Assembly: GCA_000320605.2 (NCBI GenBank)
Contig: KB445808.1
Span: forward strand, 62,001 to 126,000
DNA from: Gelatoporia subvermispora B
Lineage: Eukaryota > Basidiomycota > Agaricomycetes > Polyporales > Gelatoporiaceae
Reading direction: 5' to 3'
DNA length: 64,000 nt
The position numbers and the translations under genes were made by a program. Shown one piece after another: positions 1 to 64,000 of the stretch (within the stretch, counting starts at the first letter, position 1; every line of letters begins with the position of its first letter). The notes below the pieces were generated by a model. That model ran no database searches, was not told where the DNA came from, and saw nothing but the letters and a program-made list of their open reading frames with translations.

Positions 1-308
1 TGAACGGGAGCCATGTCCAACTTGCTGGCACCGATGGAGATACGGAGGCTGCCATGTCATCTACCGCGCCACCTGTCACTACATCGACGACGTTCCTCGA
101 GTCAGAGAAGGCGTCAATGGGTCAACCTCGCCTCGCACATATTCGTACCGACAGCGACTCAAACTACGCTTCAGGATCTACCCAATCCGAGATGACGTTG
201 ATCTCGCCTATTGTGCATGAAGATTCGGGCTTGAGAATTCCTCCTTCGGTTACTGAACTTCATCCAACCTCTATCGTCGAGCTTCCCCCTGCTTATACTG
301 CTGATTGA
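1..308 (+). CDS. C-terminal end of an unrecognised protein (partial)
   Basis: An open frame enters from the left edge and stops at 306-308. The last residues are Ser/Thr/Pro-rich and hydrophilic, read as a disordered tail and end in PPAYTAD; a PPxY-like proline motif of this kind is common at the cytoplasmic end of fungal membrane proteins, but no membrane segment lies in the visible part. The frame used is the one containing Met at 54, which is probably internal. Function cannot be assigned. It could be a chance ORF, but the length, composition and a stop just before an AT-richer gap favour a real 3' end. Confidence 0.4.
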   Translation, partial: NGSHVQLAGTDGDTEAAMSSTAPPVTTSTTFLESEKASMGQPRLAHIRTDSDSNYASGSTQSEMTLISPIVHEDSGLRIPPSVTELHPTSIVELPPAYTAD

Positions 309-451
309 TCGACTGCAAAACTTATAGCCTGCCTTTCATGATCATCCAACACTTCTGTCCCCTGCGATGACGAAACGAATCACTGTATGAAGAGCGACGT
401 TATATTACATTCATCTATACTTACATAGATTAGGTTCACCTTTTGTAGGCA

Positions 452-899
452 ATGTCTTTTTTTGATCTGCTCGTCGATTTCGCCGTGAACGATATTCTCC
501 ACCGTATTTACTGGCCACTGAAGCATTTGTCTCGATGCGAAGGCGAGAGATTGCGCAACGCTGAGGCTTTGTCGACTATTGCGTGTGCAGCAAAGTATGG
601 TCTGACTCCTTGGCTTCGTTGTAAGCACGAACGACTTCAATCCTGTCGTTGCTGGGCATTGCGCGTCAAGCATCCTACCCGGAGTATCGACAGCGCATAT
701 ACGTAAGTTACAGCAACTTTTGCTCTTGAATTTGTCGATGCAAAGGGTCTATGAAAACAATTGAGGGGGAATCTTCCGACGCAGATTGGGCAAGGCTCAG
801 GCGTCACACGGGATATATCCACCAGCTGTGAATGTGACCATCCAGCCGGCCTCCCCCACAATTACTTCTTCGTCATTCGCTCGTGTCAAGGAGAAGACA
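452..899 (+). pseudogene. Decayed F-box gene copy
   Basis: The first frame (Met 452) carries a NDILHRIYW segment matching DDILRHIFW at the start of the intact F-box gene downstream, followed by a comparable helix-rich stretch. A second block near 780-830 encodes DADWARLRRHTGYIHQL, matching DADWERFKQYAGYIREL at the start of exon 2 of the intact gene. A TGA follows immediately after the second block, with a one-base slip relative to the intact frame, and the LRR-like remainder is absent. The order and spacing mirror the neighbour, so this is best read as a truncated tandem duplicate. Confidence 0.6.
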
Positions 900-1274
900 G
901 TCGGCTTATAGATCAGACTAAGTGATGCAAGTCGCTTTCAAACGTTCGGGAAGACGAAGTGTAGCTAACAGATCTGTAAATGCGTTGTCCTTCACAAAGT
1001 GCAATACATGGACCATGCAGAAAGGTGTGCATTGGAACAGCATAACGGCGCCCGAGTGGGCGATAGGCATACAACCGTACAGTGGAGATTGCCTATTTAA
1101 GCGCTCGGATTGTGGCTCGGTAATTACTATTGCTGCCTCGATGGCGCTTGGCATCGAAATCGTTCGATACGTCGCCATCCAGTGGTCAATTTTCAAGGCT
1201 GAGAGCGTTTGATATCCATCTACATTCTCCTACGCGTAAAACATAAATTCGACAACCACAATAATTGCGAAACC
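900..1274. other. Gap without a recognised gene
   Basis: Only short overlapping frames on both strands with no protein-like composition. It contains the presumed promoter and 5' leader of the F-box gene that starts at 1275; no clear TATA box was picked out. Confidence 0.5.
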
Positions 1275-2909
1275 ATGCATCAAGCGCTCTCCACGGACGA
1301 CATTCTTCGCCATATTTTCTGGGCAGTGCTGCATTCGATGCCTGAAATCCAGAATTACTTGCGTTCTCCCCATCCCGATGTCATGTTGACACTGACGCGT
1401 GCAGCCCGTGTATGCAAGGGATGGTCTGAGCCCGCCCTAGCTCCGATGTGGGCGCGGATGAGTTCGCTGTTCCCTCTGCTGCGGATCCTGCCCAACTTTG
1501 GCACCCGGACTGAGAACGGAGAGCTTGTATACGTGGGTGGATAACATGCTCAACACTATAACTCCATACTCACGTGTCGACGTTCACCCGCTCAGATTAT
1601 CGAGGGTGAACATCTCAACGATGCAGACTGGGAAAGATTTAAGCAGTACGCTGGATACATCCGTGAACTGAATATCCTGCCGCTTGACTTGCAACATGCC
1701 GCCATACATTCCTCGACATTTGCATGCCTCATGAACAAGAGCGGAGATACTCCCATACTTCCCTGTCTTCAACTATTCACGTCTGAGGCGCTCGTGCCGC
1801 ACGTTTGCCGCATTGGATGGATGGCGCATACTCCGACGCTTCGCGAATTTGCGATTCTCAATCCGAACATAGAGTCAGCCGATCCAGAAACAGACCCACT
1901 GTGGTACTCCACCATGCTGAACTTTTTGATCGAGACAATGTCACAAGCTCCGATGATACAAACGCTGCGATTGGTCGGATTTCCGCGATCGATACTACAC
2001 CTTACCACCAAGTTGTCGTACCTTCGCGATATCCAACTTTACCCCGTTCTCACGCTTCCTGACCACAAAGCCTGCGACCTCTCGTTACTTCGACATTTGT
2101 CCCAGCTAGAGGATTTGACCCATTTAACGATCAGCCCCCGCTTCCATGCACCGCCGGATGTCACCGGCTTCTCCGGATTGGTGGAGTTACAGGTTGTCGT
2201 TTGCACACCCCTTGACGATATTGTCAATTTACTATGGGCAATCAAGTCGGATACCCTAAAGACTCTCAAAATCCATTTTACCGGCTATTTCACGTCCCGA
2301 GGTTCTCCACTTCTACCCGATCTCCCCTTATTAAGACGTCTCGAAATCAGACAAAGCATGACTTCCCTGGATGACGACCCAGATCTCCATCCCCGGGGCA
2401 TCGGCAGTCTCATACCTTTTTTCCGCATGTCCGCATTTGTGGAGGCTGTCCTCGTTTTCCCAAGTGATCCGCCTACGGTTATCACCGACAGCGAGGTCCG
2501 CGAGCTTGCAGAATCATGCAAAGAGACCGAGCGGCTCTGCTTGATGAGCGCTGGCTATCCCATCATGTCCATCAACGCGCTCGAGCACTTCGCCCGGTGC
2601 TGCCCAAAACTGGTCTCGTTGCAGGTCCCCATGAACCTCAACCTCGACGGATGCTACATATTCTCTCCCGCAGAAGTGAACTCCCACTCTGAATCCAAAT
2701 TACAGCAGCTACAATTCCTACCGATTGACTTCCATATACCGGGCGACATTATGTTTGTGCGGGAGAATCCAGCTGAAATCGGCCAATTCATCGACTCCGT
2801 CTTTCCATCCCTCGGCGCTCTCTCTATCGATGCGCCGAACTGCTTGCGCAAATTCTGGAAAATCGTCCAGACCACTCTCTCCGAGCTTCAGAGTGCGCGG
2901 CGCGGATAG
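1275..2909 (+). CDS. F-box domain protein with LRR-like C-terminal region
   Basis: Two exons, 1275-1526 and 1596-2909 (intron GTATAC...CTCAG, phase 0), give 521 residues. Residues 1-50 hold the F-box-like helix pattern (DDILRHIFW ... AARVCKGWSEPALAPMW) that in this family binds Skp1. The remainder has repeating leucine-rich segments with LxxLxxLxL spacing, the usual substrate-recognition half of large basidiomycete F-box families. Expected role: adaptor of an SCF ubiquitin ligase; the substrate is unknown. The start is the first Met of the F-box frame with AACC before the ATG. A degenerate copy lies directly upstream at 452-899. Confidence 0.8.
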
Positions 2910-3760
2910 TCGCCTGTGCTGTAAAACATCGAGTGGTTAATGCTTGTGACCACTGAACATTTCTTGACGTGCGTACACACACTTCGATCTCTTCGCCGAT
3001 TATTAACCTTCTCATTTCGCCCATCTGACCACAGCTCACCACGCGTCTCTATTCGTCGCATAACGCATCAGGTCTGCCAAATGGCATACCGTAGTGCCCG
3101 TCTCGTTGGTGAAAACCCTGTCTCGCGATCGTCCCACAAATACGATACCGGATCTGAGGTGCAGGGCATATACGCAGCTTTCTTCGCTATCTCTGTCCTT
3201 GTTCCTTTGTCTTGCTATCATTCATCGCATTTCTTGCCTTACATACCGAGCCTCATGGATATCAGATATATTACGATAACGGCCGAGCAACATGTCGTGA
3301 TGTACGCCTTCGTCAACGAATCCTTTTCTTGGAGCTGTCCCACACTTGTGGTAAATGTGATGCTCTCTCCTATCCGACTAGTCTGTGCGCCTCTCTGAGC
3401 GGAGAAACGAACAAACATTGCTTCGGACTCGCCTTGATCCTGTTGCCGCCGAATCCGCTTGTATGCGATGCCCAGCACTCAGGAGTCGAAATGTACCGTT
3501 GCGACACGAACCTTTCCGGACTATCCGATGTACGAGTGTACAAGTACAAGATGTTCAAAACAGATATCCAACGATGGTAACAACCCGCGAACCCTTTTTC
3601 TGACTTCATCGAAATCGTGCAACCATCCACACATGCCAATTCATTCTCCTCTATTATTCTTCTTATCGCTTCCAAGCCCTCCAGTCAGATACTTCAGCGC
3701 CGTCTTCCTCGCTGTCGTCCCGGTCTTAATTTCCTTCCTTCACGCGGCCGCACCAGACTC
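2910..3760. other. Gap between F-box gene and PSD-family gene
   Basis: Several overlapping frames of 60-150 codons exist on both strands but none shows domain motifs, leucine/charge periodicity or plausible splice continuity. It should hold the 3' ends of the two convergent flanking genes. Nothing else seen. Confidence 0.5.
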
Positions 3761-5704
3761 TTAGGGCTGACCCTGTCCCTCAACCATCGCCTGCGCATTC
3801 GTCCGTCCGATCGACCACCCGACCTGCAATTCATATCATCAGCATCGTCGCACCACCGCATCACCGAACACAGTCCCAGCACCCGTCATGCGCAACCTCT
3901 CTCCCAGCCGTCAACAAACTGCAAAACACGCAGACTCACCTTGACAAACGTCTCAATCGGCACCGCCGAGTTCTTCACCAGATCCGCATCAAACGTAATC
4001 GTGCCGCGCGGGAAGAGCGCGACGATGGTGCTCCCGCCGTACGCAAAGTAGCCCAGCTCGTCCCCGCGGCGCACGCGCGTGCCCAGTTGCGCGCCGCCCG
4101 TCCACCGGATGGAGCCGACCTGCGTGTAGGGCAGTGCGCGTCCAGTTGCGAGGTGAGGTCGAGAAGGGAGTCCAAATTACGTGAGGTGCAAGGGAGAGGT
4201 GAAGGACGTGACATAGAGGTCAGTATCGAGATAACGGCGAGAGCATGAACGGGATGGAGACGCACCAGCATTGCACCGACCGCCACGAACGCGACTTGCC
4301 GCCCGGACGCGGCGTGCGTCAAGTACAGCACCGAGCGGCGGTTCGCGGTGAAGACATCAAAGCCCGGCTCATTCACTGCTTGCGGGTTCACTGCAGGAAT
4401 CGAGTACGCATGCATGCGCTAGTCAGCTTCTCATCGCAGTGGAGGGGAGGAACGACAGGCAGCGAGTGTACGCACCGGTGTAATACTCCCCATCGATGTC
4501 TTTCACCTCGCCGATCGTTGCGTCGATCGGACTGTGGAAACGGTGGTAGTCCGCGGGCGCGAGCCTACAGGGTGGCATTCAGCACATATCGCTACACCGC
4601 GCAAAAAGTTGAATGGGCAAACATAAAGATCGCACCTGAAGATCGCGACACTAGACCCCTCGAACGCGCGCGCCTCCTCCGAGTCGGGCGCGACGCCGAG
4701 CAGCGTGGGCACCGAGAAGTTGTTGCCCTTGATCCTGCCGCCCAACACATGAGGCCAATCCTCTCGCGCCACTCGAGCATCGAACCACTCACCAGAACTG
4801 CTTCGCGAGATCCACAGTCGGGTACACCGTCAGCCTACAGTCCGCCGCGCTGCACACGCCCGTTGGGTCCTGCGCATCCGCAACCGGGCGCGCGCCGGGC
4901 TTCAATTTCCTAACAGCGGCCATATCGTCGTAAGTTGCTGTGAAAAGCGAGTGGGAGGAGCACAGGTGAGCGTACCTGTAGAAGAACTCGTTGAACGTGG
5001 CGTATTTGGAGAGATCGGGCTCGGCGAGCTCGTCTGTCGCGATGCTGTAGGTGGACACGAAGGAGGGGATGGACTTGGCCGAGTCGGGCGAGTCGTAGAT
5101 GTGGCCTTCCTGTGTTTGTTGCGAGGGGAAAGAGGAAAGAGGTAAGAGTGGTATGTCGTGGACAAAGGGTGACGAGGAAAGGAAGAGTAACGGGTCGTAA
5201 GTACTGACTCTAGATGAATAGATGAATCGGGCGGGGCGAACGTACCCGGACGGAGAGCTCCTTCAGGACAGACTCGACCGACTTTTCGTGCAAGAGCTTC
5301 TCTTGATATCCTCCCCAGAAAAGCAGATGCATCCCCAGCCTGCGCAAACCTCATCAGCATTCATCTCTATTCCTCCTCCCCTCGTCTACGCACCTCGTCG
5401 CCAGGGGCATGCTTTCAAAGAAGCGCTGGTCGCTCCCGCGTAGCGCGACGTAGTTCCCAACATGGTGCGCGGCGGCGAGCTTCTCGAGGCCGGGAACGAG
5501 AGCGGCGACGCGCGGGAGGTGCGGGAGGGCGTGCCACGGCGCATGGATCGAGTTGCGCACGTCTTTTTCCACGCGCGAGTGCTCGACGAGTGCGCTCAGC
5601 ATCGAGGCGACCGCGCCCGGGTTGCGCGAGCCTTCGGGGAGGTGCTCCGGGCGCACCGGCTCGACGGGCTTCGACGCGGCGGTCTCCTGGTCGATTGTCG
5701 ACAT
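3761..5704 (-). CDS. Phosphatidylserine decarboxylase-family protein
   Basis: Nine exons: 5394-5704, 5246-5339, 4976-5109, 4793-4909, 4636-4734, 4476-4564, 4266-4390, 3940-4119, 3761-3823; all junctions keep frame and give 403 residues. The family makes phosphatidylethanolamine or decarboxylates related amino acids using a pyruvoyl group formed by self-cleavage. Visible features are the YHRFHSP block (about 258-264), the GSIRW segment (325-329) and GGST at 351-354, the self-processing motif where cleavage precedes Ser. There is no mitochondrial presequence, transmembrane segment or C2 domain, so it resembles the short soluble fungal branch rather than mitochondrial Psd1 or C2-containing Psd2. 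Members of that branch include tryptophan decarboxylases of the PsiD type, so the substrate is open. Confidence 0.85.
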
Positions 5705-6981
5705 TGCGATAGTCGGGTACGTAAGTAGTTATGAAGAGATGTGTCTCTGCTCGGGAGGGGTATCGGTTGTGAGTATTGCAAAGGGCGGAGGGCGAGGTCG
5801 GTTATATATAACACGGCGGTAACTGCAGTGATGCAAAGTAACCCTAACCCGATCCAGGGGTTGTGCTATATTCAGCGCAATTTGATTACGACCGTGCCTG
5901 CTCCTTGGAGTCACCGTCAGACAACACCAGCTCACCGTCCCACTGGTCTCATGATAACTGCCAGGGTTTACAAAGCATCACCCACTTCTATTCCCTGTCG
6001 ATATCTGCGTACCACATTTGCACAGGTGCGGACCTGTTTACTGACATTTTCGATACATTACCAGACAGAAACAGAGAATACGCCCGAGGGGGACCTCTCG
6101 TGCGGTCTGAGCAGGCCAACGGATGCAGGCGGAGACGGTTTAATCAGTCATCAGCACAAAATAGAACAATTCACGAGGCCTTATATGGCCTTGTAAGAGC
6201 GAAAATGGAGGCCAGGCGCGTAAGGTGACGTCAGGATTCATAATCCAACTTGAACTAACATGTGAGTCCAGAACTCTTAACTCTGGTAACCACTAATGCT
6301 TCGCAAGAGAGCCCAGCAGTATGACCTATGTCAACCACGCGTTACGCATTAAGTTTATCAAGTACATAACCATTCGCGGTGCATGTGAGCTTATAAAGCA
6401 AGCATATCCTTTAGCAAGTACGGCCTGGACTCTGGATGGCCGCACACGTGAAGGATTGTGGAGAGTGTACAGCCATATAGGCATACAGCACGTCTTCACA
6501 GGCCTTCCCGCGTCTTCTTCAACAGATCCATGGTCCGTTGTGCCTAGAGGATGGGAACGTACTCGACGCGGCAAGATCTTGGTGGACGCAGTCCTTCACA
6601 ATCCAGCGTTGTGGAGCGCGTGGTGAGCCAAGAAACGGTCCGAATTAGTTCTTGCATGTCCACCGCCAACGAGGCGCTTCCTGTGGTGGAGAGGCGGCAA
6701 CCAGTACGGGTGAACTTGCGGTTTGTAGCACGGCACAAGACCGACGATCGTTTGAGAGTATACCATGTGTTCACCCCAAAAAGCACACCGCGCTCAGCAT
6801 GGAAAAATAGAGGTAGTAGGAGATCGCGGTGCAAGCGAATGTCCGAGGAGTTTGCAAATCTGAGTCTTCAGAAACTCTTTTACAGCAGATGTAGTACTCC
6901 GCCGACGCCGCTTTTCAGGCTCTGAACGGGAGCTAGTCCGTCTGCGCGCAAGATTGAGTTGCATATATTGAAAGCGCAGAT
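5705..6981. other. Gap upstream of the PSD-family gene
   Basis: Contains the presumed PSD-family promoter, with a palindromic TATATA stretch around 5803-5810 about 100 bp from the start codon. Frames of about 70-150 codons on both strands lack recognisable features. The AT/GC texture is ordinary. Confidence 0.45.
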
Positions 6982-7156
6982 CTAGAACAAGCGACGAAGT
7001 CGCTGTCAACACCTCAGACGGTCACGTAAGTCTGATCATATTAAGTACCTAGAACAAGCGACGAAGTCGCTGTCAACACTGAGATACAGTTAGTCCTGAT
7101 GTATGTACTTGTACCGAAATATAGTACTCACCCTCAGACGGTCACGTAAGTCTGAG
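6982..7156. repeat. Two interleaved palindromic direct-repeat pairs
   Basis: Repeat A (31 nt) occurs identically at 6982-7012 and 7049-7079; its core AGCGAC-GAA-GTCGCT is an inverted repeat. Repeat B (24-25 nt) occurs at 7012-7035 and 7132-7156; its outer arms CTCAGAC / GTCTGAG are complementary in the second copy, with one mismatch at the end of the first. The order is A-B-A-B within 175 bp, with copy 1 of A and B abutting. No open frame crosses the block. It looks like a duplicated composite of two small palindromes, possibly an end of an eroded transposon. Confidence 0.85.
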
Positions 7157-7477
7157 GGCTTCCACACACGAAAACGAAAGACAAGAGAAATCGAGACATT
7201 ACATAAGAACTGTATAGTACGAACGGAAGTATCGTATGTTGGATCGGAAAACACTGACATATCGGGCGGGTTGCCTCATAAGGAAACAGCGCGCCGCCAC
7301 CGATGCGCCATTGCGCGCCATGGTGCGGACGCTCTTGAAATCCAACAGCATACACACTCTTTTCGTGTGTTGAGGCAATCCTCAAGTGAAACTAACATCA
7401 TGACAGCCCACTTCGGACGCCTTCAAATACTCCTCGTGCATATGTGTAAAATAAAAACAGTCAATGAGGAAATCAAC

Positions 7478-7560
7478 TGGACATGTCCGGGATCGAACCG
7501 GACCCCTCTCGCAAGTTGCAAATGCTAAGCGAGCGTGATAACCAACTACACCACATGCCC
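7478..7560 (-). tRNA. tRNA-Ala (AGC) with 9-nt intron
   Basis: The reverse strand folds as a tRNA: acceptor GGGCATG / CATGTCC plus discriminator A at 7478, anticodon stem CTCGC/GCGAG, T stem TCCGG/CCGGA with loop TTCGATC. The anticodon loop reads TTAGCA then an intron TTTGCAACT then T, so the anticodon is AGC and the intron sits one base 3' of it, the canonical nuclear position. A T5 run lies just downstream on the transcribed strand as a Pol III terminator. Confidence 0.93.
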
Positions 7561-7581
7561 ATCACAAGTAATTTGAAAGAG

Positions 7582-7588
7582 TATAAAT
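7582..7588 (+). promoter_or_regulatory. TATA box of the PL14-like lyase gene
   Basis: TATAAAT lies 59 bp before the start codon at 7647, a usual distance for a short fungal leader. It is also only 22 bp from the 5' end of the divergent tRNA-Ala gene. Confidence 0.5.
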
Positions 7589-7646
7589 ACATCGTGAGCA
7601 CCCGCAGTGCATCCCAAGGACCTGTTCCAGCCTCCGCCCGCAGATC

Positions 7647-9215
7647 ATGCCTGCTCCCAACGCCTCCCTCACCCTTTCCCCTCTCCTCCCCATCAGCCTC
7701 GCACGCATCTCCACCGGATTTACCACTGCCTCCTCTCTAACACACGCCCGCATCGCGCATGTCGCGCTCGACGACTCCGCGCTCGGCGTGCACAAAGTGT
7801 GGAAGGGCGCCCGTCTGACGCATTCTCCCGCGCCCTCCCCGCCCTCGCAGTCCGCATCAGGTAGGGCGGATTCCGTATGGCAGGCGACTTACCCCAAGGG
7901 CTCGCTCAACCCGGGAAACAAGACTGCCCCACCGGGCGGCGCGTCGTTCTACCTCTCGGGCCCACCCGCGTTCAAGAAGGCGCTTCAAGGCGCGGCGGCG
8001 CGCCCGGAGGAGGTGCAGGAGGTCGTCATGGCGTACGAGGTCATGTTCGAGGACGGCTGGGACTGGGTGCTTGGGGGAAAGCTTCCTGGCATGTGTGAGT
8101 AGGTCGAACTCGATATATGCGCTTGGATGGGTACATCCGCAGTTGCGCCGCTTGATATGATATATCGTGCTCTTGCTATCTCTGTGCACGGTACCTCGCT
8201 CTCGTCTCAACTCTCGTTTTCTCCTAGTCACCTGATCCGTCTAAACATGAATGAAGCTGACAATGTGCGGGCACAGATGGCGGCTCGGGCGACTCTGCCT
8301 ACGGCTGCTCGGGCGGGCGGCAGGATGATCGCTGTCGCTGCTTCAACTTCCGGCTCATGTGGCGGTATGTCCCCGCTTCCTCCTCACCCTCATCACCATC
8401 TCTGCCGTCTAACTCATGATCACCAACTCACCTTAACCCTGCCCAGCCAACAAGGCGACCTCGAAGTGTACGCCTACACGCCGCCGCTCCCTGCGAACCT
8501 CGAGGTACTGCTCGCCGTCCCGCCGAAGAGCATCGAGCACTCGGACTACGGCGTTTCCGTCGGGCGTGGCGCGGCACGGTTCAAGGCGGGCAAGTGGCAC
8601 GTCGTGTCCGAGCGCGTAAAGATCGGGCGGGTCGGGCGCGCGGAGGGTGAGTTGGTTTCTCGGTTCTCAGTTCACGGCTCTCTTTCCTCGGCGTCCCGCG
8701 CCTTTACGATGGGGCGAACGAGGGAGTTGAATACCGAGCACTGATTGGGTTCGCAGGTGAGATCGAGCTGTACATCGATGGGAAATCTGTGTTGTGCGCG
8801 AAGAAGCTGGTGCTACGCACGCCCGAGGGACACGACGGGCGCGTGCAGGGGATGCATTTCTCGACGTTCTTCGGAGGTGGGTGCTTCGCCCCTCTCGTAC
8901 TCCCCCCTGCTCCTCTAGCACGAACTCTTCGGCACTACTTATGCGCTCGCTCCTGTCACATGCTGCTATGTCATGTATGCACCACGTACAGGCAGCAGGA
9001 TCCGAGCTCGCGCATATCCAGGATCTCGCCTGTGCGCACCATGCCCCAAACACGAACATTGCTGACTCTTCTCCGCGCCTGCAGGAAACGCCCCCGAGTG
9101 GGCCCCGCAGAAGGACCAGCGCGCGTGGTTCGCGAGCATCACCGGCGCCGTGCTCCGTCCCGAGTCATCCGACGAGCCCGATGACGACGGAGTGCCCGCA
9201 AGGGCCGAGCTATAG
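7647..9215 (+). CDS. Polysaccharide lyase family 14-like protein
   Basis: Five exons, 7647-8094, 8277-8364, 8447-8646, 8757-8876 and 9085-9215, keep frame and give 328 residues. The jelly-roll fold signature of PL14-type glucuronan/alginate lyases common in basidiomycetes is visible: WQATYPKGSLNP, the VMAYEVMFEDGWDWVLGGKLPG strand pair, GCSGGRQ, the RLMWR strand, HFSTFFGG near the end. Expected activity is beta-elimination of uronic-acid polymers. No classical signal peptide is evident at the chosen Met, so secretion is uncertain; a slightly different start is possible. The acidic C-terminus (SSDEPDDDG) is probably disordered. Confidence 0.85.
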
Positions 9216-10027
9216 CGCCTCTTTGGGTACAGTTGGGTTTTCACGTACTATGGTGAGTCTGCGAACTTCGTACCGGGATAGAGCAGGCGTGGGTGTTGTG
9301 ATGCGAAGCATAGTCATATACAGTTATCCATCTCATGACAACACATGAATTATGACCGATCCGACCCTGGTCATGTATATAAGATGTGCTTGATCGTGAC
9401 CTGTAAACCTGTCTTGCTCACACGAATTGCAGAGGGAAGCAAGGAAGCCGTAGTTGAGATTGTCATGAGCGGCGCACGATATTGTTTCTTGAGGTATCGT
9501 CGCTAGGATCGGATGAGGACGGAAGGATGTACAATGCATGTATGTATATAGGTCAGTGCTTCCGAATGCAGTCCAGCTAGCTATCTTCATCTTTCCATAT
9601 AGATTGGATGCTGCTCGATGTTACGTTGGCGATCATGCAATAATTCGAGCAGCATGAGGTAGGTAGGATGCGACTCCGCGTCCCCTTGGTATCGCCGTAC
9701 ACGTGAGTACTAGCTATTCTCAACATTGAGTACATTAAGGGATTGAGAAAATGTAGCGAGAGGAGACTATGCGAAAACAAGCTTAAACACCAGTGTATGT
9801 GCGACATGCAGATCGTCAATGTGCTTGAAGAAGCATGAAGTGGACTGTACCTACTGCAACAGTTCACTTGTCGTAGCGGGTCAGGCGCAAGTGGGACGAA
9901 TTTCACGATGTGGTCGGTGCGGAAGCACTATCCTTCGCGAGCCCGCCTCTTTCGTGGTCTTTCCATCTCACGTCCAGTTTCACATCCTTCCGATCATGAT
10001 CATCGTCATCTCGCAAGACGCCCCGCC
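9216..10027. other. Gap after the PL14-like gene
   Basis: Ordinary sequence containing 3' ends of two convergent genes. The frames seen here are unstructured shadows; no RNA gene or repeat recognised. Confidence 0.45.
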
Positions 10028-11166
10028 TCATCCTTCCTCGCCGGTCTCGCCATCGTCCACGATAACCACGTACCGCTTCGGCACAAGCCCCGGTGGGCCT
10101 TCTGCCAGGCGGACGAGCTGCATGTCCAGGGGCGCCGGCGGGCGCACCCGTGCACGGAGCGTGCGTCTAGGCTTTCTCTCCACCTCCTCTCGCCTTGTGC
10201 CAACCTTCTTCGTCGAAATCTGGATAGGCAGCCCTGGCGGGTATCGTGGCGAGTTATCAAACGCCGGCGCGCGATGCGCTACTTCTGAGGGCGCGTATGG
10301 TGGAACTGCTTGGCTGGGAAGGGCATCGCGGGCCGGCAAGTGTGCAGCGGCGGGCGTGCGGCGGGCGTCGGGGAGAGTGGTGGGCAAGCGGACTTCCGTG
10401 CTCATCACTTCCCGGCCTTTCGCCATACTCTTCTGCGCATTCAGGCCCGTCCGCACGTGCGTCGACCAGCGCGCCAGGCGTGACGTGTTTCGCTCTGACC
10501 AGTCGGTCGCCGGGGCCTGCTGTGCTGTGTCTAGAGCGGGGCACAGCAATGACGATTGAGAGTGTGAGGCCGTGGAGAGGAGCTGGGGGATGGTAGAGGT
10601 CCATTCGCTCTCTGTACTGGACCGCTCGCTGTGGGTGGGTGCGCCGGGGAGTGGCTTTGTCTTGGCAAGCCACACCCAGGATGCGCGAGGGCGTGCCGCC
10701 GGTTGACGCCAGCAGCCCTGGGGGAGGAGAGGCCCCGGGGCCCACGGTTCTAGGAACCCGGGTCGAGTCGGGCACGTCAAGTCTTGCGTCCAGGTTATGC
10801 CGAGGAGCATGCCCTGGGCGTAAGATTGCTGCTGTAGCGCTCGTGTGAGTCCATGTTCCAGTTCATCGCGGCCTCGAGAACACTTACCCTGACTTCGCCC
10901 CTTGACGCGTCGAGGATGCACACGGAGCCGTTCGTAGTGCTCGGCGTGTCTGGCGGGCCGTCGGGGACCGGGAGACGCGAGTGGCCCGCGCGTCGAGCTG
11001 CGAATGGCTCCGGCGACTCAGCATACTTGCCCACCACAACACCTGCGTAGCTCCGCCGCGGTGTGGGTGCTGCTGATGTTGTGTTCTGCATCTGGCCTTG
11101 CGCGTGTCGGGTACCTGGTGCAGTGGCGGTACAATGCGACAAACGAGCAGTGTTGGTACGTTGCAT
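10028..11166 (-). CDS. Unrecognised Pro/Ser/Arg-rich protein
   Basis: Two exons, 10888-11166 and 10028-10831 (donor GTAAGT, acceptor CTACAG), give about 360 residues. The exon 1 frame contains RRSYAGVVVGKY; exon 2 ends with a basic segment (REEVERKPRRTLRARVRPP) and an acidic tail GETGEEG. Low complexity and lack of hydrophobic core suggest a mostly disordered protein. A competing open frame exists through part of exon 2 (10257-10775), so the frame choice rests on the splice continuity and the protein-like C-terminus. No function can be proposed. Confidence 0.45.
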
Positions 11167-11597
11167 GTTTCAAGCGAAATTAGGGCAGGCACAATGGGTT
11201 CGCAAAGTTGATAGCGTGACAGAAATGCAAGTGGATCGCTACGCGACACAGCGATGAAGACGGTTTGAGTGAAGGGGGCGAAGACAAGATAGCGCGGCTT
11301 ATATTCGTACGGCAGGGCAGGTGGCCCGGGAAACACGCGATTCGGAGTGGCACCAAGGTCCAGGCGCTTCCATTGTTCTGCTCCTGCTGGGGCCACAGTA
11401 CTTCTCGCAGTGGACTACACACTTGATCTTTGCTCAATCTAACGAGTTCTTAACGCCTATACGCCAATGGATTGTGCTCATGTCAATCTAAATTCAATAC
11501 GGTTGTACAGGGTTGCATTTCGTTCGCTCGTAACTCTCTTGGGAGTCAATCACCGCATCGCCACGCTATATAGTCCATGTGACCTCAACCATACATT
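11167..11597. other. Gap before the second tRNA-Ala gene
   Basis: Presumed promoter region of the minus-strand unknown gene and 5' flank of the tRNA. No further gene seen. Confidence 0.4.
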
Positions 11598-11680
11598 GGG
11601 CACGTGGTGTAGTTGGTTATCACGCTCGCTTAGCATTTGCAACTTGCGAGAGGGGTCCGGTTCGATCCCGGACGTGTCCA
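11598..11680 (+). tRNA. tRNA-Ala (AGC) with 9-nt intron, second copy
   Basis: Identical to the copy at 7478-7560 except for one acceptor-stem pair: GGGCACG pairs with CGTGTCC here, against GGGCATG with CATGTCC there. Both bases of the pair are changed, so the stem is preserved (T-A versus C-G). Anticodon AGC, intron TTTGCAACT, then ATTTTATCTTTTTT downstream as terminator. It is oriented towards the other copy across about 4 kb. Confidence 0.93.
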
Positions 11681-11861
11681 ATTTTATCTTTTTTGCGACG
11701 AGTGCAGTCTGTCCTGCATGACCTCACATGAAGCCACGCCTTTCCTGCGTAACACTGCTGCAGTTGTTTAAGGGTGGTGCCTAATGTCAACTCCATCACG
11801 CATATAACTCCTCGTGAAGCAGTACTCCTTGGAATATACTGTGAGCTAAGTGAGGCAACGC

Positions 11862-13295
11862 TTATGCAGTAGCCATCTCTACATCTCCATCCACTCTGGC
11901 ATCCGCGCCAGGCTGTGCTATCAGCGCCTCTGCTGCCTCACGCACTGACGCAATCTTGGCACGCATCACCTTGACCGATTCTAGGAACAACTCCTCAGGC
12001 TTGTAATGGCTCTCCGACTCGATGGTAACTGAGGTATGTGACAACACGTCAACACAGGTTGGTGACAGAACAGAGAGTGGGGACTCACAAATAAACCAGT
12101 CACGGATGCGCTTGAGCTCAACACAGCCCTCGAACTCTGGGTGCCGTAAGACCTCTCGTGACATGCTCTCCTTACGCAGGTTGCGCTCGTCGATGGAGAC
12201 CTGTACGCTGCGTCAGCCTCACACTGCGCTGCAAGTGACTTGACACCGTTACCTTGCCGCCAGATTCGACGCGAACTACGCCTGGGCTGAAGCATTTCGC
12301 GAATTTGTCTGCGAGATGGGGTGGAATAGGCTTCGAGGGATTCAGGAGGACGAGAGGGTGTAGGCGGTATGAGGCAGTAGCTGCAGAAGCAAAATGAGGG
12401 GAATTGTATACGATGAAGACGATAAGGCACTCACCGACAGGATTCCACTTTGCATGCTCCTTCCCAACGCCTTTGATTGCGTGCAACTCGACGTTGATCT
12501 CCTGCCCTGGTGCAAGTTTCGCGAGGACAATCTCCTGTAACCGGGTCCAAAGAGCATCACCATGCGATAGTCAGCAGTGGGAGCGCAACAAAGTACCTTG
12601 TTTGTAGGCGCTGGGGGCTTGTCCGCAAACACCACCTCCTGCTCACCCTGCGGGACCCACTCCAAATCTTCGCTTCGCACGTATTCGTGCTTGTGCTGGC
12701 TGGTGCTCCCTCTGGGTGCATTTTTCATTCGCTCGCATGTCACGTTAAGCTGGAACACGAGTGTGTTGCGGTCTGTCGGCGTGTCCGTTTGTGTGCGGAA
12801 CTCGAACATACGGGGGTCGACGTCAAGGGGGATGAGGCCCAGTCGTTGCGCAAGGACCTCGTCTTGTATGACGGACGTGTTATTCCACACATATACATGT
12901 TCAATGGCCATTGTTGGGACCTGGGTAGCGTCTTGTACTGGGCATGAGCTAATAAACAAAGCCAACCAGACGCACCTCCGCGATGAGAATACGGCGAAAC
13001 GCATTTGCTATTGACGCATCCACCCCAACCAAATCAAACTCAATAGAGCGTTGCGACAATCTCTTCACCGACAGCTGAAGGTTCTATTCTTGCAATCTCC
13101 TCGTGAGCGTACGCCAGGCAAGGCGGTGGCAGTTCCTACCTGCTTGAACTTTGCAAGGTCCCAGCTGTGGTCCTCGTCGGGGTAGTGGCCAGGGTATTCG
13201 GTATTTGTGACATTAGTAACTCGCTCCAAATTGACGCCAACATGTCTTCTAGGGTTGAATACGGAGGGTGGTAGCGAGGATGATGATGATGCCAT
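11862..13295 (-). CDS. RPC40: DNA-directed RNA polymerases I and III subunit AC40 (RPAC1)
   Basis: Seven exons: 13140-13295, 12976-13074, 12597-12920, 12435-12534, 12253-12380, 12089-12200, 11862-12028; 361 residues, full length for the family. AC40 pairs with AC19 as the alpha-like platform on which Pol I and Pol III assemble in the nucleus. The alpha-motif IEFDLVGVDASIANAFRR lies about residues 65-85, followed by the PTMAIEHVYVWNNTSVIQDE block and IPLDVDPR, all diagnostic of RPAC1. The C-terminus ends in a helical ESVKVMRAKIASVREAAEAL segment. The start is the only Met before the conserved HVGVNLERVTNV opening. Confidence 0.96.
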
Positions 13296-14068
13296 TTTAT
13301 GAGGAAGAAGAGGAGAATTACTCGGCGGTAGTGAAAGTAAATCTCGGGCGCCTATTAGATCTAATCTTATCTACTGTTTAGGCGCCAATATACTCTTGCT
13401 CTGCTCGACGAAGGAATATGTGACTGTTCTGAGTTTCGCGGAGTGCCATACCTTCCACACGCTCTTGATCATGACTCCACGAATCTCGGTTGCAGCTCAA
13501 CTAATCTCTCTTCTTGTCTACGTGATCAAGCTACAACGACTGCATATACTGGGCCTGATACACCTGATGTTTGCTCAGGGCTCCTGATCTACTAGCTCTT
13601 CAGTGTGATACTTCGACAGTTCAATCGGCTGCATGTATCACAAGGTACATAGCGTTTTTGTGATACAGAAGGTAAGCTCCTCTTACACCGTGCGCTAGCT
13701 CCGCAGGACCGCAGCGTCTTATGATCCAGAGTGTATCTCGTGGATCATCAGTCCACCATATGTCCTCCATTTCTTCCCGGAAGCACTAAAACCAGGGAAT
13801 GGCCAGCCGAAATTTGTCTCTGCCAAACATTATCGCACATGATGATTGCCGCAGTCCAGCTCGCTAATCCACTTTGATCATTTGTGCGGTGCGGAGAGAT
13901 TCCGTCGTTCACTTTTCTTGTCAATAAGAGCATGTCTTGTGTACATATATCGTGTCGACAAACTCGAGCTCCACTCTATACCTAGTATCACAGTCGGTAT
14001 TCGAGTGGAAAGCGTAGTATCCTATCATGTTTGTGCATCTCGGGTTTGCTAACCTCTCAAAACACGAG
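13296..14068. other. Gap between AC40 and the HET pseudogene
   Basis: AC40 promoter lies at its left edge. No convincing frame, tRNA or repeat was recognised. Confidence 0.45.
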
Positions 14069-16317
14069 TCAGATAATGTGAAGATCGAGTTCCGTGTATT
14101 GCTGTCCTGTGATCATCCCTTCCCGACGTTCACCACCGTTCTTCAAAACGGCTAAGCGTACGAAGCCAATACATTGGCACGTTGTATGAGGTCCCGAATC
14201 TCCGTCTTGCATTCTCTCGTCTCGAATTAGCACGGCCAGACCCGATATCTCCGCGCTTGTAGGCAAGCGGTCCCTGATGAGGATTGCATTGCAAGTAAAT
14301 TCATCCTTGGTACATTCGTTAGTGACATGAAAGATACTATCGCCCACTGGAGCACAAAGTGTTCGCGGTTCTATGCTTCACAATGCTGTTTCGTCAAATC
14401 TTATGACGATTTTCTTGACCTGAAGGCCAGTCGGAGTACATAGTGTGTCGCTTCGTGAGGTGAGAAGAGGTCCTCCTGAGTTACCCATGAGGGATCTGGG
14501 AGCCCAACTATAGTCAGCGTCCTTCAGCTTGGGGCCTTGGAGAAACATGGTATCCGATGGCAAGTGTTGGACCCTAGCTATCAACGTATGCATACGTTGC
14601 TCTGTTGCAAGTCCCACAAGCTCGAAAGCGTCGATTCCAAACAGCCCAGCGATCGCGAGGGTCTCGTTCTCAGGTTTACTTATTGTCCTGAACTGTAGAT
14701 CATTGGCGATAGATCCGAATTGAATTGAGCGTTGGGACTTTCTGAGGCGCGACAATTGATCTGCAAAATAGCGTGCTGCGGGATCGAATGCGATACTAGC
14801 GCCATTGACCAATGGCTCGTTATACGACATCAAGCCATCGGCGAACTCCAATACCAATTGCTTCGCCAATAATGTCTCTCGCAAGGTTCACATTCGCTGC
14901 GTCCACCTGGACGTGACCACGCGCAACAGTCTTTCCTTGATTTGAGCCCGGACAGAGCACGTCTGAATTCCCGAGTCGAGTACGAGGACCACGACCGACT
15001 CCTTGTAAGTCCGACCCATCAAGCCTATTGCGCGCTTCCTCGCCTCGCGCTGCGCAGGTATGCACATCCCGTCCAGCCAGAATGCTCCTCCAGGGACAAG
15101 CTTCCGTGCGAGGATAGCGAGAAGTCGGACCTGGCATGCGGGGAGACCGTCCTCCGTGGTGCTACCTAGGTCATCGGCCCAAACATGCGATAGCATCAGC
15201 AAAATCTCTCATTTGCTTTGACCGCTTTTACATCTTTTTCGGGTCATGAGCGCCCTGAAAGTGGTAAAAGTAGGAAAATCCCAGTCCCAGGGGACTGGGA
15301 TTTTCCCGATATCCCTGCTTTTCTAGCCCAAAGCAGTAAAAGCGGCGCCAAAGCAAACGCAACATTTTTCTGATGTATGGCGACATAGATAGGAGTAGTT
15401 CCTGTACTGTTGCAAGTAATCTCCACTTCGGTGATGTTGGAATCATCCGCAGAAACTCTGGCCTCGATCAATGGGATCCTGCCATCAGATAGACCTGCAA
15501 GAACAGTATGTAAGGGGAGTTTGACGACAGCACATGTACATGAATCGAGGACATGGAGATTGCGATAATATGCCGGGTTGATCGTATCCGCGATGCAGAT
15601 GTTGTTATTGCATCGACCATGGTCCGCTCTTTGAGTGTCCTTTGGAATGAACGGTCCCAAACTACTCGCATACTCGATGGCGCAGGTGCCTTGCGAGAGT
15701 TTCGACGCAAAGGATGGACACCATCCACTGGCAGATATATCGCGCTGATATTCGTTCCCGAGCTTTACGAAGGTCCAATCGAGGGATACCGTCTCCACAA
15801 TCACCTCCTCAATCGCCACAAACGCCTCCCCGATGACCGCAATCATCCTGGCGATTTTGGCGATGTCTTCCGGAGGGACGCCGGCGCCTTGGAAGTTCAT
15901 AGAGCCTCTACCTATGCTCAATACTACGAGATCCAATAACGTCCGTGTCGTCTGCAGCGTCAGTTGAATGTCATTGCAGCGTTTTTTGAACTCATCGGTA
16001 GAAGTCTCCTTGAAGATATTAAGGCTAGACGCGAATTTGTGTAGAATAGGATAGAGATTGCGCGTTGTCGTCACAGTCGAGCCACTCGGCGTGCGCTCCA
16101 AGAGGCTGCTCTCTGGGATTTTCTCCTGCGTGACTGCATCTATCAGCCCAAATGTGAGCTGACTCTGGATTATTGCCACCCCACTAAAACGGTTTGCTTG
16201 CTGAAGCCGTGAGATGCGAAGCTCGAGATAATCCATGAATAGACACAGATCGGAATCGCCATGCTTACACCCTAGCCAGGGTGCGTCCTCTGCAGTGATC
16301 ACTGCATGATACGACAA
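14069..16317 (-). pseudogene. HET-domain gene, disrupted by a MITE and two stop codons
   Basis: Starting at 16317, the frame encodes a typical basidiomycete HET protein: a helical N-terminal region, a Cys-containing HGRCNNNICIADTINP segment, then the YVAI strand that should lead into SHVWADDLG, the core HET motif. The frame is cut between these two by the element at 15193-15375. After it the HET core continues (GAFWLDGMCIPAQREARKRA, RTYKESVVVLVLDSGI). A TGA at 14888-14890 replaces the Trp expected before TLRETLLAKQLV, and another TGA at 14378-14380 interrupts the tail, which then stays open to 14069. HET proteins trigger incompatibility cell death; this copy cannot be made as one protein. Confidence 0.85.
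15193..15375. mobile_element. MITE, copy 1, with TA target-site duplication
   Basis: A 183-bp non-coding element with imperfect terminal inverted repeats of about 38 bp (outer CATCAG / CTGATG; inner TTTGCTTTG / CAAAGCAAA). A perfect 16-bp inverted repeat with 2-nt loop occupies 15273-15306 (arm GGAAAATCCCAGTCCC). TA at 15191-15192 and 15376-15377 flanks it, the signature of Tc1/mariner-type insertion. Removing the element plus one TA restores the host reading frame exactly. A second copy lies at 46892-47073. Confidence 0.9.
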
Positions 16318-16513
16318 TCTCAGATGCGCAGATATTTAGTGCTGGGTTTCAGGAGTCCACTTTCAGTCTAAATCCGAGGATCTCAGACGTCCGTTTTTTG
16401 TGCCACAAGCACTTTAAATGATACTTACCAGTACTGTACAACAGTCGTCCTTGCTTCATACATTGAGTTGTAAAGGACTAGATGATGACCGTTTTGCCAG
16501 TTGGGAGGCCAGT

Positions 16514-17238
16514 TTATTGACCTGATCGTATAACCATCTGTGAACAAGTGGCACAACAGGGAAGGAAATCGAATAAGTTGACGAACACATAGTCCAGGAT
16601 TGGAGAATGCCTATCGGAATGGGAATATCTGTCGGCTAGATTGTCGAATATCCGACGGAACAGTTCAAGCGTCGCATCGCGGTGGTTGTTGAAGTAGTCG
16701 GGCAGGGTTATAGGAGATATTTGCGAGGATGTTGGAGGAAGTGAAGAAAGCTCCCCGTATAAAGATAGAGTCTTTTCGCGTATCTACATATACTTGAATT
16801 ACGTCGAGTCCAGAATGGATGACCATTGACACTCACCTGGCCGAGGATTTGTTGGACCATTCGTGGCCCTTCTGCATCTGCATCGACAAGCGGCACCTGG
16901 AAGATACCCACATGGCTTATCCGAGAGCACAATGACAATTTCCGGGCCTCCGAGTTGGTGCCCTGGGTAATCGTGAGCTCCATCCATCACTTGTCAGATA
17001 TAATACAAGCCAGAAGACAACGCACAGCCGTGAGACACGAGAGGTTTGATGGGTGGGCAATCAAATTTTGTCAGCAGTCTTGAAACTTGCTTTTGTACAA
17101 CTCAAGTGTTTCGTCGTATTGCATGGAGAGACGGAATGCATTATTGCTGTACCCGGGTTTCACCACCGCAGGAGATGTAGTAGCGTTGGTTGCAGCTGAC
17201 TCAACGGAGGGTACGGTGCCACGGGGGATCTCTTCCAT
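16514..17238 (-). pseudogene. Decayed gene of unknown family
   Basis: Protein-like blocks in order from Met 17238: MEEIPRGTVPSVESAATNAT, YSNNAFRLSMQYDETLEL, then after an apparent one-base loss in an A run the block VSRLLTKFDCPPIKPLVSHG; after a probable intron DYPGHQLGGPEIVIVLSD, and after a second one-base slip HVGIFQVPLVDADAEGPR. The last exon (16514-16745, acceptor GGGGAG) reads LSSLPPTSSQISPITLPDYF onwards and ends FRRIFDNLADRY ... stop at 16514. The donor of the preceding exon is GTGAGT after QILGQ. I do not recognise the family. Two frame breaks make this a likely pseudogene, though sequence error is possible. Confidence 0.55.
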
Positions 17239-17617
17239 CACGCGTGCGTACGGAACGTATGTATGCGACTGGGATCGAATTTGGGAGGGGTCCCCTTGTA
17301 TGTGATGTATGTGATGTCTTTACTGGGCACAATCGTTTATCTTGAGAATGCACTCGGGCTGTGCCGAGCCCTCGGCGTCTAGTACTGATGCAGGGCTGTC
17401 AAGGTGACGTTGATTCATCAGTCGCGTCATATTCCAGACAGCAGAACGTGCTGCAAGAGAAATTCTGACATCGAATCTCCATTACAGACGACTTTACTGC
17501 CTGCCTTTGAATATGACTAGACTCGCTCACCTAGCCTAACATGATTATTCAGGCAACTCGTCCGCAGTAGCCTAACACGGCAATGTCACCTCATTCTTGT
17601 CCTACACATACAAAACC
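17239..17617. other. Gap between decayed gene and flavin-reductase gene
   Basis: No gene, repeat or RNA recognised; includes the 3' end of the flavin-reductase-like gene and whatever promoter the decayed gene had. Confidence 0.4.
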
Positions 17618-18676
17618 TCATAAATTATTCTTCGCTTGAACCTCAGACTCCTTGTATAAATTCTGCAATTCCTCATCCTTGCTCCACGCAGGCCGAGCCA
17701 GGCGGAACCCCTCCTGCACGCGCGTATATGTGATGTCGCCCATGCGACCGATCACCTTGTACTTGCTTGGGTCCACGTTCCCGCGCTCGTTGAGCATGTC
17801 ATTGCGCACGTGAATGTACTTGACGAGCCCAAGGAGCAGTGTAGTCGTAGAGGCGCCAGTGTCGGGACGCTTGATATCGATAGCCTCATAGAGCTTCACG
17901 GCCGTATAGTCAGATATGGTTGAACCGTATCACAGACCGGTCGGCCTCATACCTCGCATTCCATGCTGAAAGCCGATTCTTTCACCCGGGGGGCCTTGAC
18001 GAGGATCTAGCGCAACCTGTGAGAACAATAACAATCAACACAAAGACAGACTCACGCTCTCAGCCTTTGTGAGGCCGCTCATAGGCCACTCGCTCAGATC
18101 GGAAGGGAGATCAGCGGAGCAAGCGTTGGCGTTCTCGATGAATGGTTCGCTCATGATGTTCACGGTGAAGCCCATGGTCGCTTTCACGTTGGCAGCGGTA
18201 TCCTTCGGCTTCCCCGCCACGTTTGCGACGGAAACGCTGACGACCGGTGGGTTGTGTGTGACCATGTTGAACCAGCTGAATGGCGCAAGGTTCTCGACTC
18301 CGGACTCGGACACGCTGGACACGAACGCTACCGGGCGCGGCACTATACCGCTGATCATGAGCTGATACTGCACTGTACATCAATACGTGAGGTTCCGCAG
18401 GAGAGGCACTGCACCCACAAGTTTCCTGCATGGTAGGACATGATATGGTCAGTCTCATATACAGAAACCGCTCAAATCTCCGCCTTACATAGAATCCTCC
18501 TTCGACGTGTCCACTACCTTGAACCCGGCCCTCTCGCCTTCCTCGACCCAAATTTTCCCGTCCGGGGTTGCCTCTACTTTTCTTCCATACGTGAAGTCAG
18601 GGTGCGGCGGTTGAGTGTGTTCCCAGACAGAGCCATAGTCAAATTCGGGTGTGTCCAGCTTCGGAAGGGTGCTCAT
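17618..18676 (-). CDS. Flavin reductase-like (FMN-binding split-barrel) protein
   Basis: Five exons: 18489-18676, a 7-nt microexon 18419-18425, 18056-18367, 17953-18006, 17618-17893; 278 residues. The split-barrel flavin reductase pattern is clear: YQLMISGIVPRPVAFVSSVS, NLAPFSWFNMVTHNPPVVSV, RVKESAFSMECE, ILxHVRND-like KYIHVRNDML. Such proteins bind FMN and act as NAD(P)H:flavin oxidoreductases or are of unknown substrate. The microexon GAAACTT completes the Met codon and adds Lys-Leu, giving the expected DSMKLYQLMISG. A longer start at 18769 or 18796 would add a basic N-terminus resembling a mitochondrial presequence; the Met at 18676 was chosen as the first residue of the conserved body. 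Confidence 0.9.
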
Positions 18677-19383
18677 GGTTCGTGGTCGAATACGCAGCGC
18701 GATTGATGTTGCAGATGGGAGTTGTAAGGCAAGCTTTATGCTGGTTCTGATACGAGAGGATGCAAGCATGGACCCGACCACATTCTCACACCTCACTCAG
18801 CGATTGCTCAGCAGACGCGTTTCCGAGAGCACGTCGATCCGGTCTTCGCTTCGGCGGGTGGGACCAGACTGATAAGATAAGATCAACACAAACGACGATC
18901 ATCATGATCATGGACGGAAGGGGGCCCTACGGAAGGTCGCAGTCACTGAATGCTACTTAGCAGCTGAGACTAATACTAGCAGATTAGATAGAAAGGTATG
19001 CATCCTGGGCATAGAGCGATCCCCTCCTACCGCTGTGTCGTGCGAGCTGTATTATCGAAAGAGACGGAGCGCCTGTGCATGTTGCCACGTGTGTGTGACT
19101 GTAAGGCATGAGAACGCATGAACGCTTGCGAATCTGGAAGCGCCTTGCATCATCGCTTTCCCGTCACCAGTGTACGCTGCCGTTGTCACCTTCGTAAAAT
19201 AGGTTGGGAACAGCCTGAGGCCCGCTTTGAATTGACTGGATTTGTCAGTTTTCTGTGTAGGCTCAGATGGACCTAGTAATGGTGAATTGTAGGTTAGGGA
19301 ATCAGGGATGACCTTATTGTCGAGCAGTACTACCATACGAACTTCGAAGAGACATCAACGACTCTGCAGCAGATCCGTCACTA
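18677..19383. other. Gap between flavin-reductase gene and RdRP-helicase gene
   Basis: Contains a 94-codon minus-strand frame (19052-19336) with no motif, likely part of the 3' region of the RdRP-helicase transcript unit or chance. Otherwise nothing seen. Confidence 0.4.
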
Positions 19384-22300
19384 CTAAGTTGCCTCTGGAA
19401 CAGAGATCTCGACTATCCTACACGCCGAAATGGCTCTCTGCCAGAGTGGCTTCGTCTGCAGGGTCCCTTGATTACCAACCACGATCAGACCCAACCTCGG
19501 CCTCGTCCATGCAACGTTCAGTCTCCGCGCATCTTCTAGGAATCCGATGTCACCTTCCGCATTTGAACGCACCGTCGTGAACACCACGATGTCTGCTTCA
19601 CGACCCTGAAAACCGTCAATTGTGCTGACGACGGCATCCAGGGTTGCCGGTATGGTCTGCTTGAGCAGTTGCACCTGACGTGAATATGGCGTCAGGATCG
19701 CAACCGAAACGCTCGGAAGGGTGCTTCCATCTGCTCCCTCTCGGGCGGTCCGCAGCAGCTTGAGGATGTGCCACGCAAGCTGCACCTGCCCTTCGTTGCT
19801 TTTCGACGAGCGCCCGTAGTCTTCCTCAGAGAGACACGGGACAAAGACCACGGGACACAATCTGTTCTCAACAGACGGCCACGGAAATGAGGAAGGTCCA
19901 AGCTGTGCGGTAATCTGTCCCTCTCTCGGCGTACCCGTACGCAAGCGGTTCTCATAGAACTCTTGCGAAGGGAAGCGTGCCACGTCTTCGGAGAACCTGT
20001 ACTGGACCTGCAGAATCGACACACCCTCGTCAGCCACTGATGCGAAGTACAAGAGATGGCTCTTACATCGAGCATGGTACGCGCCATGTTTCTATACGAC
20101 GGCCCAGTGTATAATCGTTCGAACAATGACTTGTCGAACTCAAGCGCTTTACCCATGTTTCTGACGGTGGGCCGTAGCTGAACGCTGATTCATATATGAC
20201 ATGTGAAGAAGTTCCAGATTATGAGAACTGCACACTCACTGGTCACCCACAAGCACAGCCTGGCGACACCCTTTGACAAGTGGAATCAGCGAACACGGCT
20301 CCGTGATTTGCGACGCCTCGTCAATTATGACAGTGTCGAACTCGAAATCGACGTGGCGTAGTAACCCTAAGCCAGCACCGGCGCACGTCGTGAATATGAT
20401 CCGCGCTTCCTTCATCCGTTTCTTCGCCTTGTCAAGAAGTCTCTGGTTTTCATTGATGCTCCCACCCATGCGTGCGTCCATAGTGTACTTCTGGAGGCTC
20501 TTGTTAACTCGTGAACTCTCGGTAGCTGCTCGGAGGATCTGTTCATCGGTAATGAGACGTTCTTGCTCATTCTCTCTCACGAAGCGTTCAAGGACATTGT
20601 CAACGGCTTTCGATACGACATCAGAGTATACCCGCAACGTACAGAGACGACTTACCATTGTGAGTGGATGCAGTCATAAGGATCCTGCATTCCGGATTTG
20701 TGCGCAGGAACCGAAGAAGAATCTGTACGACCACTGTCGTTTTGCCTGTACCTGCAGATGCAAGTGGCATTGAAGGCACTACGCGTATGGAAATATAGGG
20801 TAAGTCGCATACCTGGGGGGCCCCAAACCAACGAAAGGTGGCTGAGCTGGGCTGATAGAACAGCGTTGCGTTGGCTGTGATTCAGCGAATCTGGGAGGGG
20901 ATAGCCTGTGTCAGAGGTGTTGAGATGCGAAGCATCGTCGTCCTCTGTCACTTCAGCGGTCCCAAAAATGATATCGTTAAAGCCGCAACATTCGTATCCC
21001 ATCTCTGCGATTCGAAGGGTAGCGTCAAACATTGCTTTGGAGGTCGCGGTGCTCCCCGCATCGTACAGGTACCAATCCACTCTGTCGAATTCAGGCGGGA
21101 GAGGTTGCTGCACTTCAAGGTACAACTCGCCGCGATTTGCTCGCGTGACAATCGCATCAACCACGGCTGAGGGGACTGGTGGACCTTGCTGTGGAGAGGC
21201 GACTCGCAGGCGTACGTGAGAATGGATGCGGGCGGTAGTCTGAGCGTCGACGCGGATATGGGCGACCACCGTGATTTTGCCTTTTGCTTCAGGGTCAGCG
21301 GGCTCCTCAGGCTGATCTGCGGCTATCGCGCCTGTGCCTGAAGTTGGCTGCTCCGGCCCAGGTCCAGGAGCTGCACCGACATCCTCCGCGCGAGGTCGTG
21401 ATTGTTCGTCCGCTTTCTTCGGGGACGGCGGGACAAGCTTTGTCTGGATTGGCGCCTTTGACTGTCGTTTCGGCCTCCCGCTCTCGTCACACGGACAAGT
21501 GTCCGAAGCTTCTTCCGCTCGATCGAATACAATGGCCAATGCATGCTGATGCGCATACTCCAGCCTCCTACTTAGCGCGCGAATGTCGGAACGACACTCG
21601 TACAAGACTAACAGAAGCTCCTGGAAGAGCGCCGATGACCGCACATTGAGGGACGTCAACCAGAGCGCATCAAAGAAGCTCGTCAGGCTCAGTTGGTTGA
21701 TGTCGCTGGTGAGTTTCTCTAAGGCAACCAGCGAGGCGATTCCTAGGTCATTTGCGGAACGTATGATAGCACGAATGACGCTCCATGTCAACGCTGCGAT
21801 AGCCTCGGGTAAGGCCGTGAATCCGTCCGGAAGAAAGCGTTTCAGTATCGAATATGCTAACGGAGGATGCTGCTCCATGTAAAACTGAAGTTCATCCAGA
21901 TCTTGGCTGTCGAGAACAGATGTGAAGATCCAGAACAGCCGGTCTTCTGCACGATGCTGCAGAGCAAATTCGAAGTATTCAATCCTGTCTTTCCGGCTAA
22001 GGCTTGCCAATATCCTCTCCGCTTCTTCCTTTGAGCCTGTCTCGAAGAATTGACTCTTGATATCTTGTTCCGCCCATGGGTATGCGCGTAGGGTATTCGG
22101 TGTATATTCTTTCGGTTTCTGGTCGAACCGGCCGACATATTCCTCGGTTTGAACGCTGGGAAGTTTTGTTCAGTAGTAGTACAGGTTATATACATATACG
22201 CACTGTTCATAGCGAAGATCAAAGGCTTGATGGGCAACGCGGTCGCGGTTTGATACCACGTGGATCTCGACAGCGACTACCGGGGTGCGGTTAATGCGGC

Positions 22301-25300
22301 CGCATTGCTGACATCATGTGTCACAAGGTGTCGCAATGATGAGATGTGCAGACAATGTTTCACCTTCTGAACTCGAGCCGACATCTTCTGGAGAGCGATG
22401 CTAGTGATAACGTCTGTTCCTGAATTTGCAGGAGGACGAGTGATGAAAATAAAAGTGTTCCCTCGGGTCTGATCATACAGTTGCATGATGCTATCCCCGC
22501 AGTGCAGCCTGTATCCTTTGGTGCCGCGCCAATAGGTTGACATCATCCCAGACGCTTGTGGCATGAAAGAGCAAACGAGGACATTGTCGTTTAATTCCGG
22601 CTAAGCGGATGCGTATGTCGTCAGTATCTAATCGGATCGAATGCATGACTTCACGCTTGCTCACTTCTTCATCCCATGCAATTTCGCCTCTAAGAAATAT
22701 GCCCACAGCGAAACGATCGTCTGTCTCAAGGAGGCTTCAGCACGTCCTGAGTCATATGGTGATACGGAGACAATACCTTGAGAATCACTACTCTCCTATT
22801 ATAATTTTGTGTAGCTTCCTTAAGGTACTCAAAAAACGCCGCACGCCCTTGTTCCGAGGACGAGTACAAGCGCTGAAGGCGTAGAGGTCCTCCTAAGTTC
22901 CGATCCATGAGATCGCGAGCTTTGAGAATCTCGGAACGAGCAAGACTACCGAGCTTCAGTAACAAGATGATGTCTCAGGCAGAACGATCGACCCACCTAT
23001 TCCAGATGTAGGGGTGCTGTGACTCTGCGAGGTCATACTGCACCGTGAGTGCGTACTTCTCAGTAGTGGTCAGTGCCCCAAAGTCGATGTACGGCAGGTA
23101 CTCCTTGAAGTTGAGTTGGTGCTTCCGCGCGTATCTAGCTGCCATAGTAACGAGCTCGTACTCCGACAGGGCAGACTTTTCCATAGACATGAACCTCTTC
23201 AGGAAATCACGTGCCTCCGTGGTAGACATATCGGACGTCGCAGTGCGATCTGCTCGCAGTCGCGTAAACGAATCGAAAAATGCCTTGGCTTCCTGTTGAA
23301 GCAAATCGATGACATATGGAATATCAGTGGCCGGTGGAGAAAGTAGTCGTTCTGGGATCTTCACGGATCCGCCATCGACTACCATAGAGTGCAATGCATT
23401 GAGGTCTTGACACTCGTTGCTCATGGCGCCCTTGGGACTGGAGCGCAACCATCTCGAATGTAGCGCAACAATTTTCGCCAGCGACATACTGTTACATTGA
23501 CGAATTTGGGTGTGTTAGCTCCTTTCAAATACCCCATATGTTTATATACCTGTTATAAGACGCAAAATGTTTTGCGAGGTCTTGTCGTGTGATTTGTGTA
23601 GCTGTGTACTCCTTCCCGGGCGGATAGGTATATGACTGTATCAACATATACGTGAAGTATTAAACCAAGATGCGTGTAGATGCCACTTGCCTCTGCAACC
23701 TTCTTCGGCACCAAATCTGGGTCCCAAATCACCGCAAATCGGTCCCCGTCTGGCAAAGGCGTGTGTGTTGAAACGGATAGCAAGTATACTTTTGGGATTC
23801 GAGTTCTTACCTAAGTCGCCTCCTGAGCTCATCGATGGAGCTGCACGTTTTCCCTTCGAGGCGAAGACAATACAATCGACCAGATGCGAAAGACGCGAGT
23901 TAGACACAGCCCGTAATTTGAGACAATCTCCAGGATGTAGACATGGATTGCGAACGACCAAGAGATCGACGTTGGTCAACGTCGCTGCACCTCTCCCAGG
24001 AACCGAGACCCGCACGTGCACCTCGCCCTCGTTCAGGACGTCGTAAGGATCGCAGATGCCAAACAAGAGGCGAGACTTCAAGATCACCATTCGGGCGCGG
24101 AATTTCTCGTTCTTTTTGAATGAGGCAAGTTCTCTGTCCTGGCTTGATTGTATGGCCCTCTGGACCTGCGGACTGTCAAGCCCATCGAGTAAAACGCGCT
24201 CCGCATGATCATATTGGCCCAAGGCACATAGGAAGTTAAAGGCAACTTCCCAGTGGTCCGACGCCGCGCGTATCCATTCATGATACGCGCGTTGCTTTGC
24301 CAGGAATGTCTCGGTCGCGATGCCCAGACTTGCAAGCAACACAATCACATCGTTGTTCAACCGGCCAAAGGCGTAGGGCACGGAGTGGTCTACCACGGAA
24401 AACGTATCATCTTGTGTCGCCGTAAACTTCTTCTGGCTTGCGCGGAAATAAACGAGATGCTCCTCCTTGAGTTCAGGGTGGAGCATAAGGACTCCCTGTC
24501 GGTAGCTGCGTGAGTGGCTCGTGACAAGGGTCAGAACACGCGTCAGATTACCTTATATCCGCGGTACCTGTATACAGTAATCAGACGTATATAGTTTCAA
24601 AATGCAGAACAACGTACCTAATCTGAAAGACACATGGGGTATATGGGACGCCGTGGAATATGTAGCGCCTATGGCGGCTAACTTGCGTCGCGAAGCGCTT
24701 CGACATAAGGCCACAGCCATCAGAAAAGTTCTCTCCGTTCACGACAATATCATCGATGTCTTTGGTATGACGTGGATCCAGTACCCAGTCGAGCTCCGCT
24801 TGCGAGAACAGCAAACCAATGCGCTTGGCACCTGACGATAATCCTTGTCAGAGGAGTGTACAACGATAGCAGGTGCTTTGCCGTACGTTTTGCAGCTGTC
24901 ATGATCCTGTGGAAGTCGCCCAAGCTGTATATCTTCTCGTCCAGCTCATCATCCGTGTTTGCCTCACGCAGAAAGCAACCACGGGATCTCTGCAAGGATA
25001 GCATCAGCGAGGACCTTCATCATGGACTGAGGAACATGCCAATTGAGAGTTGCTATGACCGTAGAATCGATACTGAACGCCGTTCAGCATGAGACCCGCC
25101 TGAAACAAGCGTATCATGTATTCTCGTGCCACAGAGGGAGGCTTGTCTGGAAACCTCAGGGCCTCGAAGGAAGCGAGGATGAACTTAGACGGGTCGTCTG
25201 AACGGAGGATCCGATTGTTTGGGAATTGCGAATTGTCAAGTTTGATAGCATCGGGAGTAAATGATATATGTTTTCCATATATACGATCCTGTCTCCGCAA

Positions 25301-25675
25301 TTGCGGGAGCGTAGTGTTAAAGATCCAAGATTCGTCGTCGGGAGACGGGTTTGCACGCAGAATGATCGGTGCCATAGGGGCTGAGACATGACGAGGCTCC
25401 CGACATGACGAGATCTATATCATCCATCATCGAAGAATCGAGACCTCTCAGGGCGTCACGGGGGATCTCCGCAGTCAGATGCGGGGACATGCGGCAGGAG
25501 GAAGTCTTCCATGCCAAACCTTGAAGCGACAGGAGTTTGTTGGCGCCCCAGACGATGCTAGCTATGGATGAGCGTTGTCCTTACTCGGAGGCGCCAAGGT
25601 CCGGCGCTGAAAATATGCGCAGTCGTACTTAAGTGGTACGAGTATGCGCAACGAAACAAGGCTCTTCATCCCCAT
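19384..25675 (-). CDS. RNA-dependent RNA polymerase fused to an SF1 (Upf1-like) helicase
   Basis: Nineteen exons joined in one frame (1756 residues): 25585-25675, 25445-25519, 25040-25380, 24887-24989, 24618-24831, 24552-24567, 23811-24495, 23700-23749, 23550-23635, 22997-23488, 22777-22945, 22665-22724, 22364-22600, 22204-22307, 20813-22155, 20656-20751, 20240-20606, 20067-20184, 19384-20007. The first half is a eukaryotic RdRP: FSDGCGLMSKRFATQV, CVFQIRYRGYKGVLMLHPEL, catalytic DLDGD (507-511), SMSLAKIVALHSRW. The second half is a helicase: GPPGTGKT (1353-1360), DEAS (1483-1486), GDHVQLRP, LDVQYRFS, STIDGFQGREADIVVFTTVR. The usual long RdRP N-terminus is missing. One exon uses a GC donor (25039), and the junction after 23700 has a weak GTTGCA donor. 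Expected role: dsRNA synthesis and unwinding in RNA silencing. Confidence 0.8.
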
Positions 25676-25737
25676 TCGTATCGAGTCAGTCCCACGAGCG
25701 TCTACCAGATATTCGGGGGGCTCACTAAGATGCAGAT

Positions 25738-26484
25738 ATGGATGATCTCATCTCTCGTACAGACACCGTTATCAACGAGCAAACACTAATGCGAGACTCG
25801 GAGCATGCGGTAGTACAGATGGACGAGAAGCCATCGCCGGACAACAGCCGCTGTCGTACAATCTTCGTTGTCGGGGCCTCTTCCACAGGGAAGTCGACTC
25901 TATGCAACGCATTAGCGACCACCCTCGGTATCACCCAAGGCAGGTACATCAAGGAGATCGCGAGGACAGTGATGAGGGAGATCGGATTCACACGTGAGCA
26001 CACGGACACATACGAGATGCAGTACGCGATCATGGCGGCACAGCTGGCGGCGGAAGAACGAGTCCTGCAAATGCCCCTCGAAGGGGACATTATCATGCTT
26101 AGCGACAGGTCCGCCATTGATCCTATCGTCTACGCTGCGACCTCAGAGGTGCCAGGGGCAGCAGAGAGAGAAAGATTGTTGCTGGGAGATGGAGCGTTCC
26201 GCGCCATCCTGCCTTTCTACAGGCGCTCTCTCTTTGGTATGCTTGCGTCACCATTCACGTCTCCCTCGTGGGCTCACCTATGTGAAGTTCTCTTGCAGCC
26301 GGTCATTGAGTGGATCGTAGACGACGGCGTGAGATCTTTGGAGGATCCTTGGAGATACAACAGCGCTCTGATGAAGACATTGGATGGGTTGGAGATACCA
26401 TACGTACAAATCGGAGAGGAAACAAAGAATATTCAAGCACGTATAGAGTTTGTGTTGAGCTATCTGTCGAGGTCGCTGGACTAG
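25738..26484 (+). CDS. NadR/Ttd14-type P-loop ATPase
   Basis: A single 248-residue exon. The Walker A motif GASSTGKST lies near residues 46-54, followed by a kinase-like core with DTYEMQYAIMAAQ and the Walker B-like IIMLSDRSAIDPIVYA block, the pattern of the AAA_28 (NadR/Ttd14) family. Members bind GTP or phosphoinositides or phosphorylate nucleoside-type substrates; the substrate here is unknown. The N-terminal 40 residues are polar. The start lies only 62 bp from the start of the divergent RdRP-helicase gene, so the two would share one very short promoter interval. Confidence 0.8.
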   Translation: MDDLISRTDTVINEQTLMRDSEHAVVQMDEKPSPDNSRCRTIFVVGASSTGKSTLCNALATTLGITQGRYIKEIARTVMREIGFTREHTDTYEMQYAIMAAQLAAEERVLQMPLEGDIIMLSDRSAIDPIVYAATSEVPGAAERERLLLGDGAFRAILPFYRRSLFGMLASPFTSPSWAHLCEVLLQPVIEWIVDDGVRSLEDPWRYNSALMKTLDGLEIPYVQIGEETKNIQARIEFVLSYLSRSLD

Positions 26485-27341
26485 AGGCGAGCAGATTATC
26501 CATACGTATTTGAAGTCTGCAGTGATGTCTATGATAGAAGACGTTCAGAGAACCAGCTTACCTGTATATGCCCCAGCGACTGCATCACTTGACTCGAGCA
26601 ACCAGTACAAATAACTATGACCCTTGGTATTCCGTTACCGAATATTGGCCAATTACGCAAGTTGACTGGAGCTGAGTGAAAATGGCGTCCGGTTGCATTA
26701 GTGCGTCAACGAAAGTGAACATCATGGATGCTCGGAGGAAGCGCGGGCATCAAGCGCTCAAATTGCACAGGTTAAGAGGCGTGCGAAGTACGGCTACACA
26801 TAGTTCCTTGTTCTGCATCAAGCTCGTACTAGTCGGGCTGAATGTCTCGCTGGTATAATGAGATGGCTACGCTGCGGTCACCAGATCTTCTCTCCTATGG
26901 TCTCTCTCTATATGTGCTATGCTATTCTCCTCAGAACCCCGGACGACGATGTGGGATTACAATTTGTCAGCGGCAGTCCACTGACAACTGAGTCAACGTT
27001 CTATCTGCCACATACAGAACCTATGCCACTGACCCTCTCGCATAGCAGTAGCAATGCTAAGTATCCCGAATATGGATGAACAGAGCCCTACAATGAGCAC
27101 GATTATCCAGGTATTATAATGTGATATTGGTAGTCGCTACAAGAAGTTAGCTTAAGATAGTAACGCCACCTAGCATGGCCGTTGCGTGGACTATCGACAG
27201 AATTCCCATAGAGTTCCGCAGACTGCCACGTTATAAAGCTAATACAACCCAGCATCTTATCCTCGTGGCGGTTGCACAGTGCAAACGTGGTGTCTATATA
27301 GGACCAGCTTGCTCCCTTCGCCCCGTAAGTGACTCCCTACC
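26485..27341. other. Gap between ATPase and second helicase gene
   Basis: Only short frames without features. The promoter of the helicase gene should lie at its right end. Nothing else seen. Confidence 0.45.
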
Positions 27342-30300
27342 ATGACCCTCAGACAACGCGCCGCAGAGCTGGTTTCCTCCGACGTCTCCCTCGATCTGTG
27401 TCGTATCTCTCTAGCAGAGGGACGCAATATCGCGGGGAAGTTGGCCGAATTCGAACCTGATACGTTGGGCATAGCTTGGCAGCTATCGCCAACGGGGCAG
27501 CTGGAAACGGTGGCGTTCGCTACCAGCTCCCGGGTATACGTGCTCTGTGGCGAGGTGTTGCGTGCCGAAGCCACTATCAAGAGTCTTCGAGAATTCTTGT
27601 CTGGGCCCCCAGACTACATTCTCGCTGGATTCAACATGGCTCGCCTCGCTCTGTACATCTATCGCGGGGTTGGATCACACCTGCAAGGGGTAGATCTCTC
27701 TACCTTTCTCTCTAAATCGACTAGAGAACCCTTATCGCCTGCCAGTGTCGTATACGAACGCATAGACCCTCGCGCAAATAGATCTAAGATCAATGCGGTT
27801 TGGCTCGATCGAGGCGAAACCAATGTCTCCCTTCGGGCATGGTTATCAGCATAGTGAGTATTGTCCGTACTGATTCGTGCAAACGCCAACGTATTTTCTG
27901 ATATTTAGCATCGCGGAGCGATTCCTAACTACAATTAAGAACGCTACAAGGGTTGATACCAGCCACTTAGAAGACAAAGAACTCCAATGCCTAGGTGACC
28001 TTGTAGTCAATCTAGATCTCCTCGAAGCCGCTGTACCTAAGGAGATGGAAAGTGATTTCGAGAGCATCAAGCTGGTGGATGGGCACTACACTCTGACAAA
28101 CGCTCGCTACAAAACGAGAGTACGCGCCAGTGAGCAGGTCTGTATCTTAGATCTGTTGATCTTGGGTCCGTAAGGTAATGATGTGCCTTGCAGACTGAAA
28201 TCATCATGGAGACATCGTGCGGGCGAAGCGTAGTCGGCAAGGCCGTCGGCGCCAACGGCAAGTCCACGAGAATCGCATTTCGGGGGCCACTCCACGGTGA
28301 CATCGATCTCAAGAGCGTTCGCGTTGTTGGACGGGAGGAGGCCACCAATGCGGAGCGGGCACGCGAGGAGTTCCTTCTGTTGCTCCTCCAAGGCCAGCTA
28401 TGGCTCCAGTCCTCGAACTTCATCCGACTGCTGTGGTTTCCCGAAGAGGACATCTTGCGACCTCTGAGCAAGCTGCTCACCGGACCCGATGGCCGTTTCC
28501 CGAAGCTGAACGATTCTCAAGCTACCGCAGCGGTCGCTATGTCCAACAATAACGTCCCTCTCGTGATTGTTCATGGTATTTCCTCAGTCCCATAATGCAT
28601 TACAATCGCTCAGCGGCGATGCAGGTCCTCCGGGAACAGGGAAGACGAGCACCATCGCTGCCGCAGTCGAGGAATGTACTAGAAGCGAAGGCAGCGCAGG
28701 AACGTGGATCATTGCCCAGTCGAATGTCGGTGTCAAGAATATCGCAGAGAAATTGCTATCCAGTAACATCGATTTCAAGCTCATCGTTTCAAAGGAATTC
28801 CATTTTGAATGGTGCGTCCTTCCACTCATGTCATTTGATGGAGCTTGATCCCCTCTGCTAGGCACGAACATTTATACACGGCTCTGGAGCATCATCTCAT
28901 CCGGTCCGACGACCTCGGGAGCGAGTTGGTCTCAACGGAGCGTCTATTAGGCGCATCTGAGACCATCTTGTGCACTTTGAGTACTCTGTCGAATCCGGTA
29001 CTCGATAGCTCCGGAGTATATCGTGCTGTACCTGTGAACAGACTGATAGTTGATGAAGCCTCCCAGATCGACACATTTGAGTTCATGGTCTGTCTTTTTA
29101 TCCATCCGATGTCCTACTATCAATTCTGACGATTTCTCGCTTAGCATCTCTTCCACAAATACAAAAGTTTGCAGAAAGTGTGTTTGTTCGGTGATCCCAA
29201 GCAATGTACGTTTTTTGCTGATGATGATAACAACAATGCTCACGAACCCTAGTGCCTCCGTATGGTCAGGAGACCGCACCCGACATGCGAAGTATTTTCG
29301 AAATTAAGCATCTGCGTCCTTACGCATACTTCTTGAACGAACAATGTACGTGTTGATCTCAGCACACAGCGAAAATTATCGCCCAGTTGTCACCTTCCTG
29401 CAGCTCGTTGTAGTAATGCTTTGCCCTCAGATCGTATGCCTACACCCTTAGGGGATTTCATCTCTGAAGAGGTGTACGACGGTAAACTCCACTCCAAGCA
29501 CGCAATTTCCGCTTTTTCCTCTGTCGCTTTTATCGATGTCAGAAAAGGCCAGGAAGGTCAAGGACGTAGCAAGGAGGTAATTCACATGATCGCTCTACTC
29601 AATTGCGCTGAACACAGGCCCGGGATTAATTCGCAGAATATCGAGGAGGTACACGCCGTCGCCAACCTCGTCAAGGAATACTACGCAAAGAAAGAATTTT
29701 GTGTCATTACACCTTATGATGCCCAGCGCAAGGCTATACAGGAAGCGCTAAAGAGAGAAAACCTCCGATGGGACACTGTGTACAATGTTGACAGTTTCCA
29801 AGGTTTGTATCATGCCACTGTAGACATCGCGGCGGTTGACCCAATATTCCTGCGACAGGGCACGAGGCGGAATACGTCATAGTATCAGTCGTGCGAACAT
29901 CTGGCGCCGGGTTCTTGAAGTCAATGCGCAGAATGAATGTCATGCTCACGAGATGCAAGAAAGGCATGGTTGTGGTGACGAATCAACAATTCCTGCGCTC
30001 AGCCGGCGCGGATACCCTCTTGGGCAAATTGGCTCGATACTGGGTGTCGCAGAATGGTGCCTCCGCCACCTGGACAGACTCGCGACGCATCATCAATCGT
30101 GAAGCGGACATGCCTGGAGTCCCGGGAAAGGGCATTCTCATGCATGCGGTAGACACACAAGGCCGGCAGGCGTCGGTGTCGCAGGTACAATCTGCCACTC
30201 CAGTACGTACGAACTGGACATCGTTAGCTGCCGCCGCGCGGGTTCGACAGGAGCCCGACCTTGACACGCTGGCGGAGGACAATTTCCCCGTCCTCCCAGG

Positions 30301-30613
30301 CAGTCGTGGATTGGGCGGGTTTGGCCGTTCTCGGTCCAGCGCTCCTCCCGCGCAGCGGCAACCATCCAGATCATGGGCGCTCAAGGACGCTACCAACGGC
30401 TCTACCACTACCGGGCGGCTCGCCTCATCCATGGCACGGCTCTCCGTGAATACATCGAGGCCGAAGGAGCCACCGCAAGCCTACGTATACCCGGAGATAC
30501 GTAGTCCTACGGCGTTTCCGGCCCTGTCCAACTCCATGAGCGCCAAGCCACAACTGCAAGGGAAATGGGGGAGCCAGTCCGATGTTGTGAAGTCGTGGAG
30601 ATCGAGAGGTTGA
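27342..30613 (+). CDS. SF1 (Upf1/SMUBP-2-like) helicase with nuclease-fold-like N-terminus
   Basis: Ten exons: 27342-27853, 27909-28137, 28194-28575, 28625-28811, 28862-29087, 29145-29205, 29253-29345, 29431-29576, 29637-29802, 29859-30613; 918 residues. The helicase core has GPPGTGKT (375-382), DEAS (501-504), LFGDPKQLPPYG, NEQYRMP, CVITPYDAQRKAI, DSFQGHEAEYVIVSVVRTSG and NVMLTRCKKG, all SF1B motifs. Residues 1-210 contain YILAGFNMARLALYIYRGVG and a VDLSTFL stretch, reminiscent of a DEDD exonuclease fold, but the acidic catalytic residues are not apparent. The last 150 residues are Ser/Pro/Arg-rich and disordered. It lies beside the RdRP-helicase gene and may act in the same RNA pathway; that is inference. 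Confidence 0.85.
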
Positions 30614-31159
30614 GGACTCACTCTTCCAAGTCTCACGTATGATCTCGTCGTAATTGCATCGTTGCCGTTTGATGTCTTCTGGCTATCGTTCTTGCCCATA
30701 TGTTTACCAATTGATTCGTGCTTCTTGCGCTCCCTACACTAGATGTAGTAATGGCTTTCTATATTTCTCAACGACGGTTTGCGACATCCAAAATAGAGAT
30801 TCGAAGCCTCGTGCCAGACATAGTGCAATCAACACGGCGGTAAAATTCAAATTAGTGGGCATCTGCAAGTTTTATCTCGATGACTCGAAACTAGTGCAAT
30901 GGCACTGTCGTGTCCGAATACATTCAACGATTGCCTATTACCCTGTTCGTGGCACGGGCTAGGTGCCTGAGTGCACGTTCTTTTCCACACCGTGCGATGG
31001 ACCACTTGCACGCCCTCGCGTTTCGACTACCCGCACACGTCGAAGGCATGACGAGCAATCACAAAAGTACGGGCTGGTATCTCGAGGCTACCAAAGTTCG
31101 ACATACGTGATTTGTCTCATTATGATCCTGTTCTTGAATAGCACGAGTCGTCGAGCTCA
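30614..31159. other. Gap after the second helicase gene
   Basis: Ordinary sequence with short frames lacking features. It may include 5' exons of the poorly resolved locus that follows. Confidence 0.35.
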
Positions 31160-31920
31160 TTGAACAGCTGCTGATGACGATATGCACAACCGTTCCGGAA
31201 TCAACAATTCGTGAGGACCCCCAAACTCATCGAGAGTGGTCGAATGAAAACCTTCGAAGTCCTGCAGAAACTCAAGGTCTTGCTCGGCGCGCGCGGGATA
31301 AGCCCTGCTGCAGTTCAGAATGCATTCTCCAAACACGGACGCCAACCTCTTCGGGACATCCCCGATCATTTCCCTGGACCTGTCAGTGCAGTTGGACACG
31401 CAAATAGGAAAGCACAAATAGATGGATACATGATGAAGGTCCACGGAGCGGTCCTGATAACACTCAGGGGGGTTGGTATACCACATGAAAACTTCGAGGA
31501 ACTCACGAGACATCTGCTATCCGACATGGCCCAGATGATTGTATCACTCGGTATGCACTCTGAATAGGTTCTATCTCAATCGCATTCTGCCGCAGATAAT
31601 CGACAAACAGGCGATCTGTAGGAGCTATACCCTATGACATTTGCGATCATTCTCAACGTTCTATTTTCGCATCTTCTACATCTGCCATGGTTTGTGCGCG
31701 AAATACCATTCCGGCTCTTAGGATTCGGTGGATCAGGGCCTTTAGCGCTTTAAAGGTGGGCATTCTTATGACAGCCTGCGTGAATTCTTTGACACGACGG
31801 TATCATGCAAGGTGGCTTTGCGTCGAAATACAGCGTTTCTATCCCGCGGCTATGCCAAAGTACAGCCTCTTTGCAAACGCTCAGTCTATCGCCATGAAGC
31901 TAGCGAAAGCCAAATTGTAG
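31160..31920 (+). pseudogene. Poorly resolved locus with Ifi-6-16-like C-terminus
   Basis: A block reading RVVELIEQLLMTICTTVPES ends at a GTGAGG donor (31212) and can splice at 31261 to LLQKLKVLLGARGISPAAVQ and onward to MAQMIVSL at 31551. Further right, separate frames encode LHLPWFVREIPFRLLGFGGSGPLAL (written across 31678-31752) and ARWLCVEIQRFYPAAMPKYS followed by SLFANAQSIAMKL up to a stop at 31920. GFGxxGP plus SLFAxxQSxAM is the pattern of the small interferon-induced 6-16 (PF06140) membrane family, expanded in basidiomycetes. Stops and missing splice sites between the blocks suggest decay, but an unrecognised exon structure cannot be excluded. Confidence 0.3.
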
Positions 31921-32161
31921 TGCGTGAAGGTTGATCGACTTTCCCGTATACATATCCTGTGACTTGATCGCTTGAGGACTGTAGTATCATGACAAGGTGT
32001 TCTCAGTGTGTCATAAAAGTGTAAGACTAGCATCTGAGGTCCAAAGCAGAGCAACGATATATACACACAGACGTTACAGTCATCTGCAAGCAGTAGAACA
32101 CAGCATGGACACGCAATACAACGTCCGCAAACTCCAACCGCGGGCTAAATTTGCGTTAGTC

Positions 32162-33412
32162 CTAATACTCGACCGCATCGTCGTCGTCAGCCTGCATCGA
32201 CGATGACTCTTCCTTCTTCACTTCCTTGGCTTTCTCATCCTGTTTCTCGTCTTGCGCCACCGCGACGCCCAACGAAGGTGCAGCGGCTGAATCATCCACA
32301 TCCATCCCCTCACCTTGCTTCCCCTCTTCCTTCGCCCCACCATTCGTTACTGGTGCACTTGTCTCCGGGATCTTGTCCTCTGTCGCCATGACAGTGTCTT
32401 CCTCCTTCTTTGCGCGACCACCCGCTTCACCTGCTTCCGCACCACCGCCACCCTCGCCCTCGCCACCTCGCTTCTGCTCCTTCAAACGTGCCTCCTCCTC
32501 CGCGACGCGCGAGCGCAGCCGCGTGATTTCCTCAAGGCCTGCCTCGCGCTCCGCACGGAATGCTTCCCACTCTGCCGCGGCTGCTGCTGCGGCTTCCGTC
32601 TTTCGCTTGGCGAGGAATGATTCTTGAGCGGGGGTGAGGACTGCGGGGAGGTAGAATAGCGGAGGAGGATGCGAGCGCCCGGGGGTCAGAGCAGTAAGTG
32701 CGGCTTTGTTGATAGTCGATGGGCTAGAGACGGAGTCACCGTTCGCATCCCTCGAAGGGCTTCGGGGTGAGTCGTGTGGGGGGATATCGGGAATGTGGTC
32801 TGATGTGAGGAGGAAGTTGGCAAGGAGTGGCAGCCGTGTACGGCGGAGCTTGTACTGGATGAACAGATATGTCAGTACAAACCGATCACTGATAACGTAC
32901 AGCGGGAAGGACGGCGGAGGGACAGGGGTAGGCAATTGACCAGACGCACAATCGAGTCCTTTAGCTGTAGCTCTTCCTCTTTCCTGTTCGCCGTTGTCTT
33001 GTCTTTCTTTGCCTCCTCAGCCTTGCGCACGGAGTCTGTCTCTTTGCGGAGCTTATCTTGTAGTCGCTGCTCAATGAGCTGCCTTTTCTTCGCTGCATCG
33101 CTTGAGTTGCGTTCCCGGTCTTCCTCCTTCGCTTTTGCCAGTGTGCCCATCAGTACGCCAAACATACTCTTCCCCCGCTTTCGTTCCCTGGGTTCCAGAG
33201 TCATGTCAAGCCGCGGTCTCTTCTTGTTTGCGGAGGCCATTGCAGCAGGACCAGTCGGTAGTTCGGTGGTATTGGAGAGTACTTCTTGCATCGGAGCATC
33301 CGCATCGGCCTCCGATGTTGGAGGCGGGGACCGTGGACGTCTACTGGAAATTAGATCACACAATCCCAAAGGTAGTACACAGAGACACGTACGTTTCTGT
33401 TGCTGCGGACAT
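32162..33412 (-). CDS. Pinin/SDK/MemA-domain protein
   Basis: Three exons, 33393-33412, 32950-33343 and 32162-32854, give 368 residues. The pinin signature occupies about residues 55-190: DMTLEPRERKRGKSMFGVLM, then a long charged coiled coil (AKEEDRERNSSDAAKKRQLI ... NRKEEELQLKD), then TRLPLLANFLLTSD and PPPLFYLPAVLTPAQESFLA. The rest is a second coiled coil (ITRLRSRVAEEEARLKEQKR) and an acidic, Gly/Glu-rich tail ending DDDDAVEY. Pinin homologues are nuclear, associate with the exon-junction complex and influence splicing. The first exon is only 20 nt of coding sequence (MSAATE plus two bases). Confidence 0.9.
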
Positions 33413-33717
33413 CTTGCGATGTAGATGCCCAGGGAACAAGGATAGGCGAATGGACGCGATGAGGCGGCGTGGACGAGCACAGCGGCGACGCGAACACAGG
33501 ATGTGATCGCTACCTTACGGGCGGAGTTCCAAACCCTTATCGCGCTTGAATGTGGAGTAAGCAAGTCTTGAAGGCCCCTTGAAATTCACTTGATTAGGCT
33601 TGTACCCTCTTGTAAGTTTGCTTTAGTTGTTTTCTAGTCGGCCTTCCGTATCGATAGACATCGCGTCTACGCATCCTGCGCTGTTCTACTCACCCGTGTC
33701 TGTCAACTGCACCTACC

Positions 33718-35138
33718 ATGCCTCCTAAACCATCAACGAAACCACAAGTTAAGAAACAATCTGGGGGCAGTTCGGCCAAGGTGAAGGACAAGGCACAGCG
33801 GAAGCCAAAGCAACCACTTCCAGCACCTGACCGACTACGTCGCCTCTTCACTTCGCTGTGCGCGCAGATCGACGGAGGACATTTCGCAAACGCGATCAAA
33901 ACTTGCGACAAGAGTTAGTATTCTGCATGTATACTATTTCATACGGAGTGTCTGTGGGCGACATGCCGAGCAATGCGGCAAATCAGCTAGGCTGTCTTCT
34001 ATGCTTTGTTGACGGGACTGTGTGGAACGGGAAACACGGCCTGGGTGTCTACGTAGCACATTGACGCATATCTATGTGCGACGTGAACATTTCTGGTTTC
34101 ACTGTGCCGACGCGCTTCAGCTTAACTTATTCACTCGTGGAAAGCTATCCATTGAAGGGAGCGCATAACTGATGTCGGAACGGCGACCATGATGCGAACG
34201 GCCTCGCTTGCCAATGTCACGCCATTTCCGTATATTCACTAACTTCACCTCGGTCATTACAGTCCTCCGGCTTGAGCCCAACGACCCAGATGCGATCCAA
34301 ACGAAGCTCTTCCTACTGTTGCAGACGGAGCAATATGTACAGGCCCTTGCTCTCGTTGAGACCCTCGATGCTTCGTCCGCGCTCAAAGCCGACTTCAACA
34401 AGGCTTATTCTCAATACCGCTTGCATAACGAGACGGAGGCGACCAACGTGCTGGATGCCATCAAGGAGAGGCGCCAACAGGGAGGCGAGGAGGATGATAG
34501 AGGAGTGATCCATCTGGAGGCCCAGCTTGTGCGTGATCAGGACTTCTATTCCAGCGCTTTCTACTGACCGCATTGCAGGCGTACCGCGAAGGCGCCTATC
34601 AGACTGCGTTCGATTTGTACACACAACTGCTAGACACTGCTGAGCCCGTAAGCGCATGCATCCGAGACAGGGACCGTAGGCATTGATTATGATCCTTTCG
34701 CAGCACTCCGAAGAGCACTCGGATCTCATGACCAACCTAGCAGCCGCGCAAGCGCACCTGGACTTCCTTGAGTCCGGCTACCGCAATGCGCTGGGCACGT
34801 TGCCTGCCTCTGCGGTGTCGGCCCTCGAGTCTGCACCCCCTCCTCTACTCCCAGCGCATTTCCCGCTGTCCTTGGTAGCTCAAGGTGTTCCCAGACCGGA
34901 AGAAGCTGAGAGTGACCAGAAAGAGAAGAGGATTCGGATGAAGAGGGTGCCCAAGAACGTCGTCCTAGGTGTAACGCCTCCCCCAGACCCTGAGCGTTGG
35001 CTGAAGAAGAGTGAACGCTCGACGTTTACGACTCAGTCTAAGAGAAGGAAGGGCGGAGGTGGCGCGACTCAGGGCGTAGTAGAGAAGGAGAACACCGGCT
35101 CAGGAGGCGCCGGCGGTAAGGGTAGGAGGAAGAAGTAG
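33718..35138 (+). CDS. SRP72: Signal recognition particle subunit SRP72, short form
   Basis: Four exons, 33718-33913, 34263-34528, 34579-34647 and 34704-35138, give 321 residues; SRP72 is usually 600-670. The N-terminal TPR-like part is recognisable (FANAIKTCDKILRLEPNDPD, AYREGAYQTAFDLYTQLL, HSDLMTNLAAAQAHLDFL). It then passes within one exon to the C-terminal RNA-binding segment (KRVPKNVVLGVTPPPDPERW LKKSERSTF) and a Gly/Lys-rich tail. About 300 residues of central TPR array are therefore absent. The first intron is 349 nt, far longer than its neighbours. SRP72 with SRP68 binds 7SL RNA for co-translational targeting; the short form may be functional or an internal-deletion product. Confidence 0.85.
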
Positions 35139-36732
35139 ATTGCGTACAGCCTCCGAGTAGAACGAAGATGCAGAGGACGAGGTGCGTTCATACAATGCAT
35201 AGACCATGTCCCAGTCGTAGGCGTTGGAGAAAAGCTTCAAGGACATAAACTTCGCTGTTGCTGTATTAGACTGCGATGATCATGCTCTCCCATTGCTCGT
35301 CCTATGTCCGTGCTATTGTCACGGTGGCTAACAACCTGTCCATAGTGGTCTTCGCTAAATTGCTCACGACTCACCCACGATCATACCCCATTCCCTTACA
35401 TGTATTTCGCGGGATTGAGTGAGTACCAGGGCAGTCATGTCCGTTTCAATGGCATGAACTTGACCATTGCTAGCCGTCAGTCGTACGGCCTCTAGTTACG
35501 AAGATTCCATTTCGTCGCAAACGCATATCTCATATATAGGCACCTCATGCGTGCGATGAAGTAGAAAGGATCTTATCTGCAGGATGGTGAATGGTGATCT
35601 ACGGAGGTTCAAGCCCGCCGACTTTCGCCTGCACAACCTTTCGTCCCGCGCTTACGCGACAGCCAGCCCTACCTTAGGCCGAGAACAGGAGGATCCAACG
35701 TGGGTCTCGAACACAGTCTGGCCACGTGGAGAGGAACGTCAAGTTCCTCACTCCTGCTACTCGCGCATACAGCACCTGCACGATATCTACTCAAAAGCAA
35801 CTCTGCGTTAACATACCAAGTTTCGTACACTGCCGCTCCACAATCTGCATCCGCGGCCGTCCACTGATCCCTCATGATTCCCGACGCACTGGTACATGTC
35901 AACAATGCTCGTCACGATCACGGGGTGTGAAGTATTTTGCCTCGAGCGCGCCCAATTTCGACGCGTGGTGTGCGCGCGGCCAGACTTGCAGGCCTTCGAA
36001 ATTCTTCCCCGTTTCATTCACCCATGACACCTGACAGCACAGCGGAGCATGTCTAGGCTTGGCTCACACCTTGCTGCGCGCAGCAGTCGTCCACAACAAG
36101 CGTGTCGAAAGGCGTCGGACGGTGACCCGACGAGAAGAGAAATGCGCCGGCCAAGCACGGAAGCTGACGGACCATGGGAGAACCGATTTTGGCCCTCAGC
36201 GCACGGACTCACGGAGTCGGTCGTCGTCATCTTCAGTAATCTGTGGCTCTTGCTGCCTACTAGAATATTCGTCCACAGTGAAGGGTGCGGAGGTTAACAT
36301 ATATGTCATACGTCACACTGATCCTTTCACCAGAGCTGTGATCTTTTGATGAGGCACAACTCCTCCCGGCACCTCATTCGGGGCCAAATGTGCCCCCCGG
36401 GGGCCTTCCGGTCGCAGCACGGCCTATAAATCGATGCATTAATTGAAGAACACGCCTTCAGGCATCCTGCCGCCCATATCCGATTGGCTTCGCTTTCTCT
36501 ATCGAACAAGCATGGCAAACACGTCGTTGTCTCGCGGTACGATTAATTCCGGTTGCTCGCGTCTCCACATTGAGATTGGGATTGGCTAAATGTTGTTCTG
36601 CTCCAGGTGCAGTGCAAGCCGAGGGCAGGTATAAAGCATCTCGTTGTACCTTGGGGTACGCTAAGCGTTCTCTCCAGGTCGCTTACTCCCCAGAGCTCCG
36701 ACAACACCGTTGAATCCCAACCATCTACCGAA
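35139..36732. other. 1.6-kb gap upstream of the phosphatase-like gene
   Basis: No coding region with convincing composition on either strand, no tRNA and no repeat recognised. A TATA box for the gene at 36733 lies near its right end. Confidence 0.5.
36630..36635 (+). promoter_or_regulatory. TATA box of the phosphatase-like gene
   Basis: TATAAA 98 bp before the start codon at 36733 in a GC-rich context (GGGCAGG before it). Confidence 0.5.
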
Positions 36733-38622
36733 ATGTCGCACCGTGATATCCTCGGCGTTGTCGTCCTCGCTCGCAACGGTGACCGCACGGAGTTCTACCA
36801 GGACCCGGTTGACTACTCGTACAAGAAGGCCACGGCTACTCCGCTCGGTGAGGTATGTACATGATCACATCGGCTGTTGAGTTATTGCCTCCGTCCCTGA
36901 TCATCTGCCTCTCTATCTTAATCTCCATCGAAATAAACCTCGACGACTTCATAAATTACACCTATGCAATGAACCTTGACCATCCAGGCTCAGTCCCACC
37001 TTCTGGGTAGTTACCTTCGCAATGAGTACCTCGCCCCTGAGTCCTCCGACTACATCCGCACCATGCGCGCGGAGCTCGTCGACTTGAATCAGGTTCACGT
37101 CCGCGTTAAGGTTGGCGGTGAGGGCTCTGCGGTCTTCGACAGTGCAACCGCAGTGCTCCAGGGCCTGTTCCCTCCCACCCCACTGAACAAGATCGAGCTG
37201 GCGAATGAGACTACCATTACTGCACCCCTTGGTGGATACCAGTACGTCCCCGGTAAGTTTAGTACTCGCACCTGTCTACATGGTGTCGTTGTATTTACCT
37301 AATGTGGGCAGTTGAGACCGTCGAACCCAGCAACGACCGCTCCCTCGAGAGCTGGACTGACTGTCCCGTAGGCATCCCAGAGTGGCCTACTGGTACGAGA
37401 TACTCATGATCTTGTACAGAATTTCCAAAAGCACATTAAGCAGGCCGTTTCATCGGAGGCGTTCAAGGCCATGGAGAAGAAGGCCCAGCCCTTCCTGAAC
37501 GACATTCGGGACTACCTCTGGGGTCGTGAGGCAACTCTGGAAAATGCTGTACGTATATGATGGCATCCAGTTTGGACTCTAAACTAACGGGTTTCTCGTT
37601 GTCCTTCTGGCCGATCTGCGCAGTACAACGTGAGTATTAGCGATGGTCTGTACGATGGTACTTGCTCACAAACGTTCTGCTAGGTCTGGGACTACGTCAA
37701 CTCCGAGCTCGTTCACAACCGCACCTATGCTCACCGTCTCCCGCCTACGTTCATTGAGCAAGCGCGCGCGTTGGCGAACTTCCGGGAGAACATGGTCTTC
37801 TCTGACAAGCAGATGGGTGGCATCGGTAACAGTACGTATCCTCCCGTTCTTTAACCCAGATTCGCGATCTGACGATCGAACTCCACCGGTGCACAGTCGC
37901 TTCGCGTACCGCTCTCTCCTCCGTCCTCGGTGCTCTCCAGCGCATTGCGTTCAATGGCGATCCGCTGCAGTTCATGCTCATCGAGACCACCTACCAACCC
38001 TTCATCTCGCTCTTCCACCAGACCGAAATCGTGAAGCAGCACCCAGAGCTCCAGGCCATTCGTAAGTGCATGACTCGCTTCAGAGATGCCCGTTCCTAAT
38101 CCGCCCATAGCCGACTATGGATCTGCTCTCGCGATCGAGCTTAGGCGCGCGGCTCCCCCGGATGCACGCGACTTCCTCCGCTTCAAGTTCAGGAACGGAA
38201 CCGACGGTGCCTTCCACACGCTCCACGTGTTCAACCACCACGAGGACATCCCGCTCACTGAGTTCATTTACCGCCTCGAGAACTCCGTCATTCAGAGCAA
38301 CGGCGAGTGGGCGGAGGCGTGCGGTGTCAGTTCCGCGTGGGCCCTCCCCGAGGCTGCCAGCATCACCTCTGGCAACCGCACTGTCGACGCCGTGTGCGGT
38401 GCCTCACTTGCGTTCCTGCTAGTCCTACTCGCCTGGTTCGTCACGAAGGCCATTCAGCGCGTCTTCATGCGCAAGAACTACGTCCGTCTCCAGGGAGAGG
38501 AGGTATGTCCATCTATTTGCTGAGGATGTCGATTGCGGTTGACTTAATGCCATTCGCAGGAGCTCCAGATTGCGCCCCATGTCGTCGTGGTTGAGAAGGC
38601 CCCCGTCACCTACAGGGATTGA
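36733..38622 (+). CDS. Histidine acid phosphatase-like protein lacking the catalytic His
   Basis: Nine exons: 36733-36852, 36988-37252, 37312-37367, 37420-37548, a 6-nt exon 37624-37629, 37684-37831, 37897-38061, 38111-38502, 38560-38622; 447 residues. The fold matches the phosphoglycerate-mutase-like/histidine acid phosphatase family: VVVLARNGDR at the N-terminus, VRVKVGGEGSAVFDSATAVL, LGGYQYVPVETVEPSNDRSL, HVFNHHEDIPLTEF. The universally conserved RHG is RNG here (Asn15), so the phosphohistidine intermediate cannot form. A hydrophobic segment at about 391-409 (ASLAFLLVLLAWFVTK) followed by RVFMRKNY predicts a C-terminal membrane anchor with a short basic cytosolic tail. The 6-nt exon TACAAC supplies Tyr-Asn. 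Likely a membrane-bound pseudoenzyme. Confidence 0.88.
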
Positions 38623-38931
38623 GCATGTGCATTTTATTGTCTGCATGAACTTCGTCGAGGACTTCCGGGACTTTGACTTGCATAGTCTTCTCTTTTTAGC
38701 TTCTGCACCCCACTGAGTGGTATATATGTGATCTGGTACATACACTTCCTCTCCAGTACATTCGCAAAATGTTAGATATCTATGTGTCCGATTATACGTT
38801 CTACATTGCTAGATGAAGCAAGCAGATACAACAATCCATTAAGCAGGTAAGTAGAGCAGGTGAAGGAGGATAACATAGTGCGAGAATTGCGCAAATAATC
38901 AGTGTCATGAGTGGTCGTCAAAGGTTCATAG

Positions 38932-41900
38932 CTATGCCACGCTGAAGTCAGAAGAATGACCTGTAAAGGACGTCAAAGGTCCAATGAGTGGCTTTGCGTC
39001 GCCGAAATACGTTAGGCGGTAAGTGCCGGCTGCAGTCCCGTCCTCAATGGTCCTGTCAAACATATGTCAGCAGATCCACAGAACACTCCTTCACATGATG
39101 CTCACCATGAGATGTTCACGGTACTAGTACCAGTTATCTGCGTTAAGGTTCGAGTCAGCAACTGTGGCAACTAGAGTATAGAAAATATACGCACTGTGTT
39201 TGTACGCAACCACTGGTAGAGCGTCGACGGATGGGAATCGGAGCGAACCGAAGTCCAGTCCCCATTCACGAGCTGATCAACGGTCAAGAAAGTACCCTCT
39301 AATCTGAGGTTGTTCTAACATGATTCGAGTCAGTAATGAGTTCGAGCCGACGCTAGATGTGTCATACCCTTGGGTTCGCGCTGAAATGTAGAATGATTAA
39401 GACAGATGAGCACAAAACCCGACAGCAGACTCACCCTACGAATTGAGCCACAACTGTGTCTCCAGCTGAATAGGAAGACGAGGTGTTGACATCAGCAAGA
39501 ACGTCACCAAAATTTTGACCGAAACCAGGGCTGTCCAGGATGACAGGAGTCTGCACATAACGGCTATCAACTTTGGCCGGAAAGCCTCCAGAAGGACACC
39601 CACCTGCAGCGATATCGCTTCACTGGTAAGCTCCGGTGGAGGTGCATCTGACGTGGGCGACCCGACAGAGCCTGCCGCGAGGAACGGTACAAGACTGCTG
39701 TACTTCTCGATGTACGAATCAAGTGTATCTACACATCGTTCAGTTCATCAATCAGAAATAGGTGCAGGCGCCTACTTACGAGGACCGAACAGCGTCGATG
39801 CACCCTCGTAGCGCTGGACTGTATATTCCTCCGGTGTTGCAACGTAGTGACCGTAGGTGTTCGCAGGCCCGGCGATCACTACGTACGCGTCGTCGCCTAG
39901 GACTCCGTTGGAAATAAGCGCAGTGCGGACAGCATCTCTGATAACACGCTCGTGAGTATGTCTTCTGGCTATTGCAGTAACGTGAACGAACCGCATCCGC
40001 CTTCCAGACATGGTTGTCAGCTCCCCGGGAATGACCAGGATCACTAAGTTTCCGATGCGCAGCATCTGGACGTCTACGGTATCCGGCGACCAGTTATACG
40101 GCTCATGTGCGTAACCCTAGTGTCACGTGCAATGTGTGAGAGGGATGCTATGTTCAAGACAGGATCTGGTACGTACTGTGTCGAGGAGGATGGGTTTGGC
40201 GCCCTGACATTCCAATTGCTCGGGGGGCGCATCGGGAGTGATGAAGCCTTGTGGCGTGTCAGGATAGATCCCTGGGCACAGAGGTGACGAGAAGACAGAC
40301 CTTTGACAATTTCCCAGAATGGGTTCCTGTGAGTCCGTCAGTCTAAGATGTGACGTATAGTCTGAATGAAGAGGCTACTGACTGTGGGTCAGACGAGTTG
40401 TCTCCTTGTATGAAGTCGAACGCTCCTGGGCCATCCCTGGATAGGATAAGTCGTGATGGAGGCCCAGCACCAGAGGCCGACTCACGTAGTGCCACCAGCA
40501 AACGAGAATCCAAGAGCAGGCGGACAAGTCTGCACCATCGTTCCGTTCGGGAGGGCGAACTGACGGAATGTCCTGAAAAGTACTATGAGCACGGTTTGTC
40601 AATTCACACATATGCCCTCCATACATGTTCATGTAGGTATGCACCCATGTGACCGGGCCGGATACTGGTGCCAAGGTCTGGTTCATCAGCGTCTGCGCAC
40701 CGTCGACCTGGTACTGAGCAATGATACGGTTTGACTCGAAGTCGGAGACGCGGAAGCCTGGGCCTCTGCGCCAAAGTGAGAGAGGTATCGGGAGGGGATG
40801 GGACTTGAGTTGGACGTACCTTCCATGACAATCCTCGGTCATGTTACCACAAGTTGAGTGGACAAAGTCACATGCTTGGCCGTCCCAGGGCTGACCAGGG
40901 CTCTCGCAGAAGGCACCCAAGCTGTGGACACGGCGTTCAGTGAGGCTGCAGAAACCAGTGGCTCTGAAACTCACGTATTCGGACTGGTATCACCCACGTT
41001 GGCTGGTTGAACTATCAGTATCAATACATCGAAATTACAAGCGAGCGAACCTTGAGTGAACCCCGCAACGAAAGTGTTGTTGCCGGGCATGACATCGGGT
41101 TCCACCATAGCTGCAGAAACATGGTCAATCGAAGCTGATCTAGGAAATAAAGAATATATGTGTTGTGGCGCACATTCATAGAGATATGCAGCCATGCCCT
41201 TGTTATCGCTGCTCACGAGAGTATTGTTCTAGGGCAACTTATGGCTTTGCTTACGACACGGGTCAAATCCGTGCTCACCTCATACAGGCTCGTCCCATGG
41301 ACGGGGAAGAAACTCAAGAACCCCCTCGCATTCCCGTCCTGATCATCAAACCGAAGGAGGGTCAACTCTTTGTCCTGGTCATACTGATACATCGCCCTCT
41401 CCGCAGCCGGGTTCGCAAGATACGCGCTCGGCGAGCGGTTGATGTTCGCATTGAGCACCGTCGTATTGCCCAAACTCAGACTGCCCGGCGCGAGGCTTGC
41501 GTGCGCGCGCTGGACGGCGAGGATCGTGCCGTTGACAATCGCCTCGGCGGTGAGCGGGACGTATCCTAGGGAGGTAATTTGAGGCAGGAGGTTCTCGAGG
41601 TACCCGCCTACGCCGCTGTGCTGATGCGTCGAGCCGAGCGCGATGTTCTCGTTGGAGTACAGCCCCGGAAATTGCGAGGACAGCGCAGAGACGATTGAAC
41701 GGCGGACACCGGTGTCACCCATGGCGATGTCTGCAATTGCGTGAATAACGTGCATGAAGGAAGAAGTATTCTTGGTGAACGTGTCTCACCAGCATTGATG
41801 TAGACAACCCGGTTCGCAGGATTGGAAGCGTCTGCCACAATGAATGCTCGACTACGTTGCCGCAGGTGCAGGCCAGTATCCACTTGAGCTAAGGAGGCAT

Positions 41901-42413
41901 AGCCCTAGGGTAGTAGAAATCCTTTAGTTAGTTTCTGGACAAGGGATCGTTCGTTATGCCTTGTATGCACCGCTGTCGACATGAGACTAGGTATCATATG
42001 CAGATCCCATGCCGAAGCAGTGCAATACACGGTCTTATACTCCTCCACACAAGGCCCCACATTCGCTCGACGTAGAGCACCACTGGGACGCGAGGAGCCC
42101 AGTAATCGTGACTTACCATCATGTTTGTCTCGACGACCGGCCTTGCAAAGAGGATAATGTCAGTTCCGTGTCTTATTCACTACGAATAACGATGTCTCTA
42201 CCCAGTAATATCCGCAAGACCTGAAGGCAACTATAAGCCGTTGCCTTGAGACCATTACGGGGCTCATCGCTCACCTAAACCCAGTAAATACTGCGCCTGA
42301 GCCACCTGCACGCCTAGCCCACCCGCCGCTCCATTGTTCACGACCGAGCTCGAGAACAAGAACGCCGTAAAGCAGATATACAGCCGGTTCAGATAGCCCA
42401 TAAGAGACCGCAT
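38932..42413 (-). CDS. Neutral/alkaline ceramidase
   Basis: Twenty-two exons (first 42275-42413, last 38932-39052) keep frame throughout and give 722 residues. Neutral ceramidase hydrolyses ceramide to sphingosine and fatty acid with an active-site zinc. Motifs in order: ADITGPVVETNMMGYA, ADIAMGDTGVRRSIVSAL, ALGSTHQHSGVGGY (zinc ligands and active site), NNTLVSSDNKGMAAYLYE, NNTFVAGFTQANVGDTSPN, NGTMVQTCPPALGFSFAGG, DGPGAFDFIQGD, VIPGELTTMSGRRMR, and the Ig-like C-terminus ending in DFSVA. The start Met at 42413 opens a hydrophobic signal peptide (YICFTAFLFSSSVV); a Met 18 codons upstream at 42467 is possible. Exons of 19, 25, 13 and 26 nt are present. Confidence 0.93.
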
Positions 42414-43445
42414 AATGTCGCTCCAGACGAGTACGAGACTCGGGGGCTTGAGGTCGAGGACGTACATCCTGGCGCACGCTGCCTCTTATCCGACTGGCGA
42501 CGTGAAGCACCTGAATGTGCGAGTCCCTGAGTTCTCCGTGTGTTCCTTTCCAGAAGCCTTTAGACCATGCGGCGATGCGTTGTTGAGAACCAGAAGCGGC
42601 GTCACGAGAATGATTTAGGTGAGTGTCGTGACGGTGATAGCAACCAGGATCTCTCCGCGGGGCTCTCGATGACGCAAACAGAGAGGAAACGTGCGAGAGA
42701 CGAGTCCGGAGAGCGGGAGCGGATGGATGAGAGACTAACAGAACAGCGAGATAGTGAGTGCCAGGTTGGAGTGCACGACCTGCATGATGCGCTTCATGAA
42801 ATGGAGCGCTAATAGTGCGAGCCACGCGCACTCATTGGACCAGTTGCATTGGTTACGACAGGACAGTAGCTGAACAGCTCGTATTCCATTTCGGAGAACC
42901 ACGGCGGTGGAAGAGCAGATTTGGAAAGTACGGCTGGTGAGGCGGAGGTGGTTGATTGGGCATGATCAAGGGAACATCGGCAGCCACATGTTCACAATTG
43001 CCTGCACATGTACAGGGGGATGGAAGGTCATCGCTGAATTGACCCGTGCGCACTCGTCGGACGAACGGTCTCTTCAGCTTAAGAGGTAACTACATCGTGA
43101 GCCAACGTGCGTGCTTATGGAAAACCGAGCCCGCCGCTAACAGGGGCGCGGCGTCGAGAAAAGTCCCGATGGGACCAGATCATCAGGTAACGCTGTCGTG
43201 TGACCTTGGATGCAGTATGCAAATGGAGTCGTAATGGCAGGAGAGACCTTGAGCAGAACAGTGTGGAGCAGAATTGCAGATTGACGGCTTCATCACCCAC
43301 TGGATCAGAAATCATACGATCGAGTACAGTACTGTCTGTGCAGTACGACTGAGAGAACGGAACAGCTTCTGATTATAGCGGTCAACGTGCATTAGTGGTA
43401 TAGATACTGCAATAACATTATAAGAGGATCGTCACGACGTAGCTG
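42414..43445. other. Gap between ceramidase and ECM31
   Basis: Ceramidase promoter at the left, ECM31 3' end at the right. Open frames here are short and featureless. Confidence 0.45.
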
Positions 43446-44487
43446 TTATGATGAACTGCCACCGCGCTCGGCCTCCGCGCGTGCAAGGAATGCCTCCCAC
43501 TCGATCTCCGGCATCCCATACGTTTCTGCAGTATCAGGGAAGCTCCGCTCGCGCACCGCCGCAATATAACTGCGCACGCCTCTCGCCACCTCGCCCTTGA
43601 CATCCCCAAAGCGCCGGACGAACTTCGCCTTGTCCCCACACCACGTCCCCATCACATCGTCCCACACGAGCACCTGCCCGTCCGTCTCCTTCCCCGCGCC
43701 GATGCCGATTGTCGGGATGCGGCGCATCGCCCGCGTGATGTACCCCCCGAGCCGGTGGGGCACCGCCTCTACCACGACCGCGAACGCGCCTGCGTCCTCG
43801 AGCGCGACCGCCGCGCGCAGTACGTCCAGCGCGCACTCCGCGTTCTTGCCCTGTACGCGGTACCCGGAGAGCATCGTGTGCCGCTGCGGCATGAGCCCGA
43901 CGTGCGCCATCACGGGGATGCCCATGCGCGTGAGCCGCCGCACGGTGTCCGCGACCTCGAGCCCGCCCTCGATCTTCACGCCCTCGACGCCGCCCTCGCG
44001 CACCATGCGCACTGCGTTGCGCACTGTGTCCTCCGCGCCTGTGTGGTACGTCCCGAACGGCATGTCCGCGACGAGGAACGGTGCCTTGCTCGCGCGCGCG
44101 ACTGCGCGGCAGTGATGTAGCATCTCGTCCAAGGTGAGGCGGGTCGTCGAATCGTACCCGAGGCACACCTGCGCGAGCGAGTCGCCGACGAGCGTGATGT
44201 CGACGCCGTGCGACTCACAGGCTCGTCCGGTGGGGTAGTCGTACGCCGTGAGCATCGTGATAGGAGTTCCGCTCCGCCGCATGGCCTGGAGATGGTGTAT
44301 CGTGACCTTTTTGCGTGCTGAACGAAAGATCAGACCAATCGCAGTGGCTGGTGCTGCTGGGGGACTCACGAGCTACTCCGTCGACCTCTTCCGGGCGCAC
44401 GCTCATCCATCGGCGCGATGGGAAAGATGGGTGCGATAGTGTCCGCAGATGAGACGACCGAATACGACTACTGAATCGAGGGAGCAT
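43446..44487 (-). CDS. ECM31: 3-methyl-2-oxobutanoate hydroxymethyltransferase
   Basis: Two exons, 44370-44487 and 43446-44317, give 329 residues. The enzyme makes ketopantoate from alpha-ketoisovalerate and methylene-tetrahydrofolate, the first step to pantothenate and CoA. Diagnostic blocks: ITMLTAYDYPTGRACESHGV, DITLVGDSLAQVCLGYDSTT, PFLVADMPFGTY, VKIEGGLEVADTVRRL, PVMAHVGLMPQ, IPTIGIGAGKETDGQVLVWD. Metal-binding Asp/Asp and Glu residues of PanB lie in these blocks. The first about 30 residues (MLPRFSSRIRSSHLRTLSHP) are basic, Ser-rich and lack acids, as in a mitochondrial presequence. A Met 15 codons upstream is an alternative start. Confidence 0.95.
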
Positions 44488-46891
44488 GGGGAATCCAGAT
44501 GCTTTGGTGAGGGGTCGATGCAGGTCCGTCAAGGCAGCAGAAAGTTTTGTAAGGACCGGCCGGCGGAGTTGGCTGACGCCGACCCCATCGTAAGGTTCCG
44601 ATAATCGTGATTCCCAACCCTCATGGGGCGGTGGTAATGTCGCGACTTTGTATCACAGACACATCCTAGCTGGACGCAGTCGTGACACCGGCAGTGGAGT
44701 AAGGTGAGAAGGCGAAAAGCTGTGTAGGTTTAGCGCTGACGGGCTTCTCGCATCCCGGTCATTTCCACTCAGCATTTCGCGGCGACAAAAAAGGAGATAA
44801 TTTGGCGCTCTCCACATACCGGATCTTACACTCTAGATTTCGAGTTGACACTAGTTGACAGGCGTGTCCTTGGAGGAGACCAGCTGTCCTCAGGATGGTA
44901 CGATTCGGGTGCTGCTAAGCATCCCGAGCATACCTGACTCATTGCGCAGCTTACACCGACAAAGGCCGAGCCTCTGGAGACTGGAGCAGGTCAAGTCCGA
45001 ACAGCCAATGCTAGGATGAACCTTCCTCGCCGGTTGCATGGCTCTTGGATCCATGGAATGGCGAGAGAACTTCAACGATCAACATGTCGGCGAACGTTCG
45101 GAGCGTTCCCGACGTCCCGTCTCTCTGCACCGCTCCCATGCGAGTCGGCGACTCGGAGCAGTCGGCCATGGTCACGTGCCATACATATTCAACGTCTGCA
45201 TCCTGCAGCAAACAAACCAGCGGTAACCGGTTGTATCGGATTAGCAAACTCACCTCAGTGCTCTCAGTCTGTGCGTGCGTTCTTCACGCCACCTCAAACA
45301 CGCCATTCCTTCTTGATAGCGCTTGATCCACAGGCCCGCACCCCAGTTCCACAAGTTGTCTATAGACGAACCGCAAGTGGAACTATGCGCTTGTCTCCAC
45401 TTTGCGACGTTCGCAGCTGGTACGATGGAAGTCAGCTCACCCACTGTTGGCTTGGGGCCTACGTTGGGCCACTATTCTGACGTTTACAGGTCGTCAGAGT
45501 CGATAATGACGATCTCTGGTCAGGTGGAAGTTGAGGTGCTGCCTGCGCGGGCCAAGGTTCTCAGGCGAAATTCTACCGTTAGTCCAGTAGACCAGACCTG
45601 TTTTCTGGGCGGCACTGAGCCGATATAGTGTTTTTTGGTTTTGTGGGGCTTCGTAACGTTTGATCCCATGAGCAGTATGTGTGTCCCGGTCGAAAGCATT
45701 CCTAAAAATGATAATTTTTCGACTTGGCCTGGATTCGACATTGTGAGTTCACAATTATCCCAATGAATTTTGATCCAACTCCGGAAGACACTTTCCTTCG
45801 GAATTTCTTCTTAGATAGCTACAATCCATCTTACTGCGCCGGCTGCCTAGTTGAATATACGCGTACGGGCACTTAATGGAGGCGCAACTGCACCAGCGGC
45901 TCCGGAGGTTGGCTAATGCGTCAGGAAGACTAATTTTGCCCAGATAAAGTCAGAAATCCACCCAAACGATAGCGGGGCCCTCGCTGCATACTGTGAGTCG
46001 ACAGTCTGAGCAATCCTTCTGCACGTATGTGGGGTCTTCAGCAGTTCCCGCGATTCTTACTGCTCAATGTTATTTGGTCACGTTCATAAGGAAGTATGTC
46101 AAGAGGTCTTACGGGATGGATTCCGGGGCCAACCGAGTAAGATCAGCCACGTGTAGTCTCTACATACAGTCCCTGCTATGTCGTTAGCACGCTGCGCGTA
46201 CGGGACGGTCGGCGGGAGATTTACACAAGGCAGAGGAAAGCGGGAGAATGGTATCATCCAGATTCGTAAGCGTCACAGTATTTGTGAGCTGGGTCATGGG
46301 AACTGCCGAACACGCAAGCACAAGACACGTCAGGCCAGAGACACCGTATTTGGCAGGAATCATACCATATAAGGATATGTGAGATATTGGATACTCATAC
46401 GGTACAGGAACCATTACAAGAACCATCTGATGGGGTGACTGATGTAATCTGCGGGTTCCTATAGCTTTATTTCTGTCCATCGGATTAACAGGAAGTTGCC
46501 CACAGAAGCCACTGTTCATTGACGTGCGGATCACCATCGTCTTGAGCTATTCAAGTCGTCTCGACTAACTTCGAGATTACAGACCAGAGCTGCAAGAAGA
46601 CGGCGAGATAGTTGCAGGTGTTCGACAATCCGTTACTTTTGCCCACACCCCAGCCTATACAAGGTCAAGTCTGTCGAGACTTTTAACAAATACGCCAAGG
46701 AGGATAAAGTCCTGTAGTGTGAGATGTCCATCCTTGTTTCGGGGCGGGCTGATTCGCCCGCGTGGAGTCATCAGGTATTAACAAGGTCTCACTCGTCGGA
46801 GTGGGCGCCGTCCCAATACTCAATGATAGGAGGTACCATGGACCAACTTCGCTACGCATGTGGCTACAAGGCCAAAGGAGTAGCGAAAGAA
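44488..46891. other. 2.4-kb gene-poor stretch with a relic shared with 47.1 kb
   Basis: No intact gene. The sequence at about 45090-45200 resembles 47090-47170 (GCAGTCGGCC-TGGTCACGT core and flanks, both orientations open), so both appear to be relics of one unidentified sequence. Several frames of 60-150 codons lack motifs. Confidence 0.4.
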
Positions 46892-47073
46892 CATCGGGAA
46901 AATCTTACATCTACTTTGGCGCTGCTTTTCCTGCTTTGGGCTATCAAAGCAGGAAAAGCGATGAAATCCTAGTCCCCTGGGACTGGGATTTTCCCAAGTT
47001 CACCGCTTTGGGGGCGCTTATCGACCAGAAAAGACGTGTGAGCGGTAAAAGTAAACACGAGATTTTGCTGATG
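46892..47073. mobile_element. MITE, copy 2
   Basis: A 182-bp element that, read on the reverse strand, is collinear with copy 1: same outer ends (CATCAGCAAAATCTC ... GATG), the same shared blocks TTTTACCGCT-like, AGCGCCC, GGAAAATCCCAGTCCCAGGG, TAGCCCAAAGCAG and CGCCAAAG. The central hairpin is imperfect here (one arm reads AAATCCTAGTCCC). The terminus on the left is mutated (CATCGG) and no TA duplication is evident, so this copy looks older or its flank has changed. Confidence 0.85.
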
Positions 47074-47875
47074 AACTCAGTGCCCGAGATGTTTGAGAGC
47101 GTTCCATGTGGCTTGGTGCAGTCGGCCGTGGTCACGTCCCACATTCCAACCTTCTGCAGTTATCCAACTAGCGCCGGGTGCGAGATCGTCTCCCGACAAG
47201 AGGTATGTTATACTAGCAAGTTCACGTCGTGGCTTGTCTGCATCTGCATGCAGCCCATATGCCGGTTCTTCGGACAACATATGACCTTCTAGTTCTAGCA
47301 TACACGCCATTTTCGATCTCTGCCACGCCGCACGCTCTACACTCCATGATATGTAGCCAACCGTCTACGGGCCCCACGACAAGCCCCGGGATTACTGTTT
47401 TGGCACTACGCCTTGCTGCTTGACAAATATCTCACCGGCTGTCTCTGAGATCATGAGAGATGTGAGCTTCCTCGGCACCTGTATCGTACGTCTACTGTCA
47501 CGGCGACTAGATGGCCTTCGCGCTCAATCTCCGTGTACTCTGAGCTGTCGGTGCGCATTCTTCCGCTGAGATATCTTGTGAAAGAGTGGAAGATGGGCAC
47601 CTTGTGTCCTAGAGCTTTGCAAGGACGAAGAAGACTGACTAACATTCTTACCCACACCGGTCCTCACCTCTATAAATCGGCGCTGCCCTGTGAGAATCAA
47701 CACCGCATCGTCGAAGGAGGCTTGGAGTTAATTGAGGGTTGATGAGACAACATGCACATTCAATTGTGCATACATTCCATATCTGCCTGTACAATACATA
47801 TCTCCAACTACCTACGTGCCGCAGCACAGTACGAATCCAGCTAAATGCAATCTCCCAGACACGTCTGACGGGTGC
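47074..47875. other. Gap between MITE copy 2 and the dynamin gene
   Basis: The first about 100 bp match the relic at 45.1 kb; the rest is featureless. It includes the 3' end of the dynamin-family gene. Confidence 0.4.
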
Positions 47876-50836
47876 TCATACACCCAGCCGAGCCAGTTCC
47901 ACTCTCGCGCTTTCCAGCCTGGTCTTCTTATTCACCAAATCCGCACGTTGCTGCGCAATCTTCGGAGGCTCCCGCAGGAGGTCCTCGCAGCGAGCGAGCG
48001 CATCCGGGCCCGTAACGCCAAGTTCTTTAAGTAATCTCTTATCGAGGGCTCCATCCCGTGTCAGGCCCAGGACGAGCTCGTGGTCTAGAGCCATCGGTAC
48101 TAGATCAGTGAATCGCTTATACGCCACTATGTTCACCCAACCATCAGCGAATGAACTTGGAAAGACAGGTGTTGCGATACGCACCGTGGAAGTAGGCCCG
48201 GACATCGGCCATGATACCTAATGCCGGTTCGTATTCATCTGGCGGTAGGAGCTTGGCCAGGTCCGCAGATTTCACATCGCGGAAACCAATCTTGTTCAGC
48301 CCAGAGAGAACACCTCCTACTGGATCGTCGGTCTTATAGCGAGATGATGACGCGAAGTAAGACTTGTGCGTCTTCAGCGTTTGAATGACAGAGCGGTGCT
48401 TGATATGGTGACGACACCCGCGGAAATATTCGAGATACTTTGCTCTGTAATCCGAGAAATAGCGGTAGTTGCGTGTAAATGGCGGCTGTTCGACTGCGAG
48501 GAGCCACACGACGCGACTTCTAGCTGTCTCGGCACCTTCCAATATGAAGTGTTCTACTATGTCGCTGTATCATACGCCACTTTGAATGAGGGAGTAAGGT
48601 CAAGCAATGGGACACTCACGAGACTTTCTGTTGAAATTTTCCTTCCGCAAAAGTGACAAAGTGCTTATCTATAAGCTTCTCTACGTACTTGAGCAAACGC
48701 TCGTGTACAAACGTGAGTAACAACTCTGTAGGGGATCTCCAGTGCCCAAGGATAGCGACGATGAGATCACGAGTGATGGTAAAAGGGATATGACCTGGAA
48801 GTTCTCTTGTCACAGCACTGTAGTCAAATGAGTGAGCAATTGACCCTACATCACACGGAGTATAGTCATACCTATCCGCGCAGGTCATTATCTCGTCCAC
48901 GTAGATGGCGCGGCGATCATCCTCGTCATCCTCGTCATCCGACACAACATCGTGTATGGTCGAAACCCTCGGAGGTGAGTCCCTGCATAACTCAGCTACG
49001 GAGCAGGGCACCTCGCTCACGGGGCAGGGCGCCTCACACACGGAGGAGGGCGCCTCACTCGAGGAGAAGAGCACCTCGCTCACGGAGTAGGGCGCCTCGC
49101 TCCTTACTGAAAGGCTCCTTGGTGGTGGGGGCCTCCTTCGTTCACGCCGAACTCCGAGGCGAGTCATCAATTCGTCAGGTTTCAGAGGGTCTGCGCGTTT
49201 TTTGGAGCTTTCGTACGGTCTGAAGTCCGGCGCTGTGCCTCTAATAGTTCTTCGAAATTCGTCCTGAGCAGGCCGAAGCGACTGAACCAGGCCATCATAT
49301 GGTGTCCCGTCCATGTGATGAGATAGATCCCTCGAGAAGTTGTTTAGGAGGAGAAGAACCTGCGCCAAGGCGTCGTCTCCCGGGGCCGGTGGGAGCTGCT
49401 GTATCTTTGCTTCGACTTCCTTTAATTCTCGCTTCACCTGTTTCATAAGCCCCGGCAGCCTAGCCAGTATCCGTGAGTAAGCGCGCCGCCGACCACATCA
49501 GAAAAGATATAACTCACGTCCTTCTTATCAAATCTAGCAAGACTTCGCTGAGCCGCTCGACGACATTCGCGGTGCCAAGCTGCTTGAGGCACTGTCTGTC
49601 CAGTGTCGACCAAGGCGGAGTCTTGGCAAAATAGTCGAGCTCTTGCTGCCGAGCTTCAGAGTATGTGATACCCGCACGCAGAGCTTGCGAGTCAGGTTGC
49701 CTCACGCTGAACCATCCATGTTCAAGCGGCTGATGCTCATTTTTGATAAAGCGAAGCCATCTTTCCTCTTCTCCGGTAGGAATGCGGTCTGGTTTCGTCA
49801 AGACGCCTATATGGGCCAGAGCGTGAGGTCAAACCGTAACGCTCGTTGGACAGACTTACCGATCGTTCGTTTTCCCGTACGGTCGACTGTCTTGGCGAGC
49901 TGGTGTGCGGCTTGATTCTCGAAGTCGGCTGCGGACCGTTTCATTTAATGCTGAATATAGTGGGCGGAATGATTTACTTACTCTCACATGCAACGGTGAG
50001 CAGAATTATGCAATTTACCTTCTTGATGTAAGACGTTGCAAGCTTGCGAACTAAATCAATATCTTCCGGGTTCCCTCCATCTGAGACACTGGCAATAAGA
50101 CCTGGACGCATATCAAATTAGAGTTGTCTCTGACTCCGTAGTGTAAATCTTACCCGGGAGGTCGACGAAGGACAAGTCGACTATGTCGGGTCCAGAGATG
50201 TCGAGAACAATGCTGTTCCTCGAGAAGCTACGTTCAGAAACTTCCACATCCGCATCAGGGCCATTCAGAAACTCTTGGAAATCACGAGTTGGATTCAATA
50301 TAGCCCGCTGTGCTCTGCGTATTCTCGCTTCTACTTCGTCTTTTTCGACAATCGTGTCTCCAAATACATGTTCTCGGGGGACGCCAAGGGGCTGGTCATC
50401 TAAGTCGGTAATGTATCGGAGCGTGACGGTGCATCTCCAAGGCTCGGCCGAGGACGACAACTGGCATTCAGTTGGGCACCTGTTGCCTGGTGAGTACCGC
50501 TGTTGGAGAATATCACCAGTCCAACCTTGTGCAAGTACCACTTGCCCTCGGAAGCTTGATGCCAGAGATAGCCTCTATCAGGGATGACTTGCCGGCACTT
50601 TGCATTCCGATGACGGCGATTGTTGGTAGGTCAATGTCGAGTTGAGCACTGGGTCACGAGTCAAAGAAAAGAAGATAATGGCACATATGAGCTGCGTACC
50701 CGGTCTTACGTAGATTGTTAATAACGTCGAGTAGCCTCCGTCTCTCGGTTGAGTGCAAAGCATCGAACAAATCGACGCTCCCATCGACGTCAGCCACACC
50801 CGAGTCATTTTCAGGGGTTCCGGAAGTGCGTTTCAT
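47876..50836 (-). CDS. Dynamin-family large GTPase
   Basis: Ten exons: 50700-50836, 50526-50648, 50154-50479, 49982-50101, 49860-49928, 49518-49806, 48872-49459, 48620-48817, 48185-48519, 47876-48126; 811 residues. GTPase motifs: GMQSAGKSS (60-68), [26 protein letters not shown] (261-265). The stalk follows, and the C-terminus has a GED-like block ([39 protein letters not shown]). It resembles Mx/interferon-induced-type fungal dynamins: no PH or Pro-rich domain, no transmembrane segment. Between stalk halves lies a Ser/Glu/Pro-rich insert with a 7-residue repeat (SEAPSSV-like). The 54-nt intron at 48818-48871 is in frame without a stop and could be retained. Start could be eight codons earlier at 50860. 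Role: membrane remodelling or antiviral-like, unknown here. Confidence 0.88.
48995..49107. repeat. 21-bp coding minisatellite in the dynamin gene
   Basis: About five imperfect 21-bp units of the type GGGCGCCTCGCTCACGGAG, in frame with the dynamin-family gene and encoding a 7-residue repeat [S/C]E[A/V]P-x-S-V on the minus strand. Confidence 0.8.
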
Positions 50837-52816
50837 CTTGAACTTGAAGCGCATAAGCACACAGAAGAATAGATTGGTTTGAGTACCTGGTCAAAGTCGT
50901 ACTGAGCCGAGAGATGGGGGGGATCTGTCGTGTAAAAGTACTTTATATATGCTTCTGTCGTGCAAGAGTTGAATTTAAAGCGCAGCTTAATCAGCTTCGG
51001 GTCACCATCGGTCATGAACATCCAACTATAGGTGACTTGCGGTCGGGAGACACCTGACTTGGAGTGACTTGTGCCAAGGCTGAGGTAGGAGAAGTAACTT
51101 TGCGTAATCACTGCCAGCTTCCATGCACTTGCACAACGAGCGGCACACGGCAGTCGGGGAAACAGACTAAATTGAGGACAAGCAATGGAGCATCCTATGC
51201 GTGTTGCGCAGCACGCCAAAGTAAACGGAACTACAAGCACAGACAGTCTCAGTGTCGGCACGTACAGCGTCGCCTCATGACCTACACCAGGCACCCAGGT
51301 GTAGCGTTAGTTGCGAAGAAGTTGCACTGTTAGACACATCCGGGTTAGACACATCCGGATTTCATAATTCGAGACAAGGCAAAGAGCTGACAACCCTCAG
51401 CAGGAGTAGACATCGTGCCGGCGGAGATTGACGAGTAGCTTGGAATAGATGCTCAACTACCAAGAAATACGCCGATGTATCCGGACGAGTATTTTGAGCA
51501 GGGTATTATCCCAGAAGACTATCTCAAATGACCGCCAGACTAAGCTTCGCTGCCATTTCTGATTACACGCTGCAGTTTACAAGGCTCTCAAGCGAAAGTC
51601 GTCAGACTACCGCTATTGCCGAGGTACCTCACCAAAAGAGCATGCCACTAGTCCAGAATAACAGCAGGAGTTGAAATCAGATGACACCTGAGACGAGAAT
51701 TTCGTACCACCCTTGGCTCGACGCAAGATGAAAAAGCTCTAGCGCGGGAGCATTCGATCACTAAGGTTCGGTAGTAGGAAAGGATACGTGTGTGCCAAAC
51801 AACTGAGGTGTACGAGGCGTTGTGGGAATAAATGACGTAAGCTTGGTAGGCGGTTTGAAGCGGTGACGACGGGTCGACTGTCATCTTCGACGTCTCGGCA
51901 ATATATCATTCTTTGGCAGCTGGATCAGCCCTGACAACGCGTGCTCTCAATGCCCTTGACATAAAGTACGTGTCCATCATTCTCTGCTCCTGAGTCGTCA
52001 GTGCTATGGGCGCTGATGTCCTCCCCGACATTGTGACAGATGTCCACATGCGACGTCGAGAATTGCGGCGTCTGTCCAGAAGACAGTCGTTCAATCTCGG
52101 GACCCATTCAGATTCTTCGACAAGTTTGAAGGATTCCGTCTCAATACCTTCAAGCGCCCATGGATCTACACATTGAGAGCTGCTTGCACTGGGCTTTGAC
52201 TAGAATACTAGGAGCATCTTGTGGACTTGAATGTCGCTTGTATGAGCGACTCGGCTCCCCCGTCAAACCGTGGTATGAAACCGCAGTTCTTGGTTGGCAA
52301 GAGTAGACCTCCAGCGTGCGTGATACATGCGTTGAGGCTGTTACACTCTGATCAAATATCTCGCTCACGACACATATAGTGAGTACAACTACGCTTGGCG
52401 GCAGTACGATCTGTCAAATGCCTCATGATTACCAGCGACGTAGGACACTCCGTCACGCTCGTGAGGGATTGTGCACAACCCTATTCGTGCGTCAGTCAAA
52501 GCTGCCATCCTCGAAATGACACTTTTTGACTCAATTGACAGTCACCATTGCCAACTGAAATCATGGCGTCCAATATATTTGACTTGGCTAGTACGCCAAA
52601 CCCTTCCAACACCGCCTATCATGATTAATGCTGGAATTCGTTTTCAAGGCCAGATGTCGCATTGTTGAACCCCTCACCTCTCGGATACACTCCTCCAGAG
52701 AATATATAAGCGGATAACGTAGCTTCTCTAAGGATGCACCATTGACTGGTTCGTATCCCCTCCGTGAGGTCTGTCTGTGCGACAGGATTGCAGCGTTACC
52801 ATCTCTTTCTTGCTCG
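50837..52816. other. 2-kb gap upstream of the dynamin-family gene
   Basis: At 50890-51060 the minus strand has an exon-like block (QVTYSWMFMTDGDPKLIKLR, AYIKYFYTTDPPHLSAQYDF) ending at a GTACTC donor with an acceptor at about 50846; this could be a 5' coding or leader exon of the dynamin gene, but no start was fixed. At about 51330-51362 a 15-bp unit GTTAGACACATCCGG is present twice in tandem. Nothing else recognised. Confidence 0.4.
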
Positions 52817-53874
52817 ATGCGAGTCATCGCTCACATGCTTCTCGTTCTTGTGGCACTGCTTGCTAGTCAAGGTAAGCTGATTCTCGTTACAATGCATGTG
52901 ACGGTTCTCATTTGTTCATTTCGCAGTCAGCGGGTATGTGATTCCCGCAGGTAGCCCCGCGTACGCTATGGTCAAGCGACAGGATCTTCCTCTATCGATT
53001 CCACCTCCTTCTGTCCCTTCTGTTCCTCCCGTTCCCACACTCCCTCCCCTTTCTCTTTCTCTCTCACTCCCCCCGTTCCCACACCTCCTCCCTTGTCTCT
53101 TTCTCTCCCCCCTGTTTCGATTCCTCCCGTGTCGATTCCTCCCGTGTCGATTCCTCCTGTTTCCATTCCTCCTGCTTCAATAATATCCGCTCCTTCCGGG
53201 TCGAGCACCTCCGCCTCAGGAACATCAGGGACCTCGTCTTCCACCCCGGGAACCTCGTCTTCCACCCCGGGAACCTCTTCAGAAACCTCGGGGACCTCAG
53301 GAACCTCAGAGACCTCTTCTTCGTCCTCAGAGACCTCACACTCCTCTTCCTCAGGCACCACCTCTTCCATTAACAACCACACTGTCGTCAATGTTCCTCA
53401 ACCAGTGAGTTCTATATGACAATGGTTGTATGCACGCTTGTCTGAAGTTTCGTGTTCAGTGTCTAAGTACCTGCGAACCCTACAATGAACATCTTTTGGT
53501 GCGAAGTACCTAAATATTAGTGTAACACACATGTATTGACGCAATTACCTCCAATACAGAGCTGCACCAACGCCAGCTGTGTGTGCTCATCCGTATCCGT
53601 GCAAGATATGGAGACTTGCTTGAACTGTGCTCTTAACGCGGACGCGGCATTCGAGTCGACAGCCCAGCAGTTTGCTTCGAGTATGTCCTTCGCGATGCTA
53701 GTCCTGTGCTGCACAGCTTATTGGCCGTCATATACAGATTTTACGTCTGGGTGTGCAATGCAAGGCATCCAAGTGAATCCCATATCACTGAAGAAGAACA
53801 GTTCGATTGGTCATGCCTCAATCTCAGGTGTTCTGTTGGCGGGAGCTGCGTTGATACTTGCCATATCTCTATAA
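52817..53874 (+). CDS. Secreted Ser/Thr/Pro-rich GPI-anchored-type protein
   Basis: Four exons: 52817-52871, 52927-53404, 53560-53680, 53738-53874. The N-terminus MRVIAHMLLVLVALLASQ is a signal peptide, followed by a KR site (MVKRQ). Then come Pro/Ser-rich repeats: VSIPP units encoded by 15-bp repeats at 53111-53170, and STPGTSSSTPGTSSETSGTS. A Cys-containing domain follows (SCTNASCVCSSVSVQDMETC, LNCALNADAAFESTAQQFAS, GCAMQGI), and a hydrophobic C-terminus (ISGVLLAGAALILAISL) typical of GPI signals. Exon 2 has a one-base frame slip at the six-C run 53069-53074: reading is open up to it in one frame and after it in another. The rest of the model is consistent with one extra C there. Likely a cell-wall or hyphal-surface protein. 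Confidence 0.7.
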
Positions 53875-54354
53875 TCGGTGACTGGGGGTGACACGTGTAG
53901 TATGCTGCTTTGAAACTCGTTGCGCTGGTTGTAGACCTGCTCAGCGAAGAATGCGGATTACTATGAAAGAGTCTAATAGAGTCGGAATATATTACCGAAC
54001 CAGAATTTCGACATGCAGGGCTCGATTTCAGCTAAGGCGCGGCTGCAGTACTAGCTATACGAACCGCGAGTATGGGCCGTAAGTTCAAAAATGGCCTACT
54101 ACAACGCTGTCGGCGAATATCTTGCGCTGCGACAGTGTTGCAGTTTCTTGCTGGACTCACCTCCACGATCGATATCCGCGAGGACCGGACGGCTTGGATG
54201 CTCGGAGCGCTCATTGATTAGTCAGCGAGCAGGTCGTGCAGACCACGACCTGGAGTCTACGGGTGCTCTAGCATCAGCCACAGCTGCTCTCTACTTGATC
54301 TACACCTCTGGTTCCCACGTTAAGAGACTGCATCTCTTGTCTTGTGCACGAATC
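53875..54354. other. Gap upstream of CTK3
   Basis: A 107-codon frame running through this gap joins in frame to the CTK3 start, but its upstream part lacks conservation-like character and Met 54355 fits the family start. No other feature. Confidence 0.45.
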
Positions 54355-55337
54355 ATGGACCCCTTTGAAGTGAGAATGCAGTTCCTGACACTGTTGCGAC
54401 GTCTGAACGCGTGAGTACGTTGTGTTGACCCTATGACGTGCTTGATCCTAAACGACTCATAAGTTCTCAACAGTCCATCCAAAAAGTCGTCGGATATGCT
54501 CTGAAATATTTTTCAGGCTGCGGTGAGGACCTCTGGGACTGTATAGTGGAGGAATGTCAAAAGGTGCGTGCTAAGTTGTCGAGTGATTTGCGCTATATTT
54601 GCTGAAGAAACACAGGGTTCCATAAACAACCGCATCAACATCCTTTACTTCCTGGACTCACTATGCGAGACATCACTGCTGGCAAAGTCCCATACTGGTT
54701 CCGCAAGCCAGGACGGCAGTCAAAATTCATCATTCTATGTCGACTATGTTTCTCGCGACCTAGGGAAAATCGTGGAGTATGTCGTGCCGGAGGGTAGACA
54801 GGGCCTGCCAAATCTCATGAGCACGAAACAAGTGTGTCCCCCTCGATCATTTACTCTGTGTTCAGGTCTGATGAACTGTCAACGAAGATCTTGGAGAGCT
54901 GGAGGAGCAAGCGTGTGCTCGACCCACAGAAGGTCGACGACGCGATGGCGACGCTGGACAGCAGGAAAGCAGCATTAGAACTGTCCGCGGACTCAACTGC
55001 AACACGCCCGTCGTCAGCAGCACTTCCCCGAACCGAGGTCTTCAAACGAATAGAAGAAGACCGTGAGCGCCACAAACGCCTGCGTGAGCGGCGTTGGGTC
55101 CAGCCCGTTTCGCACAATCCGCAGACGAACATGGCAACACAGCTTGCTGCCTTCCTCCCGCTAACAGACGACGGCGACGGCGAAGAGGAGCTGACGTTGG
55201 ACATTGAGTTCGAGAATGACTGGGAGACTACGAGTGACTGGAATGAGGACGACGACGACGCAGTGGTAGAGGAAAATGATCTCTGTTTTCCTGCCCGTGA
55301 TCCACAAGATGACGAACAGGCCATGGACCTATCATAG
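54355..55337 (+). CDS. CTK3: CTD kinase subunit gamma
   Basis: Four exons, 54355-54410, 54464-54563, 54616-54831, 54888-55337; 273 residues. The CID-like N-terminus is characteristic: MDPFEVRMQFLTLLRRLNAS, SIQKVVGYALKYFSGCGEDL, INNRINILYFLDSLCETSLL. Ctk3 is the regulatory partner in the Ctk1-Ctk2-Ctk3 kinase that phosphorylates Ser2 of the RNA polymerase II CTD. After the SWRSKRVLDPQKVDDAM helix there is a basic segment (EVFKRIEEDRERHKRLRERR) and an acidic tail rich in Asp/Glu ending QAMDLS. The last acceptor (TCAACGAAG) was chosen because it gives TKQILESWRSKRV; an alternative donor-acceptor pair would insert eight residues. Confidence 0.92.
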
Positions 55338-55772
55338 CTCCTCTCTGTGTGTATATTCTTTGTATTATGTAGCAATTCGTCTCGTTTGCCAGCACACTGT
55401 GATAACAGGCCCGTTCCGTTGAGTTTCCGTCAGTCGATAATCCACTTCGACTGTCCAAACCGTGCTAGACGGGGGCGGCTACTCAAAGCACACAATTTTT
55501 CCGCGTAGAATCCAGATGCTAGTTTCTATATAGAGGTCGGGAAAACAGAGTGTACAACAGCATGATGACATGACGTCGTGAAATGCGTCGCATAAGCAGA
55601 AAATGGCGTGCAAGTAATAAATTAGTGAATGCAAGAGCAACATAGCACGATCGAAAGCAACCGGGAATCATGAAGCCAGGGCACCTCTCAGTCTGCCCTT
55701 TGCCGTTTTAGACGACCCTTGCCATCTCTGCCGAGAAGTCAGCGAACAACGGCGACTGTCGAGTGAAGATCC
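55338..55772. other. Gap between convergent CTK3 and UTP20
   Basis: Holds 3' ends of the two convergent genes. No other feature recognised. Confidence 0.5.
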
Positions 55773-58700
55773 TTACGCAAATGTATTGTTCTTCCTCTTG
55801 CGGCTATCTTTCTTGATATTATTGCGCTGTTGCTTCCGCTTGGCAGCAGCCTCGGGATTTGTGGTAGCCTGCGCGAGCACTTTAGAATATCAATCCGCAC
55901 TATCGGTTTGAGGGACGTACCAGCACAATTCGTGCATTTCGGCGCTCTCTGCGCAGACCCTGCACGCTCTGGCGAATGCGGTTGTACACAGTCGCGAACT
56001 TGGTCGTTCCGACCTTCGCTTGAACAAGGTCTTGTAGTTCAACCGCCAATGCCTTGAGTTCCTCTGGCAGCATACCCAATGTAAGAATGGCATCAGCAAT
56101 CGTCCACAGACTTTACTCACCCATTTGGGGGTCGCGGATGGTATCATCCTCAGTAACCCGGTATATCGGAGACAGTATATGCATCAAAAATCGTTCAACC
56201 TGGCTCGCATCCATGTACGAAACCATAGCTGCGAACCACTTGAGCACAGCCATTGGCTCGTGGACCCAATTCGCCTAGGAGCCATAGGAAGTCAGCGCAT
56301 TCAACGCAAACACGGCATTCATTACACACCGGAGCAGAGGCTTTGTTGCGCCGTGCGATGTGAGCAGACCGTGCCTGATATGATAGTTTCGAGAACAACC
56401 AAGGTAACAGTTGCTTCTCTCCACGAGCATCTTCCTGTTCGCTTTCGCTGCCGTCCTCATCTGCGTCCTCATCCGCATCTTCATCCGCGCCGCCCCCTTG
56501 CTGCTCTTCATCGACGTCCGTTCTACTAGTCGTTGGTTCTGTCGGGTCCGCAAGGCAGATGCATTTCCCAGCGTAAAACAGATTCTTTACAATCTGCAGG
56601 CTGAGGGCGTCGTCGAGATTGGGGCTCCGGAGTTGCAAGCACAGCTTGTTGGTGACGTCCTCCATACCCGCGGGGGAGAAGGGCGACGTCTCAGGCAAGT
56701 CCGGCTGAGGAGCTGCCGCAGGGACTACAGAAAACAATGAGCCGAGCAACCGGCAAGAGGCAGTGCGCGTCCATGCATGTGGGAACAGGAGATGCGCGAC
56801 GACGACGGGCCATTCCACCTTGTCCTGCTGGGACGTAAGCTCTGGCATGACCCGCAGAAGCTTGGACGTGACGCTAAGCGCGTGGTATGATATCTGCCAT
56901 TCAAGCTCGTGTTCTGCAACGTCAGCATCCCCATCCTCCGCTGCTTGCTCGAGTAGGGTCGCACTATGCCTCAGGGCCCCGTTCACGTCCTCCAGGATCA
57001 AGTTGGCATATATTGATACGTCTTTCTGCAACAGATCGATGATAATCCCATAGATCTGCGACGAGACACGGGCCAGTTGCGGTTGAGAGTATTGAACGGC
57101 CCAAGCGTGGATATGCGACATGACGACGTTGCGCTGGGAGTCTTCCAGACGTGCGAACAAGCTCTTGATCAGCTCCGCAGCCATCTCCCTGCACTTGGCC
57201 GAGTCGTCGTTGGCTATGACCATGACCAATGCGACGAATAGCAGATCCGAGTATTCCCGGATGAGAACTACCTGGAACTTGGAGATGATCGCGCTTAGTA
57301 GCTCCATGACAGATTTGCGGCCGCTTTCATAGACATAGGAGAGGTTTTTCGCCAAGAAAGTCATCTGTTTGCGGAGTCGGCCCTTGCCTTGTGGGTAATC
57401 CAGAAGGAACTGAAGCAAGACGCCACGACATAGCTCCTGTACCTGGGGAGACTGGCTCGTTACCATCACTTCAGCGACCTTGTCCATCATGTCGTAGATT
57501 TCCGGCACAACGAACTTGCGGGCGACGATGGCACGCAGCATGGTAAAGACCGAGGCTTGGCGGGTCGGGTCCTCGAGGTCCGGCGAAAGAAGCTCTAGCA
57601 GATAAACCAGGTCCTTCTCTTTGACTTGAGCGTCGGGCTGTTCCCTGAGTATAATGGCAAGAGACTTGAACGCAGTTTGAACGACCTCGGACTCGGTCGT
57701 GCCTTGCTGCTTGATGATGTCGATGATCTGACGAATGAATACAGGAAGAGACTTCGGGACATTCTTCAGCGGACACCTCAAGATTGCAGCGGCGGCTCTC
57801 ATGCCCGGAATGACAACCTGCATCTGGTTAGAATACAGCGTGTTTCCGATGACGGTAACCATGGGCTCAAGTCGGGCAATAATCTTCGAATCCTGGAAGT
57901 CGAACCGGCTCCTGCGATGCGCAGTATTGAACAATTCTAGTCCAAACGCGATGAACCTGAAGAGCACACATTAGCTCGTCTTTGACGCACGGAAGTCCCG
58001 GCGTACCTGAAGGAGTTGTTGGCGTAATGGTCGTTTTCTTGATTAACTTTCCGCTTCATCTGGATTCCTCCTATATCCTTCTCATTGCCATCCCTCTTCG
58101 GCACATTCTTCAGGAACTTCGCGTTCTGGCTGATGAGAGTATGGCAAAGAACCAGAAGTTCGGCGGGGACGAGATGCTCGTTGGCGTTGAGGCTGCCAGC
58201 GATTCTCCGCAGGAGGTCGTCGACTTGCTGAAGCATCTTCAACGTCTCGGTTTCCTTCAAGATGTTACGAATTGGGAGTAGCAAGTTGCTGATCTTGGAA
58301 GGAGTGATATACTTTGCAATGATCGCGAACGAATCAAACCCTTTGGAGGACGACGACTTGACCTCGCGGACCTTCGTTTTGAACCCTTCAGCCTGAACAT
58401 CCTTACCAGACTCCCCGAAGATCACCTCGGCGGACACGTGGGCGACATCGTTCACGCAATCATCCAAATTACCGAACTGCGAGGCGGACTCTCCTGATGT
58501 TACGTGGACGAGTAATGCGTGGGTGACGAAAGCCAGGATGTGAAGATGCGGCCCTCGAAGCAGAGCAGCGCGCAACTCGCGGAGGATGATCGGAAGGTAT
58601 GAGGGACCCAGAGTGACTGCGATACGGCAGAGTGTTTCCCGCGTCAGATCTCGTGTCTCCTGTGACTTACTGCGGAAGACTTGGCTGAGAATCGTGAGCA

Positions 58701-61700
58701 ACCGGGAGGTCTGCGCTTCCCGGGGCTTCGGAGGTAGGTGCTTCGCGACTTGTACTATACCGATGGAAATGGGTATCCTGAGACTGTCTTCATTCTCATC
58801 ACGCTTCTCCAGGTGATGCAGGAGGCTTGGAAGGAGACGATTGTTGACCGCATCTTCAATCCGAGCTGCTTCGGGAAGCTTAGCAGGGGCGAGTAAATCC
58901 GCCGGTGCGCTGGCATCAGCTTCAGTTGCGTCGAGGACCTCTTGTTCAGCGTCCTCCGATGGCACGTCTTGCTCCACCGGCTTTTCCATCGAAAAATGGA
59001 AATTGTCGAGTATTGCTACTAGGGCACGGATGTACACGCGTTCGGACGCATCCTTGAGCCTCGAGAGCTTGAGATACGATTGAACCAGAGCAAAGTACGC
59101 GCCCCAGTTGAGATGCCGAGCCATCTTGCCGGTCGTGATGATCGCTTCGTTCACGAGGTGGTGATCAACGGTCGCGGTGGATGTGATGAAGTTCCCAACA
59201 AGCGGAACAAAAATCTCCGCCAACGTCGTGCTGCGAACTTGTCCGCTATCGCAATGTTCAGCCAACCTCCTCAGCGCTCGTGTGCGGCGGTGGATTTGGA
59301 CATGGTGGATGTTGTTGAAGAAGTTGGCTTCATCGTCTCCGCCAGCGAGCAGCGGCCGCATCTCCTGAAGAGAAGCTATGCGATCGCATTTCGCGACCGC
59401 ATGCGAGATGACGCTCAAGATCTCCGCACGAACCAACTCGTTCTTGGAACGCAAGCCGTTCCTGAGTCCTGGCCACAGTACTTTCGTGAAGGTGATCTCG
59501 TACTCCACATCATCTGATTGAGCCACAACGTCGGTGAAGCGCTTCAGCGTGTGGGCCGCGTTGTTGCGTATGGTCAGCTCCACCGGATCTTGAATGAAGC
59601 TGAGCATGTTGTACAGGATCGGTAGCCAATGCTTGCTCGGCAGTAAGCTATACGACGTCTCATTCAGCTCGGTGAACGCTCCCAGCCGTCGATCAAAGTC
59701 CGGCTCCTCCATCCTCTTGCGGGAATACGCGTTCAACGACTCCATCAAACCCGCCAGAGGGCGCAAGGATTCGGCAGCGTCAGCGAGACACCGGAACGCA
59801 GCAGCCAGGGCAACACGTCCTTGCCTCGACCGCAACGTCTGGAAGAGCAAAGATAGCAGTGCGAACGTCCTCGTGTGGATTGAACTGCTGACGTCCGCGA
59901 GGTCCGGAATGAGGGGGAAGAGATTGTTGAGAATCTTCACCATGTCGACCTTGGTCTTCTCCGGGACAACCTTCGACGGTTTCCGCAGTAGCGGGAGGAA
60001 TAGTCCGAGCAGCGTGGCAGCCTGTTGCGAGTCTTGCATGTACGGCGCAAGCTCCGACAGGATGCTGATCTGTCGCCGGCCGAGGGTGTCGGCTACCGTT
60101 GCAATACCCTTCGTACGCTCGACCAAGATAGAGATATCAGTCAGGAGCCGAGAGACATCAGGCTTCAGAACGCCCTCTAAGACTTCTGCGTCCGCCACAG
60201 ATAAGGCGAGGAGGTTGTCCACAACGTCGAACACCCTCGAGATGACAGTCGGCTTGACATTAGTCGCGATCAAGCAATCATAGATCTTCGGCAGGGTGCG
60301 CTTGTCGTACACAACGAGGAATCGGACATATTCCTTCCGTGAGGACCAGACGAAGAACAGCTCGAGCAGTGCTGAAGGTGCTTGCGTATTCTCCAGATCG
60401 AGCGATGGAATTCGGGGTGAGATGAGCTCCCGGAAAGCAGTGGGCATGTAAGGTGAGAAGTCGTACTCGACAGGGCACCGGAAGAAGTCTGCAAACCGCT
60501 TCAAGCCGAGTTGGCGGATAGTTCGCGCACCACGGGTAGTCCCTGCACTCTCCTCCGCGTTTTCCTCGTCCTCCGCATCGGCTTCTGCAGCCGGTTCGGC
60601 GTCGGCGTCGGCGTCAACCTGCTTCTGGGATGCAATGCGAGACTGAGCATTGGCCATAAGGTCCAGTAGCGTCCCAAGAAGAACAGGCCAACGGGGGACC
60701 AAGCGTGACCCGAGGTGCTTCATGACATCGCCGAGCAGAGTGAGGAAACCAATCTGCTGCTTATCCGAGACCTCACCAGAAACCGGTCGGATGTTATACT
60801 CCCCGTCCACATCCATAGCAGTGTCCTTGCTGATGGGTTGCAACATGAGGTCGACAAGGAGCTGCAGCTCGTCATCAGTACAGCCGCCCAGGGCCGTTAG
60901 CACAGCGGCGCGCCGATCGGCGCCGCGCGTGCGACCACGTTTCTCGAGCATCAACCCGAAGAGCAGCCTGATGACCACATCGACAAATTCTTGCCTATCC
61001 TTCTCCTCGAGCTGGGTAATGTCCAGCTGAGTGAGCTCGTCCCGCCATCTCGTGTCGTCTAAGAGGACGTGCAGGGTGTCTTCGCGCGAAGCTAGTCGAG
61101 GGGACTTGTATGTGAGAAGGCAGGAAAGGGCGAGTTTCTGCAGGGAGCGGTCCGGATGCGAGAGCAGGGAGATATAAATGGACCGCAAGATCTCCGTGGA
61201 GCGGAGTGCCTTCGGGTTGACGAACTTCGAGAAGAGCGTCAGCCAGGAGCTCATCTTGTGGCGCGGCAACTTGGAGTCGGCTTCTGGTCCACCCAAAGAG
61301 AGGAAGTGAGGGACCAAGTCGCGACTGTGCTTTTCCGCCAGGGACGAGTTGACTCCCAAAGCAGACATGACCTGCGCCTCGTAAGTGACAGGGTCGAAGC
61401 GATCGTCGAGGTCCTGCTCCTAAACGCATAGTCAGCGGACAATCACAGAGTATGGCAGCTATTCGCATACTTTTATAACTGCACGCTTTGCGCTGTCTCC
61501 GCGCAGCCACCTATTCACGACACAGCGTGTCTTGTGTGCACTAGGGTCCCTCCACGTCTTCTCGTCTTCCCACACGTCGTCCTCCTCTTCTTCCTCGTCC
61601 TGCGCCCACCCCGGACAGACAAAGCTCGAGCCCGAAGACACACTCTTTAGCTCCTCAAACATCAGCTGCCACACCAGGTCACCGAAGCGTTCGGCAAGGG

Positions 61701-63967
61701 CTGAGAGCGCCTCTGCAGCGGCAGCCCACAGCGGCCGGAGGTTCACCTTGAGCTGTGCGATCAGCCAACGTGCACATACGTCTGCGCCTATGTCGTCGCC
61801 GTCGCGGACGACGACGGGCAGCCGCCCGATGCGCAGGACACGCTCGCGCGAGCCCTGGACGTCTATGGACACCTCTTCGCCTTGCAGTGCGCGTTTGAGC
61901 ACGTCCGAAGTGCCGTCCGGCGCTTTGATGAGAGGTGAGGTGAGCAGGCGCAGGACGCTCAGTCGGAGAGGGCGTGAGTGGGAAAGGAGGGACGCTTGCA
62001 GGGAGGGATAGATGGCATCTAGGGGTAGTGCAGATGTATGTCCACGACTGCTTCACCTCAACAAGCGGTTCCACATATAAGAAATAATCCACCACGCACC
62101 TTCGTTGCAGAATGGTTACCAGACCGCTGAGCACAGAGCTCGACCAATTCCACCGCTCTATAAATTTCCGCGTCCAGGACAGAACATCGCATTTATCCGC
62201 CCATTCTGAGGCATCGCGTCCCGACAAGCACTCCAAGCAAGATCCGATCACCCACGCCGCGTTAGCGTATGAAGCCTCGTAGTTCTCGTGTGGTTCCGGA
62301 ATGTCGAGTGTCGCGTCAACGATCTTGATGATCAGCGGACAGATAGAGGGGAGTAAGCTCGACAACGCAAGCACATCATGCAGCACGAGAACCTATCAAG
62401 CGCGTCAGATAGCCTATCCTCACCTCTCCAACGAAAACTCACATTGTCCTCGTTCAGCTCCCACCCGCCCAGCCTCGCCTCGACCCAGCTCTGCAGCCGC
62501 TGCTTGAATACCACATCCACCTCCCCCAGCTTTTTCTCCCTCTGCACCGCGACCAACAACTGCAGCGTCCCGCGCGTCTCGGCCTCCAACATCTGCGGCG
62601 CGCGCTTCATGACCAGCGGCTGCGCAAGTAGCTTCCAGCCGCCCCATCCCGCGTCAGCGAGTGCACCTGCAAGTTCCAGGCCAAGCCGCGGGCGAGTCCA
62701 TGCGTGCTCGAGCACCTTGCGCCCGGGGCCCATCCACAACGCCATGTCCCCTGCTGTTAGCGTGCTTATAGCGATCTTGAGCAGGGCGTCGTGGAGCTCG
62801 TCGGCGAGCGGGAGGGAGGGGTACGGCACGAGCAGCGCAGACAGGTGGAACGCGGAGAGGCGCGAGCCGGTGCGAACAGAGCAGGCGATGAAGGCTACTT
62901 CAAGGGTCCGCCTGAGCCGTTCGGTAGCAGCGGGGAACTGAGTCTCTTGTGTGTAGGAAGCGACGAGGACGTCGGCGAGGGGCGCGAACTGTTCGGCGGC
63001 CTTACAGTGGTGAATGAGCGCTGTCAGCATCCGCCGGATGAGCGTGTGCGACGCTGTGGGATCAGCGCAGGAGAGGTGGTACTCGAGGAGAGGTTTGAAG
63101 ATGCTCGGGGTCGCAGTGTGTAAGGTTTGTGATACCGACTACAATGCACAACCTTTTAAAACTCTGACTTCTTTAAAAGTATAACCGTGCACTCACCTTG
63201 CACGCTGAGACGAATATCCACGCACACGCATCAGCGAGCGTGCCGTCCTCTGCGCCCTCAGCGACTATCTCTGCGCAGCGCGCCCTAAGCGCAGGCTTCA
63301 GACGGCGCAGCGCGGCGCCCCACACCTCCGCGGTCGCGCGCTGCACCTCCGGGTCACACTTCGGCAGCGTGTCGCGGAAGGCGCGCCATGCCTGCTCAAG
63401 CAGCTCCTGGTCGACCGCGGGCACAAGGACATATCTGAATAGCGTAGAAAATGTGGCAAGGAGGGCAGTTAGTGCTGGAGCGGAAAGCGAGCGAGGGAGG
63501 AGCTGCAGGAGGCGCCTGAGGATGTCGGGGTAGGCGGGCGCGAGCGTCGTGCGCAGGTCGTGAGCAAGTTTTTGAAAGAGACTTCAGAGCGGTCAGCATG
63601 TGCGATAGTAGATGAAAATGAGGGCACACACTCGAAGAGAGCCTTGTAAGCCTCGTCGTCCGCTGCGCTGATCGCGGTCAACCATATATCCGTAACCTCC
63701 CTCCAATGGTGCAGCAACAGCGGCATCGACGCCGAGAGCCGTTCAGCGGCATTAGCAAAGTTGATGAAGGCGGGTGATAGATTGAGTTCGCGCCAGTGCG
63801 CGAGGGCTTCGTGAAAGTGAGAATCATTGTCCTGTGGAAGACATTCAGCATGGACATAGATGATGGACGTGGGGAGTTGTGCATACGGCGATCTCCTGGT
63901 CAAAGTTCGTTTGGCTGAGAGCCGATGGGAGATGGACCTGCTTAAGGCTCTTCTTGTACGATTGGTG
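55773..63967 (-). CDS. UTP20: U3 snoRNP / SSU processome protein Utp20 (5' end outside window)
   Basis: Eleven exons in the window: 63887-63967 (starts at acceptor CAATCAG), 63632-63831, 63197-63581, 62443-63138, 62100-62392, 61471-62047, 58007-61419, 56330-57956, 56121-56274, 55921-56063, 55773-55868. They encode 2554 residues, close to the usual 2500-2800; only the first coding exon with the initiator Met is missing to the right. The opening HQSYKKSLKQVHLPSAL is the conserved Utp20 N-terminus. The body is a HEAT-type helical repeat solenoid (for example RRLAEHCDSGQVRSTTLAEI, RFIAFGLELFNTAHRR), with an acidic Asp/Glu stretch near residue 2200, and a very basic nucleolar C-terminus (RKQQRNNIKKDSRKRKNNTF). 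It acts in 18S rRNA processing. One exon is 3.4 kb, unusual for this genome region. Confidence 0.95.
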
Positions 63968-64000
63968 CTGATTGCGAAGTTAGCGAGGCCTACGACGTTA

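Follow-up and report, generated by a model that had tools for sequence, protein, structure and literature searches.

Polypeptides that join an RNA-dependent RNA polymerase (RdRP) to a helicase have been described in several lineages. For FgRdRP5 (FGSG_09076) of Fusarium graminearum, the accessible text of two papers gives an RdRP domain, a DEAD-like helicase domain (residues 1277–1478) and an AAA domain (1475–1677) (PMC4515635, 2015; PMC11237814, 2024); its deletion brought ascospore discharge down to 47.6%, and the protein shares a role in exonic siRNAs (PMC11237814). FFUJ_03638, one of five RdRPs of Fusarium fujikuroi, likewise carries ATPase domains (PMC11130915), and amphioxus (Branchiostoma lanceolatum) BL02069 combines RdRP and AAA_12 (PMC6396948); at the level of domain content, both resemble the protein analyzed below, the latter being an animal protein. 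In Dictyostelium RrpA-C and in oomycete and cnidarian RDRs, RdRP and helicase also share one chain, but there the helicase is an N-terminal DEAD-box enzyme (SF2) attached to RdRPs of the gamma type (PMC4791657, PMC3661229), whereas ours is of SF1 type and C-terminal; a Pfam search found no N-terminal DEAD-box plus helicase-C pair in our protein, which begins at the RdRP. Schizosaccharomyces pombe Rdp1 with Hrr1 and Neurospora crassa SAD-1 with SAD-3 pair an RdRP with an SF1 helicase as well, but as separate proteins. For basidiomycetes, the accessible part of a Sanghuangporus survey names only RdRP domains for four RdRPs of 807–1198 aa (PMC9769868), that of the funRNA survey does not discuss RdRP accessory domains (PMC4290597), and a fusion goes unmentioned in the portions seen of PMC7763443, PMC6572790, PMC13136243, PMC6145500 and PMC8385953. 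Our literature search, which took in few subscription papers and no supplements, found no description of the fusion in a basidiomycete. The sequence-only reading of the locus had left open whether such fusions are catalogued: the architecture is a known one, in print for Fusarium (PMC4515635, PMC11237814, PMC11130915, as far as their available text goes) and present in many basidiomycetes by automatic annotation.

The window analyzed here, a 64,000-nt stretch of Gelatoporia subvermispora B contig KB445808.1, encodes on its minus strand a predicted protein in which an RdRP runs into an SF1 helicase without a frame break, as had been read before from the letters alone. The spliced frame of the predicted gene model is free of stops from the ATG at 25375 to 19384 and is interrupted by 15 short introns, with GC donors at introns 1 and 5 (Table 1). 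A first, codon-only model was unanchored; the final one was anchored on peptides chosen by eye, after which four junctions were shifted manually. The start was previously placed at 25675, giving 19 exons and 1756 residues. We dropped it in favor of 16 exons and 1700 aa from 25375, as homologues do not support that N-terminus: among the matches listed, 87 homologues are at least 1550 aa long, and 65 of them have a Met at the column of Met1 and 14 a gap there. No residue precedes Met1 in 77 of the 87 and between 1 and 40 do in the other ten, so that the additional exons reaching up to 25675 are probably non-coding. An Rfam search gave no match at gathering scores.

On the spliced product, Pfam places the RdRP domain (PF05183) at residues 53–537 (E 3.3e-95), AAA_12 at 1471–1673 (E 8.1e-47) and AAA_11 with its end at 1461 (E 1.9e-44), all far above chance, while the AAA_30 and AAA_19 matches begin at residues 1276 and 1280; the helicase core spans about residues 1276–1690. 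The motifs named earlier were all recovered: GPPGTGKT (here found to be interrupted by an intron), DEAS and QYR, and also DLDGD, the latter at residues 448–452 instead of 507–511. With an RdRP carrying DxDGD and a C-terminal helicase plus AAA region at about 1277–1677, the protein fits the features of the FgRdRP5 type; matched by published domain coordinates, it has the same domain order in one chain as its ascomycete counterpart. A Foldseek search with the model of exon 12 returned no match at E 0.001 or better, and the VIA-align rows obtained for it fall mainly in its C-terminal half, which leaves the predicted alpha-solenoid without an assigned relative.

Table 1. Predicted features of the RdRP–helicase gene (positions within the window; residues of the 1700-aa product)
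Feature	Position	Strand	Evidence or remark
Whole CDS, RdRP–helicase fusion	19384..25375	-	16 exons, 1700 aa; ATG 25375, stop 19384
Exons 1–4	25375-25040, 24989-24887, 24831-24618, 24505-23811	-	
Exons 5–8	23749-23691, 23635-23550, 23488-22997, 22945-22777	-	
Exons 9–12	22724-22665, 22600-22364, 22307-22204, 22155-20813	-	
Exons 13–16	20751-20656, 20606-20240, 20184-20067, 20007-19384	-	
RdRP catalytic part, exons 1–6, about residues 1–498	23550..25375	-	Pfam RdRP 53–537
Catalytic DLDGD, residues 448–452, split by intron 4	23742..23817	-	in 84/87 listed homologues
Beta-rich domain after RdRP, residues about 726–852	22204..22703	-	mean identity 61%, 87 listed homologues
Exon 12: linker and helicase start, single 1343-nt exon at the junction	20813..22155	-	gene model, predicted fold
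Predicted alpha-solenoid linker, residues about 884–1071, 14 helices	21498..22061	-	ten-residue blocks mostly pLDDT 90–98
Beta-barrel at the place of the 1B domain in Upf1, Sen1 and IGHMBP2, residues about 1146–1220	21051..21275	-	
Walker A GPPGTGKT, residues 1297–1304, split by 61-nt intron 12 (20812-20752)	20738..20822	-	
Exon 13: 96 nt, phase 1 at both ends; most of the P-loop plus motif Ia	20656..20751	-	
Remaining SF1 core, exons 14–16: DEAS, QYR, motifs V and VI	19384..20606	-	AAA_12 1471–1673

A joined gene model of this kind invites the objection that an RdRP gene and an adjoining helicase gene were merged by mistake. The codon-only model indeed began a helicase at Met945 (21878), and several public annotations give two adjoining models (Tephrocybe H0H87_008442/008443, Termitomyces C0992_002473/002474). 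Yet exon 12 is open from the linker behind the RdRP through to GPPG of the P-loop, and Met945 is a Met in just 29 of the 87 listed homologues, for which reason a helicase-only gene starting there was rejected. Moreover, 95 of 161 family models start in the RdRP half and reach at least residue 1650 (the other 66 end early), and the join is crossed on database contigs by single ORFs of 1756 aa (P0031), 1720 aa (P0095, on a contig of 5416 bases) and 1543 aa (P0052), which, with 15 introns in the gene of the window, we take as probable spliced transcripts. Within the junction stretch (725–960), six of the 87 listed long models have a 54-residue gap. The best match of the whole protein is an automatically annotated RdRP-domain-containing protein of Obba rivulosa (P0001; 76% identity over 100%, same domain order), in whose model 12% of the RdRP residues are missing, as are 22% of those in the beta region. 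Over aligned residues, regional identity to it is 0.87 in the catalytic part (12% gaps), 0.80, and 0.84 in the beta domain (22% gaps), and further along 0.74 in the helical linker, 0.50 in a disordered stretch, and 0.79 and 0.85 (helicase core); the linker accordingly evolves as a piece of one protein. Two mistakenly joined genes thus appear extremely improbable to us, and at the level of the predicted gene the fusion of RdRP and SF1 helicase is confirmed. The proposal that both activities are coupled in cis is borne out as far as tethering goes, the predicted chain being continuous.

The whole-protein search scored 7991 proteins and found 218 at E 0.001 or better; among the best 120 listed, precomputed Pfam assignments give RdRP plus AAA_11 or AAA_12 for 104 and RdRP only for 16, so the same architecture recurs in basidiomycete proteomes. 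The names listed belong to orders that include Polyporales, Boletales, Agaricales, Russulales, Hymenochaetales, Auriculariales, Sebacinales and Cantharellales; the copy of Coprinopsis cinerea is P0070. Two further entries, filed under Acaulospora colombiana (P0130) and the willow Salix suchowensis (P0169), are family members that probably stem from other fungi in the samples. Searches with the helicase half and the RdRP half, run under protein-length limits, added the ascomycetes Trichoderma, Dactylella, Aspergillus and Fusarium clavum; matched stretches of ascomycete members are 27–44% identical to the window protein. Five ascomycete models (P0138, P0144, P0147, P0155, P0166) span the linker, with the C-terminal end of the RdRP on one side and helicase sequence on the other, P0144 covering residues 456 to 1699 in one ORF; all five begin after DLDGD, such that none of the ascomycete models listed holds both catalytic centers, and P0261 of Aspergillus multicolor is an RdRP half alone, with DLDGD. 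Ascomycete and basidiomycete members group together, apart from the other sampled sequences, in trees of the helicase core (SH-aLRT 99) and of the RdRP core (SH-aLRT 97, with only one named ascomycete). Both were quick trees with FGSG_09076 outside the sample and with comparison rows picked by likeness to the window protein, and they therefore show one family rather than its rank among all helicases; the helicase-core tree also has very long branches and places P0145 and P0164 beside the basidiomycetes, outside the ascomycete clade. On these grounds, the fusions of the two phyla share descent. An RdRP branch apart from QDE-1, SAD-1 and RRP-3 also belongs to the FgRdRP5 type; of these three the comparison covered QDE-1, against which the RdRP half scores 56–57 bits, with 141–153 bits against plant RDR2.

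The sequence-only reading had seen in the helicase half the Hrr1/SAD-3 partner, meaning that the Rdp1–Hrr1 or SAD-1–SAD-3 pair would have been fused into one chain. According to the portions seen of the respective papers, Hrr1 and SAD-3 are indeed partners of RdRPs (PMC13136243, PMC9276528), Hrr1 is named the S. pombe orthologue of ZNFX-1 (PMC9276528), and Hrr1, SAD-3 and Mucor RnhA are grouped together (PMC5384783). Against solved structures, however, the family profile scores highest with Upf1 (305–310 bits), followed by Sen1 (243–253), SMUBP2 (248) and DNA2 (203), and with ZNFX1 at 175 bits; in Foldseek, Dna2 is level with Upf1 (2.1e-16 and 2.2e-16). The fused helicases form a clade of their own in two trees (98/99 and 93/99). 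An AU test leaves ZNFX1 standing as sister of this clade (p 0.226 and 0.278, not rejected), the grouping of fused helicases with Upf1 receiving p 0.174 in the tree that gave 0.278 for ZNFX1, and a stretch of human ZNFX1 matches several fused members slightly better in pairwise BLAST (window protein 114 bits, ascomycete members up to 127) than three Upf1 rows (87–109). Speaking against a fused Hrr1-type partner, the genome holds a separate, intron-rich helicase gene (L030, G000:C6:948500-955500) with a Cys-rich tail by eye, the joined exons of which reach 140 bits against human ZNFX1, compared with 58.5 against the window protein, and pair with ZNFX1 in the tree (100/99). Searches of the genome with AAA_12, NF-X1 and ZNFX1-domain profiles had found no ZNFX1-type locus (one of them was blank in control genomes too), and a 60-residue ZNFX1 query gave only Upf1 (46 bits) and the fused gene (43 bits) with any strength. 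A 237-residue query matched Upf1 and the fused gene at 51.4 bits each and three adjoining C6 exons at 33, 21 and 19 bits, where the AAA_11 profile also matched; the idea that the genome has no ZNFX1/Hrr1-type helicase was thereby rejected. Judged from its predicted exons, the C6 gene is of ZNFX1/Hrr1 type, although its match to the ZNFX1 Pfam domain is weak and below cut-off (E 0.0059). Because the C6 gene pairs with ZNFX1 and scores higher with it than with the window protein, the fused helicase is not the ZNFX1 orthologue, and we regard a fusion of the known partners as highly improbable.

Upf1-likeness raises another alternative, namely that the fusion acts outside RNAi, for instance in RNA quality control or rRNA processing. 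The available text on the FgRdRP5 deletion reports that downregulated genes are enriched for ribosome biogenesis, and its authors consider rRNA processing or NMD (PMC11237814). The same source has exonic siRNAs affected by FgRdRP5, which argues for an RNAi role. UPF1_Zn_bind (the CH domain) and UPF1_1B_dom, both detected in the Upf1 protein P0202, were not found in the window protein at E up to 1, and a separate Upf1 gene on contig C5 of the same genome groups with Coemansia Upf1 (100/98). We hold a function outside RNAi to be unlikely. The reading that we favor, and consider probable, is that of a Polyporales member of an old, FgRdRP5-type family of the Dikarya, in which a plant-RDR2-like RdRP is joined to an Upf1-like subfamily of SF1 helicases and makes dsRNA for siRNAs. 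Its basis is the single frame, the intact catalytic motifs, the conserved and predicted-folded linker, the same join in both phyla and the presence of a ZNFX1/Hrr1-type helicase as a gene of its own in this genome.

In such a protein, the RdRP would convert selected transcripts to dsRNA, feeding Dicer and hence siRNA production. The helicase, held by the beta domain and the alpha-solenoid arm, may load on the same RNA to remove protein from it, to displace strands, or to free template and product for reuse. Motors of the Upf1 family run 5’→3’, and an RdRP travels along its template 3’→5’. By analogy, the motor of the fusion would probably move 5’→3’ as well; owing to the opposed polarities, on the template it would head towards the polymerase and could not simply run ahead of it, and on the new strand it would trail the polymerase. 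Work on the 5’ side of the template or handling of the product would for the same reason be likelier than plain clearing ahead, with the motor perhaps pushing or stripping from the 5’ side, or else acting on the new strand. Coronavirus nsp13, which sits beside its RdRp, serves as a working analogy only; nsp13 was among the fold matches.

A further issue is the P-loop exon. Among the 66 family models that are truncated, nineteen break off inside Walker A, at GPPG or just past it in what would be intron read-through (P0113, ending one exon later, is uncounted), and seven of the 87 listed long models skip exactly exon 13, joining GPP straight to AVDNVLERF, in a sample biased by length and score limits. 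As this exon is 96 nt long and both its ends are in phase 1, the helicase might often be switched off by splicing, so that much of the product would be an RdRP whose helicase arm does not work. Gene finders, however, often miss small exons, model ends occur at other introns as well, several skipping models also lack the DEAS stretch, a sign of poor models, and the full-length ORFs P0031, P0052 and P0095 have an intact P-loop. The loss of exon 13 from models is most simply explained by a small exon overlooked by gene finders, and we give a frequently silenced helicase very little probability. Splice-signal scores do not single out intron 12 as weak: its donor-plus-acceptor score is among the better ones, and a CTRAY branch match is absent in eight of the 15 introns, intron 12 included. 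In the Obba rivulosa model, the P-loop lacks TG and reads GPPGKT, probably through use of the next AG as acceptor. A conserved switch at exon 13, inclusion giving a working motor and skipping or retention of intron 12 a dead or missing one, is a long shot; if true, mushrooms would make silencing polymerases of two sorts from one gene.

Taken as an FgRdRP5-type protein, the fusion would mean that mushroom fungi have a type of RNAi polymerase that brings its own RNA motor, by the same join in ascomycetes and basidiomycetes, and that this motor is probably not an orthologue of the known Hrr1-type helper. A single gene also offers a clean genetic test of the helicase’s role in dsRNA synthesis, with point mutations in one gene and not two. 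Since a good many models break off at the P-loop exon or leave it out, the helicase half can escape both RNAi surveys and automatic annotation.

Other helicase loci were noted alongside. Next to the fusion gene, at 27342-30202 on the plus strand, lies another SF1 helicase gene (AAA_12, E 4e-34) of a very different sort, whose N-terminal ~170 aa have no Pfam match and which has two look-alikes by eye on contig C30 of this genome. Three tandem SF1 helicase genes (L015, L017, L019; G000:C12, about 651–661 kb) are presumably MOV10/SDE3-like, judging by their motifs; on the same footing, we take a helicase at G000:C7, 1.588–1.600 Mb, to be IGHMBP2-like, with a Piwi-domain match some 10 kb away. Elsewhere in the window, the minus strand at 56198-61419 carries a UTP20 ribosome-biogenesis gene with two long ORFs.
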